Shown here piece after piece: positions 1-64,000 of a stretch of DNA of 64,000 nucleotides. Origin of the DNA: Wenzhouxiangella sediminis (lineage in GTDB: Bacteria > Pseudomonadota > Gammaproteobacteria > Xanthomonadales > Wenzhouxiangellaceae); assembly GCF_003410055.1 (NCBI RefSeq), contig NZ_QUZK01000046.1, forward strand, positions 62,001-126,000. The letters run 5' to 3'. Position 1 is the stretch's first letter. Each line of letters opens with the position of its first letter. Under the pieces are notes generated by a model that was not told the origin of the DNA, made no database searches, and was given only the letters and a program-made list of their open reading frames with translations. The position numbers and the translations under genes were made by a program.

Positions 1-1245
1 GCCCAGTTCGAGCAGGCGGCGCTGCTCCAGCTCGAAGTCCTCGCGTTGCGAACGGGGCAGGTAGTCGAGTTCGGTCACGCACTTGCCGGCAATGTCGTCA
101 CGGCTGAGACCGAAGGCGCGTTCGTAAGCCCGGTTGCAGCCGGTGAAACGCAACTCGGTGTCCTTGTAATAGATGAGGCTGGGAATATGGTCGATCAGGG
201 ACTGGAAGAACGCCGAGGTCTCGCGCAGCTCCCGGGTGCGCGAATTCACGCGGCGTTCGAGCTCACGCGTGTGATGCCGCGCCTGTTCATAGACCTGCCG
301 TGTACGTGCGCGCACCTGGTTGCGCAAGACGAGCACTAGCACGAGGCCACCAGTGAGCATGACGAACACGGCGGCGGCCGCCCAGGGCAGCCAGTCGGGC
401 CAGGTGGTCATTGGCGGGCCGCTGGTCCAGCGTTCCAGGCTGCGATACCAGGGTGATTGGGGATCCTGCTTGAATTCGACCAGGTGACGGTCGATGGCGT
501 CGAGCAAACCCTGGCGGCCGACTAACGGCGCGGCGAAGTACAGTCGCGAGGGAGAGAAGATCACCGAGGTATCTTCAAGGCCAAATTTCGCTGCGTTGTG
601 TTCCCCGAAAAAGCGGTTGGTGATCACTGCGTCGGCGCGACCGGCGCGCACCGCCTCGAAGGCGGCAGCGAAGTCGGGGTAGGGCATCGTATCCAGCGTG
701 ATGCCGAAGCCGCTGACCATGTTGTCGAGTTGGCTTTGCTGGATCGAACCCTCGAGCACGGCGACGCGTTTTCGGTCCAGGTCCAGGATGGAGCGGATGG
801 CGCTGCCTACCGGGGCGTAGACCTGGTGCCAGCTGGAAAGTGCGGGTTCCTCATGGAAAGCGAACAGTCCGGCGCGCTCTGCGGTGAGGGCCACATCCGG
901 CATCAGGTCGATGCTGCCGGTGGTCAGCCGGTCCAGCCCTTGCTGCCAGGTGCCCGGGACGTATTCGAGTTGCCAGCCTTCGCGTTCGGCGATCGCTTCG
1001 ACCAGGTCGATGAAAATGCCCTGCGGTTGGCCGCTTGGACCGAGACCGACCTTGGGGCTGTTCTGATAGATGCCGACCCGGACCGTGTCCGAATCAAGCG
1101 GGAGCGTGGGCGACTGGGCCGGAAGCGGGGTGCTCAACAGCGCGAACGCGCCTGCGAAGGCGATGAAAAGCCCCTTCGTGAATGGAAGAACTGAAACCCC
1201 TCTTGGTGCGGGCCGGAAACCCGACTCGCTCTCCTGTCTCGCCAC
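1..1245 (-). CDS. periplasmic solute-binding/PAS sensor protein (partial, 3' end outside window)
   Basis: Membrane sensor. The visible 415 residues run from a short N-terminal leader, through a bacterial extracellular solute-binding (SBP_bac_3) domain at about residues 40-270 (with the segment GIFIDLVEAIAEREG and a late motif NRFFGEHNAAKFG), to a transmembrane helix near residues 285-305, a helical linker, and a PAS domain from about residue 341 (SLIYYKDTELRFTGCNRAYE). The output domain lies beyond base 1, so it could be a histidine kinase or a GGDEF protein. The GTG start at 1245 was chosen because a GGGAGG motif sits just upstream and a hydrophobic signal-like stretch follows. Such hybrids sense a periplasmic solute and signal inwards; the ligand cannot be told from sequence. 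Confidence 0.8.
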   Translation of the reverse strand, partial: MARQESESGFRPAPRGVSVLPFTKGLFIAFAGAFALLSTPLPAQSPTLPLDSDTVRVGIYQNSPKVGLGPSGQPQGIFIDLVEAIAEREGWQLEYVPGTWQQGLDRLTTGSIDLMPDVALTAERAGLFAFHEEPALSSWHQVYAPVGSAIRSILDLDRKRVAVLEGSIQQSQLDNMVSGFGITLDTMPYPDFAAAFEAVRAGRADAVITNRFFGEHNAAKFGLEDTSVIFSPSRLYFAAPLVGRQGLLDAIDRHLVEFKQDPQSPWYRSLERWTSGPPMTTWPDWLPWAAAAVFVMLTGGLVLVLVLRNQVRARTRQVYEQARHHTRELERRVNSRTRELRETSAFFQSLIDHIPSLIYYKDTELRFTGCNRAYERAFGLSRDDIAGKCVTELDYLPRSQREDFELEQRRLLELG

Positions 1246-1329
1246 CTGCGCCCTCCCGCGTCTAAGTGGAACCCGAGACTCAGCATACGTAAAACGGGGG
1301 CGCCTTGCCATTCCCCCGCGAAGCGAGGC

Positions 1330-2577
1330 CTAAAGGAGGTTGCGCGGAGGAAGCAGCACGCTGGCCAGAATCATGCCCGTGGTCAGGGCCACGGCGATGA
1401 TGCCGGCGAGAATGGCCGTTTCGACGCCCGCGACGACGTTGTCCTGCAGGAGCGTCGCCAGGCTCCTCAGGCCGATACTTCCCGGAACCAGCAGGATCAG
1501 GCCTGGAATGTGCAGGATCGAGGAGGGGCGGCGGGACAGCAGCACGAAGAGGTTTCCCGCAAGGCCGACGGCAAGCCCGCCGACAAAGGCGCCGACGATG
1601 GGCGCTTCGAGCCAGCCGCCCAGGCCGCTGCCCATCCAGGCGATGAATGAAACCATCAGGATCCAGAACCAGTCGCGCATGTGCGCCTGGATGAGCATCA
1701 TCAGGCCGGCGGCGGCGCTGACGAGTCCGACCAGCGGTAGCCAGGCGGGTCGAAAAGACGCCTCGGTCAAAGCGACCGGTCCGACCACGGCCTGGCCGGC
1801 CATGCCGCCCAGCACCAGGCCAAAGGCCAGCAGGGCAAAGACGGTCACCGAGAAGGAAAGTCGTGATGATCCCGATACCAGGTGACCGGTCGAAAGCTCG
1901 CGGGCGGCCGTGGTGAGATCCATGCCGGGAAGCAGGGGGATCATGGCGGCGAGGATCGCCGGCATCAAGGCGGTGCGGCCGTCGAAGCCGCACCAGAGCG
2001 AACCCAGGAAGGTGATGAGCATGGCGACCATCGGCATGATCAGGCGAGAGCGCTCGACGTGTTGCTGCATCCACCAGATGCTCCCGCCGGCCACCGCGCC
2101 CAGCGGTGCGGCCATCAGGGACTCGCGCCAGCCGCCGCCCAGCAGCGAAGCGACGCCGCCGCCGATGAGAACGAAGGCCAGCACCTGCAGCCAGGCCCCA
2201 TACAGCGGCGGGGCCGCGTCGATGGCGCGCACTCGCTCGTCGGCCTGCTGCGGGTCGATGCGGCCCTCGTTGAGATCCTCCATGACCTCGGTGAGGTCGG
2301 CCAGCTTCGAGAGATTGGCCGATCCCGGATCGGAGCGTGCGAGAAAGGTCTGCTGCTTGTCGCCGTCGCCCAGGGAAACGATCAGCGCGGTGGGCGTGGA
2401 GAAGAACTCTGCCTGCAGGCCCAGGCGCTCGGCCATGATCTGCATCGACGACTCCAGGCGATGCGCCGGCGAGCCGACGTGAAGCAGTGCACGGCCCAGG
2501 TTGAGCACCAGGCGTGCATAGCGGTCGGACGAGTAGGGTTGTTCGTCGCTGAGCGCTTCGTCGGTGGCGTCGTTCAC
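1330..2577 (-). CDS. ThrE-family threonine/serine exporter
   Basis: Predicted inner-membrane exporter of threonine/serine or similar small solutes. The 415-residue product has the two parts seen in the ThrE family: an N-terminal soluble and membrane half (GRALLHVGSPAHRLESSM, then EFFSTPTALIVSL) and a C-terminal multi-helix half, as in fused YjjP-YjjB proteins. The frame is open further upstream, but I start at GTG 2577, which has GAGGA five bases upstream; longer versions would run into the divergent phzF-like gene. Family membership is clear from the whole-length pattern; the transported solute is inferred. Confidence 0.85.
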   Translation of the reverse strand: MNDATDEALSDEQPYSSDRYARLVLNLGRALLHVGSPAHRLESSMQIMAERLGLQAEFFSTPTALIVSLGDGDKQQTFLARSDPGSANLSKLADLTEVMEDLNEGRIDPQQADERVRAIDAAPPLYGAWLQVLAFVLIGGGVASLLGGGWRESLMAAPLGAVAGGSIWWMQQHVERSRLIMPMVAMLITFLGSLWCGFDGRTALMPAILAAMIPLLPGMDLTTAARELSTGHLVSGSSRLSFSVTVFALLAFGLVLGGMAGQAVVGPVALTEASFRPAWLPLVGLVSAAAGLMMLIQAHMRDWFWILMVSFIAWMGSGLGGWLEAPIVGAFVGGLAVGLAGNLFVLLSRRPSSILHIPGLILLVPGSIGLRSLATLLQDNVVAGVETAILAGIIAVALTTGMILASVLLPPRNLL

Positions 2578-2662
2578 CGCTGTCCTCACGGATGTCGTTG
2601 CAGTAAGTCGAAGTGTCGCATAATGCAGGGCCCACTTCCCCAAGCGAGGATGAACCCGCCAC

Positions 2663-3442
2663 ATGAAGCTCCGGTTATTCCAGGTGGATGCGTTCGCCGA
2701 GAAAGTCTTCGAGGGCAACCCCGCGGCGGTCGTGCCGTTGGACGAGTGGCTCGACGACGCTGTGCTGCTGGCGATCGCCAGCGAGAACAACCTCTCCGAG
2801 ACGGCCTTCTTCGTGCCCGAAGGGTCCGGCTACTCGCTGCGATGGTTCACGCCCGAGGCGGAGGTCGACCTGTGCGGCCATGCCACGCTGGCCACCGCCC
2901 ATGTGCTTTTCGAGCACCTCGGCTACGGCGGTGACGAGGTGGTGTTCGACAGCCGCAGCGGGGAACTGAAGGTGCGTCGATGCGACGCGGGCCTTGAACT
3001 GGATTTTCCGGCCGCGGCCAGCCGTGAGATCGGCATTCCCTCGGACATGGCCGAGGCGCTGGGTGCAAAGCCGCGCCAGGTCTTCGAGGGCGGCGATTGC
3101 ATGGTGGTCTTCGGCAGCGAAGCCGAGATCCGTTCCCTGTCCCCGGACTTCCGGGCGCTCGCGCGCATGCCCGGCCGCGGCGTTATCGCCACGGCCCCCG
3201 GCGACGAGGTGGACTTTGTCAGCCGCTGCTTCTATCCCAGGCTGCGCGTGGACGAGGACCCGGTGACCGGGTCCGCCCATTGCCAGATGGTGCCCTACTG
3301 GGCCGAGCGGCTTGGCCGCGATGAGTTGCTCGCCCGCCAGGTATCCGCCCGCGGCGGTACCGTTCGCTGCCGGTTGGCCGGCGAGCGCGTGAAGCTCGCC
3401 GGCCCCGCGGTGGACTTCCTGGTCGGGACGATCCGGCTCTAG
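2663..3442 (+). CDS. PhzF-family isomerase
   Basis: Cytosolic enzyme of the PhzF / diaminopimelate-epimerase fold, 259 residues, about the usual family length. It opens with FQVDAFAEKVFEGNPAAVV, the standard PhzF N-terminus, and the catalytic glutamate is Glu46 in the context NNLSETAFF. The second half carries DEDPVTGSAHC, the conserved second-lobe motif. The family includes phenazine-pathway PhzF and many enzymes of unknown substrate; no phenazine genes are nearby, so a specific reaction should not be assigned. It is divergent from the ThrE gene, with 85 bp between starts. Confidence 0.9.
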   Translation: MKLRLFQVDAFAEKVFEGNPAAVVPLDEWLDDAVLLAIASENNLSETAFFVPEGSGYSLRWFTPEAEVDLCGHATLATAHVLFEHLGYGGDEVVFDSRSGELKVRRCDAGLELDFPAAASREIGIPSDMAEALGAKPRQVFEGGDCMVVFGSEAEIRSLSPDFRALARMPGRGVIATAPGDEVDFVSRCFYPRLRVDEDPVTGSAHCQMVPYWAERLGRDELLARQVSARGGTVRCRLAGERVKLAGPAVDFLVGTIRL

Positions 3443-4665
3443 CGCCGGACTTCACTGACCCGGCGCCCCTCGATGACGGTGCCGGTGACGTTCGTGGTGT
3501 ACTCGAACGGGTCGCCGTCGAACAGCGCGACGTCGCCGTCCTTGCCGACTTCCAGCGAGCCGACTTCGTCGGACAGGCCCAGGATTCTGGCCGGCGCCAT
3601 GGTGACCATCTCCAGCGCCTGGTCGAAGCTGGCGCCGTAGGGAATCGTCATGGCCGCTTCGAACAGCACCACGCGCGTCTTGGGTACGTAGCCTTCGAAG
3701 CCCGACTGCATCGCGACTTCGATGCCGGCGTCCATCAGCTCGGCGGCGGTGGTGAAGGCCATGTGCTGGGTGTCGCCGCCGGCGCGGGCGCGCGCCATGG
3801 TCGGGTGGATGATCACCGGCACGTCGGCGGCCCTGATCTCGTCGATGAGCAGGTGGGCGTCGCTGGCGCCGGCCAGGATCAGCCGGAAGTCGAACTCGTC
3901 GGCCAGCCTGAGCGCGGTCATGATGTCGCTGTGGCGGTGTGCCTCGATGATCAGCGGCACCTCGCCGGAGAGCACGTCGACCAGCGCGTCCATTGCCAGG
4001 TCGCGCGCCGGCGACTTGCCTTCCTCGGCCGATTCGAGTTTGTCGCGGTATTCCTGCGCGGCGATCAGTTTGCCGCGCAGCATGGCGACGGCCTTGGAAC
4101 GATTGCCCGGCGAGGAGCGCTCGTGGCGCGTGGCGCCTTCGCCCAGGGTGGCGGCCAGGGCCGAATAGGGCCGCACCACGGCCTCGTCGACAGTGTCGCC
4201 GGTGCTCTTGGCGATCAGCATCTGACCGGAGATCACCTCGCCCGGCCCGTGGCCGGTGTGCAGGGTGGTCACGCCGTGCTCGCGTTGCCAGCTCACCAGC
4301 TTCTCGAGCGGGTTGTAGGCGTCGATGGCGCGCAGCTCCGGCTGGATGGCGGCCGAGCGCTCGAGCTGGTCCTGGTCGTGGGGCTGGTTGAGGTAGCCCG
4401 ACAGGCCCACGGTCGAGCGTGCGTCGATCAGGCCGGGCGTGGCCACGGCGGCATCGAGCACCAGCATGCCCTCGGGGATGTCGGTCGAGTCGGCGGGGCC
4501 GACGGCCGCGATCTTGCCGTCCTCGATGACCACCACGCCGTCTTCGATCATCTCGCCGGGTGCGGTGTAGAGCTTGCCGGCGCGCACGGCGATGTCCTGC
4601 GCCAGGGCGGGCCCGGCGGCGGCCAGCAGGGCCAGTACGGTCAGGGTCTTCTTCATCGTTTTCAT
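3439..4665 (-). CDS. amidohydrolase paralogue lacking metal ligands
   Basis: Secreted amidohydrolase-fold protein of 408 residues with a signal peptide (MKKTLTVLALLAAAGPALA). The fold is clear from the N-terminal beta-sandwich (GKLYTAPGEMIEDGVVVIEDGK is split here as GKLYTAPG...VVVIEDGKIAAVG) and the C-terminal SLEVGKDGDVALFDGDPF. The usual HxH metal motif is DARST (R83, T85), and the positions expected for a later histidine and the final aspartate read ILAGAS and MQSGFEG. It overlaps the upstream paralogue by 4 nt (ATGA), so they are probably made together. It may be a pseudoenzyme or a partner subunit. The start at 4665 has GGAGG six bases upstream. Confidence 0.85.
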   Translation of the reverse strand: MKTMKKTLTVLALLAAAGPALAQDIAVRAGKLYTAPGEMIEDGVVVIEDGKIAAVGPADSTDIPEGMLVLDAAVATPGLIDARSTVGLSGYLNQPHDQDQLERSAAIQPELRAIDAYNPLEKLVSWQREHGVTTLHTGHGPGEVISGQMLIAKSTGDTVDEAVVRPYSALAATLGEGATRHERSSPGNRSKAVAMLRGKLIAAQEYRDKLESAEEGKSPARDLAMDALVDVLSGEVPLIIEAHRHSDIMTALRLADEFDFRLILAGASDAHLLIDEIRAADVPVIIHPTMARARAGGDTQHMAFTTAAELMDAGIEVAMQSGFEGYVPKTRVVLFEAAMTIPYGASFDQALEMVTMAPARILGLSDEVGSLEVGKDGDVALFDGDPFEYTTNVTGTVIEGRRVSEVRR

Positions 4666-5984
4666 TCCGTACCTCCATGGCCGTGGATGTGGCCGTTGCC
4701 GTCGTCGTCGCTCAGCGCGTTAAAGCCGCCCTCGGCGACCAGGCGGTCGTCTTCGTCGTCCAGGTCGAAGCGGCGCTCGCCCTCCACCCAGGTTTCGAGC
4801 ACGCGGGTGTAGACGCTGAACGGGTCGCCGGAGAGGATCACGAAGTCGGCATCCTTGCCCGGAGTCAGTGTGCCCACTTGGTCGGCGATGTCGAGCATCT
4901 CAGCGCCGCGGATGGTCAGGGCTTCGAGCGCGGCTTCGCGCGACAGGCCCGCGCGGATGGCCATGCCGGCCATGCGCAGGAAATAGCGCGAGTCGGTCAC
5001 CCAATCGTCGGTGTGCAGGGCCACGTCGGCGCCGGCGCGCTCCAGGGCGGGAGCGGACCGCGCCAGCATGTTCTTCGCTTCGAGCTTGCCGCCCGGGCTG
5101 TCGATCAGGATCAGCGACACCGGCACGTCGGCCGCGGCAATCTCGTCGGCAACGCGCCAGGCTTCGCTGGTGTGGTGCAGCACCATGCGGAAGTCGAACT
5201 CTTCCTTCAGGCGCATGGCGGTCATCAGGTCGTCGTGGCGATGGCTGTGGAAGTGGACCATGCGCTTGCCGCTCAGGACCTCGGCCAGGGCTTCGAGCCC
5301 CAGGTCGCGCGGCGGCGCTTCGCCTGCTTCGGCACTGGCCACTTTCTCAGCGTACTCCTGCGCCTTGATGTATTCGGCGCGCACCAGGGCGGCGGACTTC
5401 GCACGGGTGCCCGGGAAGGGCGGCTGGCGCATCGGGTTGGTCCCGTTGGCCATCTTCATGCCGCCGGCGATGCCGCCATCTTCGAAGCGGTAGGCCAGGT
5501 CGGTGATGGCGTTGCCCTCGCGCAGCTTGAGATAGACCGTCTGCCCGCTGATCAGGTGACCCGAGCCGGGCATGATGTTGACGCTGGTGATGCCGCCCGA
5601 CAGCGCGCGCTTCATGCCCGAGCTGAGCACGTTGACCGAGTCCATGGCCCGCGCTTCGGGCTGGATCGGGCCGGAGCGGTCGCCGCCCGAAACGTCGCCG
5701 ACGTGGCTGTGCGTATCCACGATGCCGGGCATGATCACCGAATCCGATTCGAGCTCGACGACTTCCGCGCCTTCGGGAATGCTTATGTCGTCGCGGGCGC
5801 CGACGGCTTCGATTGCGCCATCGACGACAACCAGTGCACCGTTGTTGATCGGATCGCCGTCGATCGGGATGATCCTTGCGCCGACGAAGGCGCGAGTCTG
5901 CGCCGTCACGGCAGACGGAATTGCGACCAGCAGCAGGATTGCTGCCAGTCCGTGTGAAAGGCTTCTCAAGAGCGTCTCCTTCAA
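4662..5984 (-). CDS. secreted metal-dependent amidohydrolase
   Basis: Imidazolonepropionase-like amidohydrolase of 440 residues, exported by an N-terminal signal peptide (cleavage probably after the AVTAQ region). Metal ligands are intact: HSH at residues 92-94 (VDTHSHVG), a histidine-rich FHSHRHDD strand, LHHTSEAW, and ALHTDDW for the final aspartate. The C-terminus ends in a short His/Gly tail (HIHGHGG). It is the first gene of a two-gene unit with a paralogue that has lost these ligands. Substrate unknown; related enzymes act on cyclic amides, hydantoins or dipeptides (known for the superfamily, not shown here). Confidence 0.88.
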   Translation of the reverse strand: MKETLLRSLSHGLAAILLLVAIPSAVTAQTRAFVGARIIPIDGDPINNGALVVVDGAIEAVGARDDISIPEGAEVVELESDSVIMPGIVDTHSHVGDVSGGDRSGPIQPEARAMDSVNVLSSGMKRALSGGITSVNIMPGSGHLISGQTVYLKLREGNAITDLAYRFEDGGIAGGMKMANGTNPMRQPPFPGTRAKSAALVRAEYIKAQEYAEKVASAEAGEAPPRDLGLEALAEVLSGKRMVHFHSHRHDDLMTAMRLKEEFDFRMVLHHTSEAWRVADEIAAADVPVSLILIDSPGGKLEAKNMLARSAPALERAGADVALHTDDWVTDSRYFLRMAGMAIRAGLSREAALEALTIRGAEMLDIADQVGTLTPGKDADFVILSGDPFSVYTRVLETWVEGERRFDLDDEDDRLVAEGGFNALSDDDGNGHIHGHGGTE

Positions 5985-6079
5985 TGTAGCCAGCGGGCGC
6001 TAGAAGATGTCAGAGCGCGCCGTGCAATGCAATCGACAACAGCGAACGCCGCGATTCGATTTGCTTATGATCGACGCGC

Positions 6080-7138
6080 TCAGGCCTGCCTGAGCGTCTT
6101 CATGTCGATGACGAAGCGATAGCGCACGTCGCCCTTCTTCATCCGTTCGTAGGCTTCGTTGATGTTCCGGATGTCGAGCATCTCGATATCGCAGCTGATG
6201 TCGTTGTCGGCACAGAAGTCGAGCACTTCCTGCGTTTCGGGCAGGCCGCCGATCAGCGAACCGATCAGCGCCCGGCGCGTGAAGATCATCTGGCCGACAT
6301 CCAGCGGCGGGTTGACCGGCGTGAGCTGGCCCACCAGCAGGTAGGCGCCGTCGACGTCCAGGCAGCTCATGTAGGGATTGAGGTCGTGTTCGACCGGAAC
6401 GGTGTCGAGGATGTAGTCGAGCGACCCGGCGGCCGCCGCCATCTGTTCGTCGTCGGCGCTGATGACGACGTTGTGCGCGCCGTTGCGCCTGGCTTCTTCA
6501 ACCTTGGCTTCAGAGCGGGTGAACAGCGTGACTTCCGCGCCCATCGCCTTGGCGAACTTGATGCCCATATGGCCCAGGCCGCCCATGCCGACCACGCCGA
6601 CGCGGTCGCCGGGCTGGACGTCGACGTAGCGCAACGGCGAATAAGTGGTGATGCCGGCGCACAGGATCGGTGCGGCGGCGGCCGGGTCGAGCTTTTCGGG
6701 GATGCGTACGACGAAGCGTTCGGCGACCCGGATGTGTTCGGAATATCCGCCGTAGGTCGTCGAGCCGTCATAGCGGTCCTTGCCGTTGTAGGTCGGCACG
6801 TTGCCCCCGGTACAGTACTGCTCCAGGCCGTCCTCGCAGCAGGCGCACTCGCGGCAGGAATCGACCAGGCAGCCCACACCGACCAGGTCGCCTTCCTTGT
6901 AGTTCTTCACGTCGCGGCCAACGCCGGTCACGCGGCCGACGATCTCGTGGCCGGGTACGACGGGATATTCGGTCATGCCCCAGTCGTTCTCGACGAAATG
7001 GATGTCGGTATGGCAGACGCCGCAGTAGAGAATCTCGATGGAGACGTCGTCCGGGCGCGGGGCGCGCGGTTCGTACTGCCAGGGCGCCAGCCCCGAATCG
7101 GGTGCCTGGGCGGCGTATGCGCGGGTCTGATCGCTCAT
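6080..7138 (-). CDS. NAD(P)-dependent zinc alcohol dehydrogenase (CAD/YahK type)
   Basis: Cytosolic medium-chain dehydrogenase, 352 residues, of the cinnamyl-alcohol-dehydrogenase / YahK branch, which reduces aldehydes with NADPH. Catalytic zinc ligands are Cys42 (GVCHTD) and His64-Glu65 (VPGHEIVG), and the structural-zinc loop follows (CLVDSCRECACC...YC). The nucleotide-binding turn is GMGGLGHMG. An 8-bp inverted repeat with a 4-base loop (6077-6096) covers the end of the gene but no T-run follows, so I do not call it a terminator. The neighbours do not suggest a substrate. Confidence 0.92.
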   Translation of the reverse strand: MSDQTRAYAAQAPDSGLAPWQYEPRAPRPDDVSIEILYCGVCHTDIHFVENDWGMTEYPVVPGHEIVGRVTGVGRDVKNYKEGDLVGVGCLVDSCRECACCEDGLEQYCTGGNVPTYNGKDRYDGSTTYGGYSEHIRVAERFVVRIPEKLDPAAAAPILCAGITTYSPLRYVDVQPGDRVGVVGMGGLGHMGIKFAKAMGAEVTLFTRSEAKVEEARRNGAHNVVISADDEQMAAAAGSLDYILDTVPVEHDLNPYMSCLDVDGAYLLVGQLTPVNPPLDVGQMIFTRRALIGSLIGGLPETQEVLDFCADNDISCDIEMLDIRNINEAYERMKKGDVRYRFVIDMKTLRQA

Positions 7139-7238
7139 GGGTCGAAGCCTCTCGTTGGATTAGAAATCGCTGAAATGGAAGAATAACGTATGGTGCAGCT
7201 CAAGCGTTAAAGCACCGTCAATTCGCGCCAACAGGGTG

Positions 7239-7661
7239 CTAATCCTCTATTTTCGGCGGTTTGCGGGCCCGCTTGATCTCCTTGCGGCGCTGCTTTTTCT
7301 TCTTCCAGCGTTTCTTGGCGGATCGCGAGGGCTTCGTCGGAATCCGCTTCTTCGGTTTGTGGTGCGCCTTCTCGATCAGCTCGGCCAGGCGTTCGCGGGC
7401 TTCTTCACGGTTGCGGTGCTGGCTGCGATGGCTCTTGGCCTCGATGGTGATGACGCCGTCGGTGTCGGCGCGCCGCCCGGCCAGTTCCAGCAGCCGAATC
7501 TTGACCGCCTGCGCCAGGAAGTCGGAATTGAGAACGTCGTAGCGCAGTTGCACGGCGGTCTCGGTACGATTGACATGCTGCCCGCCGGGGCCTCCGGCCA
7601 GGATGAACTGTTCATCCAGTTCGCTTTCCGGGGGCAGGAATCGGTTGGGCGTTGCAGGCAT
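7239..7661 (-). CDS. arfB: alternative ribosome-rescue factor ArfB (YaeJ)
   Basis: Peptidyl-tRNA hydrolase that frees stalled ribosomes lacking a stop codon. The 140-residue protein has the class-I release-factor GGQ motif at residues 26-28 (GGPGGQHVNR), and the C-terminal tail is rich in Lys/Arg (KKRWKKKKQRRKEIKRARK), the tail that in ArfB enters the empty mRNA channel. It lacks the codon-recognition domain of RF1/RF2, and its length matches the family. It stands alone between the dehydrogenase and the diguanylate cyclase genes. Confidence 0.95.
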   Translation of the reverse strand: MPATPNRFLPPESELDEQFILAGGPGGQHVNRTETAVQLRYDVLNSDFLAQAVKIRLLELAGRRADTDGVITIEAKSHRSQHRNREEARERLAELIEKAHHKPKKRIPTKPSRSAKKRWKKKKQRRKEIKRARKPPKIED

Positions 7662-7754
7662 CGGTGATTTCCTTTAGATTCTGGCGCCAGTGTAAGGGGA
7701 ACCCGCCCATGGACTGGAGCGGCAACCCGCTTCTTAGCGTTCGCCGGGTTGATC

Positions 7755-9194
7755 ATGCTGCCAGCCAGAAATCGTTTCGTCATTGCGCTGCTAGCCCTGC
7801 TGGGCTCGGGCTTCCTCCTGACCAGCGTGCTCAGCTACTTCGTGGCCGAGCATTCGATGGACGAGCGCATTGCCGGCGAAATCCTGCCGCTGACCAGCGA
7901 CAACGTCTACTCCGAGATCGAGCGTGATCTCCTGCGGTCGATCCTCATTTCCTCCCTGATGGCCAACGACACCTTCGTCCGGGACTGGATCACGGCCGGG
8001 GAAGAAGACCCCCAAGCCATCGTTCGCTACCTGCGCGAGATTCAGCGAGAATACGGCACGACGACGGCCTTCTTCGTCTCCGAAGACACGCACAACTACT
8101 ACCACCCCACCGGCATCATCAAGCAGGTCGCTCCCGACGATCCGGCCGACGGCTGGTATTTCCGGGCGCGAAGGATGACCGACGATTACGAGATCAACAT
8201 CGACCACGACACGGCAGACCGCTCTCGCCTGAGTATCTTCGTCAACTACCGCGTCGTCGACGGTCAGGGTCGCTTCCTGGGGCTGACCGGCATCGGTCTG
8301 GCCGTAGAGCAGGTCGTAGAGTTGATCGAGTCCTACGAGCGGCGATACAGCCGCGACATCTACTTTGTCGACCGGGATGGCGCGGTCACCCTGGCCAGCG
8401 ATGAGGACGACTCGCATCCGGACCTGCAGCAGCGTCCCGGGCTGGCCCAGTTCGCCACGCGCATCCTGACCAACCCGAGCACGTCCCTGACGTATCAAAA
8501 CGAGCAGGGTGAGACTGTATTCCTCAACAGCCGGCTGGTGCCGGAGTTCGGCTGGTATCTGCTCGTCGAGCAGAGCAAGAACGAAGCCGAGGGTCAGCTT
8601 CTGCGTGCGCTCGGGGTCAACATCATCCTGGCCCTGACGATCACCGGTCTGATTCTCGGCCTGGTCTATGTCACCCTCAACCGCTACCAGCGCCGCCTCG
8701 AGCAGATGGCGACCACCGACAAGCTCACCGGTGCTGCCAACCGTCACGTGTTTCAGATGCTGTTCGGCCAGGTGGTCGGCAATGCACGTCGGCGCAACGA
8801 GGCCGTTGCCTTGATGTGCATCGATCTCGATGGTTTCAAGACCATCAACGATCGCTACGGCCATCAGGCAGGAGACGGCGTTCTGCGCCAATTTGCCGAT
8901 GTTGCCAACAGCATCATCCGCGAGTCCGATACCCTGTGTCGCTGGGGCGGTGATGAGTTCCTGGTCCTGATGGCCGGCTGCAATGCCAGCCAGGCTGCGC
9001 AGGTTGCCGAGAAGATTCGCAAGGTCGTGGACGAACGCAGCTTCACTTTCAGCGGCAAGAGTGTCGAGCTGACCATCAGCATCGGTGTGACTGAAGTCGC
9101 CATGGAAGACGCCATGGAGTCGGTTGTTGCCCGTGCCGACCAGGCGCTCTATCAGGCCAAGGAAGCCGGGCGCAATCGCGTGGCCAGTCTTTAG
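7755..9194 (+). CDS. membrane diguanylate cyclase with Cache-like sensor
   Basis: Makes cyclic di-GMP in response to an external signal. The 479-residue protein has an N-terminal membrane helix (FVIALLALLGSGFLLTSVLSYF), a periplasmic Cache-like domain (about 35-285) with the late strand IYFVDRDGAVTLAS, a second helix (IILALTITGLILGLVYV), and a GGDEF domain. The active-site motif is GGDEF near residue 398, and RESD five residues before it is a complete inhibitory I-site, so the enzyme should be active and product-inhibited. ATG 7755 was preferred over a TTG six bases upstream; no strong ribosome-binding site is seen for either. Confidence 0.9.
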   Translation: MLPARNRFVIALLALLGSGFLLTSVLSYFVAEHSMDERIAGEILPLTSDNVYSEIERDLLRSILISSLMANDTFVRDWITAGEEDPQAIVRYLREIQREYGTTTAFFVSEDTHNYYHPTGIIKQVAPDDPADGWYFRARRMTDDYEINIDHDTADRSRLSIFVNYRVVDGQGRFLGLTGIGLAVEQVVELIESYERRYSRDIYFVDRDGAVTLASDEDDSHPDLQQRPGLAQFATRILTNPSTSLTYQNEQGETVFLNSRLVPEFGWYLLVEQSKNEAEGQLLRALGVNIILALTITGLILGLVYVTLNRYQRRLEQMATTDKLTGAANRHVFQMLFGQVVGNARRRNEAVALMCIDLDGFKTINDRYGHQAGDGVLRQFADVANSIIRESDTLCRWGGDEFLVLMAGCNASQAAQVAEKIRKVVDERSFTFSGKSVELTISIGVTEVAMEDAMESVVARADQALYQAKEAGRNRVASL

Positions 9195-9198
9195 GGCT

Positions 9199-9528
9199 TT
9201 AGGGCTGTTGAATCATGGACAAACGGCGGAGATCCAGCAGTACCGGGACGGCGAGTATCCGGAAATCGGCACGCCTTCAGCCAAGATCGGGCAGCTGGAG
9301 GTCAACGGCTATTCAACGATCGGCTATTTCGCCTTGCCGGAGCATTGCTGGATTGACGACTTCTATGGGCCCCTCCAGGCCGATTTTTGGGCTTTACTTG
9401 AACGCCACGGCCGCAGTGAGGAGGCGCGCGCCATTGTCGAAGCCGAACGCCGAGAGATCGAATTGTATTCAGAATACAAGGCGTATCTCAGTCACGGCGT
9501 GTATATCGCGAGGAAGCATTGGGCATGA
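9199..9528 (+). pseudogene. remnant of a SAM-dependent methyltransferase (C-terminal part only)
   Basis: The frame carries the C-terminal third of a class I methyltransferase: GEYPEIGTPSAKIGQLEVNG, then GYFALPEHCWIDDFYGPL and a helical end (EAERREIELYSEYKAYLSHG). The N-terminal SAM-binding half, with its glycine-rich loop, is missing; upstream the frame runs straight into the diguanylate cyclase gene. No convincing start codon or ribosome-binding site precedes the homologous part. Its stop overlaps the start of the DUF6122 gene (ATGA), so it may still be translated as a coupled leader. I call it a 5'-truncated gene left by a deletion; the exact breakpoint is approximate. Confidence 0.65.
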
Positions 9529-9869
9529 TCCATATCGCCCTGCATTTCATGGTGCCGCTGCTGGTGGCTTTCACTTTCTACCGCAATCGATGGCAAGGCG
9601 CGGTGCTGATCATGGTCGCCACCATGTTGGTCGATGCCGACCATCTGCTGGCTGTTCCGATCTACGATCCCGAGCGTTGCTCCATCGGCTTCCATCCGCT
9701 GCACACCATGCCCGCGATCGCCGTCTACGCCGCGCTGTTCTTGTTTCCGCTGCTTCGGCGCCGGAAGGGCCCTGCCAAGGATCTGCAGCCGACCGCCCGC
9801 GTGCTTCACTTGGTCGGACTGGGCCTTCTGATCCATATGGCGCTGGACTGGATGGACTGCCTTCTGTGA
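9525..9869 (+). CDS. DUF6122 family membrane protein
   Basis: Small inner-membrane protein, 114 residues, with three to four hydrophobic helices and conserved polar residues inside them: HIALHFMVPLL, LVDADHLL, CSIGFHPLHT and IHMALDWMDC. The HxxxH and DxDH elements look like a metal site, reminiscent of the YdjM/LexA-regulated membrane hydrolase fold. Function is unknown. The ATG overlaps the stop of the preceding methyltransferase remnant and has GAGGAAG upstream. Confidence 0.75.
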   Translation: MIHIALHFMVPLLVAFTFYRNRWQGAVLIMVATMLVDADHLLAVPIYDPERCSIGFHPLHTMPAIAVYAALFLFPLLRRRKGPAKDLQPTARVLHLVGLGLLIHMALDWMDCLL

Positions 9870-9909
9870 ATAGGCCTCACTACGGCTTTGAGGAGGCGAT
9901 GCTGCCTGG

Positions 9910-9923
9910 TTGACGTCAATCAA
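9910..9923. promoter_or_regulatory. FNR/ANR-like box
   Basis: TTGACGTCAATCAA matches the FNR/ANR/DNR half-site pair TTGAT-N4-ATCAA at nine of ten positions. It lies about 68 bp upstream (centre) of the start of the Acg-type nitroreductase gene, a distance compatible with class II activation if transcription starts near 9958. The match is seen in the sequence; regulation by oxygen is inferred. Confidence 0.5.
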
Positions 9924-9984
9924 AGGGTTGTAGCGGATGCGGCCCATACTGGGTTGGGATACCGAACTCAGGGAGAATGTGAGC

Positions 9985-11010
9985 ATGGATTACGCTGCGA
10001 AAGCCGATGCCATTCGCCGCCCCGGCCCGATCAACGAGGCAAGCAGGGATTACCGCACGCTGGTCCACTACGCCACGCTGGCCGCGTCCAGCCACAACAC
10101 CCAGCCCTGGCTGTTCAGGCTGTACGAGAGCGCCATCGAAATTCTGCCGGACCTGGAACGGCGCTGTCCGGCGGTGGATCCGGATGATCATCACCTCTAC
10201 GCCAGCCTGGGCTGTGCCGCCGAGAACCTGCTGATCGCTGCCCGTGCCGCCGGGCTGGAAGGACATTGCACCTATGACCCGAAGACATCGGGTCTGCATA
10301 TCCGCTTCGGGGCGGCCGCACCAAAACGCTCGGCGCTGTTCGATGCGATCGCAGAACGCCAGTGCAGCCGATCGGAATACGATGGTTCCCGGTTGACCGA
10401 AGACGAACTGCACAAGCTCGAGGCGGCCGGGCAGGGGGACGGCGTGTCGATCCTGCTCATCACCGACCGGCGTCGGATGAACGAGGTCGCCGAGTACGTG
10501 GCTCGCGGCAACAGCCTGCAGTTCGACGACGAGGCCTGGGCGCGGGAGCTGAAGTCCTGGATTCGCTTCAACGCCGGTGAAGCTGCCGATACCGGGGACG
10601 GACTCTACGGCCCGGTCATGGGCAGCCCGGCGGTGCCCCGCTGGCTGGGCCGACTTGCGATGCGCTTCGGTTTTTCCGCCGCCAAGCAGAATGCCAAGGA
10701 TCGCCAGCACATCCTGAGTGCCTCGGCTGTCGCCGTCATCCATTCGGAATCGAATGACAAACCGCATTGGATCGAGGCCGGTCGCTGCTATCAGCGCGTG
10801 GCACTGCAAGCGACGGCGCTGGGTCTGAAGACCGCGTTCATCAATCAGCCGGTCGAGGTCGCCGAGCTGCGGCCGGACTTCGCGCGATTCCTGGAGTTGG
10901 GCGATCGCCGACCCGACCTGGTTGTTCGTATCGGCCGCGGGCCGGAGATGCCCGGATCACTCAGGCGGCCGGTTGACGACGTCATCGTGCAGGGGAGCAA
11001 AAGCCCATGA
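9985..11010 (+). CDS. Acg-family FMN-binding nitroreductase
   Basis: Nitroreductase-fold protein of 341 residues, of the Acg group (named for the Mycobacterium hypoxia-induced protein). Typical features are the early AASSHNTQPWLF segment, which contacts flavin in nitroreductases, and a long second half with ALGLKTAFINQPVEV. Acg proteins are thought to sequester or reduce with FMN and are part of dormancy responses in mycobacteria. ATG 9985 was chosen since GGGAG sits nine bases upstream; an in-frame ATG-like start further up covers the FNR-like box region. It overlaps the next gene by 4 nt. Confidence 0.8.
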   Translation: MDYAAKADAIRRPGPINEASRDYRTLVHYATLAASSHNTQPWLFRLYESAIEILPDLERRCPAVDPDDHHLYASLGCAAENLLIAARAAGLEGHCTYDPKTSGLHIRFGAAAPKRSALFDAIAERQCSRSEYDGSRLTEDELHKLEAAGQGDGVSILLITDRRRMNEVAEYVARGNSLQFDDEAWARELKSWIRFNAGEAADTGDGLYGPVMGSPAVPRWLGRLAMRFGFSAAKQNAKDRQHILSASAVAVIHSESNDKPHWIEAGRCYQRVALQATALGLKTAFINQPVEVAELRPDFARFLELGDRRPDLVVRIGRGPEMPGSLRRPVDDVIVQGSKSP

Positions 11011-11387
11011 TCGAATATCTGCTGTGCTGGTTCCTGCTGGCCGCGGTGGGTGTTGCAAACGGCACGCTTCGCCAGTACACCTACGGTCGACGTCTATCCG
11101 AGCTGGCTGCCCACCAGGTTTCCACGTTCACGGCCATTGTCTTGACCGGGTTACTTGTCTGGGGTGTCAGCAGCCTCTGGCCTCTTGCTTCGATCGGGCA
11201 GGCCTGGTTGGTGGGCGCAGTCTGGCTCGCCGCCACCATGGCCTTCGAATTCGGTTTTGGTCACTATGTCGTCGGCCACTCGTGGGAGAAGCTGTTGCGC
11301 GACTACAATCTGCGCCAAGGGCGACTCTGGCTGCTGGTGCTCGTCTGGACGCTTGTCATGCCGCCGCTGTTCCACACGCTTTCCTGA
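11007..11387 (+). CDS. small conserved membrane protein
   Basis: 126-residue protein with four predicted membrane helices (IEYLLCWFLLAAVGVANGTL, FTAIVLTGLLVWGVSSL, WLVGAVWLAATMAFEFGFGHYVVG and WLLVLVWTLVMPPLF). The motif GTLRQYTYGRRL after the first helix and GHSWEKLLRDYNLRQGRLW before the last suggest a conserved family, but I do not recognise a named function. It overlaps the nitroreductase gene by the ATGA arrangement, so the two are probably one transcript. Confidence 0.75.
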   Translation: MIEYLLCWFLLAAVGVANGTLRQYTYGRRLSELAAHQVSTFTAIVLTGLLVWGVSSLWPLASIGQAWLVGAVWLAATMAFEFGFGHYVVGHSWEKLLRDYNLRQGRLWLLVLVWTLVMPPLFHTLS

Positions 11388-11833
11388 ACCGCTACCTGAT
11401 GCGTTGCGCGCCACAGGCCACGCGCGCTGCTTCGGCCCGGCAGGGTTGTCGTCGGTGACCTTCAGGAATCGCTTTTAAGTCGCAAACTCCGACCAGCGCC
11501 GCCTCGTCCTCGGTCTGCACGATGGTCGTGTGCGGCAGCGCCGACAGCGGGCTGTTCTGCAGCGGCCGCGTGAGCCGCGGTACTGCGCCAAGTCGCCGGC
11601 CCAGGTCGGCGTCATGAGGCTGATGGTCGGTCAATGGGTCATTTCACGCTCGAATCGGGTATTGGCGTCCGGATCACCGTCGCTAACCGGTGAGCGCTGC
11701 GACTTCGATTGCCGATTTCAATGGGACAGGCGCGACAGTCGGATCCGGTGGAGCACCGCGACCGTGGGCTTCCGCACGGACGCCCCCCGGAAGCGGGGGT
11801 ACAAGGCTCTACTGTTGGCTGGAGATGATTGTC
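11388..11833. other. 446-bp intergenic stretch without a recognisable gene
   Basis: Short open frames occur on both strands (for example 11392-11634 on the minus strand), but none has a ribosome-binding site together with a protein-like pattern that I recognise. The composition is like the flanking genes, so decayed coding sequence is possible. The last part must contain the promoter of the TPR lipoprotein gene. Confidence 0.4.
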
Positions 11834-13542
11834 ATGAAGAAGTTCGTGAACGCGGTTTCCGGATGTTGCCTGCTCTTTGCAATTGCAGGTTGCGACTCCG
11901 CCAGTGAAACGCCCGATTCCGGGATGGACCTCTTTGCCGGCAGCAAGGGATCGAGATCCTACCTCCCCGAGGTGGCCCCGGTTGGCGCGACGATGCTCGA
12001 GGGCCTTGGCAACTACAGCCTGAGCATCGACGCGTCCAGTCCGGAGGTCCAGCAGTGGTTCGACCAGGGACTGGCGCTGACCTACGGCTTCAATCACCAG
12101 GCCGCCGAGCGGTCGTTCCTGCAAGCGGTCGAACTCGATCCGCAGTGCGCTCTGTGCTGGTGGGGCGCCGCTCTGGTGCTGTGAACGCTGGCATGGATCC
12201 GGTCAACAACGCGGCTGCCTGGGAGCGAATACGGGCGGCACAGTCCCTGGCCGATAAAGCGCCATCCTGGCAGCAGGCCTATATCGAGGCTCTGTCGGCG
12301 CGCTACGCCGAGAACCCGCCCGAAGACCGCAGCGGCCTCGACCGCGCCTATGCCGACGCCATGGCCGAACTGGTCGCCGCCCGCCCCGACGATCTGGACG
12401 CCGCCACGCTCTACGCCGAATCGCTGATGAACCTGCAACCCTGGGACTACTGGACCATGAACGGCCAGCCCGTCGGGCGCATCGATGAGATCGTGTCCGT
12501 CCTGGAAAGCGTGATCGAGCGCGATTCCGAGCACGCCGGCGCGCTGCACCTCTACATCCACGCCGTCGAGGCCTCGGAACACCCTGAGCGGGGCGTAGCC
12601 GCCGCCGACCGCCTGCGCACCCTGATTCCCGGCTCCGGCCACCTGGTGCACATGCCCGCGCATATCTACGCCCGGGTGGGCCGCTACCACGACGCCGTCA
12701 TCGCCAATCAACTGGCCATCGAATCCGATAACGCCTACCTGGCCGCCTGCCGGCCGGGTCCCGGGGTGTATCCGCTGGGCTACGTGCCCCACAACCACCA
12801 TTTCCTGTGGTTTGCCGCCAGCATGGAAGGCGCACGCGACATCGCCCTGGCCGCCGCCGAGGAAACTCACGCACGCACCAGCGACCCTGACCTGATGCGC
12901 ACGCCGGGCTTCGAGGGCATGCAGAACTTCGCGCTCACGCCGCTGTTCGCCAAGGTCCGCTTCGGCCTGTGGGACGACATCGTCGACGATCCGAAACCGG
13001 CCGACGACTTGCCGTACATGCGGGCCATCTGGCACTACGCGCAGGGCATGGCGGCTGTGCGCAGCGGACGCCAGAACGACGCACAGGCACACTATCAGGC
13101 CCTGCTGCAGGCCAGTACCGACCCGGAAATCGAGAAACTCATGATGTGGCAGCGTTACTCACTGATCCGTGGCGTGCGCGTGGCCGAGCGCGTGCTGGCC
13201 GCCGAGCTCGCTCACGCCAGCGGCAACCTGGAGACGGCCCTGACGGCCCTCGAGGCCGCTCGTGACATCGAAGACGACCTGCCGTACGACGAACCACCGG
13301 GCTGGCACGCACCGGTGCGCCACACCCTGGGCGCCATGCTGCTCGAAGCAGGCCGCGCCGAGGAAGCCGAGGCCGCCTACCGCGCCGAGTTGCGCCGCAA
13401 TCCGGAAAACGGCTGGTCGCTCTATGGGCTGAGCCAGGCACTGCGCGCCCAGGGCCGCAATGGCGAATCCGACCGGGTTCTGCTCCGCTTCGAAACGGCC
13501 TGGGCCCAGGCCGACGTCGCGCTGGAGAGCTCCCGCTTCTGA
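11834..13542 (+). pseudogene. TPR-repeat lipoprotein, frameshifted
   Basis: The reading begins with a lipoprotein signal (MKKFVNAVSGCCLLFAIAGC) and the first TPR part (GLALTYGFNHQAAERSFLQAVELDPQCALCWWGAALVL), then meets TGA at 12182-12184. The remaining family sequence continues in another frame from about 12184 (NAGMDPVNNAAAWERI) to the stop at 13542, through several further TPR motifs and GHLVHMPAHIYARVGRY. Homologues have ALVLGPNxNA at the junction, so about 10 bases are missing, consistent with the frame change. It is either a true inactivating deletion or a sequencing error. The intact family is secreted and of unknown function. GGAG lies nine bases before the ATG. Confidence 0.8.
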
Positions 13543-13736
13543 GTCAGCCAGGGGCCGGGCCGCCTTGCAGCGCCCGGTTCTTGCTCGAACCCATCGGCGA
13601 GGGCATGGCCAGGCCAGCCGATGAGTGCAACGAGCAACTGGACCGGTGAGTGGTTGCCCCCGGTTTCAATACGCGAATGAGGGTTCGGCTCACGTGCAAA
13701 CGACGCCACGCCCGGCCGGGGTGACCTCAACAGGGC

Positions 13737-14171
13737 CTATTCATATACGCGCTCGAAGCCTTTCACGCTGAAGCCGTTGATGCGCGTATCGCCGACCAGG
13801 ATCACCGGCACCCCGGTGGCATCCATCGCCTCGTAGCGGCGTCGGGCCGCCGGATCCTCGTCGATATCATACTCGGTGTAGCGGATGCCGTTGTCGGCGA
13901 AGTACTGCCTGGCCTTGGCGCAGTAAGGACACCAGTCGGTGGCATACATGATGACCCGCGGCCGATGGCCTTCGTCGGTCGGTTGGGGCGCCGGCTGGAT
14001 CTCCACCGCCGTGTAGCTGTTGATCGGCTCGATATCAAGCTCTTCAGAGCTCTCTTCTACCGGCTTGCGGTCGCTGAAATGGAGATTGCCATCCTCGTCC
14101 ACCCACCGATAGACCTGCGCATCAGCCAGACTGCAGGCCAGCACCACCCATACTGCAAGCAACTTGTACAC
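13737..14171 (-). CDS. secreted glutaredoxin-like protein with DUF4124 domain
   Basis: Exported 144-residue thiol protein. After a signal peptide (LLAVWVVLACSLADA) comes a DUF4124 segment (YRWVDEDGNLHFSDRKP), a linker, and a glutaredoxin domain with the active-site WCPYC motif, the cis-proline segment GVPVILVGD and the end NGFSVKGFE. This layout is common in gammaproteobacteria and points to periplasmic disulfide exchange. GTG 14171 was chosen as start, being directly before the signal peptide with GGAGG upstream; the frame stays open to 14273. Confidence 0.85.
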   Translation of the reverse strand: MYKLLAVWVVLACSLADAQVYRWVDEDGNLHFSDRKPVEESSEELDIEPINSYTAVEIQPAPQPTDEGHRPRVIMYATDWCPYCAKARQYFADNGIRYTEYDIDEDPAARRRYEAMDATGVPVILVGDTRINGFSVKGFERVYE

Positions 14172-14330
14172 CGATCCGATACCTCCCTCCCGCTTGTGCG
14201 CGACCATGGTACCGCAAAGTCCAATCCCGACAGCAGTGGCTCTGAGCGCTACCTGATTAGCCGCATGGCCCACTAGCGCGTATCCGCACCGACGGGTTCG
14301 AAGCGAAGTTGCGTCGCGCCATCCCCACCT

Positions 14331-14936
14331 TCAGCGCCCGGCCCGGGCGATCTTCCCCAGGTCCTCGGCCAGTTCCGCGGCATTCAACGGCGCGGCAAAG
14401 TAACCACGCATCCGCCCCTCCGGATCGATCAGCGCCAGCGCCGTTGAATGATCCATGGTGTACTCCCCGTTCCCCATCGGCACGCGCACGTAGGCCATCT
14501 CCAGACTGCCCAGCAGGCGATCGATCACCGCCTTCTCGCCGGTCAGCGCCTTCCATTCGGGATTGAAGTGGCCCATGTATTCGGCCAGGTGCCCCGGCGT
14601 ATCCCGCTCCGGATCCACACTCACGAAAATCGTTCGCAGCCGATCCGGCGCGATACCCGCACGCTTCTGAGCCGAGGCCAGTAGCGACAGGGTGGCGGGG
14701 CAGATATCCGGGCAGTGCGTGAAGCCCACGAACAGCACGCTCCAGGTCCCGCGCAACTGCGTATCCTCGAATACCTGCCCATGTTGGTCGGCAAGCCGGA
14801 ATGCGGCGACCGGGCGGGGCTCGTCGAGAGCGCGGGCATGTTCCAGTGAGGTCATGGGATCCGACCCAACGCCGGAGCAGCCGCACACCAGTACGGCGGG
14901 GAGTCCAAGGAGGAGCAGGGCGAACAGGCGGTTCAC
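14331..14936 (-). CDS. SCO1/SenC family copper-binding protein
   Basis: Thioredoxin-fold protein (201 residues) that delivers copper to, or reduces, the CuA centre of cytochrome c oxidase. The copper ligands are visible: CxxxC in FTHCPDICPATL and a histidine in TMDHSTALALID; SVDPERDTPGHLAEY is also typical. It has an N-terminal membrane or lipoprotein signal (LFALLLLGLPAVLVCGC; the cysteine at -2 makes the lipobox irregular). GTG 14936 has GAGAGG eight bases upstream. No oxidase genes are in the window. Confidence 0.92.
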   Translation of the reverse strand: MNRLFALLLLGLPAVLVCGCSGVGSDPMTSLEHARALDEPRPVAAFRLADQHGQVFEDTQLRGTWSVLFVGFTHCPDICPATLSLLASAQKRAGIAPDRLRTIFVSVDPERDTPGHLAEYMGHFNPEWKALTGEKAVIDRLLGSLEMAYVRVPMGNGEYTMDHSTALALIDPEGRMRGYFAAPLNAAELAEDLGKIARAGR

Positions 14937-15170
14937 TGTGGAAGCCTCTCGCGGAAGGGTCGCCAATGGATTGTACGCCCCACTGACACCACCGTCGCTG
15001 AGCGACAGCTCCTGGCCGGCATCAGCGCTGGCCGTGTTGACCAGCTATCCGAACCTGGTGTCGGACGAACTTGCACTGCCCGACCTATGCAAGGCAGTAC
15101 TTGTCTGTACGCAACTTGGGCTGTGCAGGTCATGCGGCAAGAAGGGCAGGCTGGTTCCTGGTTATGCGAT

Positions 15171-15998
15171 TTAGAACACGTAAATGAATCCGACGCCGAC
15201 CTCGGCTTCGTAGTTGTTGCGTGTGATTGGGCTATCGGCAACGTCGCTACCATAATGTTCATAGAGCGCCTCGCCGAAAATCTGCCAATTCTCGCTGATA
15301 TAGTTGCGATAGCTGTAATTGACCCCGATCGATCGGAATCCGCCACTCAGATCGGTCTCATTGAGTCCTGATGCGGCTGACTGCAACGCGTTGATGCCGA
15401 AATCCCTGTTGGCGCGCTCGCTATCGTGAAAGACTGCAACGAGACCAATTTCAGAACCGCTTCCGTCCTTTCGTTCGCCGAAGCGGCGCCCTACGCCGAA
15501 GATCCCCAGGTTTCCGTTTTCGCCGGTGACGACTCGACCATCCAGCCAATAACGCCAATCGGCATTGAAAGCGCGGCGCGCTTGCAGCACGACTTCAATG
15601 CCCTCATCCGTATCGCCCAGCCCATCCAGGCGGCCGTCATCGGAATCACTTTCTTCCCGGCCTTCATCGAAGGCCACGGCGGCGTCGAACAGCCACGTAT
15701 CAGCACGAAGGCCACGCCAGCCCAGCGCCTCACCGGCCCAGTAGAAAATGTCATCACCCCTGCGCCACTGTGCTGCGCCGGCAGGCTGGACTTCGAAGCC
15801 GAACTCATCCGATCCTTCGTAGGCCGATTCGTATTCAACGCCCAGGCCCAGCCCGAAGCCCCAGCCGTCCTCACCCTTCGTGAAGTCGTCGAGCGAGGGC
15901 AAGGGCACCAAAGCTGCTTCTTGTTCCTGGGCGAGGGCTGTCTGGAAGAAGAGGGCCTGTATGAACACCACCAACAGCAAACCTGAAATCGTTTTCAT
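15171..15998 (-). CDS. MipA/OmpV family outer-membrane protein
   Basis: Predicted outer-membrane beta-barrel, 275 residues, with a signal peptide (ISGLLLVVFIQALFFQTALA). The mature part has GWGFGLGLGVEYESAYEGSDE, alternating strands such as YWLDGRVVTGENGNLGIFGVGRRF, a late IGVNYSYRNYISENWQIFGEALYEHYG-type region (split here as IGVNYSYRNYISENW and IFGEALYEHY), and ends with FIYVF, a terminal aromatic as usual for BAM substrates. MipA in E. coli scaffolds murein enzymes; other members have unknown roles. Confidence 0.85.
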   Translation of the reverse strand: MKTISGLLLVVFIQALFFQTALAQEQEAALVPLPSLDDFTKGEDGWGFGLGLGVEYESAYEGSDEFGFEVQPAGAAQWRRGDDIFYWAGEALGWRGLRADTWLFDAAVAFDEGREESDSDDGRLDGLGDTDEGIEVVLQARRAFNADWRYWLDGRVVTGENGNLGIFGVGRRFGERKDGSGSEIGLVAVFHDSERANRDFGINALQSAASGLNETDLSGGFRSIGVNYSYRNYISENWQIFGEALYEHYGSDVADSPITRNNYEAEVGVGFIYVF

Positions 15999-16150
15999 TT
16001 GAAGAGCGCGCCAGCATGAGAGAGGCGATAATTTCGCTGAGCGCGTGTGAGGCTCTTGTGATTGGGCCACGCACTACCGCGTCGTGATCTACATGATTGA
16101 TTGTGAATGCGTTTCGCTGACTCTCCTGGTCTGGCCGCTGCTGCGAGGCG

Positions 16151-16876
16151 TTATCGAACAATCAGCGCGAGGCCGGTAACGATCAACATCAGGTAAACCA
16201 CCTGCCTGAAGCGCCGCTCATCGAGTCGGTGGTGGAGGAACTCCCCCAGGAAATAGCCCGCTGCCAGCACCGGCAAGTACGTCGCCACCCTCGGCAATGC
16301 GGGGATCAGCGTGCCGTCGATCAGAAATGCCACGGTCAGCCCGAGATTCAGGCTGAACCAGACGGTGACCAGCGTCGCCCTGAGACTGCCCTTGTCGAGA
16401 TGCTTGCCCGCCATGGCGTAGACCAGCAGCGGGCCGCCCGAGGCGAACAGGCCGTGGGTGATACCGGCGGCGAAGGTCAGGACCCGGCTCAACCATGCCG
16501 GGTGGCGGTGGCTTGGGACGTGTTTGATCAGGCGCCAGAGTTCGCGGGATGCAAACCAGATGATCAGAACGCCGAGCAGCATCTTGAGCAGGCTCTCCCC
16601 CAGCCAGGGCCGCAGGAAATACCCGGCCAGCGTTCCGGCGGCCATCAGGGGAAGGACGAGTTTCAGCAGAAATGCCTTGTCGATATGGTGGCGGTTCTTC
16701 CAGGCGATGGTGCCGGTCATGAAGATGTTCAGTGGCACCAGCACGGGGAGCATGCTGGCAATCGGCAGCAGCAGGGCGCCCAGGGACAGGGCGATGACGA
16801 TCGAGCCGAAGCCGGTGATGGCTTCGATGGTCGACGAGAGCAGGATGCAGACGCCCAGCCAGATCCACGGCAGCAT
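16151..16876 (-). CDS. TauE/SafE family sulfite/sulfonate exporter-like protein
   Basis: Inner-membrane protein of 241 residues with about eight helices. Typical motifs are ITGFGSIVIALSLGALLLP in the first half and AGITHGLFASGGPLLVYAM in the second, the two glycine-rich repeats of the TauE/SafE family. The substrate is not predictable. The start ATG overlaps the stop of the upstream SDR gene (TGATG), and GGAGA lies eight bases upstream, so the pair is co-translated. The frame is open 66 bases further upstream inside the SDR gene, which I treat as spurious. Confidence 0.88.
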   Translation of the reverse strand: MLPWIWLGVCILLSSTIEAITGFGSIVIALSLGALLLPIASMLPVLVPLNIFMTGTIAWKNRHHIDKAFLLKLVLPLMAAGTLAGYFLRPWLGESLLKMLLGVLIIWFASRELWRLIKHVPSHRHPAWLSRVLTFAAGITHGLFASGGPLLVYAMAGKHLDKGSLRATLVTVWFSLNLGLTVAFLIDGTLIPALPRVATYLPVLAAGYFLGEFLHHRLDERRFRQVVYLMLIVTGLALIVR

Positions 16877-17661
16877 CAGCGCAGGTCTCCTTCGAATTTC
16901 CGGCGGATCAGCTTCAGGTACAGGCTCGGGGCGATTCGCCACAGCAGGCTTCCGATTCTCGACAGGCGGTCGGGGTAGAGCCAGGGTTTGCGCTTCTCGG
17001 CGGTGCGCACGATGCGTTCGGCCATCCAGTGGGCGTCCTTCGGTTTGCCGATGCGGCTCTGGGCGTGGCGGGCCGGCTGGCCGTCGGCGCCGAGGGCGTT
17101 GGCTTCGATATCGGTCTTGAGGAAGCTGGGGTAGACCATCAGGACGTCGACGTCGTCGTCGGCCAGTTCCATGCGCAGCACTTCGAAGAACTGCGTCAGC
17201 GCCGACTTGGCCGCGCCGTAGGCCGCGCGGCCGGGCAGGGGCATCCAGCCGGCCATGGAGCCGATGTTGACGATCTGGCCCTTCGACTCGCGCAGCAGGG
17301 GCAGGGCGGCCAGGGTGAGTTCGACCGGTGCCTGCCAGTCGACGGCCATGACCTTTTCGAATACTGCCGGGTCGGTGCGGTGCGCGGGCGAGCGGTGGGT
17401 GATGCCGGCGTTGTTGACCAGGATGTCGAGGCGGCCGAAGCGCTCGCGGGTGGCTTCGAGCAGGTCGGCGGTGGCTTGCTGGTCGGTGACATCCAGGGTT
17501 CGTGTCAGGACGCGATCCGCGGCGTCCAGCTCGCGCTCGAATGTTTCGAGCTCTGCCTTATCGAGATCCGCGAGAACCAGGCTGCAGCCTTCATCGAACC
17601 AGCGCCTGGCCATCGCGCGGCCCAGACCCGCCGCCGCGCCGGTAATCAGGACGATTTTCAT
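16876..17661 (-). CDS. short-chain dehydrogenase/reductase
   Basis: Classical SDR oxidoreductase, 261 residues. The NAD(P)-binding motif is TGAAAGLG near the N-terminus, followed by NNAG (VNNAGITHRS) and the catalytic YGAAK with Ser in NIGSMAGW. The C-terminal part (SLLWRIAPSLYLKLIRRKF) is hydrophobic and basic and may lie on the membrane. LADLDKAEL after the second strand (acidic residue) favours NAD. It is first in a two-gene unit with the TauE-like exporter. Confidence 0.9.
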   Translation of the reverse strand: MKIVLITGAAAGLGRAMARRWFDEGCSLVLADLDKAELETFERELDAADRVLTRTLDVTDQQATADLLEATRERFGRLDILVNNAGITHRSPAHRTDPAVFEKVMAVDWQAPVELTLAALPLLRESKGQIVNIGSMAGWMPLPGRAAYGAAKSALTQFFEVLRMELADDDVDVLMVYPSFLKTDIEANALGADGQPARHAQSRIGKPKDAHWMAERIVRTAEKRKPWLYPDRLSRIGSLLWRIAPSLYLKLIRRKFEGDLR

Positions 17662-17738
17662 TGGGTCGTCCTCGTCAGGTGGCGGGCGATCCGGTACCCG
17701 CGGGGTGTGCCGCCGGCATCCGTTGGTTCGAATTGCAT
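17658..17738 (-). CDS. possible 26-residue leader peptide before the SDR gene
   Basis: A small open frame, MQFEPTDAGGTPRGYRIARH and six more residues, has GGGAGAGAGG directly upstream and ends with a TGA that overlaps the ATG of the SDR gene. Coupling of this kind is used throughout the window. No homology is recognised; it may simply be chance. Confidence 0.3.
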   Translation of the reverse strand: MQFEPTDAGGTPRGYRIARHLTRTTQ

Positions 17739-18013
17739 CCTCTCTCCCGTGGGCGCGGACGTTGGAAGGCAGTCATTCGTGTTGCTGCGCCGTGGGTCAA
17801 CCCGCCTTTGGGTTGGTCCAGCAGCAGATTGCGCGCCGGGCAGCGACCGACTTGGCCCAGTGTGCCACGACTATTCCTGATCCTGTTCAAGTCGCTGCGC
17901 GGTGACCCAGTAGAGATCGCCGTCACGCGAGAACAGCAGCCATCGGCCGTCCGGGGTGACGTATGGCGTGATCTCTTGGCCGATCCTGGTCAGTCCGTCG
18001 AGGCGTTCTGCGG
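17662..18013. other. intergenic stretch, partly a gene remnant
   Basis: 352 bp between the SDR and the deacetylase genes. The half next to the deacetylase contains the PD40-protein remnant (17871-18012, minus strand) and the half next to the SDR contains the small leader frame. Nothing else is recognised. Confidence 0.45.
17871..18012 (-). pseudogene. C-terminal remnant of a PD40/TolB-like beta-propeller protein
   Basis: Read on the minus strand the frame gives LDGLTRIGQEITPYVTPDGR, then WLLFSRDGDLYWVTAQRLEQ, and stops at TAG 17871-17873. TPDGRWLLFSRDGDLYWV is a typical WD40-like PD40 blade. The frame is closed upstream and there is no start codon, so only the last blade of a once longer gene is left. 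It lies directly against the stop of the polysaccharide deacetylase gene, which may have replaced the missing part. Confidence 0.6.
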
Positions 18014-18958
18014 CTACTGGCAGCTATTGCGGAAGGCATTCATGACCGTCTCGGAGGGGTCGGGTTGGCCGAAGACGCTGGGTCGGATCCTCATCGAGCG
18101 GGCCCAGCGGAGTAGCCATGAGGGGCCGTAGCGCTTGCTGGGGCCCGCCATCGTGGCGTACGCGGGGTCCTCGAGGGCCTCTTTGAGCGTGACGAATTCG
18201 TAACCGCGGCTTTTGAACAGTTCGAGCGAATCGGACAGGGTGGCGGCGTTGATCCGGTTGGCGTGGATCAGCCAGATCTGCGGGATCGGCCGGCCGAAGA
18301 GATCATCGCTCATGGTCTCGAATGCGTCGATGGCGTCGCCGAGGTGCTGCATGTATTCGGCAACGAGCGCCGTCCGATCCATCCCGGGGTCTTCGCCGGC
18401 TGCCAGGTGGTCGTAGATGCAGGAAAACAGGTAGTCGGTGTGTTCGATGGTGAAGGGCGCCACGGTGTAGCCGTGCGCGGCCAGGAAGCTCTCGAAGGCG
18501 AACTGTTCCTCGATCGAATCGCCGGTTTGCGTGAAAGGGTGCCGGAAGTAGCGATAGGGGCGATCTGCCCGTTCCGACAGCCAGCGTGAGATCGGCTCCC
18601 CTTTCAAGACCGCCGCCTTCATGGCGGACAACTCGGTCTCGTGCATGCCGACGTGCCCGAAGGTGTGGTTGCCGAGCTCCATGCCGTCGTCCAGCCACGC
18701 TTCGAGCAGGGCGACGTTGGCGTCGATACCGCCGTCCTCGAGCAGCTTGTCCTCATTGACGAACCCGACCGCCTGCGCGTCACGGTCGCGCAGCGCCGAC
18801 AATATCTTTTCGGTGATTTCCCGCTTCTCGTCGACAGAGACCGGCGTCGCGCTGGCCACGGGCAGGTCGTCGATGGTGATGGCCAGCTTCTTGCCTTCGG
18901 CGCAGTAGGCGGCGATCGGCATGAGGCAGAAGAGAATGATTGAAAGAGTGCGGTTCAT
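18014..18958 (-). CDS. secreted polysaccharide deacetylase (NodB-like)
   Basis: Exported carbohydrate-esterase-4 protein, 314 residues, with a signal peptide (LSIILFCLMPIAAYC). NodB motifs are present: TIDDLP (motif 1, aspartates), NHTFGH (motif 2, the HxxxH metal ligands), and RYFRHPFTQTG (motif 3). The late IPQIWLIHANRINA supplies the usual leucine-histidine motif. It should remove acetyl groups from N-acetylated sugars in the periplasm, but the substrate polymer is unknown. ATG 18958 was chosen with GAAGGTG upstream. Confidence 0.88.
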   Translation of the reverse strand: MNRTLSIILFCLMPIAAYCAEGKKLAITIDDLPVASATPVSVDEKREITEKILSALRDRDAQAVGFVNEDKLLEDGGIDANVALLEAWLDDGMELGNHTFGHVGMHETELSAMKAAVLKGEPISRWLSERADRPYRYFRHPFTQTGDSIEEQFAFESFLAAHGYTVAPFTIEHTDYLFSCIYDHLAAGEDPGMDRTALVAEYMQHLGDAIDAFETMSDDLFGRPIPQIWLIHANRINAATLSDSLELFKSRGYEFVTLKEALEDPAYATMAGPSKRYGPSWLLRWARSMRIRPSVFGQPDPSETVMNAFRNSCQ

Positions 18959-19026
18959 CGGATCGGTCACCTTCGTTGTTCTGATTCGGGGTGGTCGAGA
19001 TTGCCGTCAATTTGTCCCATGTCAGT

Positions 19027-20541
19027 TTACGAGTTGCCGGCGGGATGGTTGTCGGCTCGTGATCGGGCGGCATCAAGAAGGTCGTCCAGCGTCACGCGAT
19101 TCAGTAGTTTTCCATTGAATATCACCGAATCGATCGAGCGGGTATTGGAGATGTTCTCCAGCGGATTGGCATCCAGCAGCAACAGGTCGGCTCGCTTGCC
19201 GACCGCGATCCCCCCCAGCAGGTCGGATTGGTCGAGGTATGCCGCGGGTGTTGTCGTCGCAGCACGAAGTACGTCCATCGGCGGGAGGCCGGCCCGGGAA
19301 AGATGCAGCAGTTCGTCGTGCAGGCTGAAGCCCGGGAAGGATATCGTGTCGTTGGCATCCGTGCCGGCCATGATCTGCACGCCCGACTGGAAGGCCAGTC
19401 GCGTGATCATCAGCCCGTGTTCGAAGAACGCCGCATAGGCGGCCACGTCCTCTGCCGAGGACGAGTTGGCAGTCGATTGCAGGTCCTGCTGCCAGAAGCC
19501 GCGCAGCATCGTCGGCACATAGGCGAGCCGGGGATCCTCGCGGTAGTCGGCGTTCCCGGCGCGGGCATCCATCTCCCGCGTCTCGTGCGTCGGCACGTAG
19601 TAAGTGCCGTTGTCTACAAGCTCGGCCAGCAGCCGGCGACATAGCGCCGGATCGAACGAGGTGACGATTGCATTCAGTTGCTCGGCAACTTCAGGCATTT
19701 CCACATCGACGTCGCCTGCCAGCCGGCGCTGCCACATCGAGCGCAGCTCCGATCCGGTCCGACTGCAGTCGCGGGGGATGACCCGCGCATGCTCGATGGT
19801 TCGGTGACCGCGTTCCGACGCTTCCAGCACCAAGACCGGATGCGGCACATGGCCGCTGACTTCGTGTCCGGCCGCCTTCGCCTCTTCGAGCAGCGCGAAG
19901 TAGGCGCCCCGGGGCAATCCGCTGTAGGTCTTGATGAAGTCGACGTCGCGCGCCCGGATGTGCCCGACGAGCGTGGTCGCCTGGGCGGCATCGGTCGGGG
20001 TCACGAAATCCGGCGCGCCCTCGGGCACGTGGGGCGGCCGACGTTCGGACGGCCCTCGCACGATGGCGCTCGACAGCCTTTCGATATGCGGCCCGGGCCT
20101 GAGTCCGGCCTCGATTTCGGCCTGCAGTTCGCGGTAGTCGTCGATGCAGGCGAAGATCTCCCCCCTCGGTTCCCAGCAGTCTCCGCTCATCTCTCTGACG
20201 CTCGTCACGCCGTTGGCCAGAAGCAATTCCAGCGTGCTGTCGGAGAACATCGGGTGGGCCAGGTGCACGTGCATGTCCATGAGGCCGGGTATCAGGAACT
20301 TGCCCTCGGCGTCGATATAGCCGGGGCGTTCGTGGTTGTCGGCTCCCGTGTGTCGAATGGTCGCGATCCGGCCATCGACGATGTGCACATCGCGGCCTTC
20401 GAGGACGCGCCGTGACTCCGGGTCGATCACCGTGACGTTACCGATCATGATCGTGTCTGAATCTCGGCCGGGCAGGGCGCAGCCGTGAAGCAATAGCGCG
20501 ACGATCAGGCATAAGGCGGGCTTGAGGTTCTGGTTTGCCAT
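19027..20541 (-). CDS. amidohydrolase lipoprotein
   Basis: Metal-dependent amidohydrolase, 504 residues, with a lipoprotein-like signal (LCLIVALLLHGC). The first metal motif is intact: MDMHVHLAHP. Later ligands are SGHVPH and HRTIEHAR, and the final aspartate is in AGTDANDTISFPG. The C-terminus has GGIAVGKRADLLLLDANPLE, the standard beta-sandwich closing strand. ATG 20541 with GAAGGA upstream was preferred to a GTG two codons earlier. The substrate is unknown; the next upstream gene encodes a beta-lactamase-fold hydrolase, and the 31-bp gap suggests one transcript. Confidence 0.87.
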   Translation of the reverse strand: MANQNLKPALCLIVALLLHGCALPGRDSDTIMIGNVTVIDPESRRVLEGRDVHIVDGRIATIRHTGADNHERPGYIDAEGKFLIPGLMDMHVHLAHPMFSDSTLELLLANGVTSVREMSGDCWEPRGEIFACIDDYRELQAEIEAGLRPGPHIERLSSAIVRGPSERRPPHVPEGAPDFVTPTDAAQATTLVGHIRARDVDFIKTYSGLPRGAYFALLEEAKAAGHEVSGHVPHPVLVLEASERGHRTIEHARVIPRDCSRTGSELRSMWQRRLAGDVDVEMPEVAEQLNAIVTSFDPALCRRLLAELVDNGTYYVPTHETREMDARAGNADYREDPRLAYVPTMLRGFWQQDLQSTANSSSAEDVAAYAAFFEHGLMITRLAFQSGVQIMAGTDANDTISFPGFSLHDELLHLSRAGLPPMDVLRAATTTPAAYLDQSDLLGGIAVGKRADLLLLDANPLENISNTRSIDSVIFNGKLLNRVTLDDLLDAARSRADNHPAGNS

Positions 20542-20572
20542 GTTCACTTGTCCTTCCGCTCCATGCCGGGGG

Positions 20573-21949
20573 TCAGATGTCCTGCAATGCGTTCAGCCAG
20601 GCCTCAGCGGCGTCGGAATCGAAACCGGTGACGAGCCGCTTCACTTCGCCGTCGACGACCAGAAGTCGCTCGACAAGCCGCTCGACCTGCTCGATTTCCA
20701 TCTTGCCTTCGAGAACGGCGAATACATAGGGGTCGACGGCCCGTGAAGCGACAGCCTTGTCGGAGGCTGACAGCCCGGATTGCTGAACCAGTGCCGTATC
20801 GACGGCATGGAGCAGCTTCGACAGGAAGCTCGGCGAGCGAGAGATGCCCCGGCTCATAGGCTCCAGTGCCTGCGGCGGCAGGTGTTCAAGGTAGCGCCAG
20901 ACGAGCCGGTCCATGCTCTGGACAATTCGCTCACCGTTGTCGAGCGCGGCCTTGATCAGGGGGCGATAGACGAGTTCGCCGTTGGAGCTGCTGGTGAGTA
21001 TGACCAGCCCTTCTCCCGTTTCAGGATGGACAATGGCGAGTGTGCGAACCCCGGGCTCGCGGCCGTCGTGCATCAGGGCCTGCGAATTGCCCAGGGGAAT
21101 CAGCTTCCAGCCCAGTCCGAAGTGTTCGGCAGGATCGTCGTGCAGGGCCTGGGGCGACTGCATCTCCTCGACGAGCTCTTGGGAGAGCTCCGCTCCTTCG
21201 GCGACCCAGGCGAGGAAGCTTGCGTAGTCGCCGACGGTCGTCATCAGGTGCGCGGCGGCGTTGGGCCGGCGTTCGTCGAGACTGGTGTCGATCGGCTCTC
21301 CCGCCTCATTGTAGCCTCGTGCCACATTGTCCCCGATGGTGTCGGTCCAGCCCATCGTGGTGCGGGTCATACTGGCGGGTTCGAAGACGTACTCGGCGGT
21401 CAGTGCACTGATCGACGCTTCCGTGCTGCGCTCGATGGCGCGGCGCAGGTATTCGAAACCTTCGCCCGAATATTCGTGCCGGGTGCCCGGGGGGAACATG
21501 AACTGCAGTTGCCGGTTGCCCCGCCAGTTCGGAAGTCCAGACTGATGGCTCAAAAGGATGCGCGGCGTGAGCTGTTCATGACGGGGATCGTCGGCCAGGT
21601 CAGGGTCGACCCAGAGATCTCCCAGCGACTGATCGAGCGTCATCTCGCCTTCATCGACCAGGTGCAGGGCGGTGACCGCGAACACCGGTTTGGTCAGGCT
21701 TGCGGCATTGAACACGGTATCGGTGTTCAGGGCCTTGCCCGGTGCACGCTCGCCGAATGCGGCCTGCCAGGCGACGCGGCCGTTCTCGATGCTGGCGATG
21801 GCCAGGCCCGGTACTCGGGCTCGTTCCATCTGGCCGGCAATCTGCTGCTGGAGCGCTTCCGGTGGCAATGCGTTCTCCGGGCGCGCCTCCTGCATGGCAC
21901 AGAGGCCGAAGATGACGGCAAGGCCGGTCAGCAGGATGGACTTTCTCAT
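20573..21949 (-). CDS. secreted serine hydrolase, class C beta-lactamase fold
   Basis: Exported 458-residue protein with a signal peptide (ILLTGLAVIFGLCAMQ). The active-site SxxK is S84-K87 (AASLTKPVF), and YSG in YSGEGFEYL replaces the YxN of true beta-lactamases, as in many esterases and peptidases of this family. The first 340 residues form the catalytic domain, and the C-terminal 110 residues are an extra domain that I do not recognise. Likely a peptidase or esterase, not a drug-resistance enzyme. Confidence 0.85.
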   Translation of the reverse strand: MRKSILLTGLAVIFGLCAMQEARPENALPPEALQQQIAGQMERARVPGLAIASIENGRVAWQAAFGERAPGKALNTDTVFNAASLTKPVFAVTALHLVDEGEMTLDQSLGDLWVDPDLADDPRHEQLTPRILLSHQSGLPNWRGNRQLQFMFPPGTRHEYSGEGFEYLRRAIERSTEASISALTAEYVFEPASMTRTTMGWTDTIGDNVARGYNEAGEPIDTSLDERRPNAAAHLMTTVGDYASFLAWVAEGAELSQELVEEMQSPQALHDDPAEHFGLGWKLIPLGNSQALMHDGREPGVRTLAIVHPETGEGLVILTSSSNGELVYRPLIKAALDNGERIVQSMDRLVWRYLEHLPPQALEPMSRGISRSPSFLSKLLHAVDTALVQQSGLSASDKAVASRAVDPYVFAVLEGKMEIEQVERLVERLLVVDGEVKRLVTGFDSDAAEAWLNALQDI

Positions 21950-22134
21950 GGTAGCTTCCTCTTGGTCTGGTGCTCCCCAATGGAGCGTGTCTGGACATTC
22001 GCTTTCGTGGGGATTGATACGGCGAGGCCGGAATCGGTTGCACCCGGAATGAAATTAATTCGGAATTTTGTGCAGCCGAATCCTGTTGTGTTGTATCTAA
22101 TCGTGTTGAGGAACGAATTTTCCGGGAGACGACC

Positions 22135-22467
22135 ATGTTCGACATCATCGCTTTGCTGATCCCCATCGTCGGGTTCATATGCCTGGTCGCGATCGTGCGC
22201 GCGGTCATCGACGGGCGAGTGAAAAGGCGGCTGGCCGAAATGCAGGCCAGCGAGGGCATGGTTCGTGCGCTCGCGCAGGCCGACGAGGCCAGGCGCAAGC
22301 ATGAAGTGCTCAAGTGGGGGCTCGTGCTGGGGTTGACCGGCTTCGCCCTGGTCTTGATCGAATTGTTCAATCTCGGCAGTGAGGATCCGGGCGCTTACGG
22401 GCTGTTGCTCGCCGCGGCGGGCGTCGGCCTGCTGCTGAACAGGGTTCTCCAGGGGCGCGATGCCTGA
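22135..22467 (+). CDS. small two-helix membrane protein next to ECF sigma factor
   Basis: 110 residues: a membrane helix (IIALLIPIVGFICLVAIVRAV), a charged helical stretch (VKRRLAEMQASEGMVRALAQ), a second helix (WGLVLGLTGFALVLIEL) and a third hydrophobic hairpin part (AYGLLLAAAGVGLLL). It is 11 bp upstream of an ECF sigma-factor gene; in related loci a DUF6249-like membrane protein occupies this place. It is a candidate sensor or anti-sigma partner, but nothing in the sequence proves this. Confidence 0.7.
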   Translation: MFDIIALLIPIVGFICLVAIVRAVIDGRVKRRLAEMQASEGMVRALAQADEARRKHEVLKWGLVLGLTGFALVLIELFNLGSEDPGAYGLLLAAAGVGLLLNRVLQGRDA

Positions 22468-22478
22468 GACCACGATTC

Positions 22479-23063
22479 GTGGAACGGAAAGACGACAGGA
22501 CTGGCCGGGATCGCGCGCTGGTCGAGGCCGTGCGCTCCGGCCGGGAAGGGGCGTTCGCGGCACTGGTCGAGCGGCACCAGCGCCTGGTTTGGCACCTGGT
22601 CTACCGCATGGTGCGCCATCCGGAAGACTGCCGCGAGCTTTGCCAGGAAGTCTTCATTCGCGTTCATGCGAAGCTGGGTCAGTTCCGCTTCGACAGCTCT
22701 TTGGCGACCTGGATCGGCAAAATCGCGTTCAGCATCTGCGCGAGGCACCTGCAGCGCAAACGACTGCCGCTGCTCGAGTCGGGCGAAGACGACACGCCTC
22801 CCGTGGAGACGGCGGCCGACGATTTCGACCTGGCTGCCGCCTGCGCCGACCAGCAGTTGCTGGGTTACTTGCAGGAGGCACTGGAAGAACTGCCTCCGAT
22901 CTCGCGAACGGTTCTAACGCTGTACTACCTCGAGGAGATGAGCGTGGGCGAGGTCTCCGAGATCATGGACAAGCCGGAAGGCACGATCAAGAATCTGCTC
23001 TTTCGCGCGCGCAACCGTTTGCGCTCTGAATTCAACCGATACCTGGAGCCATCCGATGAGTGA
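22479..23063 (+). CDS. ECF-type RNA polymerase sigma factor
   Basis: Sigma-70 family factor of 194 residues. Region 2 is visible (LVWHLVYRMVRHPEDCRELCQEVFIRVH in two parts: LVWHLVYRMVRHPED and ELCQEVFIRVHAKLGQF), with SSLATWIGKIAFSICARHLQ for the DNA-melting and -10 part, and region 4 is near the C-terminus (LYYLEEMSVGEVSEIMDKPE, then GTIKNLLFRARNRLR). The start is GTG 22479 with only a weak ribosome-binding site. It overlaps the next gene by 8 bp, so the downstream product is probably its anti-sigma partner. Confidence 0.9.
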   Translation: MERKDDRTGRDRALVEAVRSGREGAFAALVERHQRLVWHLVYRMVRHPEDCRELCQEVFIRVHAKLGQFRFDSSLATWIGKIAFSICARHLQRKRLPLLESGEDDTPPVETAADDFDLAAACADQQLLGYLQEALEELPPISRTVLTLYYLEEMSVGEVSEIMDKPEGTIKNLLFRARNRLRSEFNRYLEPSDE

Positions 23064-23433
23064 ACATCACAGGGACAGTGACCCGTTCGAGGCCTTGTTG
23101 CGGCATTCGATTCGAACGGCGCCGATGGCCGAGCCGCCGCCGGGGTTCGCCGGGTCGATGGAGAGCCTGGTCGCCGGCCGTGCCGAGGCTGCGAGTCTGG
23201 AAGCCTGGCTGACACGAATCGCCATCTGGATCACGGCGATCGCGACCGTCGGCTTTCTCGTGTCTTTCATCGGCCGGCTGGTCGGCTATCTGGGCGAGGT
23301 CATGGGCGATGCGCCCTGGCCGCTGTTGGCTGCGACTCTGGCGATTCTGGGGATGATCAAGTTGATGGAGTTCGTACCGCGTTGGGGGCACGGTACTCGC
23401 GCAGAGCCGCACGGCGGCGGTGATCTGAGCTGA
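23056..23433 (+). CDS. putative membrane anti-sigma protein
   Basis: 125-residue protein with a soluble N-terminus (DPFEALLRHSIRTAPMAEPP), followed by two membrane helices (ITAIATVGFLVSFIGRLVGYL and WPLLAATLAILGMIKLM). The N-terminal part resembles the short cytosolic helix of anti-sigma proteins, but it has no zinc motif (HxxxCxxC). Overlap with the sigma-factor gene (ATGAGTGA) is the main evidence for the role. Confidence 0.6.
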   Translation: MSEHHRDSDPFEALLRHSIRTAPMAEPPPGFAGSMESLVAGRAEAASLEAWLTRIAIWITAIATVGFLVSFIGRLVGYLGEVMGDAPWPLLAATLAILGMIKLMEFVPRWGHGTRAEPHGGGDLS

Positions 23434-23445
23434 TTGCGAGCTTCG

Positions 23446-24378
23446 TCAGGGTATCCGTTTCTCGAGGTGTTCTGCGAAGTAGTCGAAGGTCTCGGCCGAG
23501 GTCTTCTTCGGGGTGTAGCCGAATTCCTCCTTGAGGCGGCGGTTGGAGAGAACGGGGCGGTAGCGCAGGAAGTCGATCTGCTCCGGGCCGGTGGGTTTGC
23601 CCAGCCACTTGGCGATGCGCAGCCCGAGCTTGACCAGGCCGACGGGCAGGCTGAGCGTGGGCTTGCCCAGGCGGCGCGCGATTTCGCGCATGTTCAGGGC
23701 GCCGTCGCCGGCCAGGTTGTAGACGCCCTCGGCGTCTTCGCGGATGCCTTTCTCGAGAATGTCGAGCACGTCCTCGTCCCAGATGAAGACGAACGGAGAG
23801 TCGTGGCCCTTGAGCACCAGGATGCGCCTGGCGGTGAACAGGGCGGTGATCTGGTTGCGGGTTTCGGTACCCAGCACGGTGCCGGGGCGCAGCACGAGTT
23901 GTTTCAGTTCCGGGTGCAGCTTGCGGTAGCGCGCCAGCATTTCCTCGATGCGGCGCTTGTGGTCGGAATAGGCGAAGGTCTCGTTGCCCCTGAGTGCGTC
24001 GTTCTCGTCGATCCAGTCCGGGTTGTCGGCGTGGTAGCCGTAGGCCGCGCCCGAGCTGGTGACGGTGAGGTGCGTCACGCCGGTGTCCAGGCAGGCCTGC
24101 AGCACGTTGCGGGTGCCGCCGACGTCGATGTCGAAATCGCGCTGGCGGTCCTTCGAGGCCTGCAGCACGGAAGCCAGGTGGACGACGTGGGTGATTGCAT
24201 GGGCGCGCATGACTTCGGTCAGGCTTCTTGATCGGATATCAAGCACTTGCAGCGGAAAGCTCAGGTCGTCGCGCTTGCGGATATCGGTGCCGAAGACCTC
24301 GAAATCGTGGGCCAGGCGGTTGCCGAGCTTGTGGCCGATGTAACCGGCTGCGCCGGTGATGAGGATGCGTTTGCTCAT
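23446..24378 (-). CDS. NAD-dependent epimerase/dehydratase
   Basis: Extended SDR enzyme, 310 residues. The nucleotide motif is GAAGYIG (residues 8-14), DIRSR follows, and the active site is YSDHK with Ser in TVTSSGAAYG. The C-terminal LSNRRLKEEFGYTPKKTSAETF is typical of sugar-nucleotide epimerase-type proteins. The substrate is unknown; it could act on a sugar nucleotide or a steroid-like ring. It is the second gene of a pair, its ATG overlapping the stop of nothing upstream but the BASS gene overlapping its start by 4 nt (24375-24378). Confidence 0.88.
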   Translation of the reverse strand: MSKRILITGAAGYIGHKLGNRLAHDFEVFGTDIRKRDDLSFPLQVLDIRSRSLTEVMRAHAITHVVHLASVLQASKDRQRDFDIDVGGTRNVLQACLDTGVTHLTVTSSGAAYGYHADNPDWIDENDALRGNETFAYSDHKRRIEEMLARYRKLHPELKQLVLRPGTVLGTETRNQITALFTARRILVLKGHDSPFVFIWDEDVLDILEKGIREDAEGVYNLAGDGALNMREIARRLGKPTLSLPVGLVKLGLRIAKWLGKPTGPEQIDFLRYRPVLSNRRLKEEFGYTPKKTSAETFDYFAEHLEKRIP

Positions 24379-25292
24379 GCTGCTTCCTCCGCGGGTTGCG
24401 TCGGCTGTTCAGACGGCTCGGGCGGCGGGCGCCGCGCCCAGATCTGCGCCAGGGTAATGCCGGCGATCAGGTGCCACACGCCCCAGAAGCCGGCGATGAG
24501 CAGCATGCCGCCGGCTTCGGGGAAGAAGGTGAACAGGATGACCAGGCCCAGGCCGGAGTTCTGGATGCCGACCTCCATGGTGACTGCGCGCCGGTCGGCG
24601 ACGGGCAGCCGGAAGGCGCTGGCCATGCCGAATCCGAGGCAGAAGGCGAGCAGGTTGTGGCCCACTACCAGCCACACGAAGGTGTGGAATTTCGCCAGGA
24701 AGGTGCTGAAATTCATGGCGAAAGCGATGCCGGCAAACGCCAGCAGCACCAGCAGGGAAAAGATCCGCAGCGGCGTCTCGCTCTTCTCGGCCAGCCTGGG
24801 CCAGTGCCGGCCGGTGAGCATGCCCAGCACCAGTGGAATGCCGAGCACCAGGACGACCAGTATCAGGATGTTGCCGGGGTCGAGGCTGATCTCGGTGAGG
24901 TACCCGCGCGTGTAGGGATTGAGCCAGCCGTAGAAGGCGAAGTTCAGCGGCGTGAGCACAATGGCCGCCAGGCTCGAGACCGCCGTCATCGACACCGACA
25001 CGGCCACCGAACCCCGGGCCATGAAGGTCATGATGTTGGAGAAGTTGCCGCCGGGGCAGGCGGCGATCAGGATCATGCCCAACGCGATTTCCGGATCCAG
25101 CTTCAAGGCCCAGGTTACCGCGCAGGTCGCCGCCGGCAGCAGCAGGAACTGCGCCACCAGCCCCGCGGCCGGCGCGACGGGCGTCCTGATGATCCGGGTG
25201 AAGTCGGCCGGACGCAGGCTCAGCGCCACGCCGAACATCATCAGCGCCAGGATGACGTTGAGCAGGATCAGGCTGTCTGGATCGAAACGCAC
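24375..25292 (-). CDS. bile acid:sodium symporter family protein (BASS)
   Basis: Inner-membrane transporter of 305 residues with about nine to ten helices. Typical motifs are ALSLRPADFTRI near helix 2, ACPGGNFSNIMTFMARGSVA (helix 4 unwound region), and TMEVGIQNSGLGLVILF near the second unwound helix. BASS proteins co-transport sodium with bile acids, pantoate, pyruvate or similar anions; the substrate here is not known. Its stop overlaps the start of the epimerase gene (ATGA), so the two are translationally coupled. Confidence 0.9.
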   Translation of the reverse strand: MRFDPDSLILLNVILALMMFGVALSLRPADFTRIIRTPVAPAAGLVAQFLLLPAATCAVTWALKLDPEIALGMILIAACPGGNFSNIMTFMARGSVAVSVSMTAVSSLAAIVLTPLNFAFYGWLNPYTRGYLTEISLDPGNILILVVLVLGIPLVLGMLTGRHWPRLAEKSETPLRIFSLLVLLAFAGIAFAMNFSTFLAKFHTFVWLVVGHNLLAFCLGFGMASAFRLPVADRRAVTMEVGIQNSGLGLVILFTFFPEAGGMLLIAGFWGVWHLIAGITLAQIWARRPPPEPSEQPTQPAEEAA

Positions 25293-25313
25293 CGGATTGT
25301 CTTCCCCTTGTTC

Positions 25314-27062
25314 CTACCCTTTGGGTTCCTCATGCATCTTCTTGAAATGGATGAGGCCCGGCGCCCACATGTGCTTGACCGGATCCACATCCACGTGGAT
25401 GACCGCGCAGCCGCCGTGGTCCAGTGCCCGCCTCAGTGCAGGCTCGAGTTCTCTGGCATCGGAGACGCGTTCGCCGTGCGCACCCATCGCCTCGGCCACC
25501 TTGTCGAAGGCGATCTCGCCGAGATCGGCCTTGATGGTCTCCTCGGGTTTGAGCGACTTGAACATGAGGGTTTTCAACGGCTTGAGCGCAAATTGCTGAT
25601 TCATTTTCACCATGCCCCACTGCTTGTCGCACAGCACCAGGTAAATGACTTTCAGTTTGTTGCGCACGGCCGTTTCGATTTCCTGCGGATGGAAACCGAA
25701 GGCGCCGTCGCCGATGATGCAGCAAACCGGCTTGTCGGGCCGGGCCACGGCCGCGCCGATGGCCTGGGCTGCGCCCGCGCCGAGCATGCCGAACTTGAAG
25801 GTCGACAGCACGCGGTTGGGCACGCGGGCGCGGTGGTAGAACATCGCCCAGATGGCGGTGTTGCCGCCGTCGGCCACGATGGGCGAGTCGGCGTCGAAGA
25901 CCTCGTTGCAGACGCTGGCCACGTGCGCCGGGTGCATGGGCACCGAGTCGTCCTCCAGCGCCTTGTTCCAGTCGGCTCGGTCCTTCTCGATCTGCTTGCC
26001 GTACTCGGCAACCCGATTGCGGCGTGAATCGATATTGGCCGACTGGCGCTCGGACAGCGCGCGGGCCAGGGCGTCGAGAAACTTGCCGACGTCGGCCTGG
26101 ATGGCCAGGTCGGCGGGTTTGTTCAGGCCCAGCATGCCGGCGTCGAGGTCGACCTGGATGGTGGTCTGCTCGGAGGCCTTGCGCCAGTAGGGCGGCTTGC
26201 CCCACCAGTCGGTCTCGCCGACTCGCGAGCCCAGGATCAGCACCGTGTCGGCGTCGTTGCGCACCTTGTGGTTGAGCTTGACGTGCGGCATGGGCATGGC
26301 CAGGGGCGAGTCTTCGGTGATCACGCCCCGGGCGGCCCAGCTGGTGGTGACCGGTGCCTGGAGCTGCTCGGCCACGCGCTCGAGGGCGTCGAAGGCTTGC
26401 GCATGGATCACGCCGCTGCCGGCGTGGATCATCGGGGCGTCGGCCCGGGTAAGCAGCTCGGCGGCCTGCTCCACCTGCTCGGGCGTGGGAGAGGTCGGTT
26501 CGGTGTTGCGGTATTGCTTCGGCGCCCAGAGCGAAGGCAGGGACTTGAACTTGCCGTTCATGATCGTCTCCGGCACGTCGACGTGAACCACGCCCGGACG
26601 CCCGTCCCAGCTTGCGCGGAAGGCCTTGCGCATCAGTTCCGGCACGCGCTCGAAGGAGGAGGCAGCATGCGAGAACTTACCGATCTGGCCGATCACGCCG
26701 GCCTGGTTGAAGCACTGGTAGGCACCGCCGCGGTCGGGATACATGATCTCGGGCCGGCGCGCGCTGGTAATCGCCAGCACGCGGTTGCCCTCGGCCTGTT
26801 CGACGACCAGGCCGGGCAGCAGGTTGGCCACGCCGGGACCGTTGGAGGCCATGCACACGCCCAGGCGCCCGGTCAGGCGCGCGTAGGCACCGGCCATGTG
26901 CGCCGCGCTGGTTTCGTGGCGCGGCGTGACGATCTCGATGCCCAGCCGGTCGAGCGCCGAGTAGAAACCGAAATAGGTGCCGTCGATGATGCCGAAGACC
27001 TTCTCGACGCCTTCGGCCTGAAGCATGCGGGCGAGCAGTTCGCCGCCGGGGTAGTCCGCCAT
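25314..27062 (-). CDS. thiamine-diphosphate-dependent enzyme (acetolactate synthase-like)
   Basis: Cytosolic ThDP enzyme of 582 residues with the three-domain layout of the POX/AHAS family. The catalytic glutamate is Glu50 (RHETSAAHMAGAYAR), the central FAD-like domain follows (LTRADAPMIHAGSGVI), and the ThDP/Mg motif is GDGAFGFHPQEIETAVRNKL. The absence of acetolactate-specific neighbours (no ilvN or ilvC) argues against a role in branched-chain synthesis; 2-hydroxyacyl-CoA lyase or benzaldehyde-lyase type chemistry is possible. The gene lies 21 bp upstream of the BASS gene, so it may share a transcript. Confidence 0.87.
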   Translation of the reverse strand: MADYPGGELLARMLQAEGVEKVFGIIDGTYFGFYSALDRLGIEIVTPRHETSAAHMAGAYARLTGRLGVCMASNGPGVANLLPGLVVEQAEGNRVLAITSARRPEIMYPDRGGAYQCFNQAGVIGQIGKFSHAASSFERVPELMRKAFRASWDGRPGVVHVDVPETIMNGKFKSLPSLWAPKQYRNTEPTSPTPEQVEQAAELLTRADAPMIHAGSGVIHAQAFDALERVAEQLQAPVTTSWAARGVITEDSPLAMPMPHVKLNHKVRNDADTVLILGSRVGETDWWGKPPYWRKASEQTTIQVDLDAGMLGLNKPADLAIQADVGKFLDALARALSERQSANIDSRRNRVAEYGKQIEKDRADWNKALEDDSVPMHPAHVASVCNEVFDADSPIVADGGNTAIWAMFYHRARVPNRVLSTFKFGMLGAGAAQAIGAAVARPDKPVCCIIGDGAFGFHPQEIETAVRNKLKVIYLVLCDKQWGMVKMNQQFALKPLKTLMFKSLKPEETIKADLGEIAFDKVAEAMGAHGERVSDARELEPALRRALDHGGCAVIHVDVDPVKHMWAPGLIHFKKMHEEPKG

Positions 27063-27115
27063 TTCAGCCTCTTGTGTTTATGTGCTTGTTCGAATGTTCG
27101 ATGAGTGACTGTACA

Positions 27116-27129
27116 CGTCCGTACGGACG
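27116..27129. promoter_or_regulatory. palindromic operator candidate (TetR type)
   Basis: CGTCCGTACGGACG is a perfect 14-bp palindrome in the 244-bp divergent region between the ThDP enzyme and the RND permease genes. Palindromes with a GTCCGTACGGAC core are typical operators of TetR-family repressors of efflux genes (general knowledge). No regulator gene lies next to it; the only TetR gene in the window is near 39 kb. The region also contains TCGAATGTTCGA (starting around 27090), another inverted repeat. Confidence 0.45.
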
Positions 27130-27306
27130 AAGTCATGGCGCGATCTCGTTGCGTCGCCACTTTGGCTCGTGAAATCAATGCGTTAAAGCGATTCTTAAGG
27201 GCGCTTTCGGATCGTTTCCGGATGTTTCGGCAAGGCTTCAGGACTGGTCGGGCGGCGGCGGGAATGATGGAGCTCACATTCATTTCGCCCGCTACGGAAT
27301 CGCGCC

Positions 27307-30300
27307 ATGAACCTGTTCAAGCTATCCCACGCCAACCCGGTCGCCACCGTCGTCGTGTTCCTGATCGTCGGCATCATGGGCGCGGCCGCCCTGGTCAAGC
27401 TGCCGGTGCAGCTCACGCCCAACCTCGAGCGGCCGCAGATCACCATCCTCAATTTCTGGCGCGCCGCCGCGCCGGCCGAGATGGAGGCCGAGCTCGTCGA
27501 GCCGCAGGAAGCCGTGCTCGAAACCATCGTCGGGCTCGAGAGCATTCGGTCTTCGGTGCGCGCGGGCATGAGCATCACCACGCTGGAGTTTGCGGTCGGC
27601 ACGGAGATGCAGGGAAAACTCATGGACGTGATCAACGCCATGAACCAGGCCCCACCGCGGCCGCGCGATGCCGAGGAGCCGATGATCAGCCTCGGTGGCC
27701 TCGATCAACCCCTGGCGACGCTGCTGATCCGCAAGACCCGGGAAGGTTCCGACGGTGATTTCACCGCCGACCAGGAATTGATTCGCCAGACCGTCGCGCC
27801 GGCGCTTCGCACGATTCCGGGTGTGACCAAGGTGGGGCTCAACAGCTTCCGCGAACCGCAGCTCGAGATCGTGTTCGACCCTTACCGCATGGCAGCACTC
27901 GGCCTGCAGCTCGACAGCCTGCTGGCGCGCATTCAGAGCGCCGGTGATGTCTCCGGCGGTTTTGCCTCGGTCGGTCGGCGCGAGTACACCGTGCGCTTCG
28001 CCGGGCAGTATGTTTCCGACGAGTGGGCGCAGATGATCGTCGCCTACAACGACGGCCGGCCGGTGCGCCTGGGCGAGGTCGCCGAGATTCGCCAGGGGCA
28101 CGAAACGCTTCGCGGCTTTGCCTACCGTGACGGCTACCCGGCCTTCTACATCCAGCTGTTCGCCGCCACCAACGCCAACACCGTCGACATCATGACCGCG
28201 TTGAAGGCGCGCGTTGCCGAGGTCAACGAGAGCCACCTGCTCGACAACGAGCTGGAACTGATCCTCAGCTTCGATTCTTCCGAACACATCAAGCGCGCCG
28301 TGGCGCTGGTGCAGGGCAACCTGGGCCTGGGCATCGCGCTGGCGATGGGGCTTCTCTACCTGATGCTGCGCGGCTGGCGCGCGACGCTGCTGATCGCGCT
28401 GACCATTCCGGTCTCGCTCCTGTCCGCGCTGCTGGTGCTCGACCTGCTGGGGCGCAGCCTCAACATCATTTCCCTGGCGGGCCTGGCGTTCTCGGTCGGC
28501 CTGGTGCTCGACGCCGCCATCGTGGTGCAGGAGAACATCGTCCGATTGCTGCAGCACGGCGAGTCGCTGAAGAAGGCAGTCGTGAGGGGCACGGTCGAGG
28601 TGGCGCCGGCGCTGTTCGCCTCCACGCTGACCACGGTGGCGATCTTCACGCCGATCGTTTTCATGGAAGGCGTGGAAGGCCAGCTGTTCTTCGACCTGGC
28701 GGTGAGCATGGCCGTGGCCGTGTGCGCGTCTATGCTGGCTGCCTTCTTCCTGGTGCCGGTGATTGCCGGGGTGTTCCTGAAGCCTGATGCCGACGGCGGC
28801 CAGCCGCCGCGCTTCTGGCACCGCCTGGCGCGCCGTTACCTGGCCGTGGCCGGCACCGACCGCCGCGCGCTGCTGTGGCTCCTGGTGCTCGGCCCCGGCG
28901 CGGCGGCGGTGATCTGGGCGCTCACACCCGACACCGACTTCCTGCCCGAGGCCAAGTGGGAAGGCATCATGACGGTCTTTTCCGTGCCGCCGGGCGCCAG
29001 CTACGAGACGCTGGAGAATGAGATCGGCCGCACGCTGATGCGCCGGCTCGAGCCGTATCGCAATGGCGAGAAGACGCCGGCCATCCGCGCCTACAACCTG
29101 GCCATGAGCGAGGGGGGCAAGATCCTGTTCGTCTATCCGGAGAACCCGCGCGAGGTGCAGGACATGCTGCACCTCCTGCGTACAGAAATCCTCGCCGGGC
29201 TGCCGGACACGCGTGCCTTTCCGTTCCAGTCATCGCTGCTGAGCCTCAACGTGGGCGGCAACCGTTCGGTCTACCTGAACTTCAACGGCGAGCTCGACGA
29301 CGCCTCGCGCCAGGTCGCCGCACAGACCATGCAGCGGATTCAAAGCGAGATTCCGGGCGCCGGCCTGCGTCCCTTGCCGAGCCTGAATGCCGCGCAGCCG
29401 CAGCTCGTACTGCGCCCCGACGACCATGCCGTGGCGCAGGCGGGGCTGGATCGAGGCCAGGTGGCGAGGATGGTGCGCGCGGCCACCGGCGGGCTCTACG
29501 TCGGCGAGCAGTTCGACGGCAACCAGCGCCAGGACATCATTCTCAAGGCGCCGCGCTGGGCGAGCCCCGAGCAGCTCCAGGCCGTGCCAATGGCCACGCC
29601 GCTGTCGGGCGTGCAGACGCTGGGGCAGCTCACCCGTGCCGACCGCCAGGCCGGGCCGACCCAGCTGCGCCGCTACAACGGTGAGCGCACCTTTACCCTG
29701 GCGATCACGCCGCCTTCGGACATGTCGCTGGAAACCGCGCTGGAGAAGCTCGAGCCGATCATGGCCGACGCCCAGGCGCAGGTCAGCCCAGGCATCCACC
29801 TGATGCTCTCGGGTGGCTCCGACGACCTGGCCGACACCATCGACACCATGATCTGGAACTTCGCCTTCGCCGTGCTGGTGTTGTTCCTGCTCATGACCGC
29901 CTTGTTCCGCTCCGCGCTCGACAGCGCGGTGGTGCTGGCATCCATGCCGATGGCGCTGGCCGGCGGCGTGCTCGGGCTTCGCGCGCTCAATCTGTTCGCC
30001 TTCCAGTCGCTGGACCTGCTGACCATGATCGGCTTCGTGATCCTGATGGGCCTGGTTGTCAACAACGCCATCCTGCTCATCGACCGCGCGCGCCGCGGCC
30101 GTGCTGGCGGGCTGTGTGCCGAAGAGTCAGTCCGCATGGCTGTCGAGACGCGCGTGCGCCCCATCTACATGAGCACGCTCACCTCGGTGGTCGGCATGCT
30201 GCCGCTGGTACTCGTGCCCGGCGTGGGCAGCGAGATCTACCGGGGGCTGGCCGTGGTGATCGTCGGCGGCATGCTGACCAGCACGCTTTTCACCGTGGTC

Positions 30301-30393
30301 TTCATGGCCTCGGCGCTGCGGCTGATGGCGCGGCTGCGCGAGCGCCGCTGGGCCGCCGACAGTGATTCCGAATCCGCAATCCAGACGTCCTGA
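27307..30393 (+). CDS. RND efflux permease (AcrB/HAE-like)
   Basis: Inner-membrane proton-driven pump, 1028 residues, of the hydrophobe/amphiphile efflux type. It starts with SHANPVATVVVFLIVGIMG, and the second half mirrors the first. The helix-4 motif for proton relay is in VGLVLDAAIVVQENIV (one acidic residue is in the motif) and the second-half equivalent is GLVVNNAILLIDRAR. Two large periplasmic loops follow helices 1 and 7. Its adaptor gene lies 30 bp downstream, which is the reverse of the usual adaptor-permease order. No TolC-type outer-membrane gene is in the window. Confidence 0.93.
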   Translation: MNLFKLSHANPVATVVVFLIVGIMGAAALVKLPVQLTPNLERPQITILNFWRAAAPAEMEAELVEPQEAVLETIVGLESIRSSVRAGMSITTLEFAVGTEMQGKLMDVINAMNQAPPRPRDAEEPMISLGGLDQPLATLLIRKTREGSDGDFTADQELIRQTVAPALRTIPGVTKVGLNSFREPQLEIVFDPYRMAALGLQLDSLLARIQSAGDVSGGFASVGRREYTVRFAGQYVSDEWAQMIVAYNDGRPVRLGEVAEIRQGHETLRGFAYRDGYPAFYIQLFAATNANTVDIMTALKARVAEVNESHLLDNELELILSFDSSEHIKRAVALVQGNLGLGIALAMGLLYLMLRGWRATLLIALTIPVSLLSALLVLDLLGRSLNIISLAGLAFSVGLVLDAAIVVQENIVRLLQHGESLKKAVVRGTVEVAPALFASTLTTVAIFTPIVFMEGVEGQLFFDLAVSMAVAVCASMLAAFFLVPVIAGVFLKPDADGGQPPRFWHRLARRYLAVAGTDRRALLWLLVLGPGAAAVIWALTPDTDFLPEAKWEGIMTVFSVPPGASYETLENEIGRTLMRRLEPYRNGEKTPAIRAYNLAMSEGGKILFVYPENPREVQDMLHLLRTEILAGLPDTRAFPFQSSLLSLNVGGNRSVYLNFNGELDDASRQVAAQTMQRIQSEIPGAGLRPLPSLNAAQPQLVLRPDDHAVAQAGLDRGQVARMVRAATGGLYVGEQFDGNQRQDIILKAPRWASPEQLQAVPMATPLSGVQTLGQLTRADRQAGPTQLRRYNGERTFTLAITPPSDMSLETALEKLEPIMADAQAQVSPGIHLMLSGGSDDLADTIDTMIWNFAFAVLVLFLLMTALFRSALDSAVVLASMPMALAGGVLGLRALNLFAFQSLDLLTMIGFVILMGLVVNNAILLIDRARRGRAGGLCAEESVRMAVETRVRPIYMSTLTSVVGMLPLVLVPGVGSEIYRGLAVVIVGGMLTSTLFTVVFMASALRLMARLRERRWAADSDSESAIQTS

Positions 30394-30423
30394 TCCAGTC
30401 ATCCTGATACGGGAGTACGCAAA

Positions 30424-31515
30424 ATGAACATCACCCAAACCATCAAGCACATCGCTTCTTCCGCCGTTCTGGCCGGCGCCCTGTTGGCCGCGCCGGCCCT
30501 GGCCGCGAACCAGCCCGTGGTTTCCGTCGTGCCGGTCGAGTCCGACCGGGTCAGCCCGACCCTGATGGTCACCGGAACGGTGCAGAGCCGCTTCGACTCG
30601 GCCGTGTCGGCCGGCATTGCCGGTTCGATCACCTGGGTTGCCGAGCCGGGCACGCGGGTGGCGCAGGGCGAGGCAGTTGCCCGTCTCGACGATCGATCCT
30701 TCGAGCTGGCTGTGCGCGAACTCGAAGCCCGGCTGAAGAAGAAGGAAATCGAGATCGGTCGCCTCGAACGAGATCTCGAGCGCTACCGGCGCCTGCAGGC
30801 GCAGCAGTCGATTTCCGCGCGTGACGTCGACGCGCTCGAGGCCGACCTGGGCATGGCGCGCTCGGACGCTGAACTGCTGGCCGTCGAGATCGACCGCGCC
30901 CGCGAAGACCTGGCGAAGACGCAGATCGTCGCGCCCTTCGACGGCATGGTGACCAAACGCTTCCAGCAGCAGGGCGAGAGCGTGTCGGCCACGCAGCCGG
31001 TGGCGCAGCTGGTCAGCACCGACGCGCTCGAGATCCGCTTCCACGGACCGCTGGCGCACAGCGAATTGCCGTCGGCCGTCGGGACCTTGCGCGTGCACTG
31101 GGGTTCGGGCAGCGCCGAGATGGCGGTGCGCGCCACGGTACCGGTCAGCGACGAACAGTCGCAGAGTTTCGTGGGCTACCTGACGGTGCCGGCGGACATG
31201 GCCTCGCGCTTTCGAATCGGCCAGTTGATCAGCGTGGCCGTGCCCACGGCGCTGCCTTCAGAGCAATTCATCGTGCCGCGCGACGCGCTGGTGCTTGGCG
31301 AAAAGCAGATCCGGGTGTTCGTGCTCGACGAGGACGGCAAGGCGCTGGCGATTCCCGTCGAAGTCGGCGCGGACCACGGCGATTTCGTGGCCGTCGAGGG
31401 TTCGCTGGCCGCCGGCCAGCAGGTGATCGTGCGCGGCGCGGAGTCGATCCGCAGCGGCGACCAGGTGACCGTGCTTTCGTCGGAAGAGTTTCCGGTGACG
31501 ACGCTCAACAGCTAG
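30424..31515 (+). CDS. RND periplasmic adaptor (membrane fusion protein)
   Basis: Links the RND permease to an outer-membrane channel. The 363-residue protein has a signal peptide (IASSAVLAGALLAAPALA), a lipoyl-like half-motif (AGIAGSITWVAEPGTRVAQG and later TQIVAPFDGMVTKRFQQQGE), a coiled-coil hairpin (about residues 95-165), a beta-barrel domain and a membrane-proximal end (GDQVTVLSSEEF). RBS GGGAG is nine bases upstream. There is no lipobox, so it is probably soluble or anchored by an uncleaved signal. Confidence 0.92.
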   Translation: MNITQTIKHIASSAVLAGALLAAPALAANQPVVSVVPVESDRVSPTLMVTGTVQSRFDSAVSAGIAGSITWVAEPGTRVAQGEAVARLDDRSFELAVRELEARLKKKEIEIGRLERDLERYRRLQAQQSISARDVDALEADLGMARSDAELLAVEIDRAREDLAKTQIVAPFDGMVTKRFQQQGESVSATQPVAQLVSTDALEIRFHGPLAHSELPSAVGTLRVHWGSGSAEMAVRATVPVSDEQSQSFVGYLTVPADMASRFRIGQLISVAVPTALPSEQFIVPRDALVLGEKQIRVFVLDEDGKALAIPVEVGADHGDFVAVEGSLAAGQQVIVRGAESIRSGDQVTVLSSEEFPVTTLNS

Positions 31516-31534
31516 GCGCGCTGCGCTCCGTTCC

Positions 31535-33010
31535 TCAGTTGGTGGACTTCGGATCGCCTGCCCGCTGCGGCAGGCGATCGAGCAGTTCGGCAAAGCGGGG
31601 GTCGTTTCTGAGGGGCAGGTAGTGGGGGTCGACGTTGACCAGCAGGATCTGGGGCTGGCGCTCCTCGACGGCCTCGTCGAGCCATCGAAAGGCTTCATCG
31701 GGCCGGCCGGCGACGACCGCGTAGCGTGCCCAGGCGATGGGCGGACGGTAGTGGCCGACATTCGCTTCCAGACGGTCATCGAGCATTCGGCCGAACAGGG
31801 CCTCGATGCCCTGCTGCCGGTACAGCTCGCTGTACTCGGTGACCTGATCTTCTGCGACGCTTTCCTCGCGCATCAGCAGAACAAGCTGTTCGAACGCCAG
31901 CTCGTCGTCATCGAGCAGCAGCCCGAGGCGGTGGAGCATCCGGCCGAAATGCTCGGAGTCGGGCTCGGAACTCATCAGCCGCCGGGTCTCGGCCAGCGCG
32001 CGTTCGAGCTCGCCGCGCATGGTGTAGACGAAGCTCATGTTGAGAAAGCGATACCAGGCCGGATCGGCCTCGCGCAGGCGCTGGAGAACCTCCTCGGAAC
32101 GCTCGAATTCGCCGAGTGACAGCAGGAACTCGCTGTAGGGCAGGTAATTCTGCGGATCGTCCGGTGCCAGTTCGATCGCGTGCCTGTAGGCCTGTTCGGC
32201 CGCCGGCAGGTCCCAGTCGGCCAGCCAGTAGAGCTCGGCCTTGCGCAGCCAGGCACGGGCGTTGCCCGGATCGAGTTCCAGGACGCGATCGAGCAGGGCA
32301 TGGACCTCAGCGGCGTAGAGCTCGATATCGAGGTGGCCGGTCAACCCGCTCAGGTCCAGCTTGGCCTCGGCGATGCCCAGGTAGGCCGCCGCAGTGCCGG
32401 GATGCTGCTCCAGCACGGAGCGGAAATCGGCGATGGCCTGTCGCAGGGCCTCGGGCCGATCGCTGCCGAGTCGCTCTCTGGCCTCTTCGAGCAGCCGGCC
32501 CACTTCGCCGCTCGGCTGGCTGGCGGCGGACGATTGATCGGTGGTCGGTGCCGAAGGAGGCGCACCGTCGCGAGTTACCCACCAGCCGCCGATAGCGGCC
32601 ACCAGCAGGCCAACGGCGACAATGCCGGATGACAGCCACCATCCCATTCGGGAACCGGCGGCAGAATACGGGCGCGCCGTCTCTTCGGTCAGATGCCGGG
32701 TCTCCGGCAGCCAGATGTAGCCCGTGCCGGTGACCGTACGGATGTACCTGGGCGCGGCGGCGCGGTCGCCCAGCACCCGGCGAAGCTTGCTGACTGCGAC
32801 CGAGAGGCTGTCTTCGTTGACGATGCGGCCCGGCCAGATCTCTTCCATCAGCCAGGTCTTGGTCAGCACCTGCCCGGGGCGTCGGCAGAGGGCGTGCAGC
32901 AGGTCAGACACTTTCTGCTCCAGGATCAGGTCGTCCTCGCCCATGCGCAGCCGGCCCTCGCGTGGAAAGAACCTGGCGTTGTCGAAGACGTAGTGAACTG
33001 GGGGCTCCAT
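31535..33010 (-). CDS. CadC-like transmembrane winged-helix regulator with TPR domain
   Basis: Membrane-bound transcription factor, 491 residues. The N-terminal OmpR-type winged helix (residues 1-100) contains LCRRPGQVLTKTWLMEEIWP, NEDSLSVAVSKLRRVLGD and RTVTGTGYIWL. One membrane helix follows (SGIVAVGLLVAAIGGWWV), and the periplasmic part is made of TPR repeats (AAYLGIAEAKLDL, PGNARAWLRKAELYWLADWD, and others). The DNA-binding head is on the cytosolic side, so a periplasmic signal would act through the membrane as in CadC/ToxR. The start was taken at ATG 33010 where the winged-helix fold begins; the frame stays open further upstream. Targets are unknown. Confidence 0.88.
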   Translation of the reverse strand: MEPPVHYVFDNARFFPREGRLRMGEDDLILEQKVSDLLHALCRRPGQVLTKTWLMEEIWPGRIVNEDSLSVAVSKLRRVLGDRAAAPRYIRTVTGTGYIWLPETRHLTEETARPYSAAGSRMGWWLSSGIVAVGLLVAAIGGWWVTRDGAPPSAPTTDQSSAASQPSGEVGRLLEEARERLGSDRPEALRQAIADFRSVLEQHPGTAAAYLGIAEAKLDLSGLTGHLDIELYAAEVHALLDRVLELDPGNARAWLRKAELYWLADWDLPAAEQAYRHAIELAPDDPQNYLPYSEFLLSLGEFERSEEVLQRLREADPAWYRFLNMSFVYTMRGELERALAETRRLMSSEPDSEHFGRMLHRLGLLLDDDELAFEQLVLLMREESVAEDQVTEYSELYRQQGIEALFGRMLDDRLEANVGHYRPPIAWARYAVVAGRPDEAFRWLDEAVEERQPQILLVNVDPHYLPLRNDPRFAELLDRLPQRAGDPKSTN

Positions 33011-33345
33011 GATCCGGGTTTCGCGATTTCTTCGACAGATTGGCAGACGCGTAATGATAGTCCAGCCGTGCAATGGAGTCGGAGTGGCGCGATCCGGGCG
33101 CGGGGTCTTCTCCAAGTGCTTGTGATTGAAGGCGTATACTCTGGCCGTGTCATTTGCCGTATTCACCAATCGGCTCGAAACTGCTTGAATTGCGGCTGCG
33201 GGGGCAATTCCTGCGCTTGCGTGAATGAAACTTCTCGCTGCATTCAGCATTTCATTTGCTGACTGTCCAATATATTTCGCGCGCTCCCTCAATCCAGGCC
33301 GCTGCAGCGGCAGGCCCGACAGTCACCCAAGAATGCACGGAGCCC
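33011..33345. other. 335-bp divergent intergenic region
   Basis: Lies between the CadC-like regulator (minus) and the GT2 gene (plus), so it must hold promoters for both. It is richer in A/T than its flanks (around 33115-33150 and 33230-33285), with TATACT at 33138-33143 and TATATT near 33271. I cannot assign a start site. Open frames that extend the two genes upstream into it look spurious. Confidence 0.4.
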
Positions 33346-34089
33346 ATGGACGTATCCATCATCATTCCAGCCCGAGACGAGAGCGGCAATCTTCCCGGCC
33401 TTCTCGACGAGATCGACGCGGCGATGAAGCCGCTGGGGCTGCAACACGAAATCCTGGTCGTGGACGACGGCTCCGAGGACGACACCTGGTCGGTGCTTTC
33501 CGAACGCGCAGCGGTGGATTCCTCACTGCATCCGATCAGGCACCGCAAGAGCGCCGGGCAGAGCACCTCACTATGGCAGGCGGCGCAGTTGGCGAAGGGG
33601 CGCTGGCTGGCCACCCTCGACGGCGACGGGCAGAACGATCCGGCCGATCTGCCGCGCTTGCTGCAGCACGCAACTGAAGGGAAGCTGGAGATGGTTGCGG
33701 GCCACCGCACCACGCGGCGGGATACGTGGTTCAAACGCCTGTCGTCGAAGATCGCCAACGGCGTGCGCTCGCGACTGCTGCGCGACAATACGCCCGACAC
33801 CGGCTGCGGGCTGAAGGTCATCAGGCGGGACGCTTTCCTGCGCTTGCCGTATTTCGATCACATGCACCGCTACCTGCCGGCTCTGATCCAGTTCCAGGGC
33901 GGTCGCTGTGAGTCGGTTCCGGTCAATCACCGGCCCCGCGGAGCCGGCGAATCCCACTACGGACTGAACAACCGGCTTTGGGCAGGGTTGCTGGACCTGA
34001 TGGGCGTGATGTGGCTTCGCAAGCGCTGCCGGCTGCCCGCCGAATGCGAGACAATGGACGGCACGGCAGACAAGGAGGAACAGTCATGA
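33346..34089 (+). CDS. glycosyltransferase family 2 (DPM/ArnC-like)
   Basis: Transfers a sugar from an NDP-sugar, probably to undecaprenyl phosphate, on the cytosolic face. The 247-residue protein starts with VSIIIPARDESGNLPGLLDE and has DDGSEDDT and TLDGDGQNDP, the two acidic motifs of GT2 enzymes, with HRPRGAGESHYG near the end as in dolichyl- and polyprenyl-phosphate sugar synthases. ATG 33346 was chosen because the GT2 fold starts there. It is the first gene of an operon with a lipid A N-terminal-domain gene (4-nt overlap) and a GT39. Confidence 0.9.
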   Translation: MDVSIIIPARDESGNLPGLLDEIDAAMKPLGLQHEILVVDDGSEDDTWSVLSERAAVDSSLHPIRHRKSAGQSTSLWQAAQLAKGRWLATLDGDGQNDPADLPRLLQHATEGKLEMVAGHRTTRRDTWFKRLSSKIANGVRSRLLRDNTPDTGCGLKVIRRDAFLRLPYFDHMHRYLPALIQFQGGRCESVPVNHRPRGAGESHYGLNNRLWAGLLDLMGVMWLRKRCRLPAECETMDGTADKEEQS

Positions 34090-34379
34090 GCTCACCGTGG
34101 ATCTGGCTGGCCGTGGGTTTTCTCGGCCAGGCACTCTTTTCGGCCCGTTTCCTGGTGCAGTGGGTGGTCAGCGAGCGCGCTCGCCGCAGCGTCGTGCCGC
34201 TGGCGTTCTGGCTGTTCAGTCTCGGCGGGGGGGTCACGCTGCTGGTCTATGCCATTCACCGCCAGGATCCGGTCTTCATCGTCGGGCAGGCTTCGGGTCT
34301 GCTGATCTACACCCGAAACCTGATGCTGATTCGCGGCGAGCGACGTCGGGAGGCCAATGTCAGTGGCGTGACGGACTGA
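34086..34379 (+). CDS. lipid A biosynthesis N-terminal domain (LAB_N) membrane protein
   Basis: 97-residue inner-membrane protein of the LAB_N family (named for the N-terminus of some lipid-A-disaccharide synthases). It has three helices and the family motifs GQALFSARFLVQWVVSERAR, VVPLAFWLFSLGGGVTLLVY and GQASGLLIYTRNLMLI. AAGGAGGA six bases before ATG is a strong ribosome-binding site, and the ATG overlaps the GT2 stop. Between GT2 and GT39 it probably acts as a flippase partner for the polyprenyl-linked sugar, by analogy to known loci. Confidence 0.9.
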   Translation: MSSPWIWLAVGFLGQALFSARFLVQWVVSERARRSVVPLAFWLFSLGGGVTLLVYAIHRQDPVFIVGQASGLLIYTRNLMLIRGERRREANVSGVTD

Positions 34380-36100
34380 TGCGCGGTCCGGCAAGCGATG
34401 TGCGCCGGCTCTCGGAGAGCCGGCTGGCCTGGCTGTTCCTGGTCGCGCTGGTGATCTTCGCGGCGGGCGTGGGCCTGCGCGATCCCTGGCCGGCCGACGA
34501 GCCGCGTTTCGTGCTCAACGCGCTGGAGATGATCGAAACGGGCAACTGGCTGATTCCGCATCGCGGCGGGGAGGCTTACCCGGACAAGCCGCCGATTTTC
34601 ATGTGGGCCTCGGCGGTTTCGATCCTGGCAACCGGCTCTGTGCGGCTGGGGTTCCTTCTGCCGTCGATCCTGGCTGCGCTGGGCACGCTCTGGCTGGTGG
34701 TGGACATCACGCGCCGGCTGCACGGCCGACGCATTGCCATGCTGGCCGGGCTGGCGCTGATCGCCACGGTGCAGTTCGCGTTGCAGGCCAAGTTGGCCCA
34801 GATCGACATGCTGGTCACGTTCTGGATCACCCTGGGTGCCTACGGCATGATGCGACATGCGCTGCTGGGCCCGGCCCGGCATTGGTGGTTGATCGGCTGT
34901 GCGGCGATGGGCTTCGGCGTGATCACCAAGGGCGTTGGGTTCCTGCCGCTGTTGATGGTGCCCGTCTGGACGGCGCTGGCGCGGCGCGGCGATGCGCAGC
35001 CGCTTCCGGCCTGGGAGTTGCTGGCGGGCTTCGGTGTGGTACTGGCCGCCATCGCGGTATGGGTGGTGCCGATGGCAATGTACACGACAGCCAGCGGTGA
35101 CCCGGCGTTGCTCGCTTATCGAGACAACATCCTGCTGCGCCAGACGGCCGAGCGTTATGCCGATTCATGGGGACACCTCCAGCCCTGGTACTACTTCGTT
35201 GTCGAAGTGGCGCCCTGGGCCTGGCTGCCGCTGTGGCTGGCGATTCCCTGGGCGGTACCGAACTGGTGGCGGCGCCTGCGCCGCGGCGATGCGCGCACCA
35301 TCCTGCCGCTGTCGGGCGTCATTCTCATCCTGATCTTCTTCAGCCTGTCGCCAGGTAAACGCGGGGTCTACCTTCTACCCACGGTGCCGCTGCTGGTCCT
35401 CGCCCTCGCTCCCATGCTGCCGGGCCTGCTCGACAAGCGCGGACCGAACTGGCTGGCCACGGGCTTCCTGGTGTTCCTGGGCGGGCTACTGGGCACGGCA
35501 GCCGTAATGGGCTGGACGGGTTTCGAGCCGTTGATGGAATTGTCCGAAAAGCACGATGCAACGCCCTGGCCATGGCTGGCCTTCCTGGCTGCGGCGATGA
35601 TCGGCTTGCTGGCCCGGCTGAAACCGCGCCGCGGCGCCATGGCTCTTGCGTTGTGGCTGGGCATTCTGTGGCCCACTGTCGGCCTGTTTGCCTGGCCCGA
35701 CATGAACGACAGCCGTTCGCCGCGCGACCTGATGCGGCACGTCGTGGAGATCACCGGCGAGGATGCCTGGCTGGCGGTTCACGACTTCGGCGAGGAGTTC
35801 CTGCTTCAGACGAGGCAGCCGACGGTGCACTTCAGCTATCACGCTCAGGATGGACAAGAGGCGCTGCGAGCTTTCGACTGGCTGCAGCAGGCGCCGACGA
35901 AACGCTGGTTGCTGATCGCCCAAGAACACGACGGCCTGATCGATTGCATGGACCGGAGCGAAGCGCATGACCTGGGCTTCCAGAACAGCCAGCACTGGTG
36001 GCTGTTTCCCGGGACCGCGGCCGCGGGTTGTGAGGGCGACCCGGATGCTGCGCCGGTCTTTGTGGCACCGACCTCGCTTCGCCGTTCGCCGTACCTGTGA
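34379..36100 (+). CDS. GT39-type membrane glycosyltransferase (ArnT-like)
   Basis: Large polytopic protein of 573 residues that would move a sugar from a polyprenyl-phosphate carrier to lipid A or another periplasmic acceptor. The N-terminal LRDPWPADEPRFVLNALEM has the conserved acidic residues of the first loop of ArnT-type enzymes, with HRGGEAYPDKPPIFMW the second loop. Many helices follow, then a soluble C-terminal domain (from about residue 450). ATG overlaps the stop of the LAB_N gene (TGATG), so GT2, LAB_N and GT39 form one operon. Confidence 0.9.
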   Translation: MRGPASDVRRLSESRLAWLFLVALVIFAAGVGLRDPWPADEPRFVLNALEMIETGNWLIPHRGGEAYPDKPPIFMWASAVSILATGSVRLGFLLPSILAALGTLWLVVDITRRLHGRRIAMLAGLALIATVQFALQAKLAQIDMLVTFWITLGAYGMMRHALLGPARHWWLIGCAAMGFGVITKGVGFLPLLMVPVWTALARRGDAQPLPAWELLAGFGVVLAAIAVWVVPMAMYTTASGDPALLAYRDNILLRQTAERYADSWGHLQPWYYFVVEVAPWAWLPLWLAIPWAVPNWWRRLRRGDARTILPLSGVILILIFFSLSPGKRGVYLLPTVPLLVLALAPMLPGLLDKRGPNWLATGFLVFLGGLLGTAAVMGWTGFEPLMELSEKHDATPWPWLAFLAAAMIGLLARLKPRRGAMALALWLGILWPTVGLFAWPDMNDSRSPRDLMRHVVEITGEDAWLAVHDFGEEFLLQTRQPTVHFSYHAQDGQEALRAFDWLQQAPTKRWLLIAQEHDGLIDCMDRSEAHDLGFQNSQHWWLFPGTAAAGCEGDPDAAPVFVAPTSLRRSPYL

Positions 36101-36112
36101 GACATTGAAGGA

Positions 36113-36571
36113 ATGAATGCGCGGGTTGTGATCGCCTTTTTCTCTGTGGGAGTGCTTTCGGCTTCCGCCTTCCTGCTGGTAACCGCCTCGCCGCTGCTGA
36201 GTCGTGGGGTACCCGGCATCGAGTCGATGCCCATGGGTACACTGATCGCCTGGCTCGGCATCGTGGCGCTGCCCCTGGGGATTTATTCCGCGCTTGGCGG
36301 CCTGCATCCGCCCAGGAGAGCGGTCGATCGCGCGACGAGCGCGATCATGAAAGCGCTGCTCACGCTGGCCGTGGCCTGGGTTCCCATCAGCTACGGCCTT
36401 TCGGGCAACCTGGCGTTCACCTTCGAGCGCAATGCCGGTTTCCGGGGCAGCGAGAATGCGCTTTTCTGCTTCTTCTACGGCACGATCGGTCTGGTCCTGG
36501 CGCCGCTCGTGGTGATGCTGCTCTATGGCGCGGCCAGCTGGCTCAGCCGCGGAAAGGACGCCCGGCCATGA
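36113..36571 (+). CDS. hypothetical membrane protein
   Basis: 152 residues with four predicted helices (VVIAFFSVGVLSASAFLLV, LIAWLGIVALPLGIYSALGG, ALLTLAVAWVPISYGLSG and GTIGLVLAPLVVMLLYGAAS). I do not recognise the family. It lies 12 bp after the GT39 gene on the same strand, so is likely the last gene of that operon. Confidence 0.65.
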   Translation: MNARVVIAFFSVGVLSASAFLLVTASPLLSRGVPGIESMPMGTLIAWLGIVALPLGIYSALGGLHPPRRAVDRATSAIMKALLTLAVAWVPISYGLSGNLAFTFERNAGFRGSENALFCFFYGTIGLVLAPLVVMLLYGAASWLSRGKDARP

Positions 36572-36616
36572 CCTCGCGGCGGCATTTCCGCGGGCCGCCT
36601 TGGGGATTTCTGCGGA

Positions 36617-37642
36617 TCATGGCGTTTCGAGCCGCAAGTTGTAGTAGATGAAGCCGGCGGCGAGCGCGGCCAGGATCACGATCCAAAGCACCATGAAGAC
36701 GGTTGCCGAGCGCTTGGCGCGGCTCTTCTCCCACCACTTCCTCGGCGTCAGGCCGCGGCTGAGAAAGACCGTCATGGCAGCGAGGTTCACCGCGGCGATG
36801 TTCGTGCTGTAGAGCAGGGCGGCGCCGACCGCGCCTTGCCAATGCCCGGCGCCGGCGAGCAGCGCGGCCACGAGCAACGGAGGCAAGAGGGCGACGGCAA
36901 CCATCACGCCCACGAGTGCCCCGGCGATGCCGCTGGTCGTTGCCAGTGCGCCGGCGCCCCCGGCGGCCAGTGCGAGGATCAGGTCGAGGTGGTTGATGCG
37001 CGTGCGCATCGCGATTTCCGGCAGCGAGGGGTCGACCTTGAAGTACCACCCGCAGATGACGCCGAGAACGACGGCGAGCGCGACGCCGCTCATGCCGGTT
37101 TTCACGGCGCGGATGCCCAGCTCGGTATCGGCCAGGGTGGTGGCCAGGGCCAGCGCCATGTTGGGGCCGAGCAGGGGGGCGATGACCATGGCACCCACGA
37201 TGACCGCGACGTTGCCCTGGACCAGGCCGACGGCGGCGACCACCGAGGAGAAGAGCACCATCCAGAGGTACTCGGCGTTGAGCTTCGCATTGCGGCCGAT
37301 CTTGGCGTGCAATTCGATACGGCTCAGCCTGTTCGATTCCTCGCGCTCTTCCTCGCTGGTTCGACCGGCCTCGTCGTCCTCATCGGGTTCGGGAGGAACC
37401 GGCAGCGTGGCCTCGACGGCATAGACGGTCATGCGGATCTCGTCGTATCGCTCGCTGAGGGACTCGAACCTGTCGAGAAAGCTCTCCACCTGCCCCTGAC
37501 GGACCAGCACACGGAGAACCGCGCGGCGGTCCTCGTCGCTGTCGAGACTTTCGATCGCGATGGGATCGAGCTGCTCGACGCGTTCGCGAAGTCCGGCCAG
37601 GCGGTCGGCGGGCAGGGTCAGTTCGATCAGGCGCGTTTCCAT
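36617..37642 (-). CDS. DUF389 (TIGR00341) family membrane protein
   Basis: 341 residues: a soluble N-terminal domain (about 1-130, METRLIELTLPADRLAGLRE) followed by six membrane helices. The family signature VVAAVGLVQGNVAVIVGAMV, then APLLGPNMALALATTLAD and GALVGVMVAVALLPPLLVAA is plain. Function is unknown for the family; it may be a channel or transporter. It is convergent with the preceding operon, with no clear terminator between. Confidence 0.9.
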   Translation of the reverse strand: METRLIELTLPADRLAGLRERVEQLDPIAIESLDSDEDRRAVLRVLVRQGQVESFLDRFESLSERYDEIRMTVYAVEATLPVPPEPDEDDEAGRTSEEEREESNRLSRIELHAKIGRNAKLNAEYLWMVLFSSVVAAVGLVQGNVAVIVGAMVIAPLLGPNMALALATTLADTELGIRAVKTGMSGVALAVVLGVICGWYFKVDPSLPEIAMRTRINHLDLILALAAGGAGALATTSGIAGALVGVMVAVALLPPLLVAALLAGAGHWQGAVGAALLYSTNIAAVNLAAMTVFLSRGLTPRKWWEKSRAKRSATVFMVLWIVILAALAAGFIYYNLRLETP

Positions 37643-37768
37643 GTCTGTCCCTCGATGAAAACGCCTGCATTATGCCTCAGCAACGCTCGGTTGCCTTGAG
37701 CCGGCGTACTTGAGTCGAATAACTCGTTTGTATGGGTGAAGGGATCGCTCTATGAGAGGAAAACGAGG

Positions 37769-38161
37769 ATGACAACGATTCGGTCGATATTCATGGCCTG
37801 TTCGGCCGGGCTGCTACTTGCTGCCTGCGGTGGCTCGGACGGCACGGAGGACAAGGTGGACGGCCAGGTCAGCGCGACGCTGGACGGTACCACTTACACA
37901 CTGCCTGCTCGCTGCCGCGAGCACGAAGGCGAGATCAGTATCTTTTCGGTCGACGACGGCAGCGGTGTCGAGATTGCGGCCCGACAGATGGGCGAGAAGC
38001 TCAATCTCGATATCTTCGTCGGCGAGTCGGACTACAGCACGCCCAACCTGGATCAGTGGGAACGCACTTCGGAAGGCCTGGAAGGTAGCGGTCGGCTCTG
38101 GCTCGACAATGCCGACAACTACCGGGAGTATCCGGTGACAGTCCAAGCGAGTTGCGGTTGA
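37769..38161 (+). CDS. small lipoprotein of unknown function
   Basis: 130-residue lipoprotein with a lipobox in SAGLLLAACGG and no known domain. The mature part is acidic (SDGTEDKVDGQVSATLDG) and has two cysteines (ARCREHEG and the C-terminal ASCG), which might pair. ATG 37769 has GAGAGGA upstream at good spacing; an earlier in-frame start at 37736 lacks one. No operon partner is seen. Confidence 0.7.
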   Translation: MTTIRSIFMACSAGLLLAACGGSDGTEDKVDGQVSATLDGTTYTLPARCREHEGEISIFSVDDGSGVEIAARQMGEKLNLDIFVGESDYSTPNLDQWERTSEGLEGSGRLWLDNADNYREYPVTVQASCG

Positions 38162-38181
38162 TGCGCGGGTTGCGCTGAGTG

Positions 38182-38928
38182 TCACCGGATGCGGGTGGCG
38201 CACGGCGTCGCCCCATTCTTGTCGGGCTCGGCGGTGATCTCCTTGCGCATGGCGAGCCAGGACAGCGCTCCGGCGTAGGCGTCGATGACGACGTGCAGGA
38301 GGATCGGCCAGAGCAGACTGCCGGTGAGCACGAACAGCCCCGCCATCACGAGCCCGAGACCGACGGTGCGCAGGATGCCGCCCGGACCCTGGTAGGCGTG
38401 CATCAGCCCGAAAACCGCGCTGCTCAGGAGCATCGCGGCCCACACCGGAATGAAACCCGCCAGCCACTGCATCAGATAGCCCCGATAGAGCAGCTCCTCG
38501 CAGATACCGGCCGTGAGCGAAACGGGCCCGATGAACCAGATCGCCTCGCGACGGTCGTTGGGCAGCATCCAGGCCAGCGGCTGCATGGCTTCGGCGGTCT
38601 GTTTTCGCACGGCCGGATCCCCGGCGACCGAGCGCAGGGACCAGGCCAGGTAGAGCGCCAACGGAACCAGGGTCGCCGCGACGAGCGGTGCGCCGAACCA
38701 TGGTGCTTCCCGGACAGCCAGCGCCGCGATCGACAGACCGCTCGAGGCATGGAGAGCCAGCAAGACTAGCGTCAGGCTCCAGAGCTGGATGCAGGTGGTC
38801 CGGTAGGCGGCGACCTTGAGGGCGGGATCGGCCATGAGGCGGGCGCGCAGGACCGGTCCGCGCCAGAACTCCCAGGCGGGAAAGAGAACGACCAGAACGG
38901 CCACAAGAAGAAGGTCAGCAAGGTTCAT
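38182..38928 (-). CDS. CPBP family intramembrane metalloprotease
   Basis: Polytopic membrane protein of 248 residues of the CAAX-protease/bacteriocin-processing (Abi) family. The glutamate motif is ICEELLYRGYL (EExxxR), followed by FGLMHAYQGPG (histidine motif) and LLHVVIDAYAG, the third conserved block. It overlaps the end of the TetR gene by 14 bp, so the regulator and this protease share a transcript. Substrate unknown. Confidence 0.88.
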   Translation of the reverse strand: MNLADLLLVAVLVVLFPAWEFWRGPVLRARLMADPALKVAAYRTTCIQLWSLTLVLLALHASSGLSIAALAVREAPWFGAPLVAATLVPLALYLAWSLRSVAGDPAVRKQTAEAMQPLAWMLPNDRREAIWFIGPVSLTAGICEELLYRGYLMQWLAGFIPVWAAMLLSSAVFGLMHAYQGPGGILRTVGLGLVMAGLFVLTGSLLWPILLHVVIDAYAGALSWLAMRKEITAEPDKNGATPCATRIR

Positions 38929-39550
38929 CGGCGTCATCTCCGAGATAGGCGAGCAACGCTCGTTTGAGTTCATGGGTGAAGGCCGCGCCGGACAGCTCGA
39001 TCGAACGCGCCCCGAAGAGCAGGCGCGTCTGCGCCTGCGTGACCAGGCCGGTCAATCCGATGGGCACCGCGACCTCCGGCCGGGGATGGCGAATTTCGTC
39101 TCGGCAGGCCAGCAGCCAGGCGGTGTAGTAGTGCAGGATGCGTTCCGCACTCTCGATCTGCTCGGTCGACTGTGCGTTGTCGGTCGAGTACTGGCGTGCG
39201 ACCAGGGCCTTCATCAGGTGGTGGTGCTGCCGGTAGGACTCGACCAGGCTCTCTACGAATGCGTCCACCCGCCCGGACAGGCCGATGCCCTGCCACTTCG
39301 ATTCGTCGACGAAGGACTCGATGGCCTTGAACTGCTGCCGGTGGATCCAGTCGAGCAGCACGGGCAACAGCGCGTCCTTGCTCGAGAATCGCTTGTAGAA
39401 GGCGCCGACCGAGGTGTGTGCTCCGGAGACGATATCCGCGACCGAAAGGGCTTCGAACGGCCGGTCCGCCAGCAGGCGGACGGTGGCCTCGAAAATCCGC
39501 TCGACGGTGGCGCGTGCGCGCGCCTGGCGGGGTGGCTGGTAGGTGCTCAT
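38915..39550 (-). CDS. TetR/AcrR family transcriptional regulator
   Basis: 211-residue repressor-type protein. The helix-turn-helix is in the first 60 residues: ATVERIFEATVRLLADRPFE, then LSVADIVSGAHTSVGAFYKR. The C-terminal part is the ligand-binding domain (family-specific, not recognised). It is the first gene of a two-gene unit with the CPBP protease, with 14-bp overlap. Its target could be this operon or another locus. Confidence 0.92.
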   Translation of the reverse strand: MSTYQPPRQARARATVERIFEATVRLLADRPFEALSVADIVSGAHTSVGAFYKRFSSKDALLPVLLDWIHRQQFKAIESFVDESKWQGIGLSGRVDAFVESLVESYRQHHHLMKALVARQYSTDNAQSTEQIESAERILHYYTAWLLACRDEIRHPRPEVAVPIGLTGLVTQAQTRLLFGARSIELSGAAFTHELKRALLAYLGDDADEPC

Positions 39551-39628
39551 GGCCGCAATTCTGCGGCGCTAAAAAGAGAATGGCAATCTACAAACAGCGT
39601 AATGGCAGGCGGTTTGGCGATAAGCCTG

Positions 39629-40762
39629 CTACCAGCCCCGGCAACGCTCCAGCTTCCGAACGGGCCGGCCTTCCGGGTCTGCCAACCAGAAATGCTCGAA
39701 CTGACCGGCGGTGGCGCAGGCGTGGTTGGGCAGGATGCGCAGGCGGCGGCCGATCGGGAAGTCCTCGAGCTTCAGTGCTTCGCGGTCGCGGCGGGCGAGA
39801 ATGCCGTGCTCCTGGTTGGTGGCGCACACGATCACTTCCGGGCAGAGAACCCGACCGGTTTCGTCGCAGACCACGCCGTAGCCGCGGTCGACTGCCTGGT
39901 CGGCCGTGCCGCCGTCGCGGGACAGTGACATCCAGCCGGCATCGACCAGGACCTGGCCGTGCTCGCCCCGGTGCCCGATGACTTCGGTCAGCACCGAGAC
40001 GGCGATCTCGTCGAGTTCGCACACGCCCAGTCCGGCCATGACGAGGTCCATGAATGCGTAGACGCCGGCGCGGACCTCGGTGACGCCGGTCAGGTCTTGC
40101 GCGAACGTTGCCGTCGGTGTGGAACCGACGCTGACCACAGGCGCTTCGAATCCCGCTTCGCGCAGCGCTTCGGTGGCCGAGACGGCGGCCAGGCGCTCTT
40201 GCTCGGCCGCACGCACCAGGCAGTCGCGGTCGCGGCAGGCATAGGACCCGCCCGCGTGAACCATGACGCCGGCCGGTGTTGCGCCGCCGTTTGCCAGGAT
40301 CCGGGCAGATTCGACGAGGGCAGGGTCGTCGGGCTGGAAGCCCGCGCGATGCCCGTCGGCGTCGACTTCGAGCAGCACGCGGAAGTTCGTGTCCAGCCGC
40401 TGCGCGGCATCGGCCACGGCGCGGGCGGCGTCGGGATGATCGAGGATCAGCGTCAACTGCATGCCGTCGGCGATGCGCCTTGCGGCCGCTTCGAGCTTGC
40501 CCGGGGCGATGCCGACGGCGTAGAGCAGGTCGGCAATGCCGTCGGCAAAGAAGTAGTCGGCTTCGGCGAGCGTGGAAACCGTAGCGCCGCCGGGTTGGCC
40601 GGCGAGCATGCGGCGCGCCAGTTCGACGTTCTTGACGGTCTTGAGATGCGGCCGCAGGGGCACGCCGAGCCGCTCCAGGCGCTGATTCAGGCGCGCGAGG
40701 TTTCGCTCGAAGCGTTGCTCGTCAATCAGTAGGGCCGGTGTGTTCGGTCTGTGCTGGCTCAT
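39629..40762 (-). CDS. PLP- and metal-dependent DSD1/D-threonine aldolase-type enzyme
   Basis: Alanine-racemase-fold protein of 377 residues. The PLP lysine is in RPHLKTVKN, and the C-terminal domain carries the zinc pair in LPNHACATAG, which separates this family (D-serine dehydratase, D-threonine aldolase) from true alanine racemases. The start TPALLIDEQRFERNL is standard. Expected reactions are dehydration or retro-aldol cleavage of D-amino acids, known for the family; the true substrate is not known. Confidence 0.87.
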   Translation of the reverse strand: MSQHRPNTPALLIDEQRFERNLARLNQRLERLGVPLRPHLKTVKNVELARRMLAGQPGGATVSTLAEADYFFADGIADLLYAVGIAPGKLEAAARRIADGMQLTLILDHPDAARAVADAAQRLDTNFRVLLEVDADGHRAGFQPDDPALVESARILANGGATPAGVMVHAGGSYACRDRDCLVRAAEQERLAAVSATEALREAGFEAPVVSVGSTPTATFAQDLTGVTEVRAGVYAFMDLVMAGLGVCELDEIAVSVLTEVIGHRGEHGQVLVDAGWMSLSRDGGTADQAVDRGYGVVCDETGRVLCPEVIVCATNQEHGILARRDREALKLEDFPIGRRLRILPNHACATAGQFEHFWLADPEGRPVRKLERCRGW

Positions 40763-40914
40763 GATGGTTCACGTCTTGATTGTGAGTCCTTACGCCCATT
40801 ATCGCCGCCCGGTTCGTCTGCCGGTCGCCGGGTTGGAGGGTCGGCGCTTGTCGTGGAGCATGGTGCTGGCATATGGTGCAATCTGGCCCAATTGTTAGCG
40901 GACCGGAGAAGGGG

Positions 40915-42636
40915 ATGTCGTTGGAACCCCGGCTGCTTGTGAGCGCACTGGAGCACTCACCCAGCGCCGTTACGATTTTCGAGCGCCGGCCGGGTCCCGG
41001 CGCGCCTGCGATCGTTTATGTCAACCGGGCATTCGAGGTAATGACGGGGTACGCGCGCGATGAGGTGCTCGGCCGTGAATTGGGTTTCCTGCGGGGTGAA
41101 CTAACCGATCCGGATGCAGTGGCATCTATCGGTGCTGCCATCGCCGACGGTCGTTCATACGAGGGTGAGACCTGGTTCTACCGCAAGAGCGGCGAAGCGT
41201 ATCTGATGCGCCTGGCGATGACGCCGGATTTCGACGATTCGGGCGTGTCGAGTCATTTCATTGCGGTTCAGCGAGACGTGACCGAGCGGCGGAAACGGCA
41301 GCGTCGACGGCAGGATCTCGAGCTGATCGTTCATCTCCAAAGAGAGATCGTTACGGGAGGGCTGGATCTGCAACGTGTCAGGCAGAAGGTCGTCGACGCC
41401 GCGCTGCAGATCAGCGGCGCGGATGCTGCAGTGGTTGAAGAAGCTGAAGACGACGAGATGGTCTACCGGGCGGTGGCCGGCCGCGCGCAGGGCTCCCTGG
41501 GTCTGAGGCTCCCGGTCGAGGGAAGCCTCACGGGCTTGTGCTTTCGCAGCCGTGAACTGATCAAGACCGACGACACGGAAGCTGACCCGCGCGTGCACCG
41601 GGAGGCCGCCCGCAAGGTGGGTTTCGTGTCGGGAATCCTGGTCCCCCTGATTCATGATCAGCGATGCTACGGTGTGCTGAAGGTCTACTCTTCTCGACCT
41701 TCTGCGTTTTCCAGCGATGAAGTGCAGTTGCTCGAAATCGCCTCCGGTATTCTCGCGGCCGCGCTGTTCAATGCGGCCAGTTTCGAAGCGGAGGTCAATC
41801 GCAGAAGTCTGCTGGTCGATTCCATCCCGATACTGGTTTCCTTCATCGACAAAGAGCGTCGTTACCGGGAGGTCAACGCAGCTTACGAAGATTGGTTCTG
41901 CGTGAAGGCCAGCGATATCCGCGGTCAGTTCATGTGGGAGGTTCTCGGCGATCAAGCCTACGAGCGGATTCGATCCTACGTCGATGCGGCGCTCGAAGGG
42001 GAGGAAGTCAGCTACGAGGCCGAGATCCCCTACAAGGAAGGGGGAAAGCGGGTCGTCCTCGCCCAGTACCAGCCCAGTCGCGGCCACGATGGAGAGGTCA
42101 CGGGCATGTACGCCGTGGTGAGGGATCTGACCCAGGTCAAGCAGGCCGAGTTGGACTTTCTGACCGGGCTGTGGAATCGTCGCAAGTGCGAGGAAAAGGC
42201 GACCGAGTTGCTGCGCCAGGCGGATCGTTACGACCAGCCCTTGGCCCTCATGCTTCTTGACGTCGACAACTTCAAAAGCATCAATGATCGCTTCGGGCAC
42301 GCCCACGGCGACGAGGTGCTGAAGGGGGTGGGCCATCACCTGGGCAATACCGTTCGCGGCGTAGATGTCGTGGGGCGATGGGGCGGCGAGGAGTTCATTA
42401 TCCTGGCGCCGGAGACGGGTCTGGATGAAGCAAAGTTGCTGGCGGAGAGAATCTGCGCGGAGCTGCGCCGGCAGTCATTTGCCGGATCGCAAGCCGTCAC
42501 CGTCAGTATCGGGGTCACCCGGGTGAGCAAGGGCGAGCGGCTCGAGCAGGCGCTGGAACGAGCGGATGAGGCCCTGTATCGCGCCAAGCGGGAAGGGCGC
42601 GATCGCGTGGCGGTATCGGAACCCGGCGATCCCTGA
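40915..42636 (+). CDS. PAS-GAF-PAS diguanylate cyclase
   Basis: Soluble 573-residue signalling protein making cyclic di-GMP. Domains in order: PAS (about 5-130, FEVMTGYARDEVLGRELGFL), GAF (150-300, LRLPVEGSLTGLCFRSRELI), a second PAS (305-420), and GGDEF (430-565). The active site is GGEEF near residue 488, and RGVD five residues earlier is a complete inhibitory site. No transmembrane helix, so a cytosolic signal is sensed. GGAGAAGGGG immediately before ATG 40915 fixes the start. Confidence 0.92.
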   Translation: MSLEPRLLVSALEHSPSAVTIFERRPGPGAPAIVYVNRAFEVMTGYARDEVLGRELGFLRGELTDPDAVASIGAAIADGRSYEGETWFYRKSGEAYLMRLAMTPDFDDSGVSSHFIAVQRDVTERRKRQRRRQDLELIVHLQREIVTGGLDLQRVRQKVVDAALQISGADAAVVEEAEDDEMVYRAVAGRAQGSLGLRLPVEGSLTGLCFRSRELIKTDDTEADPRVHREAARKVGFVSGILVPLIHDQRCYGVLKVYSSRPSAFSSDEVQLLEIASGILAAALFNAASFEAEVNRRSLLVDSIPILVSFIDKERRYREVNAAYEDWFCVKASDIRGQFMWEVLGDQAYERIRSYVDAALEGEEVSYEAEIPYKEGGKRVVLAQYQPSRGHDGEVTGMYAVVRDLTQVKQAELDFLTGLWNRRKCEEKATELLRQADRYDQPLALMLLDVDNFKSINDRFGHAHGDEVLKGVGHHLGNTVRGVDVVGRWGGEEFIILAPETGLDEAKLLAERICAELRRQSFAGSQAVTVSIGVTRVSKGERLEQALERADEALYRAKREGRDRVAVSEPGDP

Positions 42637-42674
42637 CACCCGCCCCTTCACGGCCCTTGGGCTAGTCTCAGGTC

Positions 42675-43289
42675 GTGTATACGCGCCTCAGCTCTTCCTG
42701 GACCCCGCGACCTGCCTTGAATGGCGGATTCAAGCTCACGCTTGTGCTGGCAGTCTGGCTCTTCTCCGCTCCTGTATTTGCCGACGATATGGTTGACACT
42801 CACTTGTTGTTCGATTTCACCAGCGGGCGTTCGGATTCCTGGAGCGTGGTCAACGACGGTGTGATGGGCGGCCGTTCGAAGGGGTACTTCCAGATCGAGC
42901 GCGGCGTGCTGCGCTTCAGCGGCACTCTCGTGACCCGGGGCGGCGGCTTCACTTCCGTCCGGACTTTCCAGTCCTTCGATCTTGCCGGGTTCGAGGGCCT
43001 GGAGCTGAAGGTGCGGGGAAACGGCCGCAGCTTCGAGGTCGAAGTCAACGACGGGCAACGAGTCGGCTGGCGAGGGGTCTCCCGCCGTGCCCCTTTCGAA
43101 ACGCAGAGCGACTGGCAGACGGTGCGCGTGCCGTTCTCGGCACTGCGGGCGACGATCTTCGGACGCCGCGTCGATGCGCCACCGGTCGATCTGTCGGAAA
43201 TCGAGCGGATCGGTTTCTACATCCTCGACGGCCGGGACGGCCCGTTCGAACTCGAAGTCGAATTCATTCGCGCCTACCGCGCGCAGTAG
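42675..43289 (+). CDS. CIA30 family protein
   Basis: Secreted or periplasmic 204-residue protein with an N-terminal signal-like helix (LTLVLAVWLFSAPVFA) and a CIA30 jelly-roll domain (residues 45-200): LFDFTSGRSDSWSVVNDGVM, then GGRSKGYFQIERGVLRFSGTL and RIGFYILDGRDGPFELEV. CIA30 in mitochondria assists complex I assembly; bacterial members are carbohydrate-binding-like and of unknown role. GTG 42675 is the likely start. It is 91 bp upstream of ppc and probably separate. Confidence 0.85.
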   Translation: MYTRLSSSWTPRPALNGGFKLTLVLAVWLFSAPVFADDMVDTHLLFDFTSGRSDSWSVVNDGVMGGRSKGYFQIERGVLRFSGTLVTRGGGFTSVRTFQSFDLAGFEGLELKVRGNGRSFEVEVNDGQRVGWRGVSRRAPFETQSDWQTVRVPFSALRATIFGRRVDAPPVDLSEIERIGFYILDGRDGPFELEVEFIRAYRAQ

Positions 43290-43380
43290 GTTTCGGCGCC
43301 TCATTTGGGCCGATTGCGGGTATTCACCCGGCCGGGCGTTTACTATTGCGGCCCATGCCCACACAAGCACCTTACACGCC

Positions 43381-46083
43381 ATGAAACGCCAGGACATCGA
43401 TTTTCCCGCCGAACATCAGCCGCTTCGCGACGACGTCAGTCTGCTCGGCGGCATGATCGGAGAGTTGCTTCGCGAGCAGTGCGGCGATGCGCTGTTCGAA
43501 CGCGTAGAGACGTCCCGTTCAGCGGCCATTGCCCGGCGTGTGGGCGAGGATGACGGCTCGGGCCTGCTGGAGCAGTGCCGTATCGAAGACGCCGGTGAGG
43601 CCAGCGCCTTCGTACGCGCCTTTGCCGCCTGGTTCCGCATGGTGAACCTGGCCGAACAGGTCCACCGCATCCGGCGGCGGCGCGAGTACATGGCGGCGGG
43701 AGAGGATGTGCAGCCGGATTCCCTGGCCGACGTGTTCGAAAAGCTGGCCGACGAGGGCAGGGATTGGGAAGAGGTGCGCTCGAGCCTGGACGATCTGCTG
43801 GTTGAGCCTGTGTTCACCGCGCATCCAACCGAGGCCACGCGCCGTTCGATGCTGGAGAAAGAGCAGCGCATGGCGCGCTACCTGGTCGAGCGCCTTGACC
43901 CGGGCCTTTCGGAGAACGCGGCCAATCGCCTCATCGATCGTGTTCGCATGGAGCAGACCATTGCCTGGCAGACCGCCGAGCAGTCGCGCACGCGGCCCAG
44001 CGTGGCAGACGAGGCGGAGCACGCGCACTACTACCTGGCCAACGTGCTCTACCGTGTCGCACCTGTCGTGCACGAGAACCTGGCCGAAGCCGCCACCCGT
44101 GCCTGGGGCAAGGAACTGTGGCCGGGCGACCTGCCTTCGGTGCTGCGCTTCGGCTCCTGGGTGGGCGGCGACATGGACGGCAATCCCAACGTCACCGGCG
44201 AGACGGTGATGGAGACGCTGACCGAACAGCGCCGCCAGGTGATCGGCAACTACCTCGGAGAAGTGCGCCGGCTCAATCGCCTGCTCAGCCAGACGGACGG
44301 GCGCGTGGAAGTCAGCGCACCAGTGCGCGAGCGCGTCTCCGAGTACCGCCGTCTCCTGCCGCAGGAGGCCGAGGCCATCCCGGCGCGCCATGCGGAGATG
44401 CCCTACCGTGTTCTGCTCAGCCTGGTCGAGGCCCGCCTCAAAGCCACCGTCGACGACAGCGAATGTGCCTATGGGCACGTCGATGAATTCGCCGCGGACC
44501 TCAAGCTCATCGCCGAGAGCCTTCAGGCCAATCGCGGCCGCCGCGCCGGCCTGTTCCCCGTCGAGCGCCTGCTGCGCCGGATCGATATCTTCGGTTTCCA
44601 CCTGGCGGCGCTGGACCTGCGTATCGACTCCGGCGACTTGCACGAGGCGGTGGCCGAACTGATCGACGATCCCGAATGGCCCGACCGGGCGCCTGAAGAA
44701 AGAACCGCCTATCTCGAGGACGCCGTCGGTCAGGGCGGCGTTCCGGACGGTGCGGACGCCGGCGCCACGCATCCGGTGTTCAAGCTCCTGGCGGCCGCGG
44801 GCCGGGCCCACGACAAGTTCGGCGGCCGGGCGATCACCACGCTGATCATCTCGATGAGCCGCAATGCCGACGACATCCTGGCCGCCTGGTTCATGGCGCG
44901 AGCCGCCGGCGTGGACCGCAACGGCCTGGACATCGTGCCCCTTTTCGAGACCGTCGACGATCTGATCGCGGCCGAAGGCGTGATGGAAGGCCTGCTCGCC
45001 CTGGAGGTCTGGCGCGAACTGCTCGCGCAGCGCGGCGACCGCCAGACGGTGATGCTCGGCTACTCCGATTCCAACAAGGACGGCGGCATGGTCGCCTCGC
45101 GCTGGTCCCTCCAGGACGCCCAGCGCAAGCTTCTGGCGCTTTTCGAGCAGCACGGCGTGAAGGTCACGTTCTTCCACGGCCGCGGCGGCACGGTGGGGCG
45201 CGGCGGCGGCAAGACGCCGCGCGCCGTCCTGGCCGCGCCCGTCGGCTCGGTGGGCGGTCGTCTGCGCATGACCGAACAGGGTGAGGTCATCCATCGCAAG
45301 TACGGGCTGCGAACGATCGCCGTGCGCAATCTCGAACAGACCACCGGCGCGGTGATCAAGGCCGGCTTCCTCGACCGCGATCCCGACAGCGAGGAAGGGC
45401 CCTGGCGCCGCGCCATGGCGCGCCTGGCCGACCACTCGCGCAGCGCCTACCGCGAGCTCGTCTACGGCGACGAGAGCTTCGGTGAGTATTTTCGCCTGGC
45501 CACGCCCATCGACGTGATCGAGCGCATGCGCATCGGCTCGCGCCCGGCGTCTCGCGCCAAGAAGACCGGCATTTCGGGCCTTCGCGCCATTCCCTGGGTG
45601 TTTGCCTGGGGCCAGTCGAGGCAGGGGCTTCCGGGCTGGTACGGCCTGGGCACCGGCCTGGAACGCCTGATCGACGACATCGGATTCGACCAGGTCGAGG
45701 AGATGGCGCGCGAATGGCTGTTTTTCTCCAACCTGCTCTCCGATGCCGAAATGGCCATGTCCAAGGCCGACATCGGCATCGGTCGCCACTACGCCGCGCT
45801 GGCCGGCGAGCTGGGCGAGCGCTACTTTCCGACCATCGAGCGGGAGTTCGCCCGAACCCGCGAGATGATCTGCCGGATCCGCGGCCAGGACGAACTACTC
45901 GACAAGGACCCGACGCTGAAACGCTCGATCCTCCTGCGCAACCCTTATGTCGACCCGATGAGCTTCACCCAGGTCGAACTGCTCGAGCGCTGGCGCGCCG
46001 GCGGCTCGAAGGACGAGGCCCTGGAACTGGCCCTGATCGACAGCGTTCACGGCATCGCCCAGGGGTTGCAGAACACAGGCTGA
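43381..46083 (+). CDS. ppc: phosphoenolpyruvate carboxylase
   Basis: Fixes bicarbonate onto PEP to make oxaloacetate, refilling the TCA cycle; cytosolic homotetramer. The 900-residue length is normal. The catalytic histidine is in VFTAHPTEATRR (near residue 148), FGSWVGGDMDGNPNVT follows, LGYSDSNKDGGM marks the C-terminal half, and the mobile glycine loop is FHGRGGTVGRGGG (near residue 598). The protein ends NTG as do most PEPCs. The frame is open for 294 bases upstream of ATG 43381, through the CIA30 gene in another frame, which is spurious. Confidence 0.97.
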   Translation: MKRQDIDFPAEHQPLRDDVSLLGGMIGELLREQCGDALFERVETSRSAAIARRVGEDDGSGLLEQCRIEDAGEASAFVRAFAAWFRMVNLAEQVHRIRRRREYMAAGEDVQPDSLADVFEKLADEGRDWEEVRSSLDDLLVEPVFTAHPTEATRRSMLEKEQRMARYLVERLDPGLSENAANRLIDRVRMEQTIAWQTAEQSRTRPSVADEAEHAHYYLANVLYRVAPVVHENLAEAATRAWGKELWPGDLPSVLRFGSWVGGDMDGNPNVTGETVMETLTEQRRQVIGNYLGEVRRLNRLLSQTDGRVEVSAPVRERVSEYRRLLPQEAEAIPARHAEMPYRVLLSLVEARLKATVDDSECAYGHVDEFAADLKLIAESLQANRGRRAGLFPVERLLRRIDIFGFHLAALDLRIDSGDLHEAVAELIDDPEWPDRAPEERTAYLEDAVGQGGVPDGADAGATHPVFKLLAAAGRAHDKFGGRAITTLIISMSRNADDILAAWFMARAAGVDRNGLDIVPLFETVDDLIAAEGVMEGLLALEVWRELLAQRGDRQTVMLGYSDSNKDGGMVASRWSLQDAQRKLLALFEQHGVKVTFFHGRGGTVGRGGGKTPRAVLAAPVGSVGGRLRMTEQGEVIHRKYGLRTIAVRNLEQTTGAVIKAGFLDRDPDSEEGPWRRAMARLADHSRSAYRELVYGDESFGEYFRLATPIDVIERMRIGSRPASRAKKTGISGLRAIPWVFAWGQSRQGLPGWYGLGTGLERLIDDIGFDQVEEMAREWLFFSNLLSDAEMAMSKADIGIGRHYAALAGELGERYFPTIEREFARTREMICRIRGQDELLDKDPTLKRSILLRNPYVDPMSFTQVELLERWRAGGSKDEALELALIDSVHGIAQGLQNTG

Positions 46084-46144
46084 TCGACCGGTCACCGGGG
46101 TGACACAGGCACCCCGGAATGGGTATAATCCCGCGCTTGCCGGC

Positions 46145-46220
<76 letters not shown>

Positions 46221-46233
46221 CTAGATCGAAAGG

Positions 46234-46260
46234 AGCCCCGTCACTCGACGGGGCTTTTTC
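46234..46260 (+). terminator. rho-independent terminator after tRNA-Thr
   Basis: Stem AGCCCCGTC/GACGGGGCT with a 4-base loop (46243-46246) and five Ts immediately after (46255-46259). Nine perfect pairs make this a strong intrinsic terminator for the tRNA, which may also stop ppc readthrough. Confidence 0.9.
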
Positions 46261-46270
46261 GTATCTACCG

Positions 46271-46290
46271 ACGGATTCGAACCGCTGACC
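46271..46290 (-). repeat. inverted partial copy of the tRNA-Thr T arm
   Basis: ACGGATTCGAACCGCTGACC is the exact reverse complement of tRNA bases 46189-46208 (variable loop and T arm). A second shorter inverted copy lies at 46452-46468; the two are 178 bp apart, as are the 3'-end direct repeats. Confidence 0.8.
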
Positions 46291-46312
46291 ATCAAAATCG
46301 GTTCGAGATTCG

Positions 46313-46338
46313 CGCGCCAGCGCGAATTCGCTGGCGCG
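46313..46338. repeat. palindromic hairpin element
   Basis: Arms CGCGCCAGCG and CGCTGGCGCG with a 6-base loop CGAATT. It lies between the two tRNA-end copies, followed by a further GC-rich stretch (GCGGCCGCAGGCCGC near 46360). It has no T-tract, so it is not an ordinary terminator. Similar sequence next to tRNA genes gives spurious proteins in related genomes (recollection, not checked). Confidence 0.6.
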
Positions 46339-46380
46339 GAGCGCCAGTCCGAAGGACAAGCGGCCGCAGGCCGCGCAGCC

Positions 46381-46398
46381 ATCCGTTCACCGGCACCA
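46381..46398 (+). repeat. direct repeat copy 2 (orphan tRNA-Thr 3' end)
   Basis: Exact copy of 46203-46220 without the rest of a tRNA. It is followed, as in copy 1, by a terminator. Confidence 0.85.
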
Positions 46399-46410
46399 TA
46401 ATTTTGGAGA

Positions 46411-46437
46411 AGCCTCGCACCTTTGCGGGGCTTTTTC
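46411..46437 (+). terminator. second rho-independent terminator
   Basis: Stem AGCCTCGCA/TGCGGGGCT (one G-T pair), 4-base loop and five Ts. It sits 177 bp after the first terminator, keeping the same order relative to the tRNA-end copy. No gene upstream needs it, so it appears to be the duplicated copy of the tRNA terminator module. Confidence 0.85.
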
Positions 46438-46451
46438 AGTTCTAGGGCTTC

Positions 46452-46468
46452 GATTCGAACCGCTGACC
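46452..46468 (-). repeat. second inverted partial copy of the tRNA T arm
   Basis: GATTCGAACCGCTGACC is the reverse complement of tRNA bases 46189-46205. Followed, like the first copy, by a TCGGTTCGA motif. Confidence 0.75.
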
Positions 46469-46487
46469 AAACAATCGGTTCGACCCA

Positions 46488-47087
46488 CTACTCCCTGATC
46501 GCCTCGAACTCGAAAATCAGATCCACCTCGTCGCCGACGAGGTTCCGCTCGACGCCGTAGGTCATGCCCCATTCGCTCCTGCGGATGGTGGTCCGGGCGG
46601 ACACGCCCAGCGTGTATTCGCCGTGGCCGAACGGATACTCGGCGGCCTTGTTGAGGGTCACGTCCAGCGAAACGGGGCGGGTTTCCCCGAGGAGGGTGAG
46701 CTTTCCTTCGAGCGTGCCGCGCCTGGGGTCGTCGTCTTCGGGCTGCCAGTCAGTCGCTTCGAAACGGATTGTTGCGTGCTCGTCGGCGTCCAGGAAATCA
46801 TCGTTGCGGAGATGCTCGTCGCGACGGTCATGGTTGGTGAAGACGCTGTCGGCTTGCACGAGCACTTCGCCCTCGCGCAGTTCGTTGGCTGCCTCGTCGT
46901 AGACGAAGCTTCCCTCCGCCTCCAGGAACTGACCGAGCGTGTCGGCATAGCCGATGTGCTCGACCAGGAAACCGATCGAGAAATGATCTTCATCGATCCG
47001 GTACTGCGCGTTTTCGGCCAGGGCGGGAAGTGACGAGGCGAGGATGAGTGTCGCCAGGGTGGTGCGGACCTTGGAAAGGAGTTTCAT
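46488..47087 (-). CDS. YceI family lipid-binding-type periplasmic protein
   Basis: Secreted 199-residue lipocalin-like barrel. After the signal peptide (TTLATLILASSLPALA) comes YRIDEDHFSIGFLVEHIGYA, the standard YceI start, and FTNHDRRDEHLRNDDFLDAD, then the end NLVGDEVDLIFEFEAI. YceI proteins bind isoprenoid-like lipids (polyprenyl chains, known from structures of relatives). ATG 47087 has GGAGG five bases upstream, and it overlaps the stop of the CDP-alcohol phosphatidyltransferase gene by ATGA, so the two are coupled; a lipid connection is plausible. Confidence 0.92.
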   Translation of the reverse strand: MKLLSKVRTTLATLILASSLPALAENAQYRIDEDHFSIGFLVEHIGYADTLGQFLEAEGSFVYDEAANELREGEVLVQADSVFTNHDRRDEHLRNDDFLDADEHATIRFEATDWQPEDDDPRRGTLEGKLTLLGETRPVSLDVTLNKAAEYPFGHGEYTLGVSARTTIRRSEWGMTYGVERNLVGDEVDLIFEFEAIRE

Positions 47088-47809
47088 GGCATCCTCCATT
47101 GCGTAGGTTGGGAAGCCCGGCGATGACGAAACAGCCAGGCCGTATCCAGGGCGAAGGAGATAGTCAGCGCCAGCAGCGCGCCGGCAAGCAGGGTCGCCCT
47201 GAGCGCTTCGGGCAGGAAAGGCAGCAGGGCCGTCGGCAATGCACCGACCTGGACGACGCACACGAGCTTGCGGCGGAAGCGATCGGGGAGGGGGCGTGAC
47301 AGCCAGGGCAGCAGCAGGCCGGCCAGGACGAAGACCGGGCGCATCAGGCCGATCGCCAGCACCCAGGCCGGCGCCAGGCCGGAAAGCCATAGAGCGGCGC
47401 ACAACACCAGGATCAGTGCGGCGTCCGTTTCCATATCGAAGCGTGCCCCGAATGCGCTGGATTCGTCGAAGCGGCGGGCCAGCCAGCCGTCGAGGCCGTC
47501 GAGCGCCAGGGCGGCGAGGGTCAGCGCGATGACCGCCCCGGCCCTTTCCCGAAAGAGGTCCGGCTCGATCAATGCGCCGGCCAGGGAGCAGACAATCACG
47601 GCGCGCAGCAGGGTCACCCGGTTGGCCCAACCCGACAGCGTCCGGTCCGGCCGGATGTGCGCCAGGATCGCGGCAAGCAACGTGTAGGCCGCCACTCCGC
47701 CGAGGACGGGCCAGCCGTTTCCCCGCCAGGCTTCGGCCAGCCAGGCCGACAGGCCGGCGGTGAGGATCGCGCCGGCGCCCAGGTCGAACCCGATGCCTTT
47801 GCCTTTCAT
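47084..47809 (-). CDS. CDP-alcohol phosphatidyltransferase family protein
   Basis: Inner-membrane enzyme of 241 residues that joins a CDP-activated lipid to an alcohol. The signature D-x2-D-G-x2-A-R-x8-G-x3-D-x3-D is complete: LDGLDGWLARRF followed by SSAFGARFDMETDA. Six helices are predicted. Which alcohol it uses is unknown. It is divergently placed (about 100 bp) from the pterin-like cluster, and could supply a lipid anchor to that product; this is inference. ATG 47809 was chosen; the longer open frame upstream is unlikely. Confidence 0.88.
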   Translation of the reverse strand: MKGKGIGFDLGAGAILTAGLSAWLAEAWRGNGWPVLGGVAAYTLLAAILAHIRPDRTLSGWANRVTLLRAVIVCSLAGALIEPDLFRERAGAVIALTLAALALDGLDGWLARRFDESSAFGARFDMETDAALILVLCAALWLSGLAPAWVLAIGLMRPVFVLAGLLLPWLSRPLPDRFRRKLVCVVQVGALPTALLPFLPEALRATLLAGALLALTISFALDTAWLFRHRRASQPTQWRMP

Positions 47810-47907
47810 GCTTGCATCGTGCCACATCGCGCTGGGCCGGTGCGTCAACGTCGCTCTCACTGGGTTATCGTGATGATTGGCGTGCCATTGCAAGGGAAAC
47901 CCGATCG

Positions 47908-48882
47908 ATGACCGAAATCGCCCGTGCCTTCTGGATCGTTGCGCCCGGTCGCGGCGAGATCCGCGAAGAGGCCTTGCCCCGGCCGAAGAAGCGGGAAGTG
48001 GCTGTTCGTACACTGCATTCCGGTATCAGCCGGGGCACCGAGTCGCTGGTTTTCAACGGTCGTGTGCCCGAATCGGAACATGAGCGGATGCGCGCGCCGT
48101 TCCAGCAGGGTGACTTTCCCGCCCCCGTGAAGTACGGCTACTGCGCGGTGGGCCGCGTCGAAGCGGGCGAGGAGGGACTCGTGGGGCACAGCGTGTTCTG
48201 CCTGCATCCCCATCAGGATCGCTTCGTGGTTCCCGCCGACGCCGTACTGCCCCTGCCCGATGCCGTACCCGCCGACCGGGCCGTGCTGGCGGCCAATATG
48301 GAGACGGCGCTCAACGGCGTGTGGGACGCCCGCGTCGGTCCCGGCGACCGGGTGACGGTGGTGGGCGCCGGGGTGGTCGGTGCCCTGGTCGCCTGGCTGG
48401 TCGGCCGCGTGCCGGGCACCGAAGTCACGCTGGTCGACGTGGCCCCGGGGCGGCAGGCCCTGGCCGAGGCCCTGGGCGTGGCATTCGCCGCGCCGGAGGG
48501 CGCCGCGGGTGAGCAGGACGTGGTCGTCCACGCCAGCGGAACCGAGGCCGGACTGGTGACCGCCCTGGGCCTGGCCGGCAACCAGGCTCGTGTCGTGGAA
48601 ATGAGCTGGTACGGCGATCGGCGGCCGGCCGTACCGCTGGGCGAGGCGTTTCACTCGCGCCGACTGTCGCTGGTGGGCAGCCAGGTGGGGCAACTGCCGC
48701 CCGATCGCCAGCCGCGCTGGGATCATCGACGGCGGCTCTCACTGGCGCTTCGCCTGCTCGCCGATCCAGGGCTGGATGCCCTGATATCCGGGACGAGCGA
48801 ATTCGAACACCTGCCCGAGGATATGCCCGGCCTGCTGGCCGGCGCGGGCGAAGTCCTCTGCCACCGCGTCGACTACGACTGA
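47908..48882 (+). CDS. BchC-like medium-chain dehydrogenase without zinc cysteine
   Basis: MDR-superfamily oxidoreductase, 324 residues. The nucleotide-binding domain has VVGAGVVGALVAWL and LVDVAPGRQALAEALG. The zinc-cysteine position reads HSGISRGTES instead of GxCGTD, like BchC and related enzymes, which oxidise a secondary alcohol on a tetrapyrrole. So the catalytic zinc is probably lost. It is the first gene of a run with a pterin-synthase homologue, a glycosyltransferase, a methyltransferase and a flippase-like gene (gap 29 bp, then overlaps). Confidence 0.85.
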   Translation: MTEIARAFWIVAPGRGEIREEALPRPKKREVAVRTLHSGISRGTESLVFNGRVPESEHERMRAPFQQGDFPAPVKYGYCAVGRVEAGEEGLVGHSVFCLHPHQDRFVVPADAVLPLPDAVPADRAVLAANMETALNGVWDARVGPGDRVTVVGAGVVGALVAWLVGRVPGTEVTLVDVAPGRQALAEALGVAFAAPEGAAGEQDVVVHASGTEAGLVTALGLAGNQARVVEMSWYGDRRPAVPLGEAFHSRRLSLVGSQVGQLPPDRQPRWDHRRRLSLALRLLADPGLDALISGTSEFEHLPEDMPGLLAGAGEVLCHRVDYD

Positions 48883-48911
48883 AATCCAATCACTGCAATC
48901 CAGGAACCAGG

Positions 48912-49310
48912 ATGTTTTCACTCACCGTTCGTGACCATTTCATGATCGCCCACAGTTTCACCGGCGAGATCTTCGGGCCTGCGCAGAAGCTTCACGGCGC
49001 CACCTATGTCGTCGAGGCCAGTTTCATGCGCCCCGAGCTCGACGATGACGATCTCGTCGTCGACATCGGCCTGGCCGGCGAGGTGCTGGGCAAGATACTG
49101 GGGGAGTTCAATTTCCGAAACCTCGATGAGCTCGAGCAATTCGAGGGACGCAACACGACGACCGAGTTCATGGCCCGGGTGGTTTTCGACCGGCTCGCTG
49201 AAGCGATCGAAAACGGCCGGCTGGGGCCGACCGGCCAGGGGCTCACTCGCCTGCGCGTGGAGCTGCACGAGTCCCACGTCGCCCGGGCCGCCTACGAGGC
49301 GAGTATTTGA
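48912..49310 (+). CDS. 6-pyruvoyl-tetrahydropterin synthase/QueD-like protein, non-canonical active site
   Basis: 132 residues, T-fold. IAHSF supplies the first zinc histidine, but the CxxxHGHxY motif reads AQKLHGATY, so both the catalytic cysteine (Ala) and one zinc histidine (Ala) are missing. The LDH-type catalytic aspartate-histidine position reads NLDELEQF. RNTTTEFMARVVFDRL and the substrate-binding glutamate (ELHESHVARAAYEA) are kept. It probably still binds a pterin-like ring, but the usual lyase reaction is doubtful. It overlaps the GT4 gene by 4 nt (TTGA). Confidence 0.85.
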   Translation: MFSLTVRDHFMIAHSFTGEIFGPAQKLHGATYVVEASFMRPELDDDDLVVDIGLAGEVLGKILGEFNFRNLDELEQFEGRNTTTEFMARVVFDRLAEAIENGRLGPTGQGLTRLRVELHESHVARAAYEASI

Positions 49311-50383
49311 GTCTCTCGGCGACTTTCATCGTGCCCGGTGACCCGGGCCAGCGCACGGGCGGCTATCTCTACGATGCCCGCATCGTTGACCAGCTGCGCG
49401 CGCTGGGATGGTCGGTCGAGGTAATTGGGCTCGAGGGGCGTTTCCCCGATGCCGACGGGACGGCCCGAAGGTCCATGGAGCAGGCTCTGGCCGCCGTCCC
49501 GGACGGCCAGGCCGTGGTCATCGACGGATTGGCGCTCGGCGGCGTCCCCGAGGCCGTTACCGCACAGTCAGGCCGCCTGGATCTCACTGCGCTGGTGCAT
49601 CACCCACTGGCCGATGAAACCGGGTTGAGCCCTGCCTTGCGCACGCGGCTGCTCGCGAGCGAGGCGCGCGCGCTGGCGGCCTGCCGCCGTGTCATCGTGA
49701 CCAGCCCGTTCACTGCGCGGCGCCTGGGCGTGCTGGGGCTGGATCCACGCCCGCCGGCGGTGATCGAGCCGGGCGTCGAGCCAGCCGCACTGGCCGGGCC
49801 GGTCGCCGACCGCCTGGCCGGTCGCGAGTCCGGCGGATGCGAAAGGCTGCTTTGCGTGGCCAGCCTGACGCCGCGCAAGGGCCAGGACATTCTGGTGCAG
49901 GCGCTGGCTGCGCTGGTCGACCGCGACTGGCACTGCGTGCTGGTCGGCTCGACCCGACGCGACGCTGAATTCGCCGCGCGTGTGCGCCGCGCCATCGACG
50001 AGGCCGGCCTGGGTGCGCGGATCGAATGCGTCGGGGAGTGCGGGCACCAGGCCCTGTCGGCCGAGTATCACCGCGCGAGCCTGTGCCTGTTGCCCTCGCA
50101 CTACGAGGGCTACGGCATGGTCGTGGCCGAATCCCTGGCCCGCGGCCTGCCGCTGATCTCGACCACCGGCGGCGCGCTGGCCGATACCGCGCCCGCCGAC
50201 TGCTGCCTTCGGTGCGCGCCGGGCGACGTCGAAGGTTTTCGTTCGGCCCTGCAGCGCTGGTTCGATGATGGCGCGCTTCGTCACCGCCTTGTGCGCGCGG
50301 CGGTCGGCAGGCGCAATGGGTTGCGCGACTGGCCTGCGGCGGGAAGCGCGTTCTCGGCGGCGTTGCGGGAGGTGCCGGCATGA
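49307..50383 (+). CDS. GT4-type glycosyltransferase
   Basis: 358-residue GT-B glycosyltransferase. It starts at TTG 49307, overlapping the stop of the pterin-synthase homologue. The acceptor domain opens with IVPGDPGQRTGGYLYDARIV, and the donor domain has LCVASLTPRKGQDILVQALA and, for the nucleotide-sugar pocket, LLPSHYEGYGMVVAESLARG (ExxG motif variant YEGYG...AE). Substrates cannot be read from sequence. Its position between a pterin enzyme and a methyltransferase suggests it glycosylates the cluster product. Confidence 0.85.
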   Translation: MSLSATFIVPGDPGQRTGGYLYDARIVDQLRALGWSVEVIGLEGRFPDADGTARRSMEQALAAVPDGQAVVIDGLALGGVPEAVTAQSGRLDLTALVHHPLADETGLSPALRTRLLASEARALAACRRVIVTSPFTARRLGVLGLDPRPPAVIEPGVEPAALAGPVADRLAGRESGGCERLLCVASLTPRKGQDILVQALAALVDRDWHCVLVGSTRRDAEFAARVRRAIDEAGLGARIECVGECGHQALSAEYHRASLCLLPSHYEGYGMVVAESLARGLPLISTTGGALADTAPADCCLRCAPGDVEGFRSALQRWFDDGALRHRLVRAAVGRRNGLRDWPAAGSAFSAALREVPA

Positions 50384-51240
50384 TGCCGGGCGCGGATTCA
50401 CGATTCGACGGCGATTGGCTGGCGCTGCGCGAGGCGGCCGACCACACGGCGCGCTCGGACGCGCTCGCCGGGCGACTGGCCGAGCGGCTCGCGCGCCGCG
50501 CGCCGCTGCGCGTTCTCGACCTGGGCGCCGGCACGGGCAGCAACCTGCGCTGGCTCGCGCCCCGACTGCCCGGTCCGCAAGACTGGCTGTTGCTCGACCA
50601 CGACGCGGAACTGCTCGATCGCGCACAAGTTCTGGCCGCCCCGGTTTCGCGCGACGATCGCCCGACTCGCGTCGAGGCGCGCTGCGCCGATCTCGCTGAA
50701 CTATCGCCCGAGCTTTTCGAGGGGTTGGACCTGATGACCGCGTCGGCCCTGTTCGACCTGGTCTCGGCGTCCTGGCTGGAGCAATTGGCTGACTGCATCG
50801 CAAGTGCCGGCGCGGCGGCCCTGTTCGCGCTTACCGTCGACGGCCGGCGCGGTTTCGTGGACGCCGCAGGTCGAGCGCTGATCGACGATGCCGATCGCTG
50901 GATGGTCCGGCAGTTCAATGCCCATCAGCTTCGCGCCAAGGGCCTGGGCAGGGCGCTGGGGCCGGCCGCCGCATCCGCGCTGCCCGAAGCGCTGACTGCG
51001 GCCGGCTTGCGGGTCTTCACCGAGCGCGCCGACTGGCGACTGGCAGCGGGTGAGCCGCAAAACGGGCCATTGGCTCAGGCCCTGATCGCCGACTGGTCGC
51101 AGGCCGTGGAAGAGCAGTCGCCTGAATCGAAGGCGCAGGTGGCCGCCTGGCGTGATCGGCGCCTGGCCACGCTCGAGGCGGGGCGAATCGGCCTTTATGT
51201 CGGTCACGTCGATGTTCTGGCTCTGCCGGAGGCGCCGTGA
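50380..51240 (+). CDS. class I SAM-dependent methyltransferase
   Basis: 286 residues. The SAM motif is VLDLGAGTGSNLRWL, followed by LLLDHDAELLDRAQ (acidic residue for the ribose), and LMTASALFDLVSASWLEQLA, as in COG-type small-molecule methyltransferases. It overlaps its neighbours by 4 nt on each side, so is translationally coupled to the GT4 and the flippase-like genes. Acceptor unknown; likely the cluster product. Confidence 0.85.
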   Translation: MMPGADSRFDGDWLALREAADHTARSDALAGRLAERLARRAPLRVLDLGAGTGSNLRWLAPRLPGPQDWLLLDHDAELLDRAQVLAAPVSRDDRPTRVEARCADLAELSPELFEGLDLMTASALFDLVSASWLEQLADCIASAGAAALFALTVDGRRGFVDAAGRALIDDADRWMVRQFNAHQLRAKGLGRALGPAAASALPEALTAAGLRVFTERADWRLAAGEPQNGPLAQALIADWSQAVEEQSPESKAQVAAWRDRRLATLEAGRIGLYVGHVDVLALPEAP

Positions 51241-52169
51241 GTGAAAGGCGACAGCCGGGACCCTCACTGCGCTGGTTGATCAGCCTGGCGGTGCTCGCCG
51301 CGCTTTTGTGGTGGCTCGATCCCGCCCGGGTGGCCGCCCAGGTCACGGCCCTCTCGCCCGGCTGGCTGGCCGCCGCCCTGGTGGTCACTGTGGTTCAGGT
51401 GTTGCTGTCGGCCTGGCGCTGGCGGTTCACCGCCAGCCGGCTGGGCCTGGCGCTGTCTCGAACGCGGGCGCTGGCCGACTACTACCTGGCGATGTTCGTC
51501 AACCAGGTCCTGCCCGGCGGCGTGCTGGGCGACGCGCTGCGGGCGCACCGCCACGCGTGCCACAGCGGCGCGGTCGGTCCGGCCTGGCGGGCGGTCCTGA
51601 TCGAGCGTTTTTCGGGCCAGCTTGTCGTTGCGCTGGGTACCGCCGGCGTGCTGCTGTTCATGCCGCTCTGGCGAGACGCGCTGGCCGCTCTATGGCCCGA
51701 GCGGGTCGGGGTCTGGATGGCGGCCGCGGCGGTACTCGGTCTGTCGGCCATCGCGCTCTCCGGCGCGGCGAGGCGCTTTCCACAGGGCTGGCGCGATCTT
51801 CGCGCCGACCTGTATCGGGCAATGCTGGCGCCGTCGGCCTGGCCGCGGCAGCTGGCGGCTTCGCTGGCGGTGGTGTGCAGCTATGCGCTGGTGTTTGCCC
51901 TGGCCGCGCGCGGCATCGGTGTCGGCCTCGACTTTGCCGTGTTGCTGGCCGTCGGCCTGCCGGTCCTGCTGGCCATGCTGATTCCTTTCTCGGTCGCCGG
52001 CTGGGGCTTTCGCGAGGCGGCCGCGGCGGCCGTGTGGCTGGCGCTGGGCTTGCCAGGCGAACAGGGCGTGGCGGTGGCGATGACCTACGGCGCCATCAAC
52101 CTGGTCGGGGCGTTGCCGGGGGCGGTCGTGCTGGCCCGGCGTCCGCTTCAGTCATGGAGGGCAAGATAG
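51237..52169 (+). CDS. flippase-like UPF0104 (LPG synthase TM) membrane protein
   Basis: 310 residues with about seven helices. Motifs of the UPF0104/lysylphosphatidylglycerol synthetase TM family are YYLAMFVNQVLPGGVLGDALRA (first cytoplasmic face block), AVLIERFSGQLVVALG and FREAAAAAVWLALGLPGEQG. Such proteins flip lipid-linked compounds. It is the last gene of the five-gene run, coupled to the methyltransferase (GTGAG overlap at 51237-51240), which suggests that the product is moved across the inner membrane. Confidence 0.85.
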   Translation: MSERRQPGPSLRWLISLAVLAALLWWLDPARVAAQVTALSPGWLAAALVVTVVQVLLSAWRWRFTASRLGLALSRTRALADYYLAMFVNQVLPGGVLGDALRAHRHACHSGAVGPAWRAVLIERFSGQLVVALGTAGVLLFMPLWRDALAALWPERVGVWMAAAAVLGLSAIALSGAARRFPQGWRDLRADLYRAMLAPSAWPRQLAASLAVVCSYALVFALAARGIGVGLDFAVLLAVGLPVLLAMLIPFSVAGWGFREAAAAAVWLALGLPGEQGVAVAMTYGAINLVGALPGAVVLARRPLQSWRAR

Positions 52170-52297
52170 ATGGCCTCGCCGATCTCGGTGCCCCAGTGGA
52201 ACAGCAACAGGCCGAGGATGATCATGCCCACGCCCATGATGAGTCTTTGCGGGCCCTTGCCGATGCGGTTCCATTTCTGCCTGATCGTTTCGTTCAT
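52148..52297 (-). CDS. 49-residue single-helix membrane protein (antisense to flippase 3' end)
   Basis: Too short to stand out, but well formed: MNETIRQKWNRIGKGPQRLI, a hydrophobic helix (GVGMIILGLLLFHWG) and the end EAIYLALHD. GGAG lies eight bases upstream of ATG 52297. The N-terminus is basic, as for a membrane anchor with its tail in the cytosol. The 3' end overlaps the flippase-like gene tail (52148-52169) on the other strand. No family is recognised; it may be a regulator or subunit of a membrane complex. Confidence 0.6.
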   Translation of the reverse strand: MNETIRQKWNRIGKGPQRLIMGVGMIILGLLLFHWGTEIGEAIYLALHD

Positions 52298-52396
52298 GCC
52301 GGCTCTCCGTTCTGTCATGGCTGGATGGAAGCGCTCATATTGGCGCCCGTTCCCCGGACACGCCAGTGACGATGGTCATCGCAGGGGGAAAGTGTT

Positions 52397-53224
52397 TTGA
52401 AACAGTGGCTTGAAGGCACGCTCCGGGTCGAGGAGTGGACCGCGGATACGACCGTGGCCGTGGTGACCTGGGCGGTTTTGCTTGCAGTCAGCCTGGACGC
52501 GGCGTTCGATGCGGGCGGTTCGGCGGCGACCGCCCTGCTGGCGGCCGGTCTTTTTCTGGTCTATCTCGTGGCCCTGCTGGCGGTGGCGGTCCGGCAGTCG
52601 CCGTCGCCGCAACGCGCCCGGGTTTGCCTGGGTGTTGAACTGGGTGCGGCCATCGGCCTTTTCGTGCTGATGCCGCTCGACTATCTCGCGATCCTGCTGG
52701 TCATCTGGTCCGCCCAGGCGAGCTGGTTCGTCGATCTTCGGCGCGCCATCGCGCTGGCCCTGGCCGTGTCGCTCGCGTTCCTTTTCGCCAGGCCCCTGGC
52801 CTGGGGCGAGGCGTTCGAGCTGTCGTCCTGGGCACTGTTCTCGATGTTCAACGTCTTCGCCGCGGTGATGATGACCCTGGTTCGCCGCGAGCAGGTGGCG
52901 CGCCTGAAGCTGGAGCGCTCCAACCGGCAGCTCGAGACCGCCCGCGACATGCTCTCGGAGGCCGCCCGTCAGGCCGAGACGATGCGTCTGGATGCCTTGC
53001 GGGAGGCGCCGGTGTTGGCCGAGCCCCTGACCGACAAGGAACGCGAGATCCTGCGCCTGGCCGCCTCTGGTTGCAGCAACCGGATGATCGCGGAACTGCT
53101 GCACAATTCCGAGGGAACCATCAAGAACCACTTTTCGAACATTCTCGGCAAGCTCGGCGTGAGGGATCGAACGGCCGCGGTCGTGCGGGCGCTTGGCTCG
53201 GGCCTTCTCGATGAGGGCCGCTGA
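52397..53224 (+). CDS. membrane-anchored LuxR-type regulator
   Basis: 275 residues: five to six membrane helices (about 20-170), an 18-residue coiled-coil linker (RSNRQLETARDMLSEAAR), and a C-terminal LuxR helix-turn-helix (LTDKEREILRLAASGCSNRM, then IAELLHNSEGTIKNHFSNIL). The arrangement is one-component: sensor and DNA binding in one chain with no receiver or kinase domain. The start is TTG 52397, with GGGGGA eight bases upstream. It lies between the glycosylation operon and the RibD/RibA genes and is a good candidate regulator of both. Confidence 0.83.
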   Translation: MKQWLEGTLRVEEWTADTTVAVVTWAVLLAVSLDAAFDAGGSAATALLAAGLFLVYLVALLAVAVRQSPSPQRARVCLGVELGAAIGLFVLMPLDYLAILLVIWSAQASWFVDLRRAIALALAVSLAFLFARPLAWGEAFELSSWALFSMFNVFAAVMMTLVRREQVARLKLERSNRQLETARDMLSEAARQAETMRLDALREAPVLAEPLTDKEREILRLAASGCSNRMIAELLHNSEGTIKNHFSNILGKLGVRDRTAAVVRALGSGLLDEGR

Positions 53225-53243
53225 AGCGTGGTTTCCGCCGAGG

Positions 53244-54164
53244 TCAGTCGAGAGCAGGCTCGCGCAGGATGACGTCCACGAGGAGCTCGTCCTCGAGCCG
53301 GAAAGTACGGATGCGCGGACGGCGGGCTTCATCGAGCCGATCGATGGCGGGCAGGTCGAGGCCGTTGCGTCCCGATCCGATGATCAGCGGGGCGATGAGC
53401 AAGTGAATCCGGTCGAGTGCGTCGGCGTGCATGAACCCGGAGACGGTATCAGCGCCCCCTTCGACCAGGAGGCGCTGCAGGCCGCGCTCGGCCAGGGCAT
53501 CGAGGATGCTGGCCGGGGAGAAACGGCCTCGGTCGAGCGGCAGCCGGACGCGTTCGACGTGAGCGGGCGCGGGTGAGGGCGCCGCATCGTCCGCGATCAG
53601 CTGGAGCACACGGTGCGGTCCCGAGCCTTCTTCGAACAGGGGGCCGACCGCGTCCACGCGAGCGCGGGGATCGACGATGACGGGCACCGGGTTGGGGCCG
53701 GTCACGTTCCGGACGGTTAACTGCGGCAAGTCCGCGCAGGCCGTGCCGGCGCCGACCAGCACGGCGTCGACCAGCGCCCGCAGGCGGTGCAGGTGCGCCA
53801 GGGCAACGGGACCGTTGATGTACTGCGAGTGACCGGTGCGCGTGGCGATTCGTCCGTCCAGGCTCTGGCCGAGCTGGGCGACGACGATCCGTTCGGCGGT
53901 GGCGATCGGCCCCAGGACGTCGAGCAGGGCGGCTGCGCTATCATCGAGAGCGGTATCGGCTTGCCAGTCTCCAGAGCGGTGCAGCTGGAGTCGGACGCCG
54001 GGCATCGGAGCATTCAGGGTCGGCTCGACCGTCCAGTCGTGGTTGCGGGCCGAGACCAGGAAGTCCCAGATCGCGTCCGGGGCGTTCGGGCGGCCGTCGT
54101 CGGTCGTGGGCAAGGCTGGCAATTCACACAATCCAGCCCCATTTGTCTTAGGTTCATCGGTCAT
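53244..54164 (-). CDS. RibD C-terminal-type (dihydrofolate-reductase-fold) reductase
   Basis: 306 residues. Residues about 95-300 are a RibD_C domain: VVAQLGQSLDGRIATRTGHS, then DAVLVGAGTACADLPQLTVR, and LLVEGGADTVSGFM. The deaminase half of bifunctional RibD is absent; instead there is an unassigned N-terminal extension (about 90 residues, DAIWDFLVSARNHDWTV). In riboflavin synthesis this domain reduces the ribosylamino side chain to ribityl. It is divergent from the GTP cyclohydrolase II gene, with 34 bp between the chosen starts. Confidence 0.83.
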   Translation of the reverse strand: MTDEPKTNGAGLCELPALPTTDDGRPNAPDAIWDFLVSARNHDWTVEPTLNAPMPGVRLQLHRSGDWQADTALDDSAAALLDVLGPIATAERIVVAQLGQSLDGRIATRTGHSQYINGPVALAHLHRLRALVDAVLVGAGTACADLPQLTVRNVTGPNPVPVIVDPRARVDAVGPLFEEGSGPHRVLQLIADDAAPSPAPAHVERVRLPLDRGRFSPASILDALAERGLQRLLVEGGADTVSGFMHADALDRIHLLIAPLIIGSGRNGLDLPAIDRLDEARRPRIRTFRLEDELLVDVILREPALD

Positions 54165-54198
54165 GGAACGACATAATGGCACAGGCGGTGATAAGTTC

Positions 54199-55314
54199 AT
54201 GCAACAGGTAGAGCGAGCCATTTTCGACCTGCGTCGCGGCCTGCCGGTCGTCGTCGGCGAAGACGCCGACGGGGCGGGTAGCAGCGTCATGGTCTATCCC
54301 GTCGAGTCGATTGCAGACACGAATCTCGCGGAAGTTCTCGAGACCGCCGGCAGTTCCCCGGCGCTGACGCTGACCCGGCACCGCATGGAGGCCATGGGCC
54401 TCGGCCTGAATACCGACGCCGCGTCGCTTCCGCTCAAGGGCGGTGATGGACTCAGTGCCGAAAGCCTCTACTGCGCTGCCGCTGCCGTCAAAGGCGGTCG
54501 CTCGGACCTGTTCGAAGAGCCGCGCCCGGCCAGCCTGGCCGAGCGCGCTGCCCTGGCGTTGATGCGGCGCGCCTTGCTGGTCCCGGCGGCACTCACCGCG
54601 CGCATAGACGGGAGCCGGCAGGCGGCCGTGGAACGGGCCGTGGAAGAGGGTCGCATCCTGCGCGTGCCCGCGCGCCTGGCCGAGCGCTGTTTCGAGTCGG
54701 GGGTCGGCATGTTGCGCCGGGTGAGCGAGGCGGACGTGCCGCTGAGTCAGTCGGTTCGCTCCCGCTTCGTGCTTTTTCGCGAGCCGGACGGCCTGCGAGA
54801 GCATGTGGCCGTCCTGATCGGCGACGCCAACGAATGGTCCCGGGAGGTGCCTGTCCGGATACATTCCTCCTGCCTGACCGGCGACCTGTTCGGCAGCCTG
54901 CGCTGTGATTGCGGGGAGCAGCTGCAGAACGCAGTACAGGCCATCGCCGAACTCGGCGGCGGCGTGCTGCTCTACCTGGCCCAGGAGGGACGTGGGATCG
55001 GCCTGGCCAACAAGCTGCGCGCCTACGAATTGCAGGACGCCGGGCTGGACACCGTCGAGGCCGACCGGGTGCTGGGTTTCGGCGACGACAACCGGCGTTA
55101 CCGCGTGGCCGTGGACATTCTCGCGGACCTGTCCATCGACAGGGTTCGACTGCTGACCAATAATCCGTCCAAGGTGCGCGCCCTCAGCGAGGGCGGGGTC
55201 GAAGTCGCTGCACGAGAAGGGCTGTATGGCCGGGTCACGCCCCAGAACCGCCGCTATCTCAAGGCCAAGGCCAGCCGCTCCGGGCACCTGCTCGACGAAG
55301 TGCTCGGAAAATAG
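54199..55314 (+). CDS. ribA: GTP cyclohydrolase II with degenerate RibB-like N-terminal domain
   Basis: 371 residues. The C-terminal half is GTP cyclohydrolase II: zinc cysteines in CLTGDLFGSLRCDCGE, catalytic region LLYLAQEGRGIGLANKLRAY (Tyr and Arg kept), DTVEADRVLGF, and LLTNNPSKVRAL. The N-terminal half resembles DHBP synthase (ERAIFDLRRGLPVVVGEDAD), but the acidic DRENEGD motif reads DADGAGS, so that activity is lost. It opens the imidazole ring of GTP to give a formyl-free or formylated pyrimidine. ATG 54199 preferred; ATG 54163 is in frame and overlaps the divergent start codon. Confidence 0.9.
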   Translation: MQQVERAIFDLRRGLPVVVGEDADGAGSSVMVYPVESIADTNLAEVLETAGSSPALTLTRHRMEAMGLGLNTDAASLPLKGGDGLSAESLYCAAAAVKGGRSDLFEEPRPASLAERAALALMRRALLVPAALTARIDGSRQAAVERAVEEGRILRVPARLAERCFESGVGMLRRVSEADVPLSQSVRSRFVLFREPDGLREHVAVLIGDANEWSREVPVRIHSSCLTGDLFGSLRCDCGEQLQNAVQAIAELGGGVLLYLAQEGRGIGLANKLRAYELQDAGLDTVEADRVLGFGDDNRRYRVAVDILADLSIDRVRLLTNNPSKVRALSEGGVEVAAREGLYGRVTPQNRRYLKAKASRSGHLLDEVLGK

Positions 55315-55345
55315 TCGCTACGGTTCAAGGAGCCTGATGCCAGGC

Positions 55346-56113
55346 CTAGGGTTGCCAGTCCTTGTTCCGGCATTCCGCCAGGACGGTCGCGAGGCGGCCG
55401 GCGTAGTGGGCCACCAGTCTTTCACCCAGATCCGCGGTTGCCGCGGACGCATCGCCGACAACGCCGGCGTCGTTGAGATCCTCTGCCAGCCAGGCCCAGG
55501 GCGCTTCGCCCTGGGGCGGCAGCGGTTTGCCGTGCGGGTGACGGGAAGCGAAATCCCGGGCTCGGTCCATGTGGACCAGGTCGGCAGCGAGGTGCAGCAT
55601 CATGGCGGTTTCGGCCAGCCCGCCGTGCAGGCCGTCCTTCAGCTCGCCGGCGTCGAGCTGGTCGCTCGGCGGGCGGAAACGCATGTAGCTGGCCTTGACG
55701 ACGAGCATTCCCCGGCGGCGCCTGAGTTCGAGCGCGGCGTCGTCCATCCAGCCGATGTTGCCGCCGTGGGCGTTGACCAGCACGAGTCGGTCGATGCGGG
55801 CGCGCGCCAGGCCTTCCCCAACGGCCACGAGCTGGTGTTTCATCTGTTCGGGCGGCAGGGTCAGGGTGCCGGGGAACGTAGCGTGCTCGTCGCTGGCGCC
55901 GATGGACAGGGTCGGCAGTGTGACAAGCGGAAACGCCGCATCGAGCCTGCTTGCTGCTTCCGCGAGCAGGCCTTCGCCGATCAGGCAGTCCGTTGCCAGC
56001 GGAAGGTGCGGGCCGTGCTGTTCGACGGCCCCGAGCACGAGCGCGGCGACCGGGCGCAGCCGGGCCAGGTCGGACAGTTCATCGCTTGTAAGTTCGCCCC
56101 ACTTTCGGATCAT
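55346..56113 (-). CDS. creatininase family protein
   Basis: 255-residue metal-dependent amidohydrolase of the creatininase/ArfB/MftE fold. Ligand motifs are present: GAVEQHGPHLPLATD (Glu, His, Asp), NAHGGN and HGGLAETAMM (Glu). Known members open creatinine, cut a peptide in mycofactocin maturation, or deformylate a GTP-derived pyrimidine (archaeal ArfB). Next to GTP cyclohydrolase II, deformylation or a ring-opening step on a related pyrimidine is plausible. The ribosome-binding GGAG lies 9 bases upstream of ATG 56113, inside the end of the FkbM gene. Confidence 0.88.
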   Translation of the reverse strand: MIRKWGELTSDELSDLARLRPVAALVLGAVEQHGPHLPLATDCLIGEGLLAEAASRLDAAFPLVTLPTLSIGASDEHATFPGTLTLPPEQMKHQLVAVGEGLARARIDRLVLVNAHGGNIGWMDDAALELRRRRGMLVVKASYMRFRPPSDQLDAGELKDGLHGGLAETAMMLHLAADLVHMDRARDFASRHPHGKPLPPQGEAPWAWLAEDLNDAGVVGDASAATADLGERLVAHYAGRLATVLAECRNKDWQP

Positions 56114-56117
56114 TACG

Positions 56118-56876
56118 TCACGCTCCGCTCCTGCCTTCGTAGAGTATGGCGTAGAGGTCGCCGGAGGCGATGCCCTGCGCGCCTTCGTGGAGCCAGTTGC
56201 GCACCGCATCGGCGCGTTGCCACCGCGGCCAGAGGAAGGTCCGGTCCTCTCCGGCCACGGCATTGTAGCGATAGCTGCCGAGCTCGCACAGGCGGTCCAG
56301 GCAGGCACGAGTATGATCCAGGGCGCCGGCGACGAATTCGATCGACAGCGCCGGCAGTGCGACGGACAGCCCGGCCAGTACGTCGGCTTCGTGGCCTTCG
56401 ACGTCGATTTTGCAGAAATCGGGTACGCCGTGCCGCTCGATCAGCGCATCGAGGGTGGTCACGGAGATCTCGATAGAATCGGACCAGGAAACTCGGGCGA
56501 ATCCGGGGTGGTTGCGAGTGACTGCGTCTCGCCAGGGGCGCGAAATCGAGGCGACGGCGGGGTGAGCGGCGTCCAGCGCAAGGATGGCCCGGCCGGGGCG
56601 GGCACCGACGGCTCGCTGGTCGAGGGTTACGCTCGAGTCGCGTCCGTGGAAGCGCCGCAGCCATCGCATCATCGCCGGCTGCGGTTCGAGGGCGACCACG
56701 TCCGCCCCGAGGCGGCGAAAGGCCCGGGTTCGGTCGCCGAGGTGGGCGCCGACGTCGAAGACCAGGCCGCCGTCGGGCACGAACGGTCGATAGAGGGCCA
56801 GCAAGCCGCGGAGTCGCCCGGGGCGGCGATAAATCAACATGGAGCGGGCAAGGCCGATCATTCGCCGAAGAATCAC
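56118..56876 (-). CDS. FkbM family SAM-dependent methyltransferase
   Basis: 252 residues. The SAM-binding segment is LVFDVGAHLGDRTRAFRRLG, followed by VVALEPQPAMMRWLRRF and the FkbM signature FCKIDVEGHEADVLAGL. It methylates an O or N atom on a sugar or natural product; the acceptor is unknown. GTG 56876 is the proposed start (ATG 56861 is an alternative). Only 4 bp separate its stop from the creatininase start, so the two are one transcript. Confidence 0.87.
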   Translation of the reverse strand: MILRRMIGLARSMLIYRRPGRLRGLLALYRPFVPDGGLVFDVGAHLGDRTRAFRRLGADVVALEPQPAMMRWLRRFHGRDSSVTLDQRAVGARPGRAILALDAAHPAVASISRPWRDAVTRNHPGFARVSWSDSIEISVTTLDALIERHGVPDFCKIDVEGHEADVLAGLSVALPALSIEFVAGALDHTRACLDRLCELGSYRYNAVAGEDRTFLWPRWQRADAVRNWLHEGAQGIASGDLYAILYEGRSGA

Positions 56877-56917
56877 GAGCGGCGTCCCGGGGCAATGAAA
56901 CGAGACTCGAGCATGTC

Positions 56918-58531
56918 ATGCATTGTGCGCCATCGAAAGTGAAACCGGATACCGACGCGCTCGCCATCGTGCGCATCCTGGCAGCAGGCCTGGTTCTCAA
57001 CGCACTGCTGGTGTTGCCGGCCTGGTGGCGCGACGGAATCATCGGCAGCGTCTGGTTCGCCCCTGAAGCCTTGCTGCTTCCGGCTTGGGTGGCGGTCGCT
57101 TCCGGTAGACGCCGCAGCGCTCTCCTGCGCGCGGCATCGGGCGGTTTGCTGGCTTTCGTCATCGTTGCGGGCTTCTTCGACGCCCTGGTCCAGTCGGTGC
57201 TGGGGCGGCCTCTGAACGTGTTCGTCGATCCGCTGATGCTGCGCGCGGGATTCCACCTGGTCGACGGCAGTTTCGGACGGTGGCAGGCCACTCTCGCCTC
57301 GGTGCTCCTCGCAGTGGCCGTCATCGCGCTCGCGTGGGTGATCTTTCGCCTGCTGCGCCCGCAGGCGCTTCCTCCCGGCAAGGCGGCACCCGCGATCATC
57401 CTGGCAAGCCTCCTGCTCGGCTTGCCCTGGGTAGCGGCGAAGCTGCCGGTCATCGAGTCGCAGGCCTGGCGCCTGCTGGTGACGCAGGCCGCTTCCCTCG
57501 AGGCGACGCGCGATGCGCGCGCCCGGATTCTGGCCGCTGCGGATGCGCCGGAATTCGAGCCCGGCCCGCTACCCGGCCTGGCCGGGCGGGACGTTTATGT
57601 CGTGTTCATCGAGTCCTACGGCGGCAGCGCGCTCGACCGGGCGCGAATGGCCGGGCGAGTCGAACCGCTCCTTCGTCGCTGGACCGAGCGTCTGGGCGCC
57701 GCGGGGGTGGAGGCGGTCAGCGGAAGAATGAAGGCGCCGATACGGGGCGGTCAGTCCTGGCTGTCGCACGCCAGCCTGCTCAGCGGTCTGTCCATCGACA
57801 GCCAGGTCTGGTACGAGATGCTGCTGGAGAAGGACATCGGCCTGCTCTCCGACGATTTCCGGCAGACCGGTCATGTCGCGGTCAATGTCGCGCCGGGCAT
57901 CGTCATGGACTGGCCCGAAGGCGACAGGCTGGGCTTCGATCGCATCTACGCCGCGGCGGACCTCGGCTACGAAGGGCCGCCTCTGGGCTGGGTGACCATG
58001 CCGGACGAGTACACCCTGCACACTTTCAGCGAGCGGATCCGGCCGCAGCAGGACGGCCCGGTTTTCGCCCAGATTGCCTTGATCAGCAGTCACTGGCCCT
58101 GGCGGCCGGTCATCGAGCCCCTGGACGACCATTCCAGGATCGGGCACGGACGCGTCTATTCCTCCTCGATCGACGAGGGCGAGCGGCCAGCCACTCTACT
58201 GTTCGATCCCGACCGCATGCGCCGTGCGTATGTCCGGAGCCTGGCCTATTCGCTGGCAGTCACATTCGACTGGGCCCGCCGCAACCTGCCGAGCGAGGCG
58301 CTCCTCATCGTGCTGGGTGACCACCAGCCAGTCTCCCTGGTGACCGGAAGGGAAGCCGGTTCCGAGGTTCCGGTCCACGTGATCAGCGGTGATCGCGATC
58401 TGCTGGCCGGGTTCATCGAAAGGGGATTCGTGCCCGGCCTGCTGCCTGTAAACGTCGACGAAGCACCACCCATTACCCGGCTCAGGCACTGGTTGAGAAG
58501 CGATTTCGCAACCGCCGAGCATTTGCCATGA
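56918..58531 (+). CDS. LTA synthase/sulfatase-fold membrane phosphotransferase or sulfatase
   Basis: 537 residues: five helices in the first 170, then an extracellular sulfatase-fold domain (about 225-530). Metal ligands match LtaS-type enzymes: Glu in YVVFIESYGG, and Asp-His in VLGDHQPVS; the nucleophile region is GGQSWLSHASLLSG (Ser instead of the TSD of LtaS). In Gram-positive bacteria such proteins polymerise glycerolphosphate; in Gram-negatives they modify glycans. It starts a run of three genes with a glycosyltransferase and a sulfotransferase. The start at 56918 lacks a clear ribosome-binding site. Confidence 0.82.
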   Translation: MHCAPSKVKPDTDALAIVRILAAGLVLNALLVLPAWWRDGIIGSVWFAPEALLLPAWVAVASGRRRSALLRAASGGLLAFVIVAGFFDALVQSVLGRPLNVFVDPLMLRAGFHLVDGSFGRWQATLASVLLAVAVIALAWVIFRLLRPQALPPGKAAPAIILASLLLGLPWVAAKLPVIESQAWRLLVTQAASLEATRDARARILAAADAPEFEPGPLPGLAGRDVYVVFIESYGGSALDRARMAGRVEPLLRRWTERLGAAGVEAVSGRMKAPIRGGQSWLSHASLLSGLSIDSQVWYEMLLEKDIGLLSDDFRQTGHVAVNVAPGIVMDWPEGDRLGFDRIYAAADLGYEGPPLGWVTMPDEYTLHTFSERIRPQQDGPVFAQIALISSHWPWRPVIEPLDDHSRIGHGRVYSSSIDEGERPATLLFDPDRMRRAYVRSLAYSLAVTFDWARRNLPSEALLIVLGDHQPVSLVTGREAGSEVPVHVISGDRDLLAGFIERGFVPGLLPVNVDEAPPITRLRHWLRSDFATAEHLP

Positions 58532-58649
58532 CGGCAGTCCACGATTAGTCTATGCGCGTTCCGGTCGCCGATCTCCGTCATGCCTACCGTCATTTGTCCA
58601 ATGCACCATCGATCAGCGTTCGTCTACAACGGTGCGCCGGGGCATGTTC

Positions 58650-59585
58650 ATGTCTGAACGCATCGCCTCGGCAGGGGGGCTGGGGTACAAACTGCGTCTG
58701 GGCGCCATCTGGCTGGCGGCCAGCGGACTGCTGCCCGCGCGCTGGTTTCAGGAGCCGCCGCCGGCGAAATCCGAACGGGCTGCGCGAACGGGCAGGTTGC
58801 ACGTGGAAATCGTCAGTCATTGCTGGCGCTACGCGCACCTGCTGGCCTATCAGCTCAGCTCGCTGGTCAATCACCCGCCCGGGGAAGTGGCGGTCACGAT
58901 GACGGTCTTCCATTCGCCGGAGGACGCCGAAACCGCTCGATTGCTGGAGTATTTCGGCGCCATGGAGCTGCCCAACGTCGAATGGAACTGGCAGGTGCGC
59001 GACAAGACACAGCTGTTTCGCCGTTCCATCGGTCGCAACGAGGCGGCGCTGGCGAGCCGGGCCGACTGGATCTGGTTCACCGACTGCGACGTGATTTTCC
59101 ACGCCGATTGCCTCGACGGTCTGGGCCGGTCCCTTCAGGGTAGCCGGGAGGCGCTGGTTTATCCGGATCATGAATTCTGCTCCCCGGTTTACGAGCCGGG
59201 CGACCCGGTGCTGGAAGCGGCCCGCGATCCCGGGCTGGTGGAGATCGATACGGCGAGTTTCGTTTGGCAGCAGCGATCGCGGGCGACCGGGCCACTGCAG
59301 ATCACCCACGGTGATGTGGCGCGCGCCTGTGGTTACTGTAAGGACATTCCGGTCTACCAGCAACCGACCGACCGCTGGGCCAAGGCGCAGGAGGACCGCG
59401 CATTTCGCTGGCTGCTCGGCACCACCGGCGAACCGGTCGCGATTCCCTCGGTCTACCGGATCCGTCACCAGGCCAAGGGGCGCTATCGCAAGCAGGGTGT
59501 GCACAGTCGCCTGCGGACCCGGGTCCGTCAGGCCCAGCTGCGCGTGCGCGAACGCGGCAACGGCCAGGACAACGGCGGCTCCTGA
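58650..59585 (+). CDS. GT-A type glycosyltransferase-like protein
   Basis: 311 residues. A nucleotide-binding fold with the DxD-like motif in WIWFTDCDVIFHADCL, an LVNHPPGEVAVTMTVFHSPE segment, and an acceptor part (ARACGYCKDIPVYQQPTDRW). No membrane helix. It is probably a GT2-like enzyme working on surface glycan, but the family is not certain. The start was taken at ATG 58650 (two alternatives upstream in frame at 58632 and 58644). It lies 21 bp before the sulfotransferase gene. Confidence 0.75.
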   Translation: MSERIASAGGLGYKLRLGAIWLAASGLLPARWFQEPPPAKSERAARTGRLHVEIVSHCWRYAHLLAYQLSSLVNHPPGEVAVTMTVFHSPEDAETARLLEYFGAMELPNVEWNWQVRDKTQLFRRSIGRNEAALASRADWIWFTDCDVIFHADCLDGLGRSLQGSREALVYPDHEFCSPVYEPGDPVLEAARDPGLVEIDTASFVWQQRSRATGPLQITHGDVARACGYCKDIPVYQQPTDRWAKAQEDRAFRWLLGTTGEPVAIPSVYRIRHQAKGRYRKQGVHSRLRTRVRQAQLRVRERGNGQDNGGS

Positions 59586-59606
59586 AGTCGGCGAGCAGGC
59601 CAGGGC

Positions 59607-60422
59607 ATGACCCGAATCCGTTTCCATATCGGCGCCCACAAGACGGCCACGACCCACTTGCAGATGACGCTTGCGCGTTGCCGGCTGGTTGCGGGAACCC
59701 GCTATGTGCCGCTCAAGCGGTTGCGCCGCCTGCTGACTTCCCGCGTCAGGAAGGGCCGGCTGATTCTGCCATGGCATCGCTGGTACCGCGGCACCTGGCT
59801 GTTTTCCGACGAGAACATACTCGGCACGACCGCCAATGCGCTCGAGATGTATCCCCAGCCCGCTTCAGCCCTGGCGTACTTCGCCGATTGCGAGCTGACC
59901 GTTTTCCTCTGTGTGCGCGGCTACGAGACCTTCCTGCCTTCGGCATGGGGCGAAAGACTGTGGCATCACCCGGTGCGACCTTTTCGGCCCGAATTGCCGC
60001 AACGCCGCTGGACCGACCTGGTCGACGATCTGAAAGCCGCGCTGCCCGGCGTGGCCATTCGGGTGTGGCGTTACGAAGATTACCGGGTGCATTCAGAAGC
60101 CATCATTCGGGACTATGCGGGGGGCGCGATAGAGCGGTTTTCGTCGTCCCCGGGCAGTCGGCCGAAGTCCGGGTTCTCGGCCCGCGCGGTGGAAGAGCTG
60201 GGGCGATACGCCGGGACGAAGGTGGGCAAGCGCCGCCTGTTGTCCATTCGCGAGCGATTCCCGGTCGGCGAGAACCATCCGCCCTTCGATCCCTGGTCCG
60301 AGGAGCAGAAGCGGGTGCTCGCCGAGATGTACGCCGACGACCTGGCGGCTCTGCGCGAGCGTGTCGAGTTGTGGCAGCCTGGTATGCCCCGTCACTCATT
60401 CTATGAGTCACAGAATGAGTGA
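59607..60422 (+). CDS. sulfotransferase family protein
   Basis: 271 residues. The PAPS 5'-phosphosulfate loop is FHIGAHKTATTHLQ, and CVRGYETFLPSAWGER fits the 3'-phosphate-binding site (Arg and Ser). The end of the protein is coded by a perfect 17-bp inverted repeat (see 60386-60428), which includes the stop codon. It should sulfate a sugar or other hydroxyl group of a surface polymer, together with the neighbouring glycosyltransferase. Start ATG 59607. Confidence 0.85.
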   Translation: MTRIRFHIGAHKTATTHLQMTLARCRLVAGTRYVPLKRLRRLLTSRVRKGRLILPWHRWYRGTWLFSDENILGTTANALEMYPQPASALAYFADCELTVFLCVRGYETFLPSAWGERLWHHPVRPFRPELPQRRWTDLVDDLKAALPGVAIRVWRYEDYRVHSEAIIRDYAGGAIERFSSSPGSRPKSGFSARAVEELGRYAGTKVGKRRLLSIRERFPVGENHPPFDPWSEEQKRVLAEMYADDLAALRERVELWQPGMPRHSFYESQNE

Positions 60423-60428
60423 CGGGGC
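60386..60428. repeat. perfect 17-bp palindromic hairpin spanning the end of the sulfotransferase gene
   Basis: Left arm GCCCCGTCACTCATTCT (60386-60402), 9-base loop, right arm AGAATGAGTGACGGGGC (60412-60428). It codes the last residues (MPRHSFYESQNE) and the stop, and lies between two convergent genes. No T-run follows on either strand, so it may be a rho-independent-like stop, an RNA processing site or a mobile palindromic element. Confidence 0.85.
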
Positions 60429-60431
60429 ACA

Positions 60432-61472
60432 CTAGCGAGACCTGTCGCGGCCATTGGTCAGGTCGATCACGGCGGCGCCGGTGAAACGGCCGTGCCGCAG
60501 GTCCGCAAGGGCTTCGTTGGTCCGCGCCAGCGCGTATCGGTGCACCGTCGTGGTCACGGGGATCTTCGCTGCCAGGGCGAGGAATTCTTCTCCGTCCCGG
60601 CGCGTTAGGTTGGCGACCGACATCAGGCTGCGTTCCTGCCAGAGCTTCTCGTAGGCGAAGGCGGGGATGTCGCTCATGTGGATGCCGCCGCTGACCACGG
60701 GCGCGCCGCGGTCGACGTGGTCCAGAGCGGTGACCATCAGCTCGCCCAACGGTGCGAAGACCAGGGCGGCGTCGAGCGTGACGGGCGGCGCCTCATCGCT
60801 GCCCCCGGCCCAGGCCACACCGAGTTCGCGGGCGAGCGACAGGGCCGCTTCGTCGCCGGGCCGAGTGAACGCGAAAACCGACTGGCCGAAGTGGTTCGCG
60901 ACCTGGGTGAGGATATGCGCGGCGGCGCCGAAGCCGTAGATGCCGATATTGCGATTGTCCTCGCCGCCGGCCAGGCGCCAGGTGCGGTAGCCGATCAGGC
61001 CGGCGCAGAGCAATGGTGCGATGTCGAGTGGGACGGCCGCCTCCGGCAGGGGAAAGCAGAAGGCGGCGTGGGCCTTCGCGTACTCCGCGAATCCGCCGTC
61101 GAGCGTGTAGCCGGTGAACTCCGCGGACTCGCAGAGATTCTCCCGACCGCTGCGGCAGAAGCGGCAATCGCCGTCCGTGCGGCCCAGCCAGGGAACGCCG
61201 ACGCGCTCTCCGACCGATATTCCGCTGACGTGTTTGCCGGTCGCTACCACGCGACCGACGATCTGGTGGCCTGGAATCAATGGCAGTTTCGGTTTGTCGA
61301 GGTCGCCGTCGATAATGTGCAGGTCGGTCCGGCAAAGTCCGCAAGCTTCTACGCGCACAAGGACCTGGTCGTCGGCTTCGATGGCGGGAACGGCGACATC
61401 GCGCATTTGCAGGGGGCGGTCGGGCCCCTCGAACACCATCGCGCGCATGGTTTCGGGAACGGGTTCAGTCAT
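60432..61472 (-). CDS. zinc-dependent alcohol dehydrogenase family protein
   Basis: Medium-chain zinc dehydrogenase, 346 residues. Catalytic ligands are GLCRTDLH (Cys) and IPGHQIVG (His; Gln replaces the usual Glu after it). The structural zinc loop is CRFCRSGRENLCESAEFTG. The nucleotide motif is IYGFGAAAHI, unlike the standard GxGxxG. It ends VIDLTNGRDRSR. Substrate unknown. The start ATG 61472 was preferred to one five codons upstream. It is convergent with the sulfotransferase gene. Confidence 0.9.
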   Translation of the reverse strand: MTEPVPETMRAMVFEGPDRPLQMRDVAVPAIEADDQVLVRVEACGLCRTDLHIIDGDLDKPKLPLIPGHQIVGRVVATGKHVSGISVGERVGVPWLGRTDGDCRFCRSGRENLCESAEFTGYTLDGGFAEYAKAHAAFCFPLPEAAVPLDIAPLLCAGLIGYRTWRLAGGEDNRNIGIYGFGAAAHILTQVANHFGQSVFAFTRPGDEAALSLARELGVAWAGGSDEAPPVTLDAALVFAPLGELMVTALDHVDRGAPVVSGGIHMSDIPAFAYEKLWQERSLMSVANLTRRDGEEFLALAAKIPVTTTVHRYALARTNEALADLRHGRFTGAAVIDLTNGRDRSR

Positions 61473-61597
61473 GCTCGAGCTTCTCATTCGAAACCACCGT
61501 CAAGTCTAGGGCGAGATTTCGTTCAGCGCACGCTCAGGGAAAAAGCGGGGCGCCGTGGTAACCTGCCGACCATCGGCAATCAGGCGGTGTGGATCGT

Positions 61598-61870
61598 ATG
61601 CGCGTGATCTTTCTCTTGCTTTCGCTGTGGCTGGCCGCGCCGGCTGCAGCCAGTTGTGAACTCTCCTCGGCGCGACTGGGTAACGCCTTGCTCAAGGTCG
61701 GCGACTCCGAACGAAAGGTGCTCGAGAAGGAACCGGATCGCACGGTGCGCCTGGAGAACCGCCGTGGGGGTGCTGCGGGAATCCGCTACGACTTCTACCT
61801 GCGCGGCAAGACGATCCAGGTCTACGTCAGGGGCGGCAGGATATCGACGATCTGCCATATCAACGAGTGA
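61598..61870 (+). CDS. small secreted protein (DUF2845-like)
   Basis: 90-residue exported protein with a signal peptide (VIFLLLSLWLAAPAAA). The mature part starts with CELSSARLGNALLKVGDSER and contains RYDFYLRGKTIQVYVRGGRI, an order that fits DUF2845 (surface-related, unknown role). Two cysteines (positions about 20 and 87) could pair. The start ATG 61598 follows AGGCGGTG; GTG 61589 is in frame. Confidence 0.65.
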   Translation: MRVIFLLLSLWLAAPAAASCELSSARLGNALLKVGDSERKVLEKEPDRTVRLENRRGGAAGIRYDFYLRGKTIQVYVRGGRISTICHINE

Positions 61871-61894
61871 GGCCCGCGAAGGGGTGAGGTTTCG

Positions 61895-62413
61895 TCACGG
61901 CGACGGGCCGTAGCGGGATTCGATGACGTCCATTCCCGAAGCCGAAGGTACCAGCAGATAGAGTCGGTCGTAGTCCGATTCCCCGATCGGCGAGACGACG
62001 CTGCCCGACAGCGCCTCCACAATGAGAGGAACCGTGTTGGAGTGGCCGGCGATCACGATCAGGCCTTCGGCACTGGATTCCTTCACCTTCTCCACGATTG
62101 CCTCGATATGGTCCTCGATCGCACCCGATTCGGCCGGCACGACCGAGACGTCGAGCCCTCGACGCCGAGCCAGCACCGCAAGCGTCTGACGGGTGCGCCT
62201 GTACTGCGAGGCGATCAGCTCGCTTACCCGTGCATGGCCCAGGGCGTTCGCGAGGGATTCGGCACGCTGACGACCCGCGCGGGTCAATTCCGGATCGCGG
62301 CTGCCATCGTCGGCCTTTTCGGCATGGCGCACGATGACGACCCCTGTCGCCTCTGCCACGGCCGTCGCAAAGGGCAGGGCAATCAATACGATGATCAGGC
62401 AGAAGGCTCTCAT
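61895..62413 (-). CDS. secreted histidine phosphatase (phosphoglycerate mutase-like)
   Basis: 172 residues with a signal peptide (FCLIIVLIALPFATAVA). The catalytic RHG-like motif is VVIVRHAEKA, arginines ASQYRRTRQTL follow, and the second histidine is in IAGHSNTVPL. Found as SixA/phosphohistidine-phosphatase relatives in the periplasm; the substrate is unknown. It is convergent with the small secreted protein gene, with a 24-bp gap. Confidence 0.9.
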   Translation of the reverse strand: MRAFCLIIVLIALPFATAVAEATGVVIVRHAEKADDGSRDPELTRAGRQRAESLANALGHARVSELIASQYRRTRQTLAVLARRRGLDVSVVPAESGAIEDHIEAIVEKVKESSAEGLIVIAGHSNTVPLIVEALSGSVVSPIGESDYDRLYLLVPSASGMDVIESRYGPSP

Positions 62414-62511
62414 GCGATTTGTCCGGAGCGAGTCGAACGGGCATTATACGATTGCCCTTGCGGGTGTCCGTACTTGACCCTTTTCGAACCGTTTCTACCG
62501 GAGACCGCCTG

Positions 62512-64000
62512 ATGAATCGATGCCGGCTTGCGGCGATCCTCTTGTTGTCTGCCGCGGCGTTTTCCGCGTCCGGTGCCGAGGCACCTTCGCTCGAGCGTAT
62601 CGTCTCGCTGCCGAGCCTGACGGGCACGGCGCCTTCTGCACCGGCATGGGCGCGGGACAGTCGTCGGGTCGCGTTTCTCTGGAACGACGAGGGGATGCCG
62701 TTTCGCGACGTCTGGGTGGTCGAAAGCGACGGAACCGGACTCCAGCGGCTCACTTCACTGGCGCCGACGTTCGCGCCGCCGCCCGAGTCGGGGCAGAGCC
62801 GTCGGGAAATGCTCGAGCGCAGCGCAACCCGGCACGATACCGGCGTGGGCCAACTCCAATGGATGCCCGATTCGGACCAGATCGTTTTCATGCATGGCGG
62901 GCGGATGCAGGTCGTCCCCGTCGGGGGCGGCGACGTCAGGCCCTTGCTGTCGAACGACAGCAGCGGGCACTCACCGGTCTTCTCGCCCGCAGGTGAGCGG
63001 CTGGCCTTCATTCGCGAGAATGATCTTTGGCTCCACGATTTCGCCCGGGGCGTTTCGCATTCAGTGACGGACCTCGGGCAGGCCGGCATCGGGACGGTGC
63101 CGGTCGGTGCATTCGCCGGCCCCGACGCCTACATCCGAAGTCACACCTGGTCGTCGGATGGCAGATACCTGGCCTTTGTCCACATCGACCGCAGCGAGGT
63201 TCGCCGCGTCCCCATACCCGCCTGGCTGCACGGGGCCGAACCCCTGCTGCACGAGGTACGACGCGCTTATCCGGGTGATCGCGACGAGCGCCAGCGAGTC
63301 GGAATCTACGATACCCGGGACCAATCGCTGAAATGGCTCGAAACAGGCGACCCAACCGCTCGAATTTTCTACGAAATTTCCTGGTCTCCAGCGCGCCCGG
63401 AACTGCTCGTTCATCAGGGCCTCGACGTGGCGGAGAAACGCTGGATCCATATCGCCGATGCGGCCTCCGGGCGGCTTCGTACGCTATGGGAGGACGAACG
63501 ACCGAGCCGCGTCTACCCGATTTTCCGGGCGGTGTGGAGCGGCAACGGCGAGCAGGTTCGCTTCGTCGGAGACATGCACGACCACTACCGCCTCTACACG
63601 GTCGATGCTGATGGGGGCGAGCCCGCAGTGCTGACGCGAGGCGACTTCGACGTGGCCGCGACTCGTTCGGCGGCTGCGGTCGAGACCCGCGGGAAGTCGC
63701 TCTATTTCGTTGCCGCGGCGCCCACGCCCTACGAGCGTCACCTCTATCGCCTGGAAGAGGGCGCAGAGCCCGTGCGCATCACCACCCGGCCGGGGGTGCA
63801 CCGGCCCGTGATCTCGCCCGACGGCCGGCATGTGGCCAGCGTGCACTCCAGCGACAGTCGGCCGGCGGAGCTCTATGTCGGTCCCGCCGATGCCGGGTCG
63901 GAATTGGCGCGAGTGACCGAGTCTCCCGCGCCGGACTTTCCGGATTACGACTGGATCGAACCGCGATACGTGACCTTCCCGGGGCCGGAGGAGGGCAAGA
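62512..64000 (+). CDS. S9/DPP-IV-type peptidase, N-terminal beta-propeller part (3' end outside window)
   Basis: 496 complete codons visible. A signal peptide (LAAILLLSAAAFSASG) is followed by beta-propeller blades of the DPP-IV N-terminal domain: PAWARDSRRVAFLWNDEGMP, GHSPVFSPAGERLAFIRE, TWSSDGRYLAFVHIDRSEV, and PVISPDGRHVASVHSSDS. The catalytic alpha/beta-hydrolase domain should lie beyond base 64000. It is expected to cut short peptides in the periplasm. Start ATG 62512 with GGAGA upstream. Confidence 0.85.
   Translation, partial: MNRCRLAAILLLSAAAFSASGAEAPSLERIVSLPSLTGTAPSAPAWARDSRRVAFLWNDEGMPFRDVWVVESDGTGLQRLTSLAPTFAPPPESGQSRREMLERSATRHDTGVGQLQWMPDSDQIVFMHGGRMQVVPVGGGDVRPLLSNDSSGHSPVFSPAGERLAFIRENDLWLHDFARGVSHSVTDLGQAGIGTVPVGAFAGPDAYIRSHTWSSDGRYLAFVHIDRSEVRRVPIPAWLHGAEPLLHEVRRAYPGDRDERQRVGIYDTRDQSLKWLETGDPTARIFYEISWSPARPELLVHQGLDVAEKRWIHIADAASGRLRTLWEDERPSRVYPIFRAVWSGNGEQVRFVGDMHDHYRLYTVDADGGEPAVLTRGDFDVAATRSAAAVETRGKSLYFVAAAPTPYERHLYRLEEGAEPVRITTRPGVHRPVISPDGRHVASVHSSDSRPAELYVGPADAGSELARVTESPAPDFPDYDWIEPRYVTFPGPEEGK

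Follow-up and report, generated by a model that had tools for sequence, protein, structure and literature searches.

Riboflavin synthesis in its reductase-first form, known from archaea and fungi, is one of several described systems that come close to parts of the locus analysed here, which lies in a 64,000-nucleotide stretch of Wenzhouxiangella sediminis DNA (the window). The locus shares with the first steps of this route an intact GTP cyclohydrolase II and a diaminopyrimidine-type reductase; unlike the route, it has no deaminase, is kept together with genes for a GT4 glycosyltransferase, a methyltransferase and a dehydrogenase, and coexists with a separate rib operon. A second relationship is with 6-pyruvoyltetrahydropterin synthase and QueD, whose domain is the same as that of the window's PTPS-fold protein: the first two zinc His, the T/E residues and the anchor Glu are kept, whereas Ala stands for the third zinc His and Gln or Arg for the Cys. 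The closest solved relative of this protein, SCO6650 of Streptomyces coelicolor (PDB 3d7j; phmmer 4.4e-49, 131 residues), has the same altered active-site motif, is known from its structure alone and bears the PDB name 'uncharacterized'; its structure report is said to describe both the zinc and the catalytic triad as missing.

Two further comparisons concern the product and a possible accessory enzyme. Cyanobacterial cyanopterin is, according to excerpts of PMC3546692, a glycosylated and methylated pterin made with a glycosyltransferase; the same excerpts name GTP cyclohydrolase I as the enzyme for the pterin, whereas the cluster has GTP cyclohydrolase II and RibD. The creatininase-fold protein of the locus (CREAT) shares its family and creatininase-type metal-site residues with ArfB and MftE, but scores below the curated NCBIfam cut-off of each (MftE, 121.6 against 172; ArfB, 23.6 against 180). 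We found no paper describing the gene set as a whole in the open-licence literature. In our judgement there is about an even chance that it encodes a dedicated pathway to a glycosylated and methylated product with a GTP-derived ring, taken in this general form and not step by step.

Gene content of the locus

The genes are as follows.

46488..47087, minus strand: YceI-family protein, optional neighbour (Pfam PF04264, 6.8e-39)
47084..47809, minus strand: CDPOH, CDP-alcohol phosphatidyltransferase, divergent to ADH (Pfam PF01066 CDP-OH_P_transf, 4.8e-17)
47908..48882, plus strand: ADH, medium-chain dehydrogenase, BchC-like (best NCBIfam match BchC; alignment)
48912..49310, plus strand: PTPS/QueD-fold variant without the catalytic Cys and the third zinc His (Pfam PF01242, 4.2e-23)
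49307..50383, plus strand: GT4 glycosyltransferase, TTG start overlapping the PTPS stop (Pfam Glycos_transf_1, 4.1e-24)
50380..51240, plus strand: MT, SAM-dependent methyltransferase (Pfam Methyltransf_25, 8.7e-8)
51237..52169, plus strand: FLIP, flippase-like membrane protein (Pfam PF03706 LPG_synthase_TM, 1.8e-38)
52397-53224: LuxR-type gene (Pfam GerE/LuxR, 1.3e-16)
53244..54164, minus strand: lone RibD-type reductase without deaminase domain (Pfam PF01872 RibD_C, 3.3e-36)
54163..55314, plus strand: RibA, GTP cyclohydrolase II with N-terminal extension, Tyr-type; alternative start possibly at 54199 (Pfam GTP_cyclohydro2, 9.1e-56)
55346..56113, minus strand: CREAT, creatininase-family amidohydrolase, adjoining RibA (Pfam Creatininase, 3.3e-63)
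56118..56876, minus strand: FkbM-type methyltransferase, optional neighbour (Pfam PF05050, 2.2e-14)
56918..58531, plus strand: sulfatase/phosphotransferase-like membrane protein, optional neighbour (Pfam PF00884, 3.9e-4, below cut-off)

Pfam placed the families where the original prediction had named them, ADH being without a Pfam match. ADH, PTPS, GT4, MT and FLIP form a single run, and the coupling predicted for it is borne out from PTPS through FLIP by 4-base overlaps at PTPS/GT4 (TTGA), GT4/MT (ATGA) and MT/FLIP (GTGA). ADH had been described as a zinc-less, BchC-like dehydrogenase; BchC was indeed its best NCBIfam match and the usual zinc-ligand motifs appear to be missing, as judged by eye, but the score of 45.9 bits is far under the curated cut-off of 291. 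The LuxR-type gene, counted in the original prediction as part of the system, had to be dropped: it is absent in all 13 relatives' loci in which FLIP is followed by RibD and its place can be seen (20 loci were checked, the remaining 7 being truncated, split or rearranged).

The window's PTPS matches the Pfam PTPS domain well (82 bits, cut-off 22.4) and the QueD model of NCBIfam poorly (39.9 bits, under the cut-off of 89.25), and in alignments it lacks the full set of three zinc His and catalytic Cys. The third zinc His is replaced by Ala in 93 of 93 homologues, and the column of the catalytic Cys holds Gln in 90 and Arg in 3; T82, E85 and E120, aligned to the matching QueD residues, are invariant in all 93. 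Other members of the locus have conserved residues as well. The CDPOH motif D-x2-DG-x2-AR-x8-G-x3-D-x3-D is retained in 83 of 83 homologues (Pfam 63.2 bits, cut-off 22; no PDB relatives found by sequence at E 0.01), and E34, H36, D45, H119 and E171 of CREAT are kept in 55 of 55. The window itself and a small number of genomes that were encountered twice are counted in these homologue numbers and in the 64 given for RibD below.

Conservation across bacteria

The PTPS variant was found in 32 of the 397 Pseudomonadota genomes sampled, the window's own genome counted (about 8%). The loci of the other 31 genomes, for which the PTPS variant was the sole search criterion, have ADH nearby in 31 cases, GT4 in 30, MT in 28, RibD in 27, CDPOH in 15, FLIP in 14 and RibA in 13, with FkbM in 10, the sulfatase-like gene in 6 and YceI in 4; all five core genes (ADH, PTPS, GT4, MT and RibD) occur together in 23 of the 31 loci, which span 10 of 12 families. 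In a second sample built on ADH, with slightly different bit limits (55 of 80 loci, the 25 with <8 kb on one side being left out), the counts were GT4 53, PTPS 53, MT 52, CDPOH 48, RibD 40, FLIP 39, CREAT 36 and RibA 34, and, further out, FkbM 16, sulfatase-like 13 and YceI 13. In many genomes the neighbourhood stretches leftwards as far as yceI and rightwards as far as the FkbM methyltransferase and sulfatase-like genes. The PEPC gene at the left of the cluster recurs in only 1 of the 55 loci. Distances between PTPS proteins correlate with those of nine further families (r 0.71-0.88; 0 of 500 permutations in every case; four duplicate loci dropped), and CREAT co-diverges with RibA (distance correlation 0.96, 50 loci).

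The co-occurrence of the gene set is far beyond chance. The conserved, dedicated set that had been predicted is there, and its order and content, whose lack of conservation was to speak against the prediction, are kept across phyla: Streptomyces and other actinobacteria also have the cluster with the PTPS variant, among them the Streptomyces loci with SCO6650-like PTPS, although 10 of the 16 actinobacterial loci have no RibD next to the cluster. Exceptions are a few loci with ADH and no PTPS nearby (L038, which was met again as L062; L077; and L079) and one Streptomyces plasmid with PTPS and none of the rest. On two plasmids the neighbours include ribokinase, phosphatase and MtnA; none of these was recognised in the list of the first 45 recurring families of 129 loci (five duplicate loci and the window dropped; some families carry no identification), and they were set aside.

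RibA, CREAT, CDPOH and FLIP are optional rather than general members of the cluster. FLIP and CDPOH, for which a membrane step was predicted, are inherited as a pair, FLIP being present in 14 of the 15 PTPS-based loci with CDPOH and in none of the 16 without it; since both are missing from these 16 of the 31 loci, the lipid end is not general.

RibA, RibD and riboflavin synthesis

By alignment, the window's RibA has all three metal Cys and the substrate Tyr of a GTP cyclohydrolase II; its scores are 320.8 bits with NF006456, under that model's 464, and 232.3 with NF001591, above the cut-off of 148. The cluster's RibD consists of the reductase domain only, which sets it apart from the bifunctional deaminase-reductase, and its best PDB chain is 6p8c, a diaminopyrimidine reductase. 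Residues D74, G75, D116, P118, L120, R123 and E206-G-G (domain numbering), shared with the diaminopyrimidine reductases, are found in 64 of 64 homologues.

Elsewhere in the genome there is a rib operon with complete ribD, ribE, ribB and ribH. Its RibD has both domains (TIGR00326, 354.3 bits against 156.35), but the metal Cys are gone from its RibA-like domain, which leaves the window's RibA as the sole intact GTP cyclohydrolase II that the genome encodes. A complete separate rib operon was expected to support the original prediction, and RibA and RibD as sole copies to undermine it: the operon is present with a defective RibA-like domain, and of the two enzymes RibA is the sole one with metal ligands while RibD has a second copy.

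Within the window's family a strong RibA, judged by score, occurs in 21 of 24 genomes with the cluster and in 1 of 13 without it; going by metal Cys, the latter figure is 2 of 13, since a weaker match that has all of them is then included. For genomes at least 90% complete the figures are 13 of 14 and 1 of 8 (2 of 8 by Cys). Genomes G005 and G019 were moved to the cluster-positive set because their contigs begin inside the cluster (before the move: 19 of 22 against 3 of 15), and G001 was scored positive on the strength of a 53-residue piece of ADH at the end of a contig. The metal Cys were inspected in 8 of the 13 cluster-free genomes (G018, G024, G027, G030-G033, G036); of the remaining five, G021 had no match and the others were assessed by score. 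GTP cyclohydrolase III was absent in all 13 genomes tested, 12 of them without metal-ligand RibA.

A RibA used for riboflavin should occur in relatives independently of the cluster, which is not what these counts show. Most cluster-free relatives lack any metal-ligand RibA, so an intact RibA does not decide riboflavin synthesis in this family, and we rejected plain housekeeping as a full account of the gene. In cluster genomes it may serve riboflavin as well, in double use. RibD, and within the family RibA, do travel with the cluster, as predicted. Among the nine Halomonas-type genomes that have the cluster, eight possess a standard RibA in addition to the cluster RibA (the copy survey covered 39 of 40 loci, L086 being left out). 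On the other hand, RibA is missing at 18 of the 31 PTPS-based and 21 of the 55 ADH-based loci; entry from GTP may there depend on other copies, or the proposed entry may be wrong.

Excerpts of PMC2853524 give an anticorrelation (-0.61) between expression and predicted flux for S. coelicolor SCO6655, which we place in the SCO6650 cluster by locus numbers and by gene order in other Streptomyces rather than in its own genome. Since the same excerpts give -0.52 for SCO2687, another GTP cyclohydrolase II, this hint is not specific.

Proposed pathway and its alternatives

The cluster product would be a putative compound whose ring is a 2-amino-4-oxo-pyrimidine or a pterin; we infer each chemical step, and the order of steps, from the sequences. 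Entry is likely to be by opening and reduction of GTP with deamination absent. RibA would convert GTP to 2,5-diamino-6-ribosylamino-4(3H)-pyrimidinone 5'-phosphate; with the Met-type RibA of Streptomyces the formyl group would probably be retained, as reported for the S. coelicolor enzyme of this type, and the adjoining creatininase-fold protein would take it off. The lone RibD would reduce the ribosyl side chain, and, as the cluster has no deaminase, the 2-amino group would stay. The PTPS-fold protein, in which the Glu for the 2-amino-4-oxo edge is kept and the normal catalytic residues are lost, and the BchC-like ADH could then modify the ring or the side chain; GT4 would add a sugar and MT a methyl group. 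Where CDPOH and FLIP are present, the product might be coupled to phospholipid and flipped over the membrane. One could speculate further that a pteridine-like glycoconjugate is made here without GTP cyclohydrolase I, with RibA (aided by a creatininase-fold deformylase where the formyl group is kept) and the lone reductase making the diaminopyrimidine, the rebuilt PTPS-fold active site doing new chemistry on its ring or side chain, and the glycosylated, methylated product lipid-anchored and flipped in many hosts; so specific a version is tentative, and we think it rather unlikely.

An envelope glycolipid or glucan decoration, the skeleton being a sugar or polyol, RibA and RibD giving a cofactor only and the PTPS-fold protein and ADH acting on sugar-like substrates, is a doubtful reading that nevertheless deserves weight. 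An envelope function is suggested by CDPOH, FLIP and the neighbours of sulfatase-like, FkbM and YceI type. In addition, 13 of the 31 PTPS-based loci (7 of 12 families) and 24 of 101 loci have a gene for an MdoH-type glucosyltransferase within ~10 kb (NCBIfam gave the name MdoH to two such proteins, taken from other loci). However, the steadiest partners are ADH, PTPS, GT4, MT and RibD rather than membrane genes, PTPS keeps the pterin-anchor Glu, and the MdoH-type gene is found in none of 16 actinobacterial loci; as NF003958, one of several MdoH models, has no match in the window's genome, periplasmic glucan decoration is weakened as the main explanation.

It is also conceivable, if improbable, that the product is a pterin glycoside from ordinary dihydroneopterin, the PTPS-fold protein acting on pterins and RibA and RibD being merely co-located. 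The retained fold and pterin anchor fit this, as do bacterial pterin glycosides, for which methylation is possible (cyanopterin, in excerpts of PMC3546692); against it, RibD accompanies the cluster nearly as often as MT does (27 and 28 of 31 loci), RibA tracks the cluster within the family, and a search of the window's genome for GTP cyclohydrolase I, covering the classic type (PF01227) only, gave no match. Very improbable is a chance adjacency of riboflavin genes and unrelated envelope genes: the window's RibA, as the genome's only intact one, could serve riboflavin, but gene order and content retained across phyla, co-divergence of the cluster proteins and the near absence of PEPC at the left contradict it, and for the core set both locus samples (n=55, n=31) already do so.

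The more specific version, without GTP cyclohydrolase I, would if true yield a new class of compound, possibly redox- or light-active and partly envelope-bound. With the proposed pathway in general, SCO6650 would gain a role, as would extra GTP cyclohydrolase II copies now annotated as riboflavin genes, and the PTPS variant would mark the pathway in the 32 Pseudomonadota genomes as well as in actinobacteria. Three of four plasmid annotations examined call this variant '6-carboxytetrahydropterin synthase' with a role in queuosine, the fourth giving the name only; this annotation is probably wrong.

Gene content and the PTPS variant

Gene calls and family searches bore out the gene content that the original prediction had listed for 47084-56113. 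A BchC-like dehydrogenase (ADH), a variant of the PTPS/QueD fold (PTPS), a glycosyltransferase (GT4), a SAM-dependent methyltransferase (MT) and a flippase-like LPG_synthase_TM protein (FLIP) form a co-directional run with 4-base overlaps at the PTPS/GT4, GT4/MT and MT/FLIP junctions; the left side of the locus holds a divergently oriented CDP-alcohol phosphatidyltransferase (CDPOH). The lone reductase RibD and the GTP cyclohydrolase II RibA are a divergent pair with almost adjoining start codons, and a creatininase-family amidohydrolase (CREAT) is the next gene after RibA, on the opposite strand. We also saw, between FLIP and the LuxR gene, a 56-residue frame (52148-52318, minus strand) with, by eye, one likely membrane segment.

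At E 0.01, the sole solved relative of the window PTPS was SCO6650 of S. coelicolor (3d7j, 4.4e-49). An alignment of 23 members, sharing 52-83% identity with the window protein, showed residues D51, N70, D72, T82, E85 and E120, and likewise F-G-P-A-Q and H-G-A-T, to be invariant. On alignment to a QueD domain encoded elsewhere in this genome, the catalytic Cys corresponds to Gln25, the third zinc His to Ala30 and the Glu to E120; among 93 homologues, 90 had Gln and 3 had Arg in the Cys column, and all kept Ala30 and E120. Such strict conservation, combined with loss of the normal residues, suggests that the variant has a genuine activity of another kind. No match to classic GTP cyclohydrolase I (PF01227) was found in this genome (99.8% complete). 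A 404-residue frame elsewhere in it (L192, G000:C13:11500-14500, minus strand) carries tandem QueD-like domains and three H-G-H motifs.

Conservation, core and optional parts

The original prediction had treated these genes as one system; by gene neighbourhood, the partner genes recur both in loci picked by ADH and in loci picked by PTPS. PTPS was present in 17 of 20 ADH-found stretches from relatives (L033-L052); the other three stop within ADH (L052), are cut 2 kb past it (L036) or are split (L038). An ADH-alignment scan of named genomes confirmed at least 587 relatives. The best 80 of these include Halomonas along with further gammaproteobacteria, alpha- and betaproteobacteria, Streptomyces, Gemmatimonadota and some additional groups; many of the assemblies are metagenome bins and may be misnamed. 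Flanks of at least 8 kb on both sides were available for 55 of these best 80, in which we found GT4 and PTPS 53 times each, MT 52, CDPOH 48, RibD 40, FLIP 39, CREAT 36 and RibA 34.

As those loci had been chosen via ADH, a second sample was drawn by PTPS alone. The variant occurred in 32 of 397 Pseudomonadota genomes, every match scoring 178-230 bits; its neighbours in 31 loci (own genome left out) were ADH (31), GT4 (30), MT (28), RibD (27), CDPOH (15), FLIP (14), RibA (13), an FkbM methyltransferase (10), CREAT (7) and a sulfatase-like gene (6). The core of ADH, PTPS, GT4, MT and RibD was complete in 23 of the 31 loci and in 10 of 12 families. CDPOH and FLIP form an optional, linked pair: both were present in 14 of these loci, neither in 16 and CDPOH only in one, the respective numbers for the 55 loci from the best 80 ADH relatives being 39, 7 and 9. 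RibA and CREAT were both present in 31 of those 55 loci and both absent from 16, with one only in 8; this association is less clear among the loci picked by PTPS (p 0.10). PTPS protein distances correlate with those of nine other families at 0.71-0.88, and those of RibA with CREAT at 0.96, which speaks for joint inheritance, with common species history contributing too.

Within the phylum to which one cluster-bearing Streptomyces belongs, PTPS matches exceeded the limit in 22 of 197 genomes (this one counted): 7 scored >214 bits, two reached 118 and 153, and the remaining 13 lay at 69-85 and probably represent another subfamily. The middling relatives (69-153 bits; G489, G494, G554 and others) are possibly a sister subfamily. 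PTPS was found in 19 plasmid records; of four plasmids inspected, three carried parts of the cluster and one, from Streptomyces, had PTPS without the rest. On Palleronia and Rhodobacteraceae plasmids (L262, L263), PfkB-type kinases, an inositol-monophosphatase-family protein and an MtnA-like isomerase adjoin reduced clusters.

RibA and riboflavin synthesis

A separate rib operon had been expected to support a special pathway, and is indeed present in the genome (bifunctional RibD, riboflavin synthase, RibB with a RibA-like tail, lumazine synthase). With 37.6 bits, the tail falls far short of the RibA cut-off (205.85), and it has none of the three metal Cys; thus, judging by residues, the window RibA is the sole intact GTP cyclohydrolase II of the genome, which alone would favour housekeeping use. 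The tail resembles RibBX of Aeromonas and Shewanella, proteins without cyclohydrolase activity according to PMC10012899. Housekeeping use is countered by the fact that strong RibA goes with the cluster in the window's family: 21 of 24 genomes with the cluster have it versus 1 of 13 without (37 genomes; Fisher 3e-6, kinship-uncorrected). With G033 counted too, in which a weaker match retains the three Cys and carries Met at the Tyr position, 2 of the 13 cluster-free genomes have RibA (Fisher 3e-5, kinship-uncorrected). All nine Halomonas-type genomes (G061-G068, G077) have a standard RibA of at least 218 bits, and eight, G066 being the exception, additionally have a cluster RibA of 181-190 bits; in three Kushneria genomes the cluster lacks a RibA and a single standard copy is present.

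The substrate position of 55 cluster RibA proteins is Tyr in 39 and Met in 15, one (L064, split over two frames) being unreadable there; all 15 Met-type proteins are from Streptomyces loci. Met-type GTP cyclohydrolase II is reported to leave the formyl group. This group would explain the adjoining CREAT; the explanation is incomplete, since CREAT adjoins Tyr-type RibA too. For S. coelicolor, PMC2853524 lists SCO6655 among genes whose expression is anticorrelated with predicted flux (-0.61), but the other GTP cyclohydrolase II gene SCO2687 shows this too (-0.52).

Two cluster-bearing alphaproteobacteria (G085, G089; L177, L178) have one GTP cyclohydrolase II match each, lacking the metal Cys. 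In twelve family or order genomes, each at least 94% complete (G018, G024, G027, G030, G032, G037, G038, G039, G041, G043, G046, G047; loci L240-L243, L245, L249-L255), the only RibA-like sequence is a RibB-fused tail without metal Cys, and GTP cyclohydrolase III was not found in them.

Candidate pathway and possible envelope setting

The chemistry we infer would start with RibA converting GTP to a diaminopyrimidine, followed by reduction by RibD; the PTPS variant and ADH may then rework the reduced product, to which GT4 would add a sugar and MT a methyl group. Where present, CDPOH could join the product to lipid and FLIP could turn the lipid-joined product. The gene set was not found described in open-licence literature; the enzyme families are known, and their combination is apparently new. 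We keep a bolder reading of the cluster alongside, in which the PTPS variant would have a new role.

An MdoH-type glucan glucosyltransferase lies near the cluster in 13 of the 31 PTPS-sample loci, from 7 families, and the MdoH model NF003958 has no match in the window's genome; we read the proximity of the MdoH-type gene as a common envelope setting, not a requirement. Two such proteins from further loci are named MdoH by NCBIfam. In several loci, alphaproteobacterial among them (L260, L221, L230 and others), the MdoH-type gene directly adjoins ADH.
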